From the NCBI RefSeq assembly GCF_026914265.1, contig NC_069126.1, positions 37,079,725 to 37,143,724 of the forward strand: DNA of 64,000 nt, read 5' to 3'. The translations under genes and the position numbers were made by a program. A model generated the notes under the pieces. That model was given only the letters and a program-made list of their open reading frames with translations. It ran no database searches and was not told where the DNA came from. Shown one piece after another: positions 1 to 64,000 of the stretch (within the stretch, counting starts at the first letter, position 1; each line of letters opens with the position of its first letter). Origin of the DNA: Mya arenaria (lineage: Eukaryota; Mollusca; Bivalvia; Myida; Myidae).

Positions 1-1718
1 CATTTTTAATGAGATTGTTAGACTTTACTAGTATTTGTAAACTGTGTGTCGCATAAAACCATTCTCTTGTGTTAGTATACATACTAACAACCTTTTAACC
101 ATTACAAACGAATATTATACACTTTTACCAATCAAATCAAATCGCGTAAAGCGTTGACAGGCTATCGACCTGCTACAAATTGTGTCATGTAATGCCGAAT
201 GAAACGAAAAGTATGTGAATATTTTTCAGTTTATCTCGGTAATTTCAGTCCAATATCTTGAGCATGTAGCATAATGCATATCTATTTAAAAAACAACTGA
301 TGTAAATATGTTCATTTTGTACGCGATTGACATATTTTGAGATCATTATTAAGATACATGTACATGAAACATACAGGGAATAAATAGTATGTGGGTGATT
401 CGATTCAGAGGTATTTGGTGATGTCAAGGCTTCTTTAAGCCTTAAACATATGTCCAATGCATTTTGTTGGGATGCATATTGTTTAGCTGGCATACCCTGG
501 TAGTAAATTAAATACGCAATTATCCAATTCTGATGTATAACTGAAATCGGCCTAGCGGTTAAGGCGTCGCGGTTACCTTTTTTTTCTTGACTTTATCGGC
601 GTGGGTTCACACCCGCCACTAAAATTACGTTTGGTCCAAAAACATGAGCGAGGACCTTTACATGTCACTGACTCTGAATGAAAAACAAATAAATTTGTCA
701 AACTATTTTGCCGACTGAAAAGTTTGGTCGCAATATCACATTAATATCGTAAGTTCATTATGCGCTAGTTTTCACAGAAGGTAATGCCCACCATGATGTC
801 GTTTATTCCTGGACTGAGCAGGGATGGAGACGGTAAACATATAAAGACAGATTCTCAACCGTTTTATATATGTTATGCAATCTATATCATGAATGCTGTA
901 ATAAATGTATTGACTGAAGTCGGCGTCTTTAGTTGCTTGAATTTAGATGCTAAAGCCCTTTTTACGCGCCAATTTTTAGTTCCACTGGAGTTTATATTTG
1001 ATGACTGTGCGGTACAAACCCAAATATAACAAGGTGGTAATTATACCACCCACACTTTGGTAAAGATGGTCGGCGGCGGAGCATTCAAAAGTCAAGATTA
1101 ATAACGTTTACAAACCAACATTAGTGTTATATTGTTTTTCGCTTTCATAAGTCTCTAAGTTTGAAGAGGGAGAGACCATTGTTTTTCAAGCTTAAAAGAT
1201 AATTTTCTAATAACGTCTATCACTTTTCGAAGTTGAATTGGACCTACCCGTAGACACCGTTACCATTACTGGTTCTTGACAACGCGTACCAAACTAAATG
1301 TACTGTCAGCTACTTATTTACGGCCCGATAACCTGTGACTGTGGTATCATTTAAGTCCAGGCTTAATGTTCCGATACCAGTCGTAAATGTCTATGGGTCT
1401 GCTAGTTGCAGTTATGATGATGCGATTTTGCTTGATTACATACGTTTAACCACTGACCAATAAACACTGTCCCTACTTTTGTTTTAAGCAATGTTTAGTC
1501 CGAAAAGGTGCATTTTGGAAGTATTTGATTACCTTTCTCTCTTTCTTTTCTTGTATGCGTTACTATATCTCTTTGTGGTATGCTTTTTAGACCGTGCCCG
1601 TTGGAAAATGGCCGAGGAGTTCCGAATGTATTCAGAGATTAGGTCTAGGGTTTTCCGATTCTTTAAATAGACATGCAAAAAAGAAAGTGGGTTTCCATGC
1701 GTAAGACATAAACTGAAA
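1..1718. other. Intergenic stretch left of the Ig-like gene
   Basis: No coding exon could be supported here. The open frames, including an 81-codon one at 784-1029, show no domain, signal peptide or splice-compatible context. The stretch contains a tRNA-Leu-like SINE head near 545-622. One arm of a foldback element at about 1597-1622 (AAAATGGCCGAGGAGTTCCG) recurs at 44.8 kb. Confidence 0.6.
545..622 (+). repeat. tRNA-Leu-like SINE head or tRNA pseudogene
   Basis: A box-A-like TAGCGGTTAAGG at 553-564 and a box-B-like GGGTTCACACCC at 603-614 lie about 40 bases apart, closer to a tRNA with a variable arm than to chance. The order GGCCTAGCGGTTAAGG, then GGCGTGGGTTC, resembles tRNA-Leu. A run of eight T falls between the boxes and the acceptor stem is not convincing, so this is probably a tRNA-derived SINE or pseudogene, not a working tRNA. 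Confidence 0.5.
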
Positions 1719-2524
1719 ATGTTTAAAATGTGTGTTAGAAGTAATGCTTTATTTTCTGTGATCTTATGTTTAACGATTATATATGAGGCATATGATAACA
1801 CCGTCCGGGCATTGAACGCCCACCGTAAGTATCAATTCTGTTTATCATTACGTCGCCAGGAACTAGTCATTCCGTACCCTCCGATTTTTGGTCATTTCGT
1901 ACCCTTTGGATAGTCATTTCGTATGAAATTACTAAAACGTACACTTTGGATAGTGATTTCGTACGAAATGACTATAAACCACGTCGCCTGCGTAGGTGTA
2001 GGTTATATCAGTCTAGTAAAATTGAAAAATAAATCCATCAGGCTCAGCATGCATAAATTAATTCATTTATAATAACTTACATTGTATATTTTACTGTATT
2101 CTTAAAGGGTCTCACTCAACAATTTTTTTGTATAAATGTACGTAAAACAGATTTTTTAATTGACTTTGGTAAAACGGAGTGCAAAACATTTAAATTATTC
2201 AATAGAGTTATTAAAGCTTTACAGTACCACCAACTTCATTTTACATTTATTAACTAATAGTAAGCTCAAATATGATATTTACACATGATATAAATTAAAG
2301 CTTGAATAAGTACCTTTATTAATTTAGTAGTTTGTTGGTACAAATATATATTCACATCATTATATAATATCCAGATAATATTATCAATTATGTAATGCAT
2401 TGCCAGAAACTATGTACCAGTACACTATGTTATTCTAATGTTACTACAAACTATACAGTATCCAATGCTAAATAGTCTTAATCAATATATTAAAGAATAC
2501 CATTGGCTCTTTATAAAACACTAC

Positions 2525-2587
<63 letters not shown>

Positions 2588-5500
2588 TTATAACTTGAAA
2601 CAATTTCTTTTTTGCACTTTTTTACCATCACAAGCTGCTTGTTAAAAATTAGTTAAAATTGTCAGCCTTGGATTCATGCTTATATTTCTTTCATGGATGT
2701 CAAGGACTCATTTTCATCCAACTTTGAAAAGGTCTCAGTTTTGTTTAAATACTTGTTCAAATTCAACAAAAGTCGTAGGTTTCATATTCATTAACTTTTC
2801 CTTTCAGATGTTTGAAAAGGCTGCTCTTTTTAAGGGTTTGTTCACTTTCACGCTTGTTGCTTTTTATGAAAATCTTAAATGCATCAAAAGAAATAAATTG
2901 TACCATGTTTATCAAAGACAATTTGAAGATCTTTTAAAATAGGGTGTTAAATATCATCTTTACACCTGTTATTTTTGGATAAACATGTGAGATAAACAAT
3001 AGAACGTACTACTTGATTGATGATGACGAAGATGATCATGATGATGATGGTGATTTTGATGATGATGATGATGATGCATTTTATGGGTATAACATTACTA
3101 TGGGATCCAGTTATGACATCACTAGGCTAAGCAGTGAACGCATATTGAAATGTACAGTTGACTAAACTAAGGGATTCAGTTTTGGTTATTTGCAGCATAT
3201 CAGTATTATATATATATATATAGCCCAGAATTCACATTACTGGGTTTCCCATGTACTAAAAGTGTAAGAAATCTCAAACTCCAACCGACCAAGAGATTTA
3301 GGACTTTGTTTGTTCATTTAAACCGTTCAAGCATTTGGATGTGCTTAATCATTAATAGTTCGAAAATATTCATGGACATCATGTCTATAGGACATTTTTT
3401 ATAGACATGCAGTAAACTATCATGTTAATCTAAATGTCATGTGTTAACAATGAAGATACACGGCATAAGTGCCTTATTTGTTCATTCTCGTTGCATGGTG
3501 TGGTGGGTACAGTTTTCCAGAGCTTTTACATTTCATAATTGGACTAAAGTTTTAACTCTGGCCTAGCTGATCTTTGTGAGCAGACTGATTGTTTGATTGT
3601 TTGTGAGTTTGATTGCCAATTAAGGTTATGTCTCATCTGTGGACAAATTGAATGAAATATTGATCTGTTATATTCACCTTTGAAAAGTTTTATACTGACC
3701 ACTTTCATTAATTTTTTTCAAGTGCAGTATTAACTTATTGCGCTTTAATACTATGTGCAATAGATATTAGCTGTCAATAATAACTGTGGGACAAATAAAA
3801 TACTCTGCTTGTTGGAACACCAACACTGTGTTTAACTGTTTTTTTAACTCAAGGTCAAAATAATAATTATTTTATGTTTGGTATAAATGAAATGAAATAA
3901 AAAACATAACCAAACTTAATCACTCATTGTCGGTATAGTCAACTGTACATTTCTATAATTATGCATTCACTAGAGTTATTAAAACTGGAACCCATCTAAA
4001 ATTTATGTTTCAGAAAACAAATAGTATTATAAACTAGCTGTAATATTGATACGTTAATTTTGCATGTCACTTCAATATTGAACTTTCGTAATAACATCCT
4101 GTGCCTGACAACCAATTTAGTATTCAAAATGTGTAATACATGATCTAACTTATAAACCTGTATCTTATGCAATATAAGTGATATCAGCATGCAGTATTAC
4201 CGCCATGAATGCTTCTTCAGGCTGGGATAAACAGAGTTGAAATAAACAAAGCATTATCTCAACTTTTATGATTGGTGTATTTAATTTGTACAAGACAAAT
4301 TATAATATTTGAATTCAGCCAAATGAAAAAAAATGTTTCCACTGGCTGCATTATTGCTTGACCCTGCTGTAACACCAATGTGAATTGCAAAATTGTTTCT
4401 TAAATGCCATGAATGACATGAGATAGAAGTGACTTCATACCCATTCACATCTAGATAAATCTGTATAACCAGAGCTGAAGAAACAGAGTGAGATACAAGG
4501 ATGTCCTGCTGCACTACCTTAGCACTGTACGAAGACACTTTTGGTTCCAAGTGTAAAGTGCCTATACAACGAATACAACTTTCTTGGTTTAAACTAGTAC
4601 TGAGTACTCAAAACTTCCCAGTGCTAAACTATAAATGTTAGATGTCGCTTTGAATTGTGAATTTTTACTATTTCTTTTCCTGCAAATAGACAAAAGTAAA
4701 CAAAAATATGAAATGTTAAAATATAAAAATAGTGTGAAATTTAAAAACATGCAATCATAAAACATCTAACTATTTGAATTGATGTAAGCCAAGACATGAT
4801 AATCTTGTCTTGAGTTACCTTCCTTCAATGCCTGTAATTTTGTACCAGTATTGCCTAAAGGTGAGCACATTGTTCTTCCTATTCCGTTACTATGCTGTTT
4901 TTTCATGTATGATCCAAGTGCATTGATAAAACAATTATTTTTTATAATTGTGGCAAGTTTTCTACAACTTCTTTCACTTATTTTTCTGTATAGCTGAGAG
5001 TGCTGTCCTGTTACCCGTTGATCCAGTGAAGAGGAAAGACGATGTGTTGAATCTCACCTGCCGTGCTCCGGCAAATTTTTCAAAACTTTACGTAGACATA
5101 AACTTTAAAATCTTTCACAATGGAATTTTTATAAATGAAGATTATTCACCACAATCTGGAGAACTGGGGCGGCGAAGTGTTTTGTTGAAAAAGGTGTTGG
5201 ATGAAAATGGTTACGGAAACTATTCATGCACTATACAAGCCCAGGAGGGTCCGAAACCACGGCCAAATTATACAGCTAGCACCTATGTAAAGATCTTGAC
5301 AGGTAATGCAACCCAATATAAATGAATAAGTCTTTGTTGTGTCAGGATTTCTGTTTCTGAATTCTCGGTTGTACTCTTAAATGAAATAAATAATGAAAAA
5401 AGCATGGAAAAAGGTGGTCGAAGGACTACCTGTACCGCCATTGATGAATAAAAGGAATACTTAATGCTATAGATTATTTTATGTAATCTTAATTTATAGT

Positions 5501-7613
5501 TACTAAGTTGAGCACTTTGAATACTTACTAGTATATTTTGGTCTCTTTAGAAAATTACTAACAAAGATTATGTCTAGCTCTTGATTGTAAAGTTATGTTA
5601 AGTCTGTTAAGTTATGTTGAGATTGTAAAGTTGTGTTGAATCAATGTCATAACACTGTTGCATAAGGTGCCCAACATCTTCAAACAAAGGTATGTGCATC
5701 ATTTATAAAGATCATACTTATATAGTTTTAATAATTATCTGAACATTCATTATCATTTTTGCAGACACAGAGACCATGGCTCATCAAAAAAACCCATTAG
5801 TACAAGTCGGTACTGGGGTGTCTATACAATGTCTTGACAAGCCTCATGAGGGGCTTGTGGTCAATTGGGAAGGTGGATCATCACAATCCAACACCTGGGA
5901 CTTCACACTTGACTGTAAGTTTATTATGTTAAACAGTTATTTTAAGTTTATCTGTTGTGTGAATGGAAAAGTAAAAGTATTGTCATAGACTGCGTTAGCA
6001 ACAGAATCAATGCTGTCGTGCATTACTTAGGCTTGAGAAACATTACAATATTGAATCTTGGTACTGCATGACAATTCATACTCAAGTTTGATAAGTCTAT
6101 AAATATGTGTCAAATTATGCCCTTTGATTACCTGAGGAAAACAGAGCATCTTATAAACCACTTGTGGAGCCCTTGTTTATAAGCTTCTTTTTAGCTCTTT
6201 TATTCTTGACACAAAATATTGTGGAAATAGTGACCAGAAAAAAATGCAATGTGAACAAACATGTTCTGTACTTAAATTGATAAAAAATTGTAACCACTAA
6301 TCAGCCATGAGTTAGACTTCTTAGACTTAATTTGAGTTTTCCCATTGAGAAAATGAGTACAAATATTAAAGGGACTGTAAACCAGATTGGCACCAAAAAA
6401 GGGTTTTTTCTGTAACAAATCCCAGGACAATTATTAAATAGAATGTGTTACGCTTTGATATCATAATTGTCAAAAAAGTACCAAAATGTAAAAAAAAAAT
6501 TGTGTCGGAGACTGGGTTCGAGCCCTCCGTCGTATCCACTGAGCTATGAAGGCTTACTCTTAACGAGTGGTATATTAAAGCTATATACCTAACTCGTTAA
6601 TATCACGTGATAACATCGACTAGCCGATCACGCATAAGGAATGAATTCTACCAGGTAGACATACCCAGTAATCTTTTTTTATGGAAAAATTCGAATTAAC
6701 TACTAAATTTAAATAAATTGTAAACTATGGTACTACAGTTAGTAAGTTTCAATGCATTGTACACATTAATACCAAGTTTATGTCAGTTTTTGACAATGTT
6801 CTTTTTTTCTTGCTAATTGATCATTTGGTGCACAGTTGCTTTAGGTCAATGTAAGTTTGCCCAAGTAAAATACTTTCAGATTGGCAATAAGTGTTCAGCA
6901 ATGCATGCATAATAGTTTAGACCATTCAAATCAATATCATGTTGGCTGCTAGTTCTGATCAATGGATGCATGAATCACTTATCTGTCTGTAAAAAGAAGC
7001 AGTTGATTATTAGTAATGACAAAAATAAAAATTGCCTGATGATAGACACCAGTCCAGGTTGAACCTATCACTCTACTTCTGATCTTATATTCATAATACC
7101 CATGTACATGTACATGTAATGTTAAATTTACTATATTTTTTCTGACAGCTATAATGTGCTGACTTTAAATATTTTTCAAATGTTGTTAGTATCATATTCA
7201 TTTCTTGCAATCTGTTTAAACTTTGTAAAGGGAAGGGCTTCCAGCTTCAGATTAGATAAAATGATATTTAATTGGTCTCAACTTCAAGTTATAAATATCA
7301 CTAAAATCTTGGCAATATTTCAAGGCAATTCAAACATGATTCACTTCTAGTTTACCATGCATTACTTTGTATACATTTCAATATTTCAATAACAGGAAGT
7401 TTCCAAATGAGTGGAATACCAACTTTTACCAACTAGGAAGTTAAAAATTTCAGCCCTTGGTGATGTCAGTACAAGAAGATGTCGTATTGCCAATAAAACA
7501 GCTCTTGGTGCCAATGACAACATCACGGATCAAGCAGTGGCTAGTGGTTCAGCCCTTGTGATCTCTAGGGACTTCATAGGTTTGGGAAAGAAAATATTCA
7601 TCACCATCATGAA

Positions 7614-7663
<50 letters not shown>

Positions 7664-7673
7664 CCATCATGAA

Positions 7674-7730
<57 letters not shown>

Positions 7731-10591
7731 AAATGTCATAGCAATATATGTTAACCAGTCTTGTCTAGAATTTATCTTATATACCAGTTAGGAAGAGGTT
7801 GTGTGTTCGAGGAGAACCCTTTTAATAACACAATCATTTCAGGAGTGGAGACCAAATCAACAGAGGTACTTGGTGGCTCCTGCAATGTATCCTTGACCGT
7901 CAAACACAGTGATGTCAAGCAGTGGCACAACCTCTCAGTTGAGTGGACCAGCAAGGGAAATGCCTTACTGGGTGTAAAGAATTCCACAGGATCCATGCTC
8001 ATCAGCACCATCCTCGTGAACAGGACAATGGAGCCCATCTCAGTCAAGATATCATTCAGGGGAAATGTTATAGAACCGTATATCGACATACGAGTTTGCC
8101 CTTATACATTGATTCAAACAAGTAATTCATTTAACATTAATTACTGTTGACTAAATCTAAAACCAACACCATAACATTATCCGGAACTCATTTAAAATAA
8201 AATAATGTTTATTATGGATAATTTATTTAAAAAACCTACAAATTATGTTGTTTTAGTTAAAGATTTAAATTTTTGCAAACATTCTTAATCAACTTATTGG
8301 AAAGGATTTTAAGATACATTTATATAATAGTTTCATGTTTAGTGTAATTTTCTTAGTAGGCACTTGTAAGCCTGATAGTGGTAGTACTGGTACCATGTTT
8401 GCCCAAACAGTAACAACATGTTACTATTATTATTATTATTATTAATTGTACATGTGGAAAGTACACCATTCAATTCAAGAAAAACATTTATGTAAAAAGA
8501 AATGTTGTGTGTTTATGTGCAAGTTTAATGTGCATTGTGTTTGACAGGTTATTACAATGTACAATAAACCGAAAGAAAGCCTTAATTCAAGTGGATATAG
8601 TTGCAAGGTTTTCCACCCCTCAAACACTTTCATACTGATATTGATACTGCCCATTCTAATGCACAAGACCAATATGCAGGTCAGTGAACAATGTAAGGAC
8701 AGTTTTATAATTCTATGATTATGATAAGAAATCACTTTTTGCAGACAGTTTGGGAGTTGCGGAGATTGTGGGGATTGTGCTGGGTTCATTGGCGGTGGTG
8801 GTGGCGGTGGTGGTTGCGCTCATTGTGCTACTGAGGAGGAAAAAAAAGCCCTCCTGCAAAAAGCCTGAAGAAGGTACTGGTGAATGGAAAAATGAGTTCC
8901 GGATAATGTTATGGTGTTGGTTTTAGATTTAGTCAACAGTAATTAATGTTAAATGAATTACTTGTTTGAATCAATTCTAGAACAGTAGACAGTCATTTCC
9001 ATACTAAATATGATATCGAAAAGTTAAGAAGATAAAATATTTATTTTACTTAAGACATTATTATTCAATATTTTGCAACAAAAAATCATGTAAAAAGGAA
9101 AATCATAACATAACTTCTCTGTCTTAACAACTTAACCAATTTCAATCAAACTCACTTTGAAATCCATCATATCTAAAATCATTCACACAATTTCACTATA
9201 ATTTCAGGGAAATTGTTATTGTCTGATTTCATATTCCTTCATTTGATGTGGTCCAAAATCAGATTTGTGGTTGCCATAGTTACCAAAAGAAAAACATTGA
9301 AAATATCCTAAAAAGATTATTTAAACTATTTCATTGAACTTTGGACAATGTTTACAGTTACCTAAACAAACTTCAATATTGGAAGAATTTTGAACTTTGT
9401 TTTTATTTCCAAAACTTCAACAATAAGATTTTAACGTATGAAACAAAAATATGACTTTGACAGACAATGTAATCCATATATGTCTGTCATGCTTCAGGCC
9501 ACACAAAAACAGGGATGTGATTGACCTGGCAGCTGAAGGGCTGAAACCATTTCATCAAGGGGTCTTAAGCCTTCAATGGGATAAACTAAGGCATCCTGCC
9601 CAGATGCAAAATTGACTTGTTTTAGAAGCTTCTTAGAGGGCTCTTCTAACATCAATTTGGAAGCAGACATTTACTTGCTAACAATTAGAATTATTTTATT
9701 TGGGAGAGGGGATCAAAAGTTCATGTTTATGGTCTCCATTGACACTGTGGAAATTTATAAAAAGTGTATACTTTGTTGTGTGTCAAAACTTCACTGCTTA
9801 TACCGGTACCTTCAAAAACTAAAATAGGTAATTAAAATTATTGAAGGACGATATCAAGTACAGTGAATAACTGTATGCACTGTCCAAATTTCTTGGTGTA
9901 GTCTTTAAACTTGCACGTTGGTCATACTCATGGTCAGTAGATGACCCTTATTGATTTTGGGGTCAATAGGTCAAAGGTTAAGGCCGTAGTGAACATTGCT
10001 AAAATCATTATAGGCTTTTTTATTTAAGATCAATTGCTTTTGAATAAATTTGTGTAGAGTTTTCAAACTTGGTAGGCCCATTAGTCATTGAAAGAAGACC
10101 CCTATTGATTTTGGTTTCAGTGATGCTATACACTGCACATATGCACATATCAGTCCATCGGTCAGTAGACCAAACCTTGTCTGATTGATACATAGAGTAT
10201 GCTTGGTTTAACAGTCCTTAAACTTATCAGCAGATGACCCTTATTGATCTTAGGTCAGTGGGTCAAATGTAAGGTGATGGTGACCATGAACACAAAAGGC
10301 ATGTCATATTGATAGCTACAGATGCTTGTTTCTACAGTCCTCAAACTTTGCAAGGTCATATTACCTTAAATTACCCCACAGACACAAATAACGGGAAATG
10401 ACTTATTGGCTGCCATAAGAGGGGCATAGATGTTTTACAAACATCTTGTGTGCTCTAATCAAGGTCATCTTTTGACCAGAGGCCCAATCTTGGGTATCTT
10501 CACATGACTGTCACATTTAAATTCTTATTTAATTCTAGGAAACACAACAACTGAAGGTTTAATGTCCAAGGACTCCAAAAAAAGTGAATGA
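1719..10591 (+). CDS. Single-pass Ig-superfamily membrane protein (383 aa, 7 exons)
   Basis: Exons 1719-1824, 4994-5302, 5765-5914, 7454-7579, 7843-8121, 8745-8873 and 10539-10591 (stop 10589-10591) join in frame. Every junction is phase 1, as is usual for Ig modules. Residues 1-35 start with a hydrophobic stretch (ALFSVILCLTII) typical of a signal peptide. Exon 2 encodes an Ig-like domain with Cys58 (LTC) and Cys114 preceded by the typical DENGYGNYSC pattern. Exons 3-4 (140-230) and exon 5 (232-323) look like two more divergent Ig-like modules. Many N-glycosylation sequons occur (NLT, NFS, NYS, NYT, NKT, NIT, NVS, NLS, NST, NRT). Exon 6 encodes a membrane helix (about 329-353) followed by RRKKK; the cytoplasmic tail is only about 30 residues, with no motif I recognise. 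Likely role: cell-surface recognition or adhesion; the ligand is unknown. The first exon is the least certain and was chosen for its signal peptide, GTAAGT donor and matching phase. Confidence 0.75.
2526..2586. repeat. (TA)n microsatellite
   Basis: About 30 uninterrupted TA dinucleotides in intron 1 of the Ig-like gene. A short GAT array follows at about 3019-3075. The rest of this 3.2-kb intron shows no feature I can support. Confidence 0.95.
6365..6555. repeat. tRNA-like repeat (SINE fragment)
   Basis: In the 5915-7453 intron. On the plus strand GGGTTCGAGCCC (6514-6525) matches box B, and on the minus strand TAGCTCAGTGGAT (6546-6534) matches box A, only about 20 bases apart. This suggests a collapsed tRNA-derived fragment. 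The leading AAAGGGACTGTAAACC is typical of a dispersed repeat end. It is not a working tRNA. Confidence 0.4.
7599..7731. repeat. (ATC)n microsatellite with duplicated interruption
   Basis: Two long ATC blocks, each opened by the same interruption CACCATCATGAAC, so the array grew partly by duplicating a 60-odd-base segment. It begins about 20 bases after the splice donor of exon 4 of the Ig-like gene. The poly-Met and poly-Asp frames read from it are artefacts. Confidence 0.95.
9840..10490. repeat. Degenerate repeat of the GGTCA-rich family
   Basis: Diverged repeats of about 150 bases with words such as GACCCTTATTGATTTTGG and AGGTCAAAGG fill the last intron of the Ig-like gene. They resemble, in opposite orientation, the arrays at 41.5-43.3 kb. 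This is probably an old copy of the same element family. Confidence 0.55.
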
Positions 10592-11586
10592 GAAGGTGGA
10601 TAATGCTGAGGAGACACTGATCATGCAACCTTTATGAGGCTTGTTTGTTAAAAGTTTAGCAAATGTACATTTATTAATTTTATGAGTTGAATGTACTGGT
10701 TTGTATTCTTCATTATTGATTTTGATAAGATGTATGTGTCTGTTATGCTTGTAGGGACAACAACAAAAGTTTGATAATGTTTCTGCAATATTCGATAACA
10801 TTCTTGCTTTTGATTTTTTTCTTCCATATTTCACTTTTATTTATTTATATGCTTTTCTTCTGTACTTTAAGTTTAATTTAGGTTTTAGCTATGTCTGGAT
10901 ACGTTTTACCATTAATGATAGTTTGTGATCAAAGGTCCCCACTCAGATGAAAATAATGTGTAAAATTAAATGTACCATGAGAAGTGTTCAGCAGATGATG
11001 TATGATTAGAAAGTATGAATTTCAGATAGAATGAATCTGAGAAAAAAATCCTGATATTTCTGTGCAATTTGCAATTATTTTTGTTTTAAGCAGGGCTCAA
11101 CATTTCATGTCGTCTAAAGCAAACAAGTGTTCAAGAAAATATCTAAACAGAAACAGCTAGCTGGATTGTTTTAAATCCACGCTAAGTGCTGATGCTCACA
11201 TATCTAAGCTAAAATTGTGTATGTGCCAATAAGCTGAAAGGATTGGGAAAGAATAATTCTGCATGTTTATTTTACTTTGGGATCCTAGAGTGTATAGATT
11301 TACTAAAAAACGTTTTGAGTTTAAAATTAAGATTCTGTTTTTGTTTATTGGTTTAAACAATGAGGTCAATTGAAATTGATAATACAAAAGCATAATAGTT
11401 CATGTCATATGATCATTTTACAACGACATGCTTCGTCTACTTTTTTTTTTTAAAGTAAACACATTTAATGAAAATGGACTTGCTATGGATTATCCAGGAA
11501 GGAAGGAGTGTGTGAAATGTTTTTAGCAAAAAAAATATAGCACTTTTTTGTGGGATATATATTTTTGATCAGGGCAATTAAATCTT

Positions 11587-11870
11587 TAAAGCTGCACTCT
11601 CACAGAATGAACGATTTGACAACTTTCTTGTCTCAGAATCAGCTGATTTTTGCATCAACGCTTTTAATTTAGTCATAAACGATAGAACAGATCCAAATTG
11701 TTAGAAAAACTGCTGAAAATTTCATTTCTTCTTTAAGCGAAAAAAATATGATCTGATCTTTTATTAGCAGTCTTATATTACCAGTTTTGAGACATTTACA
11801 CTAACTTTGGCTCATTCCAAGGCAAAAAAATAAAAGTTGTCAAAAAGGTCAATCTGTGAGACTGCAGCTT
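11587..11870. mobile_element. MITE with about 23-bp imperfect terminal inverted repeats
   Basis: The left end AGCTGCACTCTCACAGAATG and the right end (reverse complement AGCTGCAGTCTCACAGATTG) match at 18 of 20 positions. The 284-base element has no coding capacity. The TTAAAG lead-in suggests a TTAA target, as in piggyBac-type non-autonomous elements. Confidence 0.75.
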
Positions 11871-12168
11871 CACGTACCCATACTTGTCCACCAGGACTGT
11901 TATGTTGAGGCCTTGTATGAATGATGGCATAATTATGTATTGTTGTAAAAATTATAATGGTATACTTGCGTTTCTATCAAAGGTATGTGCTGCAAGCAAT
12001 TTTAAAATTTGGTAGCTCAGTGTTAAATCTTTGTCACTGATCTTTACCATTGAATTGTGTATATCTGCACCTTTTTTCAAAGATTTACAGCCAATTGAAA
12101 CCAATGCACAGTTTTGACCAAACCTTAACATTCTCATCTATGGGACAAACATTTAATTATGGTACTAG

Positions 12169-13378
12169 CATACATGTGATAATTTCTTGGGTCGATTCCG
12201 GGACACTCGTCGTAATGTCCGCATGCCCCCCCGGATTTTTTTTAAATGGGGAACGTCTGTGTTGCATTCTATAGCATATCTGGGGCTATTTTAGTCATTT
12301 TTAACGTCGGGAAAATGTACCTATTGTGACTGCCAAAACGTATTTTTTACTTGACATGGTTGTTTTTTTCTGCATTTTCTTGAAAAAATAAAACCACCAG
12401 ATATTTTCCCAGGCTTTAAATTAAGTGCTAACCAGGAGGATATGCAGTCTACTTTCGGTTTCATCAAAACAGGAAATAAACAACTATACGGGCACCTGTT
12501 TTCCCGCGCTTTTGAGAACATGCGTTACAAAATATTTATTTTTTCATCACATTTAAAACGTTTGCAATTTATGACACACAATATTTTCCAGACGATAAAG
12601 AAGATTTTCCAGTCGATGAGCTTTTTTCCGTTTGGAGATGCATATAATTTTGATAGAGACGTGTCAACATTCGGCTGTATAAAGGGATCACGTGACTTAC
12701 CATGGTCACGTGATTAAAGCACTCTATATAACCACCTGTAAACCCCATATCGTCAGTTTTATTTCGGCGTAATAATACGTAAAAATTCACACGATAGTTC
12801 GGAAAAAAGGTCAAAACACTAAAATTCCATATACACGCGTAAGTTGTTTAAAGTATAACGACGTATCGACTTTGAAATTTGAAAGGAATATGGGATGTTT
12901 TCCGTGTTTTAATTTTGGTTTTTTACTCATTTTGTCACTTTCTTTGAACTTACCTTCATGCTCGTTTGTTGGTAAAATGTGTGAAAAATATCAATTCATC
13001 AATTAAAAGCTATCATTCATAAGACCAAACAAATCCATATGAAAACAATGAATTAGTATACAAGAACCCTCCCCCACTCGTTAAGCACAACAATAGGCCG
13101 ATAGATCAATTATCGGGTGATTGACGATGACCTCGACGACACACGTACCAATTAACGGATCAGTGTCAACATGTCCTGTGTTTTACGACCAGTGTCCCGG
13201 ACAGGCAAAATAGCTGACTTACATTGGTAAAATTAAGATAATCGATTCCGATTCCGATATTTTTTTTTCGTTTTTTTTTTTATGACTTTCCGGGACAAAC
13301 ATGCACCCTCCGTGACTCCGTGACAGAGATACGATTTCCGGGACAATCCCGGACGTCCGGGACGTTATCACATGTATG
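12169..13378. mobile_element. 1.21-kb non-autonomous TIR element, copy 1
   Basis: Perfect 14-bp terminal inverted repeats CATACATGTGATAA and TTATCACATGTATG bound the element. The flanks carry a direct repeat (ATGGTACTAG on both sides, partly overlapping the ends), consistent with a target-site duplication of about 7-8 bp. GTCCCGG/CCGGGAC words cluster beneath both ends. Inside are a 10-bp E-box palindrome pair (12687-12714) and a TATATAA (12725-12731). Frames of 66-91 codons have no recognisable domain. Copy 2 at 55923-57133 appears to differ only by one T in a T run, so transposition or copying was very recent. The superfamily is unclear; 8-bp duplications would suit hAT. Confidence 0.85.
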
Positions 13379-13499
13379 GTACTAGGCATAAGTCACATAA
13401 AAATGAAGAGTCACAATCAATACACAGATCATTACCTCAAAAATCTTGGTGATCCTTAATGGTCTGGAGGACATTTATGGGGTATCATTTCTGTAGTAC

Positions 13500-14490
13500 C
13501 AAACAATTATAATCCTATTGGTATCCTGCATATTAATTAAGTTATTTCCCCATAATAATATATCATAATTGTTCATAAAGGTTGCTTGTCCAGGCCATAC
13601 CTTTTAATTTTATAAAGGGATTCAAATGAAACTTGGTATATAGATTGATAGCAATAACAGAAAGTGCAGTTCACAATAACCATAATCCTGTCCTGCAAAT
13701 TATTGTAGTTATCTACCCTTAAACTTCCCGTATCCTGATATTTTTCAAAAATGGTAGTTTGTCAGGTCAAATCTTCAAAAGTATTAAAGGGATGGAAATT
13801 AAACTTTAAAATAGATGAAGGCAATGAGAAAAAGTGCAGTGCTTAAGAATCCAAAGTCCTGCCCTGCATCCTTTTAGTGCTTAAAGGCCTAGTTTAAGGA
13901 ATGTTGGAAATGAAAATCCCCTGCTGTGCATCTCCTGCATACATACTGTTGTCACAGTAGCGGCCAATTTCCTGTGTATTTGTTTATTGGCTCACGGCCA
14001 TTTAGGGTCCATTTCTATTATAAAACCTCAAAAACTGCACAGGATACTGAGATCGGAGATCTGTTAAGACAATTAGGCAATTAGATTAAGATCAATACAC
14101 AGAGGTTGTGTACTGTACACAGTTGGGGGGGGGGGGGGGGGGGGCACTTATAGAAGGATTAAACTAGGCCTTTAAGAATCCATAATCCTGCCCTGCATTC
14201 TTTTAGTTATCTCCTTATATCTTAACCTGATATTTTGTTAAAAATGTGTGCTTGTCCAGAACATATCTTTAAAAGTTGATTGGGGATTGAAATTTAACTT
14301 GAAATATAGATATAATAAGAATCCTACCCTGAATAAATATGTATTTAGTTGTCTCCCCTTGATCCGATATTTTGCCATAAGGGTTGCTTGTTCTGGCCAC
14401 ATATGGGAATGTTCTAATGGGATTCAAATGAACCTTGTATATAGATATGGCAATGACATTATAAAATATTTGAAGATCCATATTCACATT
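13500..14490. repeat. Diverged tandem array of about 150-200-bp units
   Basis: Recurring phrases (CTGATATTTT, then GCTTGTCCAG, AAAGGGATTCAAATGAAAC, ATAGAT, and ATCCTGCCCTGCAT followed by TTTTAGTTATCTCC) start afresh near 13560, 13735, 14228 and 14360. The units are strongly diverged. A MITE interrupts the array. Confidence 0.7.
13873..14176. mobile_element. TTAA-flanked MITE with AGGCCTAGTTTAA inverted ends
   Basis: TTAAAGGCCTAGTTTAA at the left is mirrored by TTAAACTAGGCCTTTAA at the right. The surrounding array sequence resumes immediately on both sides (GAATCC, then CCTGCCCTGCAT). This is the layout of a piggyBac-type non-autonomous insertion. A run of about 28 G lies inside, near 14125-14144. 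Confidence 0.8.
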
Positions 14491-15039
14491 ACCATGCAAC
14501 ATTCCTCTTCTTGAGTATAATAATGCTACAACTTCTACCAGCACATTGTAGTAATTTAACTTCTGCTTTTTCCTAGAAAATTTGTGTTAGGGGAGCACTG
14601 TATACACATGTATTAAATAGCTCCACACATGTTCGTCGTTTTTTTCTAATATTGCCATCACCGGCCAGTGCCATATTTTGAATGTACATGTATCCAGATA
14701 TATTGATGTAACAACTTTAGTTCAGTTACAATATAACAAGATAGCTGGTACCGTAGATCTGCCTAGACAAGCTCTGTATTTGTGTTGTGAGTTTGCTTCA
14801 AAAAAAATAATTGCTCAATCTGAGAAAATAATTATTATATCTGGTCGAGTCTGATATACTGCTAATTTTTTTATTTCCGTTGCATTTAAACATGTTGTTG
14901 TGGCTTATGTCAGTTGTGTACATAATGTTATCACACTTTACAGACAGCTTGTACATTTACAGACAGCTTGTACATTTTTTTAAATAATTCCCATATATAC
15001 GTGAATAATGTTGTTGCTTTAATTTGATTATATAGATTG

Positions 15040-16094
15040 TTAGCTCTACTGGCCAAAGGCCAGAAGAGCTTATGCAATGGTAATGTGTACATAGTATGTG
15101 CATCCGTGCGTCCGTGCGTCTGTAAGCAATTGCTTGTGAACACGATACAGTCTTCAGTTTTGATTGTATCTCGATGAAACTTGCACAGTATCTAGATATC
15201 CATTAGAACTGGGTTCCTTTCGAAAACCAGCCAGATCCGCCCATGAATGCCTAGATTATGGCCCTTGATAGTATAAAAAAATGCTATTGTGTAAATAATT
15301 GGTTGTGAACACGATACAGTCTTCAGTTTTGATTGTATCTTGATGAAACTTGTACAGTATCTAGATATCCATTAGAATGCTTTCTATTTTTAGCCAGGTC
15401 TGCATGAGCGAATTCTATTTTTAGCCAAGTTTACATGTACATGTAAATTCAAGTCTAGAGTTAAGGGAGACAATTTGCCAGTCTAGGATTTTGAGAGACA
15501 ATTTGCTTTTTGCTTCTGCAGTTGATTTTGTGAATTACTCTGCCTTGTTCTTGTTGAAAGCCCAAAGGCCATTTTTTAGCTTTAAGTTCTGTAGTTTGCG
15601 TTCATCTTAACAAAATGTTTAAGTTATGCACCTGGTGTCATTACTGGCCACACCCAGGGTTCACAGGTTTGGTAAACATAAATCTGGAATGGTTTGAAAA
15701 TCTTTTTGTGTGTTCGTGCATCCATCTCAGCACAATTGATTGTGAATGATTGTTCAAATTGATCAATGTTGTCCTAGGATGCCCTTGACTTTGACCTTTT
15801 GACCAACTATTTTTGACTTTTAAAACTACAGAAATTTTTACTATGAGTACAGTTTTGAAAGCATTTTTTTTTGTCAGATGACTTTTACTTGGCACATATT
15901 AAAATAGTTCATGCAACTAATCTGCTTACAATACTTTCTGGGCTCAGATGTTGAACGTGCTACGTTTTCAGGTAACCCAAACACAAAACATAAACTATAC
16001 ATCTGTTGCCTTTTACCCATACATACATGCTCTGGATTGATATGACCACAAAAGCCAGGCCAGTAGAGCATAGGACCTTTTGGGCCTCTTGTTT
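15040..16094 (+). repeat. 1.05-kb dispersed repeat, copy 1 (empty MITE site)
   Basis: It starts with TTAGCTCTACTGGCC, where CTGGCCAAAGGCCAG is a palindrome, and ends with GGGCCTCTTGTTT. It is the reverse complement of 28500-29846 along its length, with moderate divergence. It contains internal repeats of about 130 bases (GTGAACACGATACAGTCTTC occurs twice). The similar 65-codon frames in both copies are non-coding passengers. Hairpins near each end recall Helentron-type non-autonomous elements, but the class is not settled. Confidence 0.8.
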
Positions 16095-19000
16095 AATATT
16101 GTTATTGTTTTAAGCTGTTGTTTTCTCTACTGTTGAAATACCATATAACTTTACTATTAAATTATGTGTACTATTAGTTTTAAGATTATAACCGACATTT
16201 CCAGTGATCGGCCTTCAGTAATTTCCATTGCAGTTTTCAACAGACATGACATCATAATTTGGTTCTCTATAATCTTAGACAGAACTCATTATGTAAAAAA
16301 CTTGCTCACTGCAACCTTCTTGATGATTACTTAATATGTTTCAACATTAGATAGTACGATTTTACGCAGTGAGCTGTGAATGTACTTTTGTATTTGTAGA
16401 TTTTAGATGTTTTGGTATCACTAAAATAGAATAGTACCTCATCAAACACAATGCGCATGAAAATCATTCAAGAACTTTGACATGATGGTCTACAAACTTT
16501 ATAATAATGAGACAGACCTTGTTCTGTAAGGCACCATTACTAACCATTCTCAATAGTCATACACACACAGTTTAAAGATCCCAATAGTGTCAGTCTGAAA
16601 TCTGATTCACAGACAAATAAGTGACACATGTCTCAAAGAGGTTTTTTGTCTTGCCCTTTAAACATGGTGTTTTGTGAAGTTGCTGGCTTCTGGGCTTATG
16701 GATGTAATTTTTCCATTATATTATGTGTATAACAAATTGTGTGGAATGTTTTGTAATAAAATAATAAATGAAATTTAAAAGTATCTACAAGAGAAAGGAA
16801 TTGTTTAAAAACAAAACATGCATTAAAGGGGTAATTAAGACTGACGTATCAAAAACCTTTGGAGGGGAATCAAAGAATGTTAATATTCTAGACTAGATGA
16901 AAAATGAATTACCGTATTTCCCCAACTACAAGGCGACCCGCTTATAAGACGACCCCCCTAACTTTGCCCATGCAATCTGGTGGTTTTTGACTAGACTTGT
17001 TTATAGGACAAGGTCGATTTTTTAAAGCAAATCCATCACTTCAATTTCTTACTTTTTTGTCATTCAATAAATTGGTATTATAATTGTTTGTCAACTGTCT
17101 GTTGTGCTATTGAAGTTAACTTTCATACCCATTGTGATACTTAGTGATATTTTTGGTGCATTAATCATTTCTTTGTGAGTGGTAATCATGTGATGTTTAG
17201 TACTAGTATATATGTTGGTCTTTTGTTACTAAAAACACCTTGTGAATGACTGTATATAATAAATGTAAGGGATTTTATGTATTTCCATTAATTTTGTAGT
17301 TGTAATATCACCAGACTGGAGATTATATATCACTGGTGTCACAAATGCATTTTTAGTTTTATGTTAGGTTCATATACTTGTCTTTCTCATGACTGTGTAT
17401 TATGTTTACACCATAGATCTGCAATAAGCAATTTAAACCAGTAATCCAAATTTTGAAAGTGTTAATAGTACCATGGTTTAAAGGTCTGTGATAGTACTGC
17501 GTTTTGATTAGGGACTTGTATTTGTCTGTTAGTCGTCTGATTTCAAATCTGCAAAATCCACCATAATTGAATAAAACCGCCAAGATCAGAAAGCTGTACT
17601 AATACTCTATTTTGTTTATTTCCAAATGATCTCTTTTCATTGTTCAATATGTAACATAACAAAAATAATGACTGAAGCAATAACCAATGTCAGGTGTGTC
17701 TTAGTCATATTTTGGTCAAATATTACTGAATATAGAAAATGAACTTATAATTAAGGCTGTTCTTAGAATATAATAAATAATTACAAAGTGTTGCCTCAGG
17801 ATAATACCACCAGTATACTGCTTAGTTACTACCGGTAGTACATTCTAATTTACAGTCACCCATTTTATATATGTTTTCACTATTTGTTCATATAATTTTT
17901 TCCATACATATTTATGTGTACATGTGGCTCTTGAGCCTTGACCAAATGTTTTGTTCTCAAAATAAAGTGTTTTTGTGGCATTGATCTGCTAACATTATAC
18001 TTCTGATTTAAAGTTCTGAGACTTTTTGCATGTTTTTTTTTCAATAATTAAATTTGTATTGAATTAAATGGCTGCAATGAAATGTATCTATATCCTGGCA
18101 AATATATGCTAACCCTTTTTGACAATTAAATTATCAAAATTAACGTAATTATTTAAAGAATATTGAAGCTAATAAAAAAGGTTAGATATAGTTTATACAT
18201 GTACATGCTACTACTAAATTAAAATTCAGTGTTCTGTACAAATGTGGCAGATCGATAATAGGTCCATTATCATTATTCAGTCAGGAAACAGCCACAAACA
18301 GTTAATTAGGGCAATTTTATCATAAATAAGATGCATTGAACAGAGGTTTTTTCTTTCTTGATAGTATACATAAATTCTGTAGAACCCCACCTAGTATAGG
18401 CCTTTATCACAGGCCTTTTCATGGATACCACCGATTACCACCCGTTACCACAATTACACTACAAAAGTTCACCTGGATTGTTCAGCTCCCGATTTTAAAC
18501 AATGAAATTGCCATTCAAACTAAATGAATAGATTCAAGCGATTTTGGTGCAAAATCCAGCTGAAATTGGTATCCATGAAAATGACTTTTGAACAATTATC
18601 AGGTTTTCTACTTTTTATATTTTTGAAATGTTTTTGTTACTCCGGATGTTCTTTATTTTGTAAAAAAACATCATTATTTATCATTTTAAGTTGAATTTTT
18701 TACCCAGGCATGTCTGTTGTTATTTCCTCATGCAAATTGTTGTTGTATATTTTACAGCTTTATTTTTAAGACTTTAAATATAAAATAAATGTATTTGACC
18801 AAATAGTTGTAATATGGAATCATTGGTTTGTGAGATATCATCACATGAACTTTGAAAGTATGATACACATTCAAAAAATACATAGACTCTTTATGAATTT
18901 GTTGACATCTTTTAAGTTTTTGTTGAGAATATAAAGTAAGATTTCATGTAAAGAAACTTTCTAGTAAAGAAACTGCAAGAAAAATGTACTCATTGCCTTT

Positions 19001-19536
19001 TTGGTAGTTGGACAACTGTTTTACTGCATGATGGATGTTACTTCAAAATAATAAAATAACTTTATTGCTTTTTAAACTAAATAATGGAATTTATGTACAA
19101 ATGAAGAGATTGTCATGTAATGGCATTTGAATGATTAATATAAAATTATAGTGTTTATCTGCTTTTAGAATGGCTTTCGTATTCATGTGTTTAAAAAAAT
19201 AAAAATAGTATTAAATAATTTATGAAAGAACTCTTCTTGTTTAATTTCCCCATCCTATAAAGATGGATTCAGCCAATTAAAAAATAGCCCTCGTAGCAGG
19301 ATATTTTGGTTTCAACTAGGTAAGTGTCAAATGGGCCCAAACATGTATATAAACTGTGTAGTGGAAGATATGAGGAGTAAACAAATGAAAAAAAACACTT
19401 ATTCACAATAAGGAAGAACAAAAACGTAAATATTATACCCAAAAACATTTTCATCAAGTTTGATTAAGGTTGGGTAAGAAATGTAAATGGGTAAATTTTG
19501 ACAATTCAGTAGTCGATATCTCTAGAGTGACTGTCT

Positions 19537-20124
19537 TGCTAGTTATTGGACAGCTTTGATATTACGCTGCTAGTTATTGAACAGCTTGGATATTACGCTG
19601 CTAGTTATTGAACAGCTTGGATATTACGCTGCTAGTTATTGAACAGCTTGGATATTATGCTGCTAGTTATTGAACAGCTTGGATATTATGCTGCTAGTTA
19701 TTGAACAGCTTTGATATTACGCTGCTAGTTATTGAACAGCTTGGATATTATGCTGCTAGTTATTGAACAGCTTTGATATTAGGCTGCTAGTTATTGAACA
19801 GCTTGGATACTACGCTGATAGTTATTAAACAGCTTGGATAGTATGCTGCTAGTTATTGAATAGCTTGGGTATTATGCAGCTAGTTATTGAACAACTTGGA
19901 AATTACACTGCTAGTTACTGAACAGCTTGGAAATTATGCTCCTTAGTTACTGAACAGCGTGGATATTGCGCTGCTTGTTATTGAAGCTTCGATATTCCGC
20001 TGCTAGTTATTGAACAGATTAAAAATTATGCTGCTAGTTATTGAACAGCTTGGATATTATGCTGCTAGTTATTGAACAGCTTGGATATTACACTTGTAGT
20101 TATTGAGCAGCTTGTATATTACAC
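19537..20124. repeat. 31-bp minisatellite, about 19 copies
   Basis: Unit CTGCTAGTTATTGAACAGCT plus TGGATATTATG, period 31. Units are nearly identical in the left half and decay toward the right. The period is not a multiple of three and no exon is nearby, so it is non-coding. Confidence 0.95.
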
Positions 20125-22797
20125 CATTAAAATACTTGGCTTGATAAGTAAATATTGGATTAGAAATGCTCAAGAAAGAAAGTGCATTTGGTCAAATGTT
20201 GACAATTCAAGGGCGGGAGCTCTGAAGTGAATTGTTGGATCTAGATGTTGTCCAGATACTATGCATAAATAATGCTTCAGTAAGAAAGCAAAAATGTGAC
20301 TTTCAAATGACTTACGTCTCACTTCAAAGTGATAAAGTAACTTAGGTCAACTGTAACAGTGTTGGAGCATAAGGACAAAGACTGGTGTGACCTGGCTCAT
20401 TATAAAACTTGCATAACATATTTTACCACTAAACATTAGTACCAAGTTTGGTATATTAATGAAATAAGAATTGCTTAGTAAGTTGGAGAGAGGAGAGAAT
20501 TCCAACGGTCATTACTCTTGTCAACAGTGCAATGAAACTTAGTTGAATTTAAAAGTTAGGTAACAATAGGGAAATATATGCTTCATGTAGAGAGGACTTG
20601 AACATGTGACATCCCAGATGACGCTACCGGACATGATATCCACCTGTCTGCCATGATACACAGGCAATATCTTGATATCCAGTTAGGCTTTCCACCGAAC
20701 TGTTCAACTCGGTCAATACATGATACTGTAATAATTCCAATGGTAAACATGGCCTGCTTGCATCACAATTTGTCTGTACAGAAGGTCAAACTGGTGAGTG
20801 ATAAGACAGAACAAGGAATTTTGGCCAAGATTTGGAGGCCTTAATTTAATATTTTAGTTAATTTGGAAAGAAATTTTTAACTAAAATAATCTTAAAATTG
20901 ACTTGTTGTCTAAGACCTTGTGATGCACCATGTTTAACAACTTCTTAAATAAGTGATAATTAAGATAAATATGTCTGAAAGTTAACACGGTTTTATTAGA
21001 ATAAATCTCAACAATAAAATACTGCTAACAATTTGAAAATACACCTGTATAATACAAGACAAAATTCACAGCATCAACTTTGGTAAGTCTTGTTAAATCA
21101 CATCTACTACTATAGTACAAATCCATACACAATGGGCTGATTGTTTAGAACTTTTTTATAGTCAACAACGCTGATAACATCATCGCTGTGAACTTTCAAA
21201 TCTGGACTACCCTCTAAATTTCTTGCATTCACTTATGATCTGACGTATTCCTGATAAAATTTGAGATAACAATTAAAGCTGTATTTGCTTTATTTAACTA
21301 TATGAGCATATCACAAAATATATCACATTTAAAAGTTAACATCGATGTTGTAAATCACATTGTTAGATTTTACAAAGTTCTGAACAAATGGGCCAATAAA
21401 TATAAATCTATATACATGTATGAATACATAAATTAGTGAATAACAGTGAAAATGAATAATCAGCATTATAAACATGAACTTTAATATATCATTTGTATGT
21501 CACCTATTATCGTCTACGCAATATGCATGATTCATGAAATTCTCCTAGGGCAAAATCAAATAGATAATCATTGGTTGAAGAACGATTTACAGTTCCATCG
21601 CCCAAAGATCTGTGTACGAGGGACAGGAGTAAAGTTCCCAGATTGTCATCATAAAACAAAAACAGTGCATTGTATTTCAATAAAACTTTGTACAGATATG
21701 AAACAGCTCATAATTATGAAGTATACTGCTATATATGTTATAAAATTTCCATTTCTACATTTTATTATGCAGTGCATCAAAACAAGGTGGTTTTATTTGA
21801 AGTGACGACAATATTGTTGAACTGTCAACTTGCACTGAGCAATATTGTTGAAACGTCAACTGGCACGGAGCAATGCTGTTGCAGTGGTCTTTATTTATCA
21901 TTGAATCAAATTGAAAACTTACAACTGGTAAAAAAGTACATGTTTTAACAAAAAATTACATTCTCTGTAAATTTCTATAAGCATAAAATGTCTTGGAAAT
22001 ACATTATGGTTACCCCAAAAAAGGCATTGTTAGGTATAACATGGCTTATAACAACATAAACATTCATGTATAAAAGCGAAATAGCTGATTTAAAAAAACA
22101 TTTAAGGTTAAGAAGGTTCAAAAGAAATAGGCATCAGTCCTGATGAAATACATGTAGCAAGTCTGCATCAATTGAAGTAATCAACAACATTTCACATGAC
22201 CTCAAAATGACGCCCCTAGTGCTTTTATAAAATAGGAACATGGAATTGTCATGAAGCATATTTTGTCCAACTTTAGTTTATGTGATGTCTAATCACTTCT
22301 TTTGGGCAATGTCAGTCTTGGAATTTTGCAACCGACCCTCGCAGATAGCAGATTAAAACCTCGTACAAACAGAAATTTCTGTTTATCTTTAGCACATTCT
22401 ATTGTATTGCAATTAATAATTAATTTGAAATTTGGAGCGTGTGTGGAAACTTGCTTAGCATATGCACCCCCCCCCCCCCCCCCAAAGAAAAAAGTCGAAA
22501 GTTGAGATTTTTAAGTAAAAGAAGTTTGAGCAATGAAGCTGATTAAAAGTGCACTCAGTGAAATAATATTGGTAAGAAAAGAAAAAATAAATAAATACCA
22601 GACTGCCATTAATTAAATGTTACAAAAACAATAGTGCCATGGAGCAACTGCCTGTTTCTAATCAGTCGGAGAAGGGGCATAACTCGACATTAAAGCCAGA
22701 TTTATGGGCCTTGCTTTAGATGTGCGTACTGTCTCTTATAACATGTACAGAATGTTTAAATCATTGTGTGTTTTTTTAGTTTTGGCCAAGGTTTGCA

Positions 22798-22876
22798 ATA
22801 CAGCTATCCAAATCCATCGATATATCCAAATCCATCGACATATCCAAATCCATCGATATATCCAAATCCATCAATA
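22798..22876. repeat. 18-bp tandem repeat, four copies
   Basis: Unit TCCAAATCCATCGATATA is repeated about four times. Because the period is a multiple of three it reads as a repeated peptide in both directions, but nothing else supports a gene. Confidence 0.9.
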
Positions 22877-23487
22877 TTTTATCTTTTGGAAAAGTCAGAG
22901 GAACGAAAAAGAATATCAAAACATTGACATATAGGCCTCCTATGTCAGTATGTGAAATAAAACAGAAAACTAAATCCCAGTCAAGTTTATCATATAATGC
23001 TGTCATCAGAAATTAATCCATTTATAAAATACCATCTTCTTTACTAAGTTAGAGATATTTTTCTCCCACCTCAAATAAGTAGATCCAATTATTTAACCAT
23101 GCTAGATTTTCTTATCTTGCCCACGGGCGAAGATAAAATGCCCGTATGGAACTCCTTTTTAATGGTCACCACATTGTAATTACCTCCCTTCTTGAAGACT
23201 GTCTGTAGCATCATGGAAATATTTAGAACGCTAGTTAATTATTTCTCACTTCGAATGTCACCATAAAACATTTTTCACGCACCATTCAAGAAATAATGCT
23301 TCACTCTCCTTAGGACTATTTAAAGACCGATTTGACTATTAATATAATCGGAATCGCTGCGCGCATATCTATGACAACCACGAATTATCGCATATCCATA
23401 CGCAATTATTTTCACTAAGCACAAAAGAGTTCCAGCAAAAAAACACATTTTTACTTTATTTTGTTTAACTGAGGTGGGAGAAAAAGC

Positions 23488-23613
23488 ATCTACCATAGCC
23501 GCTCGTGTAAGATAGGTTTGTCCCGACCCTCGCACTCGGTAAACTTCGTTTCTGCAAAACACCCTGCGCGAGGGTCGGGATGAACCTATCTTACACTCTC
23601 GGCCATGGAAGAT
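23488..23613. mobile_element. Foldback element (about 45-bp arms)
   Basis: The arm containing TGTAAGATAGGTTTGTCCCG and ACCCTCGC is mirrored by GCGAGGGTCGGGATGAACC and TATCTTACA. About 35 bases separate the arms. The outer pair CCATAG/CCATGG is imperfect. It is GC-rich against an AT-rich background. This is a small MITE-like inverted repeat with no coding capacity. Confidence 0.8.
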
Positions 23614-24983
23614 ACTTATAATTTTTTTGAATATATATCTTTTGATGAGATTACACAACAAACTGGGAATAATGATGCTAATCATGCTAAAATCAGAAGA
23701 TAGCAACTTCGAGATTCTTTTTGATATCACACTTTATATAAATATCACATGTCTTTGAAACATCTTGACTATGATACATATGCATGTAGAACACAAAAAA
23801 CAATAACAAGACAAAGATAACAATCTATGAATCTGGAATTTTCATCCATCAAAAATTATGCATTTGCGGTGGCCCAGTTGATACAATAAAATTACCGGTA
23901 ATTAGAATCTTTTTATGATCTCTTTGCTGGTGTAAGTGTAAAGTCATAGAATCTAATTTCTTTCTATTGACCGACTGATATAATCTCGTCAGACCATTGC
24001 AAACAGAACAATAAAAAACAATAGCTGTTACAGTAAGTGAGGAATGCCCCTAAAGTACCATCCATGTCAATGGATTACAATTACTAATATGACTACAGTA
24101 AGGAAGATCTATCATAAACTTTTAACCATATGCCGGCACAAATGATCGTTGGCTTCAAGTCTTGAGGAGTAATGCAGTAAGAGGTAGGGACGTAGGTCTA
24201 GCAGTTGATATGTCACCTTTATGTAACAAACACATGTGCCAATTAATCCCTTCCTGCATGACAAAGTTACTGCCAGAAAACGGAAAACCTGGACGGACTG
24301 ATGGTGCTATTTAATATGCCCTCTTTTGGGTGCATGAGTAATGTCTGCTAGGGATGGACATAAGTATGAACTGTAAGGGGAACATCAATCTTTTATCTCA
24401 TTTTGTCATGGAAGTTAGGAAACAGCATGAACATTTCTAACCTAATTCACAGTGATTTATTATGTTAGGATTGTTATCAAAATAGCAAGAACAGTCTCAG
24501 ACCATTGACTGCGAAGAAACTTGAATCATAAGAAGTCCCTTGAAAGCCACACAGCTGGGGTTTGTCAAGTGAGAAAAGAGTGGTACATCTTTACCACTAT
24601 ACCACTCTACCATTAAAGATAAGGGTTCTCTTTTACCAAAAAAATGCAATTCATAAAATAGACTAAGCGATAACCTACAAGTTTAGATATTTTATGAAAC
24701 CAGCCCCTGGTTCAAATCATCATGCTTAATCAAAAAGTTTCTTAGCAGTTTTAGCTTTTAAATGGATTTGCAATGGGATACTTCTGCAAAGCAAACTTTT
24801 TCCTTCTTTTGGGGCATTTTTACACCTAAGAACTTACAAATATAATTTTAATTTGAAAAACTCTAAAGCGACTTGTGTTTGTGAAAGACTGTCAACCTGC
24901 AACCTACAAAGCTCTGATGAGATCTGCTGTCCAGGATCAAATACTGTCCGTCCTTCCTCTACATGAGGAAACCATATCTGTGG

Positions 24984-27900
24984 TCATTCCCTGACCTTGA
25001 GAATGACTCCCCCAAGGATGACGATGAACACGCACCAGCCTGAAGACACCAGGTAGCCACGCCACACCATGTAGTAAGTAATATCCAGCCCTGGAAGGCA
25101 AACAATGAATGATTTTTCCTGGTTAATTTAAAAGAAATACTCAATCTTAATGTGCCCCTAGGGTATTTTTTTCACATGTATATATCGATGGCACCTTTTA
25201 AAAATGCAACAACATAATTTCCAGAAGCAACCAAATTTTCGCTGAGTCTGCAAAAAATAAAAAAAGCCACACCTACAAAATCATTTAAAATCCGCATTGC
25301 TGTCAGTGGAAAAAGCAATATGACATATACAAGACAACATCAACAATCAACTAATTTTGTATGACAACAGTGTTTATGAGCATTTAGAAAAAAAATGTTT
25401 ATATACATTTGTTTAACAGATACAATGGGAGCCAATCCCAGCCAAAACAAGAGCTGTCACAGAGACAGCACGCTCGACTATTCCGCCACTTTTCAGTGTA
25501 AGGATTGAAAAGTTTTGGCGAAACATGCATGGATCACTGTTAGATTAGATTTCAATGCAATACATGATGTGCGGAGATATTAACATAAATGTGGTTACAT
25601 GCAAAATTTTAACCAGAATTTTTAAGTGTAATAATAAAGGGCCATTATTTGCAAAACACAGTTATCTAACTTAATTATTCAATTAGGTTGGGTGGTTGAA
25701 TACCAGTGTATAAAGTCTCAATGCAATACATCAAGTAGTTGCTGAGATATTATCCTATGTGTGCTAACATGCAAGACCTAAACCAGAATTTCTAATTTGC
25801 ATAATAAAGGGGCAAAAAGTATATAATATGAAAGATAGAGTTATCTTACTTGATTAAATAAGAAGGTAAAATGGTTGGGAGCCTGTGTGTAAAGTTTCAA
25901 TGCAATACATGATGTATTTGCTGAAGCTATGACTTAAAAGTGGTTACATGCAAAACCTTAACCAGAATTTCTATGTTGAATAAAAAAGGGGACATTTTTT
26001 GAACTTAATGCAAACTAGAGTTATCTTACTTGGTTATTTAAGTAGATTGGATGGTTGAGTACCATTTTATAAAGTCTCAATGCAATTCATCCAGTAGTTG
26101 CTGAGATATTAACCTATGTGTGCTTACATGCAAAACCTTAACCAGAATTTCTGAGTCGAATAATAAAGGGCAATTATTTGCATTAAATGCAAACTAGAGT
26201 TATCTAACTTGGTAAATTAAGTAGGTTGGATGGTTGAGTACCATTGCATCAAATCTCAATGCAATACCTCAAGCAGTTGCTGAGATATTAACCTATGTGT
26301 GCTTGCACGCAAAACCTTAACCAGAATTTCTAAGTCAAATAATAAAGGCCTATTATTTGCATTAAATGCAAACTAGAGTTATCAAACTTGGTTAATTGAG
26401 TAGGTTGGATGGTTGAGTACCATTGTATCAAGTCTCAATGCAATACCTCAAGTAGTTGCTGAGATATTAACCTATGTGTGCTTGCACGCAAAACCTTAAC
26501 CAGAACTTCTAAGTCAAATAATAAAGGCCTATTATTGGCATTAAATGCAAAGTAGAGTTATCAAACTTGGTTAATTAAGTAGGTTGGATGGTTGAGTACC
26601 ATTGTATTAAGTCTCAATACCTCAAGTAGTTGCTGAGATATTAACCTACGTGTGCTTGCACGCAAAACCTTAACCAAGGGGTGACGCCGACGTTGAAGCC
26701 GACGCTTGGGTGAGTAGTATAGCTCTCCTTATTCTGCGAATAGTCGAGCTAATAAAAACAGTCATCAATAAATTAATCAGCAACTACTTCCTTTAGTAAG
26801 AAGATTTAATACTAAAGAAATACCATAGTTTTCCTTTTATAACTAGGTTTATTTGTATTATTTTATTTGGTAAACAAGAAGGCATGGAGCTTCAGCCAAA
26901 AATAACTGCCAGAAATATAACAAAAAATGCCTTAACTACTACACAAGTTATGGTATCCTCTGCAAGTGCAACGAGTGTTTGGTATTTCGACACATTATTA
27001 CTTTGGTCCTATACTACTGAATTGTGAATCGAGCATTTTCAGTAAAGACCAGATATAGAAATAGAAATTCCTGACAAAACCAACAAAATTGTAGGTTCGG
27101 CATTTTTAAATGGTGCCATCTACATATGAGTTTCAAATTCACTTGCAGCTCATAAACAACATGACCCAACAACACGTATTCCATAAATCCTCACCCCTAG
27201 CCAGAATACATCTCATTCCCTCACAAGCAAACGTCATAGGAGAGATGTATCCCACAATCCTCAGCCAGTGTGGCATAGCTTCCATTGGCCATAAAATACC
27301 TGAAATGGTCCTAATCCTAGAGTTGTTATACATAATAAATGTACACAAGTGTAACAAATATTATGACTTTCTCATATATCACAGCAGATTTTTTTTTCTA
27401 ACACTATGAACTTTTTCTCCTATATATGCTACATTTTTTACTGTCCAATATCTGCCTATATAAGATCAGTGGCTGACCAGTGGCTCATAAATTATAATTA
27501 TAACTATTTTATGTACAATAACAGTAATTAAACACCCAGTACAAAATTTCTTCTTAATATGTACCTTTAAATACATGAGTTTAAAGAAATGATTTAAAAC
27601 TCAATATGTATATGTTTTGCACACACCTCAAATGGTCCCTTATAAGAGGACAAACTACATCTTTCACTAAATGAGATGATTTGAAGGCATTCATTCCAAT
27701 ACAACAGTATGCTGTCAAGGTATACCTACCACTAATGAGCAGCAAGGGGAAATACGACCCCAGGGCCAGCTGTATAGCCGAGTTCTCGTCGCTGCAGATG
27801 GCTGAGTACAACACACCTGCAACATGGTCACTAACACATGCACCAAACATATGCTACAAAATGGTGGTCAAACTTTACATTACACAGTAGTTACATTTTG

Positions 27901-30900
27901 TTCAGCTTGATTGTGACAAAAGCCTTTAGCTTTTAGAACCATGCTCAACATGCACTCTCCCCCAGATTAGCAAGGATACTGGTAGATCAACTTATTCAAA
28001 CAAGGAAAAGTCCTCATAAGTAGAGGACACAAAATTTTAATAGGTGTTTCTACATCACTAGAGACTAGAGTATAAATCTACTTACCTAATGCCATGCCCA
28101 GAAACCCCTGTATCAGCAGCAATAGTATCACCCAAATCAGAGGACCTAGACATGGAACCTGGAAATGAATACAGAAATATGAAACAAAGTTAAGAAGGAA
28201 ACTTTGAGCCTTATTCTTTGTCTCGCCTATAACAGGACAGGACAGCTTAAGGCAGACATAACTCCATTTAAGGGTTAATTGGTTTAGAATTCAAAGGGGC
28301 ACAGGAAAGTGGGAATGCATGTTCTACCATTAATATCTTTATGCCACCTCATATGAAATTTCATCTCATAGTTTGTATTTTGCATACAATTTTATGTGAA
28401 TTTAAAAGATGAGTAACTAAGATGTTACATATAAGCAACTAGTATACATGTACTAGCATAGTACTAAATAACCTTTTGTCAAGTCTGAGACTGATGTTTA
28501 AAACAAGAGGCCCAAAAGGGCCTATGCTCTACTGGCATGGCTTTTGTGGTCATATCAATCTACAGCATGTATGTATGGGTAAAAGGCAACAGACATATAG
28601 TTTATGTTTTGTGTTTGGGTTACCTGAAAACGTAGCACGTTCAACATCTGAGCCCAGAAAGTATTGTAAGCAGATTAGTTGCATGAACTATTTTAATATG
28701 TGCCAAGTAAAAGTCATCTGACAAAAAAAAAATGCTTTCAAAACTGTACTCATAGTAAAAATTTCTGTAGTTTTAAAAGTTAAAAAAAATTGGTCAAAAG
28801 GTCAAAGTCAAGGGCATCCTAGGACAACATTGATCAATTTGAACAAACATTCACAATCAATTGTGCCGAGATGGATGCACGAACACACAAAAAGATTTTC
28901 AAACCTTTCCAGATTTATGTTTACCAAACCTGTGAACCCTGGGTGTGGCCAGTAATGACACCAGGTGCATAACTTAAACATTCACAACCAATTTTGTTAA
29001 AGATGCACTCTTACTCCCATATAAGATTTACCACAATTAATACATTTGTTGTAATACACCAAAAAGGATGAATAAATGTCGAAAACAATGGTTCTTATGA
29101 AGGACCACTTTAATTTGAAAGAAAGGTGCAGGAAACACGGAATTTCTACCTTATGAGACGATAGGAGATATCAGTAAATATTTTAGCACTCACCAATCAT
29201 TTAATTTTTGTGCGTTTTCAGCTATTAAATACACGGTTACAATCTTGATATCAGTAAAAAAAATAATCCATAAATGCATTATTTAGTAAGTAGTAAAATA
29301 TTTAACACATAAAATGGATGTTTGTTATTTACTTGTATGTGCATTGATTTTGAATAAGAGTGTCACTTTAAGATGAATGCGCAAACTACAGAACTTAAAG
29401 CTAAAAAATGGCCTTTGGGCTTTCAACAAGAACAAGGCAGAGTAATTCACAAAATCAACTGCAGAAGCAAAAAGCAAATTGTCTCTCAAAATCCTAGACT
29501 TGCAAATTGTCTCCCTTAACTCTAGACTTGAATTTACATGTACATGTAAACTTGGCTAAAAATAGAATTCGCTCATGCAGACCTGGCTAAAAATAGAAAG
29601 CATTTCTTTAAAACTTTCATGGCCCATAATCTAGGCATTTATGGGCGGATCTGGCTGGTTTTCGAAAGGAACCGAGCTCTAATGGATATCTAGATACTGT
29701 ACAAGTTTCATCGAGATACAATCAAAACTGAAGACTGTATCGTGTTCACGACCAATTGTTTACAGACGCACGACCGCACGGATGCACATACTACGTACAC
29801 ATTACCATCGCATAAGCTCTTCTGGCCTTTGGCCAGTAGAGCTAAAAACAAAAAAACACTTTACTTAAAAGATTAATATGTAAAGTAAGAGATTTTTTTT
29901 TCCATAAATGCGATTAAACAGATGTTTTACACTGCATCTTATTCTGATAGCCATAAAGACATCATGTAAAAAGCGACTGAATGAAGTGATGTAACTATAC
30001 ATATATGTATAAAAGTATACAAAATTAATCATTTTCAAGTATCATTTCAAATACAAAGCCTTTAAATTTTAAGGAATGTAAACATTAACAAAAAATGTAT
30101 TTGTTTTCATTTAAGTTATACCTGTACATGATATTGTACAACTCCAAATTGCAACAACAAGATTGCATAACTCAGCTAGATTTAACTCTGCTGATAAGCC
30201 CAATCTCACCTTGAATATGAGGAGAGCAACACTGAGCAGCACAGCCACCTGGACGACCACGATCAACATCTGGGTCACCATGTGAGCCAACATGATCTCA
30301 AACGACACCATCCCTGTCAGCACACATCAATTACAACTCTTACATTCACAAAATCAGGTACTTTCTTATCCTAGCAAATGTTAAAATCATTTTTTATCTC
30401 ATCTGTTTTTAAAACAAAAAGTCCAAGTATTGTCATTATACGACTTGGCAGCAATGAGAAACTAGTTTCAACTGGGTTTTTCCGAGAAACTAGCTCCATG
30501 TCATTAACCCATGTGTCATTGTAAATACACAAGCACAAAAATCTCTATACTAGTGATACATTAATAGGTGAACACTTCACATCAAAAACATGCACGGTTT
30601 CAATTTCTTATAAAGGCACATTCCTGAGCTTCTCATATATAAATTCGCCAGTATTGCTTCCTAACCAGTAAAATGACCGTACTGAATTCTAGCTTATCAT
30701 TAATAGCTTATCATATGATATTGAGTAGATGTTCTTTATTTTCCAGGTAAAATTTGGTTTATCTGTAAACAAAGCTTAAGGTCCCTATTAATTACTTATT
30801 ATAGTACAAATGAAGTGATCCCACCTGATGCGAGACACCTGTCCAGCAGGCCCATCTTCTTGTCCATTACAAACACAAGGGTTGTCAGTCCTGTGGCCAG

Positions 30901-33900
30901 GAAAAATGTCACTCTGAAATCACATAACAAACACACGGGTGGTCAGTCCAGTGGTCAGTCCAGCGATAAGGAAACAATTTTACTCTGAAATCACATAACA
31001 AACACAAGGGTGGTCAGTCCAGTGGTCAGTCCAGCGATAAGGAAAAATGTTACTCTGAAATCACATAACAAACATGGGTGGTCAGTCCAGTGGTCAGTCC
31101 AGCGATAAGGAAAAATGTTACTCTGAAATCACATAACAAACATGGGTGGTCAGTCCAGTGGTCAGTCCAGCGATAAGGAAAAATGTTACTCTGAAATCAC
31201 ATAACAAACACAAGGGTGGTCAGTCCAGTGGCCAGAAAAAATGTCACTTTGAAATCATATAACAAAAACGAGGATGGTCAGTCATATCATCTGTAAATGA
31301 TTTTTAAACACATTATTTTAGTGTTTTTTAATTCGCACACTAAAATTTGATTTGGGTTTCTGACAATAACTACTTATTTGACTGATATTCTAGAAGATAG
31401 CACTATAGAGGGCAACGGCTTTGTGATGCCAATGGAAACAAGTTTTAGAGGGAAATAATCCGGTCATCGCATACGTTTTAAACAAGGGTAAATTATTCTT
31501 CTTAACATAATTGCAAATACTCCATATAATGTTTACCCTAACCATGCATTTCTACAGTATTTCATGTGAATCTTCGTTACAAACCTCAGTTAATGAACAA
31601 AGCTATTCAGATCCATAACTATTCTAATACCAAGCTAACAAATTAACAATTATAACAATATAACACTAGCACAAGTCATACTCACGAGATCATTACACCA
31701 GGGGCCATGAACTCAGTAAAAGTGGCATCTTGGTTCCCATACACTGATTTCTCCATCTTTTTAAAAAAGTCAAACAATAAATTTTAACAGCTATTACATT
31801 CATGTACTAATTTGCTCATATTTTCTTCAAATTTAAATAATATCATAGCGCAACTGTTTGTTTCAATGAGATATTGATTATATTTCATTGAGTTAGCATA
31901 CCGGGTAGGTGGAGCAGCACCGAAAGCCATTTTTCACCATTGACCCACCTCTCATAAAAACATGCCTTTCCGTGCTCAGAGCCTCAGACTAATGGAATCA
32001 TGTAATTTTAGGAGAAAATCACACCACCTTCCACCAACAGTAAGTATACAAACTGAAATCAACCCAGAGATAAACCTGGTAAACCTACCATACATTGACG
32101 TTTATATCACATTGGAAAGCTTTTTTGTTCATTCATTAATTCTCATATCAGAATGTCAATGATAATCAATAGGCATGGCTTTTACTGTGCAATAAAGAGC
32201 TTGTGCAAAATTACTATGCTATTTACTTATACCACCATCTAGTTATTGAACACTGTTCTCAACAAAATATGGTACAAAACAGTCACTACACCCTGTACTC
32301 TCGTCACTACACCCTGTACTCTCGTCATTGAAGTTCTACAACCTGCACAATGCTCTTGTGTATAATTTCAATTACTCAGGTAGTTACAGCATGAATTATA
32401 ACTAAACCCTTTTTTTTAAGAAACTTAACACTGATTATGAAAGTAAAATAATTTCAAACACTCATTGAGTCATTTTGAATGTTTCTTATACAAACACAGA
32501 AAAACACACAATGCCCAAAATCTGATTAATTACAAACATGTGAATAATCCCTCGACAAAGTATCATAAACAATCGCCGTGTTCTATGTTCATGGAATCTC
32601 GATCAATATATTAAGATAGATAACATAACACTCATGTGTTAATGTGATCCCAGAATGCATTGCATTAATTTAATATACCTGGTAAATGAAGAAAACCGTG
32701 ACTTTGAATGACAATGACGAGCAACAGGCTGAGCTGCATTTGTTTTAGTTTAATATACAGCACTTGACATTTACTATAAACATAAACATAAGCTGGTAAT
32801 GAGCTGTACAATGCCGTAATGAGCTGTACAATGCCATGCGCAACTTTCCCATAACTCTCTCAACACCTAAGTCTTAAAATAAATCATTTTAACCAGATAT
32901 TGAAAAACCTTGAAACCTAAGTTTGATCTAAAACATACCAGTAACTGATTTTGATCTATTTTCTTTAATGATATTTGATATGTTTTTCTTTGTATGAAGG
33001 CATTATTTGAAAATGTTGCTTTCCTATTAATAAGAAAATCTTATATACTTACCAATATAGGTAAACTAGCCAGTTTCGGGTTCTTCCCAAATGCTTTCAG
33101 TGTTTCACCTGCAAATGCTTCAAACCCGTCCGTTATCTTCTTTATTAAGACTATCGCTATTTGTTCATCTGAAACAGAAGTCTGTATAATCAACCACAAG
33201 CCTTTTGTTTAATAATCAAAGAAAGTAGAGCTTACAACAAACAGCAAATACAACTTCATAAACTTGGTTGTTTGATAAAAAAGGATATTATATATGAAAT
33301 TAACTTGGAAGCATTGAAAACATGTTTATCTAAGACTTATCTTAGACTTAACACTGTGTTTATTGTATATGCATGTAGATGTAATGGTTCTAAGGTCATA
33401 TGACACAAAACTAAAGTAAGGATTCTATAACACAACTGAAATCATTTCAACCAAGAGATTATATAAAAAAACAATTTACGTTATAGCAAATTTACATATT
33501 CTGCCTACTTGTGGAATCCATCTGTATTTTCACAGAGCTACCATTGATCACAGAATCACTAATATTCATGCCTCCTAGGAATCTACAAGAGAACAGTTTT
33601 GTTTTAGTAGAAAAAACACATTCTTTTAACATTTGCATACAATTTTAACAGTAGCTGTTTATGCTATGATGTCTGCTGCACAACAATAATCAAACTAGTA
33701 CTCAAAATGAATACTGATAAATATGTAATAAACATCGGTTACAATATTTATTGTTAAGAAACTATAAACCCAAGCAAAAAGTCATAAACACTCAGCTTAT
33801 GTTTCTTACCCTAGATTAAATTGACATACACCCAGGAAAAGACAAGTTTTGTATAAATGCAAGATTGTAAATGTGATAGATTCTACAAATAAAGAGTATC

Positions 33901-36900
33901 TAATGAATCCATGTCATCATACATTTGTTCGTCCAAACCTCACACATACATAGATTTAACTGCATTATGGTAACCTCAGATATATTCTTCATAGCCACCT
34001 TATTTGGAGATCTGTGGAGAAGTTTTCACTGATATGTATAACTCCCCATGATTCACCCTGCTTTACGGAATGGTATGCTTCTGCGCAACCTCGGCCAGTG
34101 TAATTGTCCTGGAATTAAATTATGTTAGAAAGGCGTTAAAGAATATTTGACCTACGGTATAAATGAAAAATGTGGAAATAACAAAATTAAATGTGCAAAA
34201 ACATCAAAACATCATATTGGTATATACCCATATCATTATAGTGGCCATTCATGTGACCAAAAAACCCAAGGCTAAATCGAAAATTGTTCATAATATTGAA
34301 ACATGAAACAAGGCGCATATTTTGTGAGTAACAATGCACACATGTGTAGCACTTCTTTAGACCCACAACAATGGCTTTAAATTGTTCCAGTCATGCCCCT
34401 TGTTTGACTGAAAAAAGGTCAGATGAATGTTGGCACACGATGTGATCTTAGAGTTTTAAAAAACAATGATAGAAATTAAAGTATTCCATGGATTTAAGTT
34501 AAATTTATACACAATAAAGTTAATACTTTTAAGACTGAAACAACATACAGATGGGTGTTAGCATCACTCAGTGGTGCTCTTGTTTTTTAATAGAATGTCA
34601 AATATCGTAAAGATTCATTTCCAGTTCCACACCTGCACAATAGAATGATTATCTAGATGAGAGAGGAAGGCTGCACCCAAGGGTCCGGTATCCTCATTGA
34701 CGATGGAAAGATGGAGGCCGAAGGGGTCATTGCCAATACAAAGGCAGAACAAAACGATCTCCACAAGCGGCAACATGAACTGGAACAACAGGAATCTGCC
34801 GAGAAGAAATGAGGAGGTCTATATAACATTGTACTGTGTTATTTTCTTCACTTAATGCATACATTGAAAATGTTACACAATTAAGAGTATTGGATCTAAC
34901 CAATAGAAACAACCCATGACATTTTTTTCACAGATCCACAATTACAATTTTTTCCACATCAAACATTATCTTTTGAATTGAATTGAATTATATATGTGTA
35001 TTTGTTAAAGTTTTAAAGTATATCAATGAACAAGTATGTTTAACATTTTTAAGTGGTCTTTATCTTTTGGACGCTCAGTCTATACAGTGAGATGCCTATA
35101 ATGTAATAAAATGTATGAACTCATTCTTGGCAATCCCTGCAATGATTGCCTATAACGTGGTCAAAAGTATACTTTTTCTCTTCTTGAAACAAGAGCAACC
35201 TTAGTGGCATCTTTGTTTGTTTTTCTACTGAAGGGGTGCACAAAGTTCATGAGTAGTCAATACAGGACAAGCAAACAAAAATAATAAAATGCACCAGCGC
35301 TCTCTAGAAATGTTTTTGACCCGTGTATTTGAATAAAAAGTTACATGTACATGTTAAATATTAATTTAAATAATAAAGACTGGATAATATTAATGTTCAT
35401 TTAAACACCAAACTGGCCCGTCTCTTTAACCAACCCAATTCTTCTCCTGAGTAAATGTATGTTTTTCATAAACTGGGCAAAGATGTTGTTGGCGCTGGGA
35501 AGCCCAATGGGGAAAGCAAATCTGTGAGCGGGTAGAGGGGGCTCCAGGTCCCCACCCATTGTCACATCCAAGAGGGGCTCGTCATCGTCATCAATCACAG
35601 GCTTAACGTTATCTTCATCTTCGGTGTTCAGGCTGGTCTTGGAGTACTACAGAAATGGAGATGAAAAATCTACCTTCTTGTATATATTAAAAAAAACTCT
35701 AAATACTTGTCCATGAAATAAATGATCAGCAGAAATTACAGGAAAGTTTTAAAAAAATTAAGGGTCAATCGTTCAATTTTTAAGCTGTAAGTTGAAAGCT
35801 GTCATTAATGCATTGACATTCATTATTCTATTAATTACATAGTGAGTCTCTACCTCATTACGTGGCAGCCTGGGTTCAGGCAGAGTTCCCTCACAATCCT
35901 CCTCACACAGCCTCAGGAATACATTCTCAAGGCTCTGCATAACACAAGACAGCATTGAACAAGGTAGGGAATCACATTATAAAACCATGTAGGCGGCAGA
36001 GCACACACGTATCACAGACAACTCAAGGCTCTGTAAACATGTTGCTAACTTCAACAAAATGCAGCTTCATGTTAGTATGGAATAAGCTGTAGTGCACACA
36101 GGCATCACAGACTCATGTACTGTACCAGACCTGTACTGATAGCTCTATAGCCTTCAGTGGCTCCTCTTAACCATGTATCTTTTACCATACCAGTGTTTAT
36201 ATATGTACACTCACAGACAGTTGAATTCCTCTATAGCCCTTAGTGGCTCCTCTTACCCCTGTATCTTATACTAGCCCAGTATTTATATATGTTCACTCAC
36301 AGACAGTTGAATTCCTCTATAGCCTTCAGTGGCTCCTCTTAACCCTGTATCTTTTACCATACCAGTATTTATATATGTACACTCACAGACAGTTGAATTC
36401 CTCTATAGCCCTTAGTGGCTCCTCTTACCCCTGTATCTTATACTAGCCCAGTATTTATATATGTTCACTCACAGACAGTTGAATTCCTCTATAGCCTTCA
36501 GTGGCTCCTCTTAACCCTGTATCTTTTACCATACCAGTATTTATATATGTACACTCACAGACAGTTGAATTCCTCTATAGCCCTTAGTGGCTCCTCTTAC
36601 CCCTGTATCTTATACTAGCCCAGTATTTATATATGTTCACTCACAGACAGTTGAATTCCTCTATAGCCTTCAGTGGCTCCTCTTAACCCTGTATCTTTTA
36701 CCATACCAGAGTTTATATATGTACACTCACAGACAGTTGAATTCCTCTATAGCCTTCAGTCGCTCCTCTTACCCCCGTACCTTATACCATACCAGTATTT
36801 ATACATTTATATGAACACTCATTCAAGTTGAACCTCTCTTTAGCCTTCAGTGGCTCCTCTTATCCCATATCTTATACCATACCCATATAAATATATGTAC

Positions 36901-39420
36901 ACTCACTACACTCAGTCATGTTGAACCTATCTATAGCCTTCAGTGGCTCCTCTTACCCAGTATCTTATACCATACCCGTATTGATATATGTACACTTACA
37001 GTCATGTTGAACCTCTCTATAGCCTTCAGCGGCTCCTCTTCTGCTAAAATCCTTCCATATCTCATAAACCCAACCTAAAGTAAGCAAATAAGAACTGCTA
37101 TATTAGAGGCGAACCACAGCTCAATTCAACATTATTATCTTATCATTCATGACTGTTTTTATAATTGAAAGAAATCAAAAACACATTGTTCTGAAAAACT
37201 GACGTAAATAAATATATGAAGATGAAAATGTTGTGTTTTGGAGGTTATAATGTTTTCATTCAAATTAATATCTTCTGTGATAACTAATTGTATCAAATGG
37301 GGTACATTGTATTCGTACATGTATTTGAATGAAAATAAGCTGAGCAGAATAGACACCATGCAGTCACACCCTAGCTATTTTCAAATAGACCCTTTCTTTA
37401 ACTACTCTGCTAGAATGAAACGTCAATTTCGGAGACATCTTTTCTGGCTATACCTAGTAATAAGTACTCAAGCCCCAGTACCACTTTTCTACATGTATCA
37501 TCTTTGGTATGGTACAGTCAGTCTGTGAATTGATTTGGGACCTCTTGAGGTAAAAGCTTTGCTCTAACTCTAAACTATTTTGGTTGTGATCCAAACAGTT
37601 ATTGTCACGGTAGCAACAATCTTGAAACAGATATTTTTGTAGTTTTCTAGCCATTTTTTTGCTCACCTTATCTGCCTGCTTGGCCTCCTCGATGTAGTGG
37701 GTGGTGAGAATTATGGTTGTCTGGTTTCCTGTGTGGCTTGTGATATTTATAAGGTGGTCCCATATCCTGTAAATTTATTTTAGTTTATATCAGTAAAAGA
37801 AAATATAAATGCAGCGATTGTATGACAATAACTGGGAACCTTAACAAAACTGACCTCTCTCTGAGTAAGGGGTCGACACCTACTGTGGGCTCATCGAGAA
37901 TAAGTAGCTCTGGTTCATGAAGTAGAGCCACACAGAATGACACACGCCGCATCTGACCTCCGCTGTGGATGGAGAATTAAAATATTTAAACATTGATATA
38001 CTTTTTTTGCATATTAAAAGTGGAAAATTAGGTTCTCCACAGAGTAAGCTTTAGCATCTGCCTAGTTTTGACTATGGTTATGCTACAAATTAAACAATAT
38101 ATGTCCAACATTCTTAGACAATTGTTCCTCACAGGGCTAAGTCAAGTCTAAAACCCATGATCTTTGAAACTCAATACATTGGTGGTCAAAATTTGGGGCC
38201 TCAATGGTAATTTATGTATACATCGTATTTTTTATAAAAAAACTATTATAGTCATGATTACGGCTAACAAATATATTGTGGTGTATATTTTCAATTACTA
38301 AGCTTGTAATTGAAAAAGTATTGACAATTAAATCAAATAAGAAGTTCTATTAACCTAAGTTGTGAGACAAGTCGATGTTTATCGGGCAGCGACAGAAACT
38401 CTACCAGGAAGTCAGAGCGTGTTTGTATGAGTTGTGAGGTCATCTTGTGTAACCGACCATAATACTGCAGTGTCTCAGCAATAGTCAGGTCCACAAACAG
38501 GGCCGTCTCCTAAAAATGTTATTCAATATTTTATACCATGAAATGGTAGAATAAATCATGTAAAAACAGTCAGTAGCTCTCCATTTCAATTTAATTTACT
38601 TAATGCATTAAAATCTTAATGCTTTCTTTAAATTCCACATACCTGCAACTTTTATGCAAATATTAAAAACTGTTTAAAACTGATAGATGTTTTATTTTCA
38701 GCAGGGATACACATAAAACACGTAGGCTTACACAAGTAACACTTACAGTCCAAGCTACATGTATTTAAATTTTCTAATAAAGAAACAACTATAAGAAGAT
38801 GTTATTTTTTACGTTTACACCTCTATGGCACTCACCTGTGGCATATAGCCAACCATACTGCCTGGCACCTTGTGACCATGTGCTCCGGGCTTGTCTCCCA
38901 GAACCACAACATGACCGCTGTCCACCTGTAAACGTCCTAGAACACTCCGCAGTAGGGTCGTCTTTCCACAACCACTAGGACCCAGCAGGCCATAACTAGA
39001 TGGCAGATAAACAACATGAAAGAGGGTTGGTGTAAAATCAAGCAAATGGAGTTTTTCACTGACATTGCAGTTATCAGTTGTTTTAGGGTCACTAAATTTC
39101 TTGATGTTTGATATTACAAAGTTTATAATATAGTTTTATAGCATAGAAACAACAGTAAAGCCAATGAATGAGTTTTTCATTAAAAGGGTTTACTAATTCA
39201 AAAGATGCAAATAAATCAAAGTGAATTACATGCAACCCCTCGGTACATTGATATTCAGGCTGTTGAGAACTTGCAGTTTTCCATAAGACTTGGTGATCTG
39301 TCTTCCCCATACTACTGCTGGCTCTTGACGAAATCTGTTAAGTCTGGCCAATGATCGTCTTGGACCTGAGGGTCTACGCTCTGCTAGACTTCCAGAGTCT
39401 AAATCCACTCTTGCAGCCAT
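24984..39420 (-). CDS. ABCH: ABCH-subfamily ABC half transporter (726 aa, 19 exons, complete)
   Basis: Exons in order: 39230-39420, 38836-38995, 38355-38509, 37855-37962, 37667-37766, 37000-37074, 35854-35934, 35435-35646, 34633-34795, 33999-34108, 33509-33582, 33053-33168, 31686-31756, 30825-30913, 30210-30313, 28086-28158, 27730-27816, 27195-27299, 24984-25090. All phases match. The start is the first ATG (39420). The N-terminal ATPase domain has Walker A GPSGCGKT (69-76), Q-loop MPQ (115-117), signature LSGGQ (168-172), Walker B LLILDE (188-193) and switch His228 (TTHYIEEA). An acidic linker (DDDDEP) leads to an ABC-2 membrane domain: helices near 362-382, 532-554, 581-602, 608-628, 645-663 and 709-724, with a large loop 383-530. 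Half transporters of this type dimerise and export lipids or xenobiotics; mammals lack ABCH. The substrate here is unknown. A TTTTCAG acceptor near 39467 suggests an upstream 5'-UTR exon. ABCG23-like is the name most databases give such proteins. Confidence 0.93.
25440..26760. mobile_element. Composite repeat with a 179-bp central tandem array
   Basis: Lies in the last ABCH intron. About seven units with a period near 179 bases share GTTGCTGAGATATTAACC, then AAACCTTAACCAGAATTTCT, then GAGTTATC. The array is bracketed by AGCACGCTCGACTATTCCGC on the left and an inverted relative on the right (GCGAATAGTCGAGCT). Short arms around a tandem core are the layout of pearl-type (Helentron-related) elements in bivalves; that assignment is inference. 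Confidence 0.75.
28500..29846 (-). repeat. Dispersed repeat, copy 2, interrupted by a MITE
   Basis: Inverted relative of 15040-16094, inside the ABCH intron between exons 16 and 15. It begins AAACAAGAGGCCCAAAAGGG and ends with the palindrome CTGGCCTTTGGCCAG followed by TAGAGCTAAAAA. It is about 300 bases longer than copy 1 because of the MITE at 28997-29371, partly offset by the lack of one internal repeat. Confidence 0.8.
28997..29371. mobile_element. TTAA-flanked MITE nested in the dispersed repeat
   Basis: Ends TTAAAGATGCACTCTTA and TAAGAGTGTCACTTTAA are imperfect inverted repeats. Copy 1 of the host repeat (15.6 kb) retains the uninterrupted site TTTTGTTAAGATGAA, so TTAA target duplication is seen directly. 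The end sequence resembles the MITE at 11.6 kb. Confidence 0.88.
30914..31275 (-). repeat. About 68-bp tandem array derived from an ABCH exon start
   Basis: Directly upstream, on the sense strand, of ABCH exon 14 (30825-30913). Five units repeat the first 30-odd bases of that exon together with its ATTTCAG acceptor and about 20 bases of intron. Within the units GGTCAGTCCAGTGGTCAGTC replaces the exon's GTCAGTCCTGTGG. Acceptor-like copies recur near 30984, 31052, 31120 and 31188. Confidence 0.88.
36125..36999 (-). repeat. 86-bp tandem array derived from the end of an ABCH exon
   Basis: In the intron after exon 6 (37000-37074). The phrase GGCTCCTCTT recurs at about 36159, 36245, 36331, 36417, 36503, 36589, 36675, 36761 (one mismatch), 36852 and 36944, and once in the exon at 37031. 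Each unit carries a relative of the last 40-odd exon bases ([11 protein letters not shown]) followed on the minus strand by GTGAGT, a donor-like site. Alternating subtypes give a higher-order period of 172 bp. Confidence 0.9.
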
Positions 39421-39698
39421 TTCTACAACTACTTTTGACAATAAACTTCAGTTTTGTATTTCTTTCTGAAAATTAATTTATTGACTTTTTTATAAAATCA
39501 GATTTTACACCACTTATATATACATGGACACCTATATATCCCTCACAAGATTTATTCATGTAAAGTTGAATGTCAAGAGATAAGTGGACACAAATCTGAG
39601 ACAGAATTTTTATTGTTAATATTGAGAGTTCTGTGTTATGTTTTAATCGATCACAGTCAGTTCAACAGTTTAATAAAGTGTGTACGGGGTATAGGAAG

Positions 39699-39729
39699 AG
39701 GGGCGGGGGGGGGGGGGGGGGGGGGGGGC
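39699..39729. repeat. Poly-G run of about 30
   Basis: An uninterrupted G run about 270 bases upstream of the ABCH start codon. Comparable runs occur at 14125-14144 (G) and 22467-22483 (C). The length may be unreliable in the assembly. Confidence 0.85.
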
Positions 39730-41227
39730 TGAGGCCACTTCAAGAATGTCATCTGTGCCCGGGCTAAAATAACTTGCAAATCAAATAATATCAGGTTTAA
39801 ATCTCCAAACCACAATGTAGCTCCGATATAAATAGAATGCATTGTGCATTAGAGTTATCTCTTTGTAAAATTTAAGAAGGTAAAATCAACGCAACTTTTA
39901 GAAATCGTACATTAATTTACAATTAATTTGGTTCGAAAAGATGGTGCGAAATGATGTAGGGGCGAATCAGAAACATCCATATAAAACAGTAATCAGATTG
40001 ATACTTAACGGATACTCGATGTAAACCACTAATTATAGGAACAATATTTTCGTAGGGACTATACAGTCAACGATACGTGATAATTTAAAAGTAAATTGGA
40101 AAGATAAACATTAATCCTTCGTAAGCGAGTAAGTAATAGTGAAAGTAGGCCTCGTTTTAGTGCCCTTACCGCACAACCCTGGGATACGTACCACTATGAT
40201 ATAAAACCAAACAAGTACGATTTTCTTACTAGTAAGTTCTCTCACCTAAAGCCTAGTCCAAATAATTGTAAGTTGACGGATTTTTTTACGATTTTTGATA
40301 TGGCAAAGAATCCCGTATAACACGTCTATTATTTTAGACTAACCTAAAGCCATGTTTCTGTTTCTGTGGAATCTTCATTGCTTCTTAGGAGAAACTCTTG
40401 TAGCGTAGATAAACTCACTTAAATTCGTGCATACACACACGTGCGCTCTTCTTCGTATACAAGTTCACACGCTTATTATGTACGTGCCTTTGTTTAAAAA
40501 TCCACTCAAATGCTCTGAGTAATAAATATAGCTATAAACGTGAATGCAAGAGGGTTATCTAGGTTTTGGACATGAAATGGACAGCAGCGTGGATGAGACA
40601 GTACTCATACATGTACTCCAAATATCCCAGGACCACCCCTTAAAGCCATGGATAGGGAGGGAGTAACTGCATGCTACAATTTAAACATCTTCGGTGTGAA
40701 GCTGCAGCGTTTTGGGGAATACGGTCACGGTCGATTCACATTGGAGAGTATGTGGTAATTAAGCAACATTGGAACACTGTGCATTGTAAAAATAGTAATC
40801 AACAATAATGATAACGTTTTTATTTGTGTTAATTCACTGCCGCAATACACAGGATGATATGGTTTTCATTTACGATAAAGAGTTGCACAATATATGTTTA
40901 TAAACACTCAATTAACACATTTTATGATTTATGCAGAGTGAATACTGTAGACACTGTAGACACAATATAAACGAGTGTTCAAACAGACATTCAAAATATT
41001 TCACAACACCATGAAATTAATAATATATGTACTGTTTTACATAACAATCCATTTCTAACAAATGAGCGTACAAACACGGAATTTTCAGTCAAGCAGGTTT
41101 AGTTAACAATACAAATGTTCGAAGCCTTCCTGCCTAATGACTGAATTATTTGTGGAAGCAGTGTGTCTTTTGAAAGTATTTTGACGATTGACCTTGTTGT
41201 TTGATATATTTGTTTAGAAACTAGAGA

Positions 41228-42620
41228 TTGCTTTTTTGAAAAAGCGCTTGTCTCCCCTATTGTGTGGTCGTAGCTGAGAAAAAATAAATGATGGACATGA
41301 AATTTGTAACTTTGGACTGGAGACAAACCAACAGTGAAGTTTGGTTTATTCGATTATATTAAATAGTGAAGAGAAGAAAGTGTTGTTGATTAATCATGGA
41401 AAATGTAAACGAAGTTTGCATTGTATGAAGTTCCTGGGCGCAAGCGTTATTCAATTATTGATCGGAAACCATTTTTCAGCTCACAGTCATCGTGACCATG
41501 ACCTTTTACCTACTGATCACAACATCAATAGGGATCATCTACATAACCAACTTGCATACCAAGTATTAAGTTCTTGGGTGCAAGTGTTCTTTAGTTACTG
41601 AGCGGTAACCATTTCTTCAACTCAAGGTCATGGCAACCTTGACCTTTGACCTACTGATCTCAAAATCAATAGGGGTCATCTACTAGTCATGACCGACTAG
41701 CGTACCAAGAATGAAGTTCCTGGGTACAAGCGTTCTTAAGTTATTGAGCAGAAACCATTTTTAAGCTTAAGGTCACCGCCAACGTATCATTTTTTACCTG
41801 AAGGTAACCTTGACCTTTGACCTTTTGATCTGAAAATCAATAGGGGTCATCTTCTAGTCATGAACAACTAGCTTACCAAGTATGAAGTTCCTGAAACCAA
41901 AGGATCTTTAGTTATTGAGCGGAAACTTTTTCTTCACTTCAAGGTCATGGCAACCTTGACCTTTGACCTAGTGATCTCAAAATCAATATGGGTCATCTTC
42001 TAGTCATGACCAACTAGCATACCAAGTATGAAATTCCTGGTTGCAAGCGTTCTCTAGTTATTGAGCGGAAACAGTTTCTTCACCTCAAGGTCACGGTGAC
42101 CTTGACCATTGACCTACTGATCTCAAAATCAATAGGAGTCATCTACTAGTCATGAACAACTATGAAGTTCCTGGGTACAAGCTTTCTTTAGTTATTGAGC
42201 AGAAACCATTTTTAAGCTTAAGGTCACTGCCAACATAACATTTTTTACCTGAAGGTAACCTTGACCTTTGACCTTTTGATTTCAAAATCAATAGGAGTCA
42301 TGTAATAGTCATGAACAACTAGCATACCAAGTATGAAGTTCCTGCACCCAAAGGATCTTTAGTTATTGAGTGGAAACCGTTTCTTCACCTCAAGGTCACG
42401 TTGACCCTGATCTTTGACCTAGTGACCCCAAATTCAATAGGGGTCATCTACTAGTCATGACCAACTAGCATACCAAGTATGAAGTTCCTGGGTCTAAGAG
42501 TTCTATAGTTATTGGGCGGAAACGAAGTGTGACGTACTGACTGACTGACTGACAGACTGATGGACTGACTGACGGACAGGGCAAAAACAATATGTCTCCC
42601 CATGAATGGGGGAGACATAA
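41228..42620. mobile_element. GGTCA-rich tandem-core element 1
   Basis: About eight diverged units of roughly 130-150 bases (TGACCTTTGACCT, AATCAATAGGGGTCATCT, then ACCAAGTATGAAGTTCCTG, ATTGAGCGGAAAC). It ends with GAAGTGTGACGTACTGACTG, a GACTGACTGACGGACAGGGC tract and the hairpin TATGTCTCCCC/GGGGGAGACATA. A TTGTCTCCCC word at about 41248 may mark the left end. A tandem core with a terminal hairpin suggests a Helentron-type non-autonomous element. Confidence 0.75.
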
Positions 42621-43316
42621 AGATATTACACGCAAATGATTTTTACATGGAAGGTCACCACGACCTTGACTATTGACCTTGTTACCCCCAAAACAATTGG
42701 GATCATCTAGACATCATGACCAACCTCACTTCAAAGTTTGGTGAACCTAGATCAAAGCATTCTCCTGATATTGCACGGAAATATTTTTTTACATTAGAGG
42801 TCACAGCGACGTTGACCTTTGACCTTGTGACCCCCCAAAATATAGGAGTTTTCTAAACCTCATGATCAACCTCCCTACCAAGTTTGGTGAACCTAGGTCA
42901 AACCATTCTCAAGATATTGAGCGGAAATGTTTTTTACATTGGGGGTCGCCGCGACCTTGACCTTTGACCTAGTGACCCCAAAAACAATAGGGATCTTCTA
43001 CACCTCATGACCAACCTCCCTACCAAGTTTGGTGAACCTAGGTCAAACCGTTCTCAAGATTTTGAGCAGAAATGTTTTTATATTGGGGGTCGCCGCGACC
43101 TTGACCTTTGACCTAGTGACCCCAAAAACAATAGGGATCCTCTACACCTCACGACCAACCTCCCTACCAAGTTTGGTGATCCTAGGTCATGCGGTTTTCC
43201 AGTTATCGATCGGAAACGAAGTGTGACGTACGGACGGACTGACGGACTGACGGACTACCGGACTGACGGACAGGGCAAAAACAATATGTCTCCCCCAGAG
43301 AGGGGGAGACATAATG
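42621..43316. mobile_element. GGTCA-rich tandem-core element 2
   Basis: Abuts element 1. It has four units sharing GCGACCTTGACCTTTGACCT, AACCTCCCTACCAAGTTTGG and TGAACCTAGGTCAAAC. It ends with the same GGACTGACGGAC tract, ACAATATGTCTCCC and the hairpin closed by GGGGGAGACATAA. The core differs in sequence from element 1, so the two are related families in tandem, not a simple duplication. Confidence 0.75.
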
Positions 43317-43576
43317 AGATATCGAGTGTATACACCACTCGATCATTTGCTGTAATTTGTTAAACACCAGCGCATATTATATATACACATATTATTATAA
43401 ATATATTCAATTCATCAACCTGAATGAGAAACCAACTGTAATATAACATGATATAACATAGACACATACATTTCATTTAATCAAACTAAAACCTTTTAAA
43501 ACACTCCAATACAACAAACAAATTTTAAAATAACATTGACTTCATGGTTTAAATACATCTATCAGATACTATTATG

Positions 43577-46500
43577 TCAGTCCCCATGTCTTGGTTTCCA
43601 GTGACTGTTGGCATGGTTACCCATGTACCCAGTCCACTGTTGTCGTGGAAACGGTAGCACGCGCCCGCATCGCCGTCCGCTTCGTGCCAGTGACGACATG
43701 TTACTACACGTGCATGTCAAACGTACTCTGTTGACAAAAAGAAATTTTCCACTTTTTATGTTCAAATGATCAGTGATTTGCCAAGTTTACAATGAAATAA
43801 CCTTCAAACAAAAATAAGCTAGTACATTAGAATTCACACGAGACATAACCTAGTGCGCTATATATTTACAAACAAATAATGCCTTTCCAAACGAAAGATT
43901 AGAGGGACTTGGTGTTTTGGACCAAAAATAAGTTTTATCATTATACTTATCCACTAAGCCGCGGATTATACAACAGGGATGGATATCTTGACCTTTTAAA
44001 ATACATTGATAACATTACGTGATAATGTCAATCAACTAATCACACAGCAACGAATCGCTGAATCCCGTTAGTAACAATATTGAAAATGGTGGTCTTTAAA
44101 GACGATATTTGACACAATATTAACATTTCCTAAAGAGTTCCATCTGACAGTATCTTAGTTTTAATTAACACTGTTAATGATTTGCCGCAATTTATTTCGG
44201 AATAAAAAGTGCATTATGATTTTACAACACATGAGTGAGTCCCTTCATCTAAAAAATCAAATATCAAATGAAATCACACAACTTATGCTTAAACCGATCC
44301 TTCATGTGCTATATACATGCTTATTAGAATGTACAACCATTTCTCATTTTGAATCAACATCTTGTGAAATACAAAATTTGAAAACCACAATGCGCGATAA
44401 GAATATTGTCTGAAACTGTAAGATCTCATACCTGTAGACGGTCATCTGACCCATATGGATGTTGAATGGGTTGTAGCGAGTCTGGCTTTCAAACGTTCCT
44501 CCGTCCGGGAGGTCGTGGTGCCCCTCCGTCACACACTCGTCCGTGATGGCGTGCTCGTATGCGTCGTGGTCCATACCGTAGTACAAACCTTTGGTAGTTA
44601 CATAATAAAATCTTTATTTAAATCGACATTTTCTACAATATTAAAGCCACTTCCGTCATAAAGGCCATGGCGACGCTCCGTCACAATTATCCATCCGTAA
44701 GCATAAGCGTCGTGGTTCCATACCTAAGTTACTGTCACAAGATGCGGGATCAGTTTTTTATGTGTACATCATTTTTAGAGGTTAAACATGGTCTTCAAAT
44801 AAAACACTCCTAGTCATTCGGAGCGACTCGGCCATTTTTTCAAAAACAACGTTTTTTTCGATAAAATGGCCGAGGAGTTCCGAATGACTCCTAGTCTGTA
44901 TGTTTAAAACCAATGATATACTGATTATAGTGTTTAAGTTTCATGAAAAATCTGAATATAGTATAATAACTTACTCTTGGGGTCAAAGCGAATCGTTTCC
45001 TCCGACATTTTCTTTTCTATGCATTTCTGGTCCTCAGGGAGAATCGCTCTTGTTTTAGCCGGAAAGAACCAGTAAGTCGCAAACACAAAGTCTATGGAAT
45101 TGTTGTAGTTTGGGTGTTCCACCGGCAGTGACGTAGGCATCAAACTCCCAGTTGACAGAAGACGCTGTAGGCCATCTTCGTCGTGTGGTCCCACATGACG
45201 ACGCTTTCGCACACGGCCTTTTCTCTTATTATTTTTCCTGGAATGACCTTTGAAGCTAGTTTTTCCTTGCACTGAATCTGTTTTTCTTCTTTGTCTATTG
45301 TTAGTATAAATATCACGGTTAAACATGTCACTAGTGTCACGCATAGCGATAGGTTTTACCTCACCTTCATTTCTAACCAAACTTGCGTATCGTCCTGATG
45401 TTTTTCGTCTTCCAGTTGGATGCCCTCTACCAAACTGTCCATAGTTTGGAGTGCGCTGTGTTGTCTGAAAGTAATCCCCATATTCCTGTAGGGGTTTCCG
45501 TCCCCTCGATCCCAGTTCTGGTCCCCGGCGTCTGGGTTCAAGTTCCTCTTCCGTAATGTCATTGTAGGGGTCGGAATTATAAGGGGATTCATAATCTAGA
45601 TCCTCAAACCCGAAGGGTCGAGGTTTTCTGTAATCAGGGTTGTAAACCGGTCTTGAAGGCCCCTTTTTATACGTTGTTCTCTCTGAATCATCGAGCACAG
45701 GTGTTTCAAAAAGAGATTCAGTGCCTTCGTTCGTCATCAAATCTTGAAGGTTGTCAATATCGTCTTCCTAAAATATCAGAAGCTGTGAACAAAATACCAA
45801 TTATGATTACATTAAGAAATAAAAGTAAAACTATTTAACACTTGAAACTAATAGATTTAGTGAGTTATTATCAGCCAAGGTTTTGTTATTAGCGCACTTG
45901 AGGTACAATACCAACACTGATGGCCTTACTTCCGGTTCCTCGTCGGCGTCTAGGAGGGTAAACTTCCTGTATTCGGGCAGGTACTCTGGGTGCGCCAGGA
46001 CGAAGTCAATCCCCATCTGGGTCGTGTTCTGCCAGCTGTCATGTTCCACGGCCTTGCGTTCCTCTGAAGTAAAGAAGAAAATCATATCACGTGACACAGT
46101 AAATGTTTAACTGCCGAGCGAGAAATTTCTTCCTGACTGTGTACATATACAAGACCACTCATAAAACTCTAAATGCAGCAATGAACGTGACTTAATTAGT
46201 GTGAATAATGCTGCAAGGTATTTTGAAGAGCAATATTGACTCTGTTTTACATTCTTTTTATAAACGGGACAGAGTCCCTTTTCAACTGATAGCTGAACCA
46301 TCCGCTCTAATATGAATTTTAAATGAAGAACTTCAATCAAATCCAGTCTTACCGGAATAATATACTGTAGTTCCGGGTGGACGGATGTTACTGCTGATGG
46401 CGAATATCTTGCTGTAACCCTTCGTCTTGAAGCGCAGCCGACAGAAATCTGAGCGGCTCTGCTCGTGAACGTTGGTTCCTGGAAGGTATTAAACGTTGGC

Positions 46501-49121
46501 TTCGGTTTTACATGATTCTTTTTTGCAACTTTAGAATAGTGTTTTAAAGGCATCATTTTATTATTTTTAAGAGAATCAACGTTGTAACGGAGGGAAGTTC
46601 GAACCAACCTAAAGTAATGTTGTACTCAATGTAACGGGTTGGTATTGTTTATAACTTGTACTGAATTAAAAATATTTGGCATTCCCTGACTTAATGACTA
46701 GTTTCGTGCGCATGCGCATACATACACTCGCCTCGCAATATAATTCCAAGCTTACCTTCAATAAAGCGGTACTGGCCTCCCTGTCCCTCGTGTTTGAGGC
46801 AGTCCGCCGCCCAGTACAGGAAGAGGTCGTTCCCGCGACCCTCCATGCTCACCGTGAGACCAGAAGCTTGGGCACCCACGGCGTCCTGCATCGCCGGCAA
46901 TACTAGTGGCCGCCCCGTCCGCCCATCCAGCACAGTTGTCTAAGAGAAATAGCCGGGAACAGTTTATCGTCAACGATTAGTTAAAGGCCGGTAAACACGT
47001 AAACATATAAAAAAAAACTTTTATTAACTTTTAATACCGAATGCGTTTCCATTTTCAATCCGTTCAGAATCAGCGTACAAAGACTATCCATTTCCTATTG
47101 CCGATGGTATTGCGTTTATCTCGACGACATTATGACGCATCAATCACTTAAAAAGTTTAAAAGAACTGACGCGTGATCTATTGAGCCATTGACCATATTG
47201 GTCACCTACACGTATGGATGAATTTCCCGGGCGTCGTTAGACAAACGTACCATACTTTTGCAGAGTGTGCGCCCACTTCCATTGAGCCATAACACGTTGT
47301 TTGGCTTATAATCATTCTCTCAGAACTATCACTAGAATAGTTGTAAAATAATGAACAGCGATAATGAATACCTGTGAGTAGTAGTAGACTGGAAATCCCG
47401 GTCCGCGGGCGTTCTTCACCAAGAAGTCGGGCACGTCATCGTCGTTATAGTAGCCGGGGGACGGGGTGCTGGAAATTGTAGTAGAGGCTTGACTCTGACA
47501 ACCGATTTTAATGCAACAAGAATATTCCATAAAGTTATTTTATTAGGATACACTCTGCAAAAGTTTGCTTTCTTTGAAATACCAGTAATTATTGGCAACC
47601 TAGGAACTCGTTTCCGACTGCCCCCGAGTGTCAGTCAAATTGTGATATTGTGAGGAATTTTGTACAAATAAGTAAAAGATATATGTTTGGTAAGATGACG
47701 TCATAATAAACGTCAGATCATTGAAAAGAAGCTTATATTTTACCTTTTCAATTTAAAAAAGACACATAAAAAGAAATTAAAAGTAATCAAGAATGTTGAA
47801 AATGTACAACAGCTTAAATGCAATGTATACCGCTTCCATTAATAACCACTGACGTTTAGGTCAGAATCTTGTGTTCACGTACTGGTAAGACTCGGACATG
47901 GGGAACGTGTAGTTCCAAATGATATGGAAGTCCAGTCCGTCAATAGCGAGGACGGACGAGTTGAACATGGGCAGTATGATATCCTCCACCCCGTCCTGGG
48001 TGACGTCAGCAAGCACAGGTGGCGTCATCACACCCTTGAATTTGTCCGTGTATAACGCCCGCGCCTTGTATATAATTGTATGTATTTAAAAAGAAAATAT
48101 TTAAATGATTAAAAATGCCATATTCGTTTAAATCTCTATACGTCATGTTAACGTCTTCAAAAACATTGTGATTTAGTTGTTCTAACTTTTGTTTACGAAA
48201 ATGACTTTATGCACAATGGCCAAATTGCAGAAGCATCTGTAGATTATTACTAATAGAAGTAGTGTCTGTCTGTTTTTAATTTATTTCCAATGCATTTATA
48301 ATAATATACATATGATCAAAACATTACATTGTTAACCTTTTTAATATCACCCCGAATAAGGTCATTCAGCTTGATGACCCAGAGTGAGCCCCCGTGCGTC
48401 TCTCCACCCGTGCCAAACAGTACAAGGCGCGACCCGTCCGGCCAGGTGTACACCTGAGGGGAATAGTACGACTCGCGCCCGTCTGGCACTCCAAGCCATT
48501 GCAGCACGTGCCCCGTTCGTCCACTCATCAGCAAGATACGGCCAGATAGTCGGTACTCGCTGCCTGCAATCAATGAACTGAATTATGTTTTCGGAAATAA
48601 AACTGAAACGCTAAATAATCGCGCGTTTTTTCATATGCCACAATTATTATTTTTTATCCAACAACTGATTATGGTTAACACATCCAAAACGTTTTAATAC
48701 TCAAAACTAACACAAGTATGTTTTCCCCAAGTACATATTTTCTCACGAAAATGACAGTAAAACAATCTGCAAATTGAGCGTCAGAACTCTGGCGATTTGG
48801 CAGAACATTGGTATATGCAGCTTCGTAAACACATCATTAAGCATTGTTTAATCAAGGAGACGCGCGTACCGGGCTCCTGAAGCGGGTCTCCACCATGGAT
48901 GGCCAGGATGTCTACCACGCCGTCTTCGTCCATATCTGGTATGAGCTGCGCCGTGTACAGGTTCATAATTTCATTTTTAGCTTCCTGTTTCCCGAATGTC
49001 CATATCCGCTCGCCCGTCCGTCCGCTCACCGCCTCAAACGCCTACAACCAAATTTAAGCGTGCGTTGGCTATTTGTTAAGGACCGTTATATATATATCTG
49101 GTATCTGGTATCATAATTATA

Positions 49122-49187
<66 letters not shown>

Positions 49188-52100
49188 TATAATTATGATA
49201 CCAGATATTTTGTTACATAACAAAGAAACATGCAGACATGCTGAAATTGATTTAATTTGATATATTTCCTTTATGATAAGATATATTTTACAAAATAAAC
49301 TTTATATACTTAACTTTCTATTTTGTTGTGAAACATGCCTCGGAAACAAAAAAAGTATTTGCCGTCTAAAGTGTTCCGGCGTTCGACACTGTCAATAGGT
49401 CTATAGTGACCCGGCGTACGACACTGTCCGTTGGTCTATAGTGACCCGGCGTACGACACTGTCCGTTGGTCTATAGTGACCCGGCGTTCGACACTGTCAA
49501 TAGGTCTATAGTGACCCGGCGTTCGACACTGTCCGTTGGTCTATAGTGACCCGGCGTTCGACACTGTCCGTTGGTCTATAGTGACCCGGCGTTCGACACC
49601 GTCAGTTGGTCTATAGTGACCCGGCGTACGACACTGTCCGTTGGTCTATAGTGACCCGGTGTTCGACACTGTCAGTTGGTCTATAGTGACCCGGCGTTCG
49701 ACACTGTCAGATGGTCTATAGTGACCCGGCGTTCGACACTGTCAGTTGGTCTATAGTGACCCGGTGTTCGACACTGTCCGTTGGTCTATAGTGACCCGGC
49801 GTTCGACACTGTCCGTTGGTCTATAGTGACCCGGTGTTCGACACTGTCAGATGGTCTATAGTGACCCGGCGTTCGACACTGTCCGTTGGTCTATAGTGAC
49901 CCGGTGTTCGACACTGTCCGTTGGTCTATAGTGACCCGGTGTTCGACACTGTCAGATGGTCTATAGTGACCCGGCGTTCGACACTGTCAGTTGGTCTATA
50001 GTGACCCGGCGTTCGACACTGTCCGTTGGTCTATAGTGACCCGGTGTTCGACACTGTCCGTTGGTCTATAGTGACCCGGTGTTCGACACTGTCCGTTGGT
50101 CTATAGTGACCCGGTGTTCGACACTGTCAGATGGTCTATAGTGACCCGGCGTTCGACACTGTCAGTTGGTCTATAGTGACCCGGTGTTCGACACTGTCCG
50201 TTGGTCTATAGTGACCCGGTGTTCGACACTGTCAGATGGTCTATAGTGACCCGGTGTTCGACACTGTCAGATGGTCTATAGTGACCCGGCGTTCGACACT
50301 GTCAGTTGGTCTATAGTGACCCGGTGTTCGACACTGTCCGTTGGTCTATAGTGACCCGGCGTTCGACACTGTCAGATGGTCTATAGTGACCCGGCGTTCG
50401 ACACTGTCAGATGGTCTATAGTGACCCGGTGTTCGACACTGTCCGTTGGTCTATAGTGACCCGGTGTTCGACACTGTCAGTTGGTCTATAGTGACCCGGT
50501 GTTCGACACTGTCAGATGGTCTATAGTGACCCGGCGTTCGACACTGTCAGTTGGTCTATAGTGACCCGGTGTTCGACACTGTCCGTTGGTCTATAGTGAC
50601 CCGGCGTTCGACACTGTCAGTTGGTCTATAGTGACCCGGTGTTCGACACTGTCAGATGGTCTATAGTGACCCGGCGTACGACACTGTCAGTTGGTCTATA
50701 GTGACCCGGTGTTCGACACTGTCCGTTGGTCTATAGTGACCCGGCGTTCGACACTGTCAGTTGGTCTATAGTGACCCGGCGTTCGACACTGTCCGTTGGT
50801 CTATAGTGACCCGGCGTTCGACACTGTCAGTTGGTCTATAGTGACCCGGCGTTCGACACTGTCCGTTGGTCTATAGTGACCCGGTGTTCGACACTGTCCG
50901 TTGGTCTATAGTGACCCGGTGTTCGACACTGTCAGTTGGTCTATAGTGACCCGGTGTTCGACACTGTCAGATGGTCTATAGTGACCCGGCGTTCGACACT
51001 GTCAGATGGTCTATAGTGACCCGGCGTTCGACACTGTCAGTTGGTCTCTGGTGGCCCGGCGTTCGACACTGTCAGATGGTCTATAGTGACCCGGCGTTCG
51101 ACACTGTCAGTTGGTCTCTGGTGGCCCGGCGCTCGACACTGTCAGATGGTCTATAGTGACCCGGCGTTCGACACTGTCAGTTGGTCTCTGGTGGCCCGGC
51201 GCTCGACACTGTCAGTTGGTCTACGGTGACCCGGCGTTCGACACTGTCAGTTGGTCTATGGTGATCCGGCGTTCGACCCTGTCCGTTGGTCTATGGTGAC
51301 TCGGCTTTCGACACTGTCAGTTGGTCTATGGTGACCCGGCGTTCGACAATGTCAGTTGGTCTATGGTGACCCGGCGTTCGACACTGTCAGTTGGTCTATG
51401 GTGACCCGGCGTTCGCCACTGTCCGTTGGTCTATGGTGACCCGGCGTTCGCCACTGTCCGTTGGTCTATGGTGACCCGGCGTTCGCCACTGTCCGTTGGC
51501 CTATAGTGACCCGGCGTTCAACACTGTCCGTTGGTCTATGGTGACCCGGCGTTCGACACTTTCAGTTGGTCTATGGTGACCCGGCGTTCGACACTTTCAG
51601 CTGGTCTATAGTGACCCGGCGTTCGCCACTGTCAGTTGGTCTATGGTGACCCGGCGTTCGACACTGTCAGTTGGGCTATGGTGACCCGGCGTTCGACACT
51701 GTCAGTTGGTATATAGTGACCCGGCGTTCGACACTGTCAGTTAGTCAAGTCGAAGTTATGACAATCACCCAAATAGAGATCCGTGCATTTTGCACGCCTC
51801 CAGGAATAATATATTTTTATACAAATGTACAGACAAAAATAAATTTTCAATGAGGTTTGTATTCTAAAGATTTAATTTTGTATACCCCGGCTCTGCCTCC
51901 CGCTAAACAGTCGTGGACGTCATCTTGGTCAAGGTCAGCCTCACAGTTAAGACCGTACAGCTCGTGGTCGGTGTAGTGGCGCCAGATCTCCCTTCCGGTG
52001 CCGCCCTCCAGCGCCAGCAGCCCACCGAAGCACGGATAGCGGCCGTCGAAGTAAATGTCACACACGATACCAGGCACCTTTATACCGTCCGAGCCTACAG

Positions 52101-52953
52101 ATGTCAAGTGAAATTTGAAAATTGGATTCAAATGTTAAGAACTATCAATATATATATAACACAATTCAAAAAGACATTATGACAAACATATAAAATAAAT
52201 AGTTTACAAAAAATAAAAGTGATTTTTTTTTCATGAAACAAGTGAACACTTGTTGATTATGAGAAAAGATTCTTAGACAATGGACCCATGTAGTTTTTGC
52301 GGCCGCTCCATCGATATCTGATACTCTTAAATTTAAATATGTTCAAATACCACACCTGTTGCAAAGCCAAGAATGACGTCAAGTACACCGTCCCCGTTGA
52401 CATCCAGCGGCCGAAACGCAGATTCCGTCAGCAGTTTCGGGAAACCCATCGTCCAAACGTCCTCGACTTTGACGTTATCACACCCGATAACGTCACTAAA
52501 ATCCGGCATCTTATGTTGTTTTATAAACTCGAAAGCACTTGTTTGTTTAATGTCTGGCAAAACAGGACCAGGCTCAATTGTAGTCAATGTGCTGTTGATT
52601 TTATGATTATGTTTATTTACAAAATAGACAACAAGGCCCATTAGAGACCCTAACGAAAGCACCAAGAAAAAGAAACAGCAGACAGCGTTAACAATAGGCC
52701 GACATCGAGCACATGGCCCGTGTCCCACGTGGGTTTTAGCCCGAGCACGGGGAAACATTAGCGGCTTAGATGCTGACGACCTGTCCAGTCTGGAACCTTG
52801 CATAAACACTTCACCCTCGTCGGAATCGTCGTCGTCCCATCCCGTCGAATGATCAATGTCGGCGCCGATACCATGGTAACCGTTCTTCTTGCCGCCTCTG
52901 CTATACAATACGCGCATGTCCAGCGAGCCGTCTCCGTTCTCGAGCGCAGGCAT
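43577..52953 (-). CDS. FAM234: FAM234-like type II membrane protein with FG-GAP-like loops (1009 aa, 12 exons, complete)
   Basis: Exons: 52356-52953, 51886-52094, 48870-49041, 48337-48563, 47883-48064, 47372-47468, 46756-46939, 46353-46478, 45930-46063, 44975-45767, 44432-44588, 43577-43727. All phases agree. Residues 1-87 are cytoplasmic and acidic (DDDDSDEGE), the membrane helix is about 88-112, and the rest should be extracellular or lumenal. Integrin-alpha-like calcium loops recur: DVNGDGVLD (184-192), DLDQDDVHD, DMDEDGVVD, DVTQDGVED and YNDDDVPD, fitting a beta-propeller. FAM234A/B are membrane proteins of poorly known role; vertebrate members are about 550-620 residues. The extra length is mostly exon 10 (644-907), a low-complexity Arg/Gly/Tyr-rich segment ending in RVRKRR (828-833) before a folded-looking stretch (NNSIDFVFATYWFF). 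The final exon was read from the strong TTTTTGTCAACAG acceptor because only that frame keeps phase. The gene family is the closest I recognise; orthology to A or B is open. Confidence 0.88.
44811..44896. mobile_element. Small foldback element
   Basis: The arms TCATTCGGAGCGACTCGGCC and AAAATGGCCGAGGAGTTCCG (continuing into AATGA) are inverted relatives around about 25 bases. ACTCCTAG flanks both sides. One arm of the same family stands alone near 1597-1622. It sits in the FAM234 intron between exons 11 and 10. Confidence 0.7.
49103..49206. repeat. Palindromic (AT)n with 26-bp perfect arms
   Basis: ATCTGGTATCATAATTATAA followed by ACATAT opens an (AT)n tract of about 50 bases, which is closed by the exact reverse complement. 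The whole can fold as one hairpin or cruciform. It lies 62 bases upstream, on the sense strand, of FAM234 exon 3, close to the splice acceptor. Confidence 0.92.
49376..51746. repeat. 35-bp satellite, about 67 copies
   Basis: Unit GTGACCCGGCGTTCGACACT followed by GTCAGTTGGTCTATA. It fills most of the FAM234 intron between exons 3 and 2. Variation is confined mainly to a few sites: GGCG/GGTG, TCCG/TCAG and TTGG/ATGG. The right quarter (51040-51746) carries TATGG or TCTGGTGG variants and is more diverged. The 35-base period rotates the frame, producing similar spurious open frames. Confidence 0.97.
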
Positions 52954-55687
52954 TCTGCTTCCGGTCTAACATGAGTTCGAGACCCTTGTTTAATCGTGTT
53001 ACCTAAGTTCAAAAGGGACTATTTAGTACGTATGTTAATAACAACACGTTTCTTTAAAAATATCAGGTATATCCAAATAATTAACATACACAAGTTACAC
53101 AGACCATTTCTCAGAACTTATTTATTCCGGACTCACGTTTTTGGTAAGCAGTGTTGTGTTTCAGGTAATTGATTGTACACTGTTATATGGACTTGTAACG
53201 GACTCCGAAAAGATACTACAAATAGAGGCAGGGCCCAAATCGCAGTACCTGACACATAAAGAATGCCGAGGGCATTGTGTATTTGTTTTGACCATAGACG
53301 GATCAATACAGTAATTCTCTACCAGTGTTGTATGGAAACAAAGCCACAGTGGTGCCAATATCGGGGAAAACATGGCAATTCTACCATATTTAAGAGAAGT
53401 TTCAGCTTTAATGAATTGTTCATAGATTCTACACAAAAAAACTATGTTTACAAATATTTAAGTAAGTAAAAAGAACATACCCAAAACACAGTGGTTGATA
53501 TCCTAGCCAGCTATGATATTAGCTCCATTTTATCTCATTCTTGTAATAATCACCATATTGGGGATGGCAAACCTAGCGCTGACGTCACGTCATCAGCAGA
53601 CGACAATCGCTTCTCTGGAAACGCGGTTAATAATCAATTGATTCATTGCTCCAAAAGACCCATAAATCAGGAGTATGATAACCAATGAAAGTGACGTGGT
53701 GGACCGTGCTTCCGGTTGCATTGCCATCTGATGCCGTTTGTTTTAGTTTTAATAAACTGGTTAAACTTTTAAGGTACACGTTCTTCTTTTCGGTTACATT
53801 TCAAAACAATGAATCAAGAACTTATCCTCGGGTTTTAAAATTGTATTCTTGTCTTAAATTGGAATGTCTTGTTTTAGTTGTTTGGGTATGCCCGTAAATG
53901 TGGTCTTTCAAACACTTTAAAACAAAAATACCTTTGCAACAAACATTTTCCAGAATGTATGGACCCGTATTTCCAAATACATGTACATCGCTCATTACAT
54001 GGAATTATTCCCGTCACGTATTTCATGATAAAAGCAAAACGTGCTTTTAAGTGAGCTGATAAAAAAAAATCCCCGGGATATAGGATCTAAAACATTCTTA
54101 ATAGACATTTTGATGTCTCATAAAGTAATATTGCGAATACGTCGGATATAGAATAATGTGCCTGCGGTTATGCGGTGCTTTAATATTAGGTCTTAATTGA
54201 ACACATCCGGGACGACGTTAAGTCGATGTTAATTAGCGAGCGGACGGCGCCAACACCGCTAGTCTCAATAACTTACAAAGTGCTTCATTGAATTATGACG
54301 TATTCATATTAAAACTTGGTTTCAGTGAACACCAAATAATCCCTTATAGTTAAGAAATGTTATATCTAACTATCGACATTCTAGACGACGCTGTCATATA
54401 AAAGACTCAAGAATGTGATATCTTACAAAACGAACGCACGTACATTTTCAAAGCCCGAGAAAAAGAACAGAACTTCAATGTAATTGTAAAATTAAAACCA
54501 GGCAGTCGGAACGAGTGAACCAAGGGACATTTGGACATATAAATTACTTCCCTAAAAGGGACTAAAACTTTCAAAATTAAAGCCTTGAAGTTCAAATATG
54601 TTACTATGATAGCCACATTTTAGGAACAAGTCGCTGAGTATTGAATACAATTGTTCCGTTCCCATGCATACTAACAATATCTTCTTTTTTTAAATATAAG
54701 CATAATTTCCGACTGGTGTTATCCCAGGATCCTTTGTTTCCGGGTGGATTAGAGGACATTCACACTGTTTCAGTTGTCATAGCATCTTCAAACTACGTCC
54801 GACAAAATATAAGGACGTGCATAATCTCATAAGGACCAAACCTCAAACATCATTGTGGCTCTACGCCTTCGTTTGGGGACATTCATTGCGCATGAACCTA
54901 GGTGACGCACACAGAACCCGATCGGACTTCCCCTGTAACCGTCGCTACCACTTGTGCTTCTCTTTCACAGTTGTTTAATAAACACTTTTTTTGCTTCACA
55001 ATAGAAAATGATGGGCACATTCTAGTAAATGCCCTCTACCCACACACCAAGTTCCAGCTGCATATGGCTCGAGTTATTGCAGCGTACATTTTTATCCGGA
55101 CGGGGGAAAGCCTGTAGTCCCATCTGGCAACCTAGCTAGCATTTATTGGAGTGGACATTTTTCCAGTAAAGGACTAAAAATGACCTGTATATTTGGCATG
55201 TTTATTTCTTTCTATCAGTAATGTGCAACCAGAGGTAACATCAGTGAGTTTAGAGGAATACAATAAAATGTGCTGGGTAATCGTTAGTTTTCATGATTTT
55301 CACGTGTTTTTTTTTTCAAGAATAAATACACAAGAAGTAAAATCATAATTGCAAAATATCGTTAACATTTAATATATCCTGAATTGTGCGTGTTATGCGA
55401 CTTTTCTGGTGTTGACTTATTTTGCGGTACAAATGGTCAAACGGAAAATCCAATAAACATTTCTTTACACAATGTTTCAAAAAGTTTAAACATGTAAATG
55501 AGTTATTGTTGGATTGTTATCCAAAAGTTTGAATCAATTTTATCTCACTTTTTTTAAAAAATATTAAAGATAATTTTGGAGTTGACAGACTTATCCCCCT
55601 TTCACATAATATTGGTATGTTATAGTTACGGCATCCACAACCCGAATTATGTAATTACACATAAAAGCTTCTGTACGAGTCAATAGT

Positions 55688-55812
55688 ATCAATCACGACG
55701 GGTGCGGGTTACGTAATTGTGGTGTACAATCAATCACGACGGGTGCGGGTTACTTAATTGTGGTGTACAATCAATCACGACGGGTGCGGGTTACGTAATT
55801 GTGGTGTACAAG
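55688..55812. repeat. 41-bp tandem repeat, three copies
   Basis: Unit AATCACGACGGGTGCGGGTT plus ACGTAATTGTGGTGTACAATC, period 41. The copies are identical apart from one base (TACG/TACT). It lies 110 bases left of TIR-element copy 2. Confidence 0.95.
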
Positions 55813-55922
55813 TTTTCAAGGACAACGTTCAATAAATAGAGCGCGGTAAAATTGTACTGTCACGTTCACAGATATGTCCGCGAGTTACGCCCAAATCGCC
55901 ACGGATTGTGAATGGTCAAACA

Positions 55923-57133
55923 CATACATGTGATAATTTCTTGGGTCGATTCCGGGACACTCGTCGTAATGTCCGCATGCCCCCCCGGATTTTTTTTAAA
56001 TGGGGAACGTCTGTGTTGCATTCTATAGCATATCTGGGGCTATTTTAGTCATTTTTAACGTCGGGAAAATGTACCTATTGTGACTGCCAAAACGTATTTT
56101 TTACTTGACATGGTTGTTTTTTTCTGCATTTTCTTGAAAAAATAAAACCACCAGATATTTTCCCAGGCTTTAAATTAAGTGCTAACCAGGAGGATATGCA
56201 GTCTACTTTCGGTTTCATCAAAACAGGAAATAAACAACTATACGGGCACCTGTTTTCCCGCGCTTTTGAGAACATGCGTTACAAAATATTTATTTTTTCA
56301 TCACATTTAAAACGTTTGCAATTTATGACACACAATATTTTCCAGACGATAAAGAAGATTTTCCAGTCGATGAGCTTTTTTCCGTTTGGAGATGCATATA
56401 ATTTTGATAGAGACGTGTCAACATTCGGCTGTATAAAGGGATCACGTGACTTACCATGGTCACGTGATTAAAGCACTCTATATAACCACCTGTAAACCCC
56501 ATATCGTCAGTTTTATTTCGGCGTAATAATACGTAAAAATTCACACGATAGTTCGGAAAAAAGGTCAAAACACTAAAATTCCATATACACGCGTAAGTTG
56601 TTTAAAGTATAACGACGTATCGACTTTGAAATTTGAAAGGAATATGGGATGTTTTCCGTGTTTTAATTTTGGTTTTTTACTCATTTTGTCACTTTCTTTG
56701 AACTTACCTTCATGCTCGTTTGTTGGTAAAATGTGTGAAAAATATCAATTCATCAATTAAAAGCTATCATTCATAAGACCAAACAAATCCATATGAAAAC
56801 AATGAATTAGTATACAAGAACCCTCCCCCACTCGTTAAGCACAACAATAGGCCGATAGATCAATTATCGGGTGATTGACGATGACCTCGACGACACACGT
56901 ACCAATTAACGGATCAGTGTCAACATGTCCTGTGTTTTACGACCAGTGTCCCGGACAGGCAAAATAGCTGACTTACATTGGTAAAATTAAGATAATCGAT
57001 TCCGATTCCGATATTTTTTTTTCGTTTTTTTTTTTTATGACTTTCCGGGACAAACATGCACCCTCCGTGACTCCGTGACAGAGATACGATTTCCGGGACA
57101 ATCCCGGACGTCCGGGACGTTATCACATGTATG
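55923..57133. mobile_element. 1.21-kb non-autonomous TIR element, copy 2
   Basis: Same orientation and ends as copy 1 at 12169-13378, displaced by 43754 bases. The only difference I found is one extra T in the right-hand T run. The flanks carry the direct repeat ATGGTCAAACA, different from copy 1's ATGGTACTAG. This shows two independent insertions and not one duplicated block. The internal E-box pair is at 56441-56468 and TATATAA at 56479-56485. Confidence 0.87.
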
Positions 57134-57419
57134 GTCAAACAGTAGGGAGTAACTTGCAAGGCTGGTAAGTCTTGAATAATTATGTTTTGACCCAGTGCTG
57201 GTACGGATTGATACGTTGAGGTACGTTTCGATGCGGATTACTACGTTACTATCTGAGCGGTGTGTGACCGGTATAAAAGTGAATAGCTTTGTAATTTATC
57301 TGGTAGGAGGTACGGCTATGCCCATTCTACTAGTTGCTGGCTAGTTAACGTGCAGACGAAAATAGAAAACCCTCTCGCACGATTCAAGTGCACGTATGTA
57401 CACAAAATCACCTTCCAAA

Positions 57420-57599
57420 ATGGTCGGTTTTCAAATTCTTATATCGATAATCATCTGTACGTACGAAATGGGCTCGAGCGTCCAGGTAGAAAATGCATGC
57501 AGTTTCGGAAGCAAACAGTTTGTTGGCGTATCTTCAACTTTACAGAGTTGTCACCCCATCATGACTTTCATTTCTAGAAATTATCGCGTTGGAAAGTGA
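57420..57599 (+). CDS. Weak candidate: short secreted peptide or first exon
   Basis: An ATG at 57420 opens a 59-codon frame starting MVGFQILISIIICTYEMGSS, which looks like a signal peptide, followed by a segment with two Cys. A second in-frame ATG lies 24 bases upstream. No domain is recognised, no convincing splice partner was found, and the nearby frame at 58169-58456 cannot be joined with confidence. It could equally be chance. Confidence 0.22.
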   Translation: MVGFQILISIIICTYEMGSSVQVENACSFGSKQFVGVSSTLQSCHPIMTFISRNYRVGK

Positions 57600-58707
57600 A
57601 ATATTTTCTCGTTTTTACAAACATATTGGGTTTCCCAAAACGTCATGAAGTTTAACCTAAAACGACAATGAAATTAAGCCTATTACTTCTTATTAAATTA
57701 ACTACCTTTCAATAGCGACTACTCAAAATAGAATAAAAATAAACCCTTCAATGTATTTAACGAGTGTCCGCAATACTTTACACGAACTATCTTTCGACCA
57801 ATATTGATCGTCTTTTTCAATCCTGATAAATTTGTAACTGAAAGAAAATATATCTATGAAATGGTGCAGTGTTGTTAAACCACCGCGTTATCAGTTAGAA
57901 GCACTACTACCAGAGGCCTCTGGTTGCAAACTAGACCATGCCATTAACAGAACTTCCAAAATAGATGACAAGTTTATACTTCCAAGTTCTAAAATGGAAT
58001 CCCAGACTATTTAAAGGATTTCCTTTAGTCGTTTATATCCTATACAAAATAGAACTGATTATGCATCTTATTGATGTGTTGTGCAGGTTTTAACACGATT
58101 GGATACCGAGCAATCTAAACTTGTGACATGAACCCTTCGTTGACCAAGTTCCAATCAGATGTTTTTGTATGCGATCTAGTGCATCAATCTTCCGAGTTGC
58201 ATCGAAACCGATGTTTCAACCTCCTACTGATTTTAGCAACATTGACCTTGGTCTGGCGCTTTCAAATGGAATATTGCACGTCCACTCGAAAGTACAATAT
58301 GAAATTGAAAATTCAGCAATGCCCTTTAATACGTATGGTAGATTCAAAGTACACATCGGACAAAAATGCAAACCCAGACTAAGCGTGTGTGCAAAGAAAC
58401 AACCAAATGGTATTCCTGCATCTTCCTTGAACTTGGTCACGAGAAATTATGGCTAACAAGATGAATGCTTCTAATGACAAAGTATTTTTTCAACTTACAA
58501 AATGCATTGTACATTCTCCAAGTCTCGAGGGCTTGTACGAATCATTTTTATGCCACTACGACCAATTGCCAATGAAACCTTTTCACATTTCTCAGTCTCT
58601 CTTACTGTCACTTGCTTGTTTGACTAGTAATTTTGAGCAAGTAACAAAATACCATTCAAAAGAAGGTTTCTTATGTAGAAATATAATGGGGACTAGTGTT
58701 TTTTCTC

Positions 58708-58713
58708 TTTATT
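58708..58713 (-). terminator. Poly(A) signal of RPS19
   Basis: AATAAA on the minus strand, ten bases beyond the RPS19 stop codon (58723-58725). Very short 3' UTRs are normal for ribosomal protein genes. The cleavage site itself is not visible. Confidence 0.6.
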
Positions 58714-58722
58714 TACAACAGA

Positions 58723-61428
58723 TCAAACAGTTTTGGGTGCTGATGGTGCCCTCTTTGGGGCAATTTGGGCGGCTATTCTGTCAAGATCACGGCGGCCCTG
58801 GGAGGTCAGGCGGCGACCACTGAAAGTATACAAGCACTTAAGTTTACAAAATACTTCAAACCAACAACTATCAAAGCATATATTTAAAATCCAGAATATC
58901 CCCGAAAGAGCTGCACTGATGAAGGAAACAAAGTTACATAAAATATCTACCATTCCACAGTTACATAAAAGTAATGTATACCTCTCAGTCACAATGTACA
59001 ACATAATGCTGCCATTAACCTAGTTGACAACTTTGATTCAATAAACATTGAAGATTAATAAGATTAATAAATACATGTTAGCATGTTGTTCTTGTCAACA
59101 TTTTCAAACTAAAATAACCTTCACAAATATAATGTTCCTTACAATTTGCGTAAAAAAACACTCATCTTGACTGTGCTACCTACCCGTTGGGATCCTTCTC
59201 GACAATTTTGAGCCCCTCAAGACTCTGGAGGAGTCTGCGGGAGATTGAGCCGTTAGCCTTGCAGAAGTGGCTGGGGGCTGTTCCGCGCCTACGGCGACCT
59301 TTAATCAACAAATCAAGATAGTCATATCATTTAACTATCACAAAAGCATATGATTCAGTTGATAAATGGTCACACTTAATTCATGTCAAGGAGATCAAGA
59401 GATTAACACAATTTTGATGTTTTAAAAACTGAAATCATTGCCAAATTTGATAACTGGATTTGTTTCAAATATTTCAATGACTTCAATATTGAGCTATAGT
59501 CAACAAATCAAGATGGTAAAATCATTAAACTATCGCATAAGCATATCATTCAATTGGTAAATGGTCACATTAAATTCATGTAAACAGAATAGCCTAAACA
59601 TGCCAGTGTCAGAATTAAATCAGTTATAGAAGCTCTCACTTGGTAAATCAAGTCTGATGTATCATCATTTGGCATGCCTGTTATTTGCAAGGGTATATAA
59701 GCTCACAAAGTTTCAGTCACTATTCTTTTACAAGTCTTGTACAAGCAAACCTTCCAGGTTTAACTTCGACCATTGAGAAACTTTAAATAGGACTATTAAG
59801 TATTTTGTTTTTATTTACATGTATAATAAAATGGTCTTAAATCAAGTACATGTATTCATCAACATAAAATAACAAGATAAATCTTTGGAAGCCATAACAT
59901 TCCAGTATCAGAATCAGTTATTTTGCTCTCACTGAATCAAATCGAGACTGATTTTTTCATCACCTGGTATGCTTGCTGAAAACATTGTGTAGGGATGCAG
60001 CTTAAAATGTTTTGTTGAATCACATTCATCTGCATATTCCATTATACATCTACATGTACTATTAACAGCCCTACTTTTGAGATGTGTTCTAATCAGACTC
60101 ATTAAATCAGTATTTGCTCTCACTATAAATAGAGATCAAGAATATCATCATTTAGAACACTAACAATAGAAAAAATACAATAATCACTATTGAAAGGCTA
60201 CAATATTGAGACAGATCAACACTGCACAAGACTTCTTTGGAATGTGACCTTAACCTTTGTTAAAATATAAAGAATACTATGTTTTGCATCCATGAGAGAC
60301 GAAGAGTTGGAAAACTCAATATTAGTATGATTATTCTCTGTTAAAGTTTGGTTTCTTTTTTACGTCATATAATAAAGAATGCCACTGCATGATAAAAATT
60401 ATTTACAGTTTCATAGCAATCCCCACACCATAAAGTTCCAATTTAGTTACTTAAACACATATTGTAATGCAGTTTGCTTCAAAAAGAAGTAGACTTTTTA
60501 AGTTAGAAGTCTGTAACTTCTCGTCATAAAGAAAATACCATAGAATTATACTGTTTTTCAGTCAAGAATATTAAATTTAATCTTTTAGTTGAAGCCAGTG
60601 TCAGAATTAAATCAGTTTTAGAAGCTCTCACTTGGTAAATCAAGTCTGATGTATCATCATCTGGCATCCCTGCAGTTTGTCAGGGATTCTTTTGCACGAA
60701 ATTGTTTTTACAATAACTCAATCAGGGGAATATAATGTTATATTATACCTCACATAAATGTGTCCCTTCTTTGTATATATAAACACGATCGGTCTGTATA
60801 TCACTGTATTTTGATGGAAATCCAGTTTTATGACGTCAGCGGTTGCTATTTTCACAACAGCGAAAAATTGTCGCAAGTAAACATTATTAGCTTTGTTCAA
60901 TAAAACACATTTAAATCGCTATAAAAATATTGAATGATAATAAAAAATGTTCGGTATATTATAAGAAATATAACACACCACTTCAGGTCATATGGCATTA
61001 TAAGGATTGGTCAGTCAGCCCCCGATGTGAATGGACCTCGGCTAACACCTCGGTCCATATACACTTTCGGGGGCTGACTGGCCGGTCCATATGTCATATG
61101 ACCCTCAGTGGTGTGTTATATTTCTTAAGTAGTTACAGTTACCAGACAACACCTATTTCACTGTCAACCCTGAAACATTTCTTCGTAAAAATTAAACTGC
61201 TTTTATTATTATTTAAACTAAAAGGCATGTGGCGCTATTGTTTGTTCAAGGCGAAACAGTTTACTTGTATTGTGTAACTTTCTTGGCAACATTCATGTCA
61301 GACTTTGAATGAATGAAAACAATAGTATTATACAAAATATATGGACAATAATATTTTTTTCAGAACAGGTTTTCCCATCCCAGGCCTAAAAAAATACATT
61401 TGATTTTGGTTACTTGACCTTACTCACA

Positions 61429-61459
<31 letters not shown>

Positions 61460-63840
61460 ATATATTTTATTTTTTAAGAGTATGTTATAATATGTAGTTT
61501 AAAACCTTTCAAGATTGATACAAAAGGTAACTTTAACATCATTCTCCAATGACAAGAATTAAGTTTTAATATAAAGCCTAATAATAAAAAACAACCACAA
61601 AAAAAGCCTACCAAACCTACCATTTTTTGAAAAAGGTGTAACCCTTAGCTAACTATTTTACCCCTTCTAAGCCTGTTCAATTGACAGCACATAACAGTAC
61701 CTCATGCCAGTGTCAGAATTAAATCAGTTATAGAAGCTCTCACTTGGTAAATCAAGTCTGATGTATCATCATTTGGCATGCCTGTTATTTGCAAGGGTAT
61801 ATAAGCTCACAAAGTTTCAGTCACTATTCTTTTGCAAGTCTTGTACAAGCAAACCTTCCAGGTTTAACTTCGACCATTGAGAAACTTTAAATAGGACTAT
61901 TAAGTATTTTGTTTTTATTTACATGTATAATAAAATGGTCTTAAATCAAGTACATGCATTCATCAACATAAAATAACAAGATAAATCTTTGGAAGCCATA
62001 ACATTCCAGTATCAGAATCAGTTATTTTGCTCTCACTGAATCAAATCAAGACTGATTTTTTCATCACCTGGTATGCTTGCTGAAAACATTGTGTAGGGAT
62101 GCAGCTTAAAATGTTTTGTTGAATCACATTCATCTGCATATTCCATTATACATCTACATGTACTATTAACAGCCCTACTTTTGAGATGTGTTCTAATCAG
62201 ACTCATTAAATCAGTATTTGCTCTCACTATAAATAGAGATCAAGAATATCATCATTTAGAACACTTTGAAAGTACAATAACTTACAGGGAAAGGTGACAT
62301 CATCGAGACAGAACACCGCCAAAACAACTTAGGAATGTGACTATATTGCCAAATTCACAGTTCACTCAACTTTTGATGTCTGCTGCATTATAAAGAGTAC
62401 AAAGAATGAAAACAAAGAATACCTATTATATATATTAAAGTTTTGCATCCAAGAGTGACCAAGTGGGAATACTCAATATATGATTGTGTTCCCAGTGGGT
62501 CTGGCTTCTATTTCGTAAAGTAATAAGTATGCCACTGAATGATATCAACACTTTCATTGCAATCCCAACACGTTAAACTTAAATTACTAATTTCAGAATG
62601 AATCCTGATTTCAAGTGAGAGTTTTTATACTTTCTTTTACACACAATTGTTCCTACAATCACTTAATCACAGCCTCCACATGCCAGTGTCAGAATTAAAT
62701 CAGTTAAAATTAATCTCACTTTGTAAATCAAGACCAATCTATCATCATCTAGCATATTCGCAGGAGCTGTTGAGCATACATCATTGTATCGAGGAGGTTA
62801 AAATTGGCAGACACTTATTCTGCAGGACGAACAGGCTCTTATATGGAATCAAGTTCTCAATGTGTTCTTATCAGACTCATTAAATCAGTTTTAGCTCTCA
62901 GTAAGCATAGAGATCAAACATATCATCATTTAGAACACATTTAGAACAGTTAGGTTTTTTTCTTTTCATGAATTTAGGGAAGGGGCCTGGAGCCTATGAA
63001 CAGATTTTTTGTTGCATTTAGTAAAAACCCAAAGAAAAATGTCTATAATGTGCATGTTTAACTTATATTTGCAACTTCATCTGATTATCTCTACTTTAAT
63101 ATGTTTGAACTCCTGCTAGATAGTACTGCTCACTTTAGTGTAATCACTTAACTTTATGCTAGTTGAATGGCCAAAAGAACATGTAACTGACTTTTTTTCT
63201 TGAGACGCCTCTAATTGAGAGACATTTTTCAATGGTTTAATATAAGCAAATTACACAGCAAAATAGATAGAATACAGGATGTCATAAAAAAAATAATTTC
63301 ACACTGCTTTGTCTTCCCTTTACAGTTCAGTAATCTTCTCTGCTGGTCAAGGGACTCAGTCTATAGGATAATTATTTTAATAAATCAAATTTAACAACCA
63401 TGTGCATTTGCGTTACTTCCCCAATGTAAGATGCTCAATTTTTGAAGCAATGTAATATTTTGATTTTTTTTTTCATTTGTAGGTGAAAAAACTATGCTTA
63501 TTTCTGAATATAGTTAAATAAAAGGTAAATAAACTGCACATTCCACGTTCATTTCAAACATTTAATAATTACTATTTGGGCATCATATCTAATAATAGAT
63601 TGTTTTAAGTATTGAGATGGGGATTTGATTTATTGGTCTCTGTATCAGAAAGTTTCTGGCTCAATCCCACTCACAAATTCAACGATTTGCACCAGAAGCT
63701 TATCATTAAGAAACAGAAACTGTTTTCAACCACCTGCTGATGAACTAAATCTGAGTTCATTGAATATTTACCTCCATAGATTTTCTCAAAAGATCCAATA
63801 CCGGCTGGTGATCTGATGTACAGATGTCTGCAGATTGAGG
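58723..63840 (-). CDS. RPS19: Ribosomal protein S19, last three coding exons (partial)
   Basis: Exons 63772-63840, 59184-59298 and 58723-58819 join in phase and encode ASICRHLYIRSPAGIGSFEK, then IYGGRRRGTAPSHFC, ending in GGRRLTSQGRRDLDRIAAQI and a short tail. This matches the C-terminal two-thirds of eukaryotic RPS19 (human [38 protein letters not shown]). RPS19 is a small-subunit protein needed for pre-18S rRNA maturation. The N-terminal exons lie right of the window or in the last 160 bases, where I see none. The 4.47-kb intron between the first two visible exons hosts nine snoRNA genes, so snoRNA output should follow RPS19 transcription and splicing. The partial status is due to the window edge only. 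Confidence 0.95.
59307..59582. repeat. Local repeat pair (about 75 bp) in the RPS19 intron
   Basis: AATCAACAAATCAAGATAGT onward (59303-59382) and ATCAAGATGGTAAAATCATT onward (59506-59582) are diverged copies sharing GATAAATGGTCACA and AATTCATGT. No C or D box was found in either, so they are not counted as snoRNAs. Confidence 0.6.
59600..59675 (-). ncRNA. Box C/D snoRNA, register-2 type, copy 1
   Basis: On the RPS19 sense strand. C box ATGATGA at 59668-59662 and D box CTGA at 59612-59609 are closed by the perfect stem ATGCCA/TGGCAT (7 bp with the next pair). The guide upstream of the D box is complementary to ATTAAATCAGTTAT of 18S rRNA (14 nt). The fifth base from the D box pairs with A102 in human numbering, counted from memory. 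GTGAGAG is a possible C' box. It should be processed from the spliced intron to direct 2'-O-methylation. Identical in sequence to 61704-61779. Confidence 0.87.
59900..59970 (-). ncRNA. Box C/D snoRNA, register-3 type, copy 1
   Basis: C box GTGATGA at 59963-59957, D box CTGA at 59911-59908, and a short stem CCAG/CTGG immediately outside. The guide covers AATCAGTTAT of 18S rRNA, only 10 nt, with A107 (human numbering) at the fifth position. The shorter stem and guide make this the weakest of the three types. A near-identical copy lies at 62004-62074. Confidence 0.7.
60084..60160 (-). ncRNA. SNORD57: Box C/D snoRNA, SNORD57-like, copy 1
   Basis: C box ATGATGA at 60151-60145, D box CTGA at 60096-60093, and a perfect 9-bp stem GTGTTCTAA/TTAGAACAC. 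The guide is complementary to CTCATTAAATCAGT of 18S rRNA (14 nt). The fifth base from the D box falls on A99, the site guided by SNORD57 in vertebrates, whose guide (ACTGATTTAATGAG, then CTGA) is the same. In vertebrates the host is NOP56; here it is RPS19. Confidence 0.92.
60594..60665 (-). ncRNA. Box C/D snoRNA, register-2 type, copy 2
   Basis: C box ATGATGA at 60660-60654, D box CTGA at 60604-60601, stem GCCAG/CTGGC (5 bp). The guide matches ATTAAATCAGTT of 18S (12 nt). It is close to the copies at 59.6 and 61.7 kb but stands alone, outside the duplicated cassette. Confidence 0.83.
60960..61127. mobile_element. Foldback element (about 75-bp arms) in the RPS19 intron
   Basis: ATAAGAAATATAACACACCA at the left is mirrored by TGGTGTGTTATATTTCTTAA at the right. 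Further inside, TCATATG and GTCAGTCAGCCCCCGA pair with their inverses, and ACCTCGG marks the centre. The whole is one imperfect hairpin between two snoRNA groups. Probably a MITE. Confidence 0.8.
61704..61779 (-). ncRNA. Box C/D snoRNA, register-2 type, copy 3
   Basis: C box ATGATGA at 61772-61766, D box CTGA at 61716-61713, stem ATGCCA/TGGCAT. Identical to 59600-59675 and part of the 563-bp duplicated cassette. Guide ATTAAATCAGTTAT (14 nt). Confidence 0.87.
62004..62074 (-). ncRNA. Box C/D snoRNA, register-3 type, copy 2
   Basis: C box GTGATGA at 62067-62061, D box CTGA at 62015-62012, stem CCAG/CTGG. It differs from the copy at 59900-59970 by one base, outside the boxes and the guide. Guide AATCAGTTAT (10 nt). 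Confidence 0.7.
62188..62264 (-). ncRNA. SNORD57: Box C/D snoRNA, SNORD57-like, copy 2
   Basis: C box ATGATGA at 62255-62249, D box CTGA at 62200-62197, 9-bp stem GTGTTCTAA/TTAGAACAC. Identical to 60084-60160. The guide is complementary to CTCATTAAATCAGT, with A99 at the fifth position. Confidence 0.92.
62680..62755 (-). ncRNA. Box C/D snoRNA, register-2 type, copy 4 (diverged)
   Basis: C box ATGATGA at 62748-62742, D box CTGA at 62692-62689. The stem ATGC/GCAT is followed by one mismatch. The guide covers ATTAAATCAGTTA (13 nt). The middle region has diverged from the other copies while boxes and guide remain intact, suggesting selection. Confidence 0.8.
62861..62939 (-). ncRNA. SNORD57: Box C/D snoRNA, SNORD57-like, copy 3
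   Basis: C box ATGATGA at 62929-62923, D box CTGA at 62874-62871. The stem TGTGTTCT/AGAACACA (8 bp) has one mismatch next to the boxes. The guide is complementary to CTCATTAAATCAGTT of 18S (15 nt, the longest in the set) with A99 at the fifth position. It is nearest the 5' end of the host intron as transcribed. Confidence 0.9.
62940..63771. other. Remainder of the RPS19 intron
   Basis: No further snoRNA boxes, repeats or exons were recognised in this AT-rich segment up to the exon at 63772. The last 160 bases of the window (63841-64000) are intron upstream of that exon. Confidence 0.5.
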
Positions 63841-64000
63841 CTGAAATATGATGACAAACAGAATATACAGGTATAAATGTGCAAACAAATTGATTGTTAA
63901 AAATCCATTAATTTAGTTTACTACATTATGTCATAAAATGTGACTTTTGCACTAATTTAAGAACAGATACTTTCGTATTTGCCAGTTCAAAAATAACTTT

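Follow-up and report, generated by a model that had tools for sequence, protein, structure and literature searches.

A SNORD57 family duplicated in cis within the ribosomal protein gene RPS19 of Mya arenaria is the best explanation for an array of box C/D snoRNA-like units found there; the family appears to have kept the dosage of the guide for A99 of 18S rRNA and to have produced further guides that are shifted in register. Judged from the sequence, a probability of about 0.58 is assigned to this reading. The window is the whole stretch of 64,000 nucleotides that was analyzed, C5:37079725-37143724 (contig NC_069126.1), in the animal's own genome (G000, 1.216 Gb, 18 contigs), and positions are those of the window unless a contig or locus is named. 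As the initial annotation had described, nine units occupy the minus strand, the sense strand of the host, at 59599-62941, all within one RPS19 intron of 4,473 bp. The units belong to three types, named T3, T1, and T2.

The host gene was identified from three minus-strand coding exons (63772-63840, 59184-59298, and 58723-58819), whose joined translation matches the Pfam family Ribosomal_S19e with E=9.2e-29. The exon upstream of the array (63772-63840) is bordered by the acceptor TTTCAG and the donor GTAAAT and reads on in frame into the two exons that follow. The exon downstream of the array (59184-59298) has the acceptor TTAAAG, the donor GTAGGT, in-frame joins, and an S19e match at C5:37138907-37139023, and the last coding exon (58723-58819) is joined in frame up to the stop. 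These exons set the borders of the host intron at 59299-63771 on the minus strand. Two exon matches to the S19e family were obtained in the own genome, and both belong to the RPS19 gene that carries the array. The initial annotation had called a ribosomal protein host with nine copies for one rRNA patch unusual. Ribosomal protein genes often serve as hosts; in fly S2 cells they are 73 of 239 (PMC13228274). In sponges, the last RPS19 intron is described as carrying a snoRNA that may target 28S (PMC3412847), so RPS19 as a snoRNA host is not new as such.

Several repeats were observed in the intron and elsewhere in the window. The 3' end of the host intron, with its acceptor AG, is duplicated on the minus strand (59296-59389 and 59491-59584; 94 bp, 84% identical), and the upstream copy is also AG-terminated and could serve as a decoy or an alternative splice site. 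A long imperfect palindrome resembling a foldback MITE (60962-61127; 172 aligned columns, 76%) lies between the units u5 and u6; once transcribed it would fold into a long hairpin, which might allow entry of an RNase III-type enzyme between units. Two plus-strand open frames of 120 codons with identical translation (12355-12717 and 56109-56471) lie 43.8 kb apart and probably belong to a repeat that was copied recently.

All nine units contain a C box RTGATGA, a D box CTGA, a closing stem, and a guide to 18S rRNA. Their order in the transcript, from u1 to u9, is T3, T1, T3, T2, T1, T1, T3, T2, T1, which equals the order 1, 2, 1, 3, 2, 2, 1, 3, 2 of the initial annotation. The units are all on the minus strand. 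The T3 units in the window are u1 (62860-62941; C box 62923-62929, D box 62871-62874), u3 (62186-62267; C box 62249-62255, D box 62197-62200), and u7 (60082-60163; C box 60145-60151, D box 60093-60096), the last being a recent copy of u3. The T1 units are u2 (62676-62756; C box 62742-62748, D box 62689-62692), which is an old divergent copy, u5 (61703-61782; C box 61766-61772, D box 61713-61716), u6 (60594-60672; C box 60654-60660, D box 60601-60604), and u9 (59599-59678; C box 59662-59668, D box 59609-59612), a recent copy of u5. The T2 units are u4 (62002-62077; C box 62061-62067, D box 62012-62015) and its recent copy u8 (59898-59973; C box 59957-59963, D box 59908-59911). In every one of the nine, the closing stem has 5-10 pairs, with G-U allowed and the offset free, the guide forms 10-15 uninterrupted Watson-Crick pairs with the 18S segment from D-1 or D-2 onward, and the boxes C and D are spaced by 56-60 nt (criterion 50-65 nt).

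A motif scan that combined a C box, a D box, a stem of at least 4 pairs, and a guide of at least 10 pairs returned nine units in the window and none in 100 dinucleotide shuffles of it. A chance origin of the nine-unit signal is rejected by this result. When the guide was relaxed to at least 8 pairs, the shuffles gave a mean of 0.01 and a maximum of 1. Without the guide condition, 11 candidate C boxes were found in the window versus a shuffle mean of 4.15 and a maximum of 13, which indicates that the guide makes the signal decisive. The terminal stem appeared as expected in the minimum-energy folds of five of six units; in the sixth, u6, the sequence cut lost one side of the stem. Single-strand folding was weak: the z-scores of the six units span -1.8 to +0.1, and two are below -1. 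A TGAGA core (AGTGAGAGC in most units) lies upstream of the guide in all ten units counted below and is kept across the three types. This core may be a C' box candidate; no matching D' box was evident in the ten units.

In C/D snoRNPs, fibrillarin is directed to the base that faces position D+5. By this rule, the predicted target is A99, the SNORD57 site, for T3, A102 for T1, and A107 for T2. The numbering is human, and the three positions were set on the human 18S sequence; the target basis comprises this human sequence, seven contaminant contigs picked by the same pattern, and two fragments of the own genome. The claim that all units are aimed at one 18S segment is thus right for the segment and requires revision for the target, which is predicted to be three different nucleotides. 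The registers differ because, beside the D box, T1 lacks GAG (3 nt) and T2 lacks 8 nt relative to T3; the 8 nt are derived from the register, the aligner placing part of the T2 gap elsewhere. A99 faces D+5 in three of the nine window units and in a tenth unit, u0, all of them T3, and in none of the four T1 or two T2 units. A single common target nucleotide is rejected by the differing registers.

The three types also differ in their pairing. The D-1 position is a G-U pair in T3, a mismatch in T1, and a Watson-Crick pair in T2. At the far end, the guides of T1 and T2 reach 18S 110-112 and those of T3 reach 109-110, and the nucleotides 103-109 are covered by the guides of all three types. The predicted duplex energies are -19.9 to -21.3 kcal/mol for T3, -13.5 to -18.1 for T1, and -13.3 for T2. 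When u0-u6 were compared with three rDNA contigs, 10-nt complementarity was confined to the guide to the 18S segment in all seven. A second target at D' is weakly rejected, with no other rDNA complementarity of at least 10 nt in u0-u6; the three contigs are, by eye, yeast-like contaminants, which makes this a weak test. The 18S pattern has two exact matches in the own genome, at L020:228-552 (C17) and in L021 near 290-385 (C5). In both fragments the segment A99-A107, by which they were selected, is exact and the neighbouring sequence is divergent; the C17 fragment gives a short partial Rfam SSU match, and the C5 fragment gives none at the gathering threshold. The 18S target patterns had no match in viral contigs.

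A relation to SNORD57 is supported for T3. The initial annotation had proposed a search with the Rfam SNORD57 covariance model (RF00274), and this search gave full-length matches to the T3 units of the window at 41.4 (u1), 36.8 (u3), and 36.8 bits (u7), with E from 2.3e-6 to 4.4e-5 and the same guide; all of these scores are below the gathering cut-off of 47 bits. With u0 (34.9 bits), an end-to-end match was found for all four T3 units, over a range of 34.9-41.4 bits. The T2 units scored 23.6 (u4) and 19.6 bits (u8), and one of the four T1 units (u6, 19.0 bits) was listed at E up to 10. A search of the window with Rfam at the gathering threshold gave no match. These results support T3 as homologues of SNORD57, by the guide and the end-to-end match, rather than as Rfam members. 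SNORD57 had been introduced as a single-copy passenger in vertebrates of NOP56, which is the same gene as NOL5A. This is borne out for chicken, where one 18S-A99 isoform is given in NOL5A intron 9, and yeast snR51 is listed as a functional homologue of U57/18S-A99 (PMC2653536).

The tenth unit, u0, is of type T3 and lies at C5:37143838-37143920, which is 114 bp outside the window and within the RPS19 intron that precedes the host intron. It sits between exon matches at L009:3708-3821 and 1492-1569, in a locus that extends 8.3 kb past the window, and has a closing stem of 5 pairs and a box spacing of 60 nt. A sequence model built from the units (R1) found ten distinct units in the window and L009, and further divergent units there are rejected, the next best score being 6.1 bits. 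The type tally in the RPS19 gene is 4 T3 : 4 T1 : 2 T2, with T2 counted within the window and L009. In DNA searches of the own genome, T3 and T1 had four matches each, every one within RPS19, which rejects dispersed copies of these two types. The pattern ACTGATTTAATGAGNCTGA, which is the exact A99 guide with the D box, had at least four matches in the 1.216 Gb, all in RPS19, and its reversed-pattern control had none. These results make RPS19 the only SNORD57 host found in the own genome, for guides that fit the exact pattern; a SNORD57 with an altered guide would be missed by it. The covariance search of the genome, in which 61 of 309881 candidates were scored, gave at least one match.

The duplication history is recorded in the divergence between the copies. 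The tract 61703-62265, with u3-u4-u5, differs from its minus-strand partner 59599-60161, with u7-u8-u9, at 3 of its 563 positions, counting the spacers. Identity falls to 51/71 just upstream of u3 and u7, and a stretch further upstream is 71% identical. From these values, two duplications are one reading; the other is an old tandem duplication within which a tract was recently converted. Because even the spacers are nearly identical, u7-u9 provide no evidence of constraint independent of u3-u5. The three types are distinguishable by sequence; of the recent copies, u8 differs from u4 by one base, and u7 and u9 are indistinguishable from u3 and u5. The older copies do. Between the old pairs u1/u3 and u2/u5, the C box, the 15-nt guide, and the D box are identical at 51 of 52 positions versus 49 of 67 in the body (Fisher p=1.1e-4), and the 60-nt flanks are identical at 65 of 240, about the level for unrelated A+T-rich sequence. 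For the T1 pair u2/u5 by itself, the guide and the boxes are 25/26 identical and the body 24/34; with u2/u6 as the sole pair, p=0.052. In a tree of eight units, T3 is separated from T1+T2 with 100% ultrafast bootstrap, and T2 falls within T1 at only 50%. T2 consists of two near-identical copies, with no old copy and a duplex of 10 bp, so its guide carries no sign of constraint. Selection on the boxes and guides between the old T3 copies and between the old T1 copies is thereby supported. Dosage, which had been offered as one of two options, is a possible aim of this selection. The two options of dosage or new guides may both apply, with four T3 for A99 and four T1 plus two T2 shifted.

A mechanism can be proposed along these lines. 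An ancestral unit would have been copied within RPS19, and u0, alone in the preceding intron, would likely represent the old one-per-intron state. The T3 copies (u0, u1, u3, and u7) would retain the A99 guide and with it the A99 dosage. In T1 (u2, u5, u6, and u9) and T2 (u4 and u8), the missing nucleotides would slide the D box along the 18S segment, so that fibrillarin would methylate A102 and A107. Once spliced out, the intron would release the units. End-trimming alone would halt at u1 and u9, and the internal units u2-u8 would therefore need endonucleolytic entry or stay joined; an intron that holds two snoRNAs can yield a sno-lncRNA when it is trimmed from its two ends (PMC11028025). In yeast, snR51 guides Am100, where methylation stands at 68% and is raised by a multicopy plasmid with the snR51 cluster (PMC3938493). 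This limitation by guide level makes a dosage effect at A99 plausible. The guides overlap on 18S 103-109 and cannot bind one pre-rRNA together, and the copy ratio could thus set the fraction of each mark. Taken furthest, this suggests a three-register system, in which mutually exclusive guides at the fixed gene proportions 4 T3 : 4 T1 : 2 T2 would place a 2'-O-methyl at A99, A102, or A107 of each 40S by competition. This extension is tentative and rather doubtful; if true, it would mean ribosome heterogeneity that is encoded in the genome.

Marks at A102 or A107 find no support in methylation maps of other organisms. Arabidopsis 18S has no Nm listed between C38 and U123 (PMC8053127), and in fly S2 cells the human 99-436 peaks are absent (PMC13228274). 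For planarian 18S the comparison covers the ten fully methylated sites, none of which falls within 28-755. Text matches to "Am99" in the planarian source are catalogue numbers and were rejected as a methylation site. No methylation at A102 or A107 was found in the literature search, in these three maps, or among known human sites, and the literature search on mollusc or bivalve snoRNAs returned nothing relevant.

In another reading, dosage is all that is kept: T3 makes A99, and the copies of types T1 and T2, whether expressed or degenerate, do not methylate A102 or A107, having drifted under relaxed constraint and been retained by tandem duplication and gene conversion. The complementarity to A102 and A107 is partly inherited from T3 and could be incidental, which would suit this reading, as would the unpaired D-1 of T1 and the fact that T2 is just two near-identical copies. 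Predicted Arabidopsis sites are also often unmethylated, which is put down to target interactions, lack of snoRNA expression, and the absence of boxes (PMC8053127). However, the T1 form predates the recent tract, its guide and boxes being far better kept between u2 and u5 than the body; T1+T2 are split from T3 with full bootstrap support; and the T1 guide extends to 18S 110-112, beyond the T3 end at 109-110. Dosage as the whole explanation is considered rather unlikely.

The same overlap of every guide on 18S 103-109 could instead reflect a role of T1 and T2 as chaperones or competitors, which would bind 18S 99-112 while the pre-rRNA folds, hiding or freeing A99 and so tuning its partial methylation. 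The homologous yeast site is indeed partial and guide-limited (PMC3938493), but all ten units retain intact C and D boxes and have the guide next to the D box, the arrangement of a methylation guide; such a role is improbable. Equally improbable is that most units are unprocessed from a crowded 4.5-kb intron, the array being a by-product of unequal crossing-over. The recent 563-bp tract with its 3 differences, spacers included, agrees with such neutral expansion, and one snoRNA per intron predominates in animals (PMC11028025); the boxes and guides are nevertheless kept in old copies whose flanks have diverged to 65/240.

If the SNORD57 family has indeed diversified within RPS19, the array may catch guide evolution in the act, in that one gene carries the canonical guide together with versions shifted by 3 nt and by 8 nt. 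The shifted guides sit at an rRNA site where guide dosage limits methylation in yeast, and whether they make new marks bears on the origin of rRNA modification sites and on ribosome heterogeneity. The one-per-intron processing rule is also put to the test by an intron with nine snoRNAs.

Nothing in the RPS19 array is categorically new. SNORD115 and SNORD116 have targets other than 18S rRNA. They are tandem C/D copies as here (PMC11028025), but those arrays are in an imprinted locus, whereas the RPS19 units face 18S rRNA within a ribosomal protein gene. Intronic snoRNA clusters of rice and Drosophila likewise hold several snoRNAs per intron (PMC2780460); compared with these clusters, the nine units here are relatives of one family facing one 18-nt rRNA segment. 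The cis-duplicated C/D paralogs of chicken (PMC2653536) and human (PMC8178906) are intragenic copies with guides kept, in which indels sometimes lead to new guide functions, but their copies sit in different host introns. Relative to SNORD57/U57 (RF00274; yeast snR51), T3 is alike in the A99 guide, the boxes, and the length; the host here is RPS19 rather than NOL5A/NOP56, T3 is present in four copies, and the T1 and T2 guides are shifted by 3 and 8 nt. Plant snoRNA isoforms are said, going by the title of a 2001 report by Barneche, to have arisen by duplication with new predicted methylation sites. In contrast to those isoforms, three registers overlap here on one segment within one gene. In this comparison, which covers the rice and Drosophila clusters by secondary description, what looks unusual is the number of units in one intron together with the three registers on one segment.
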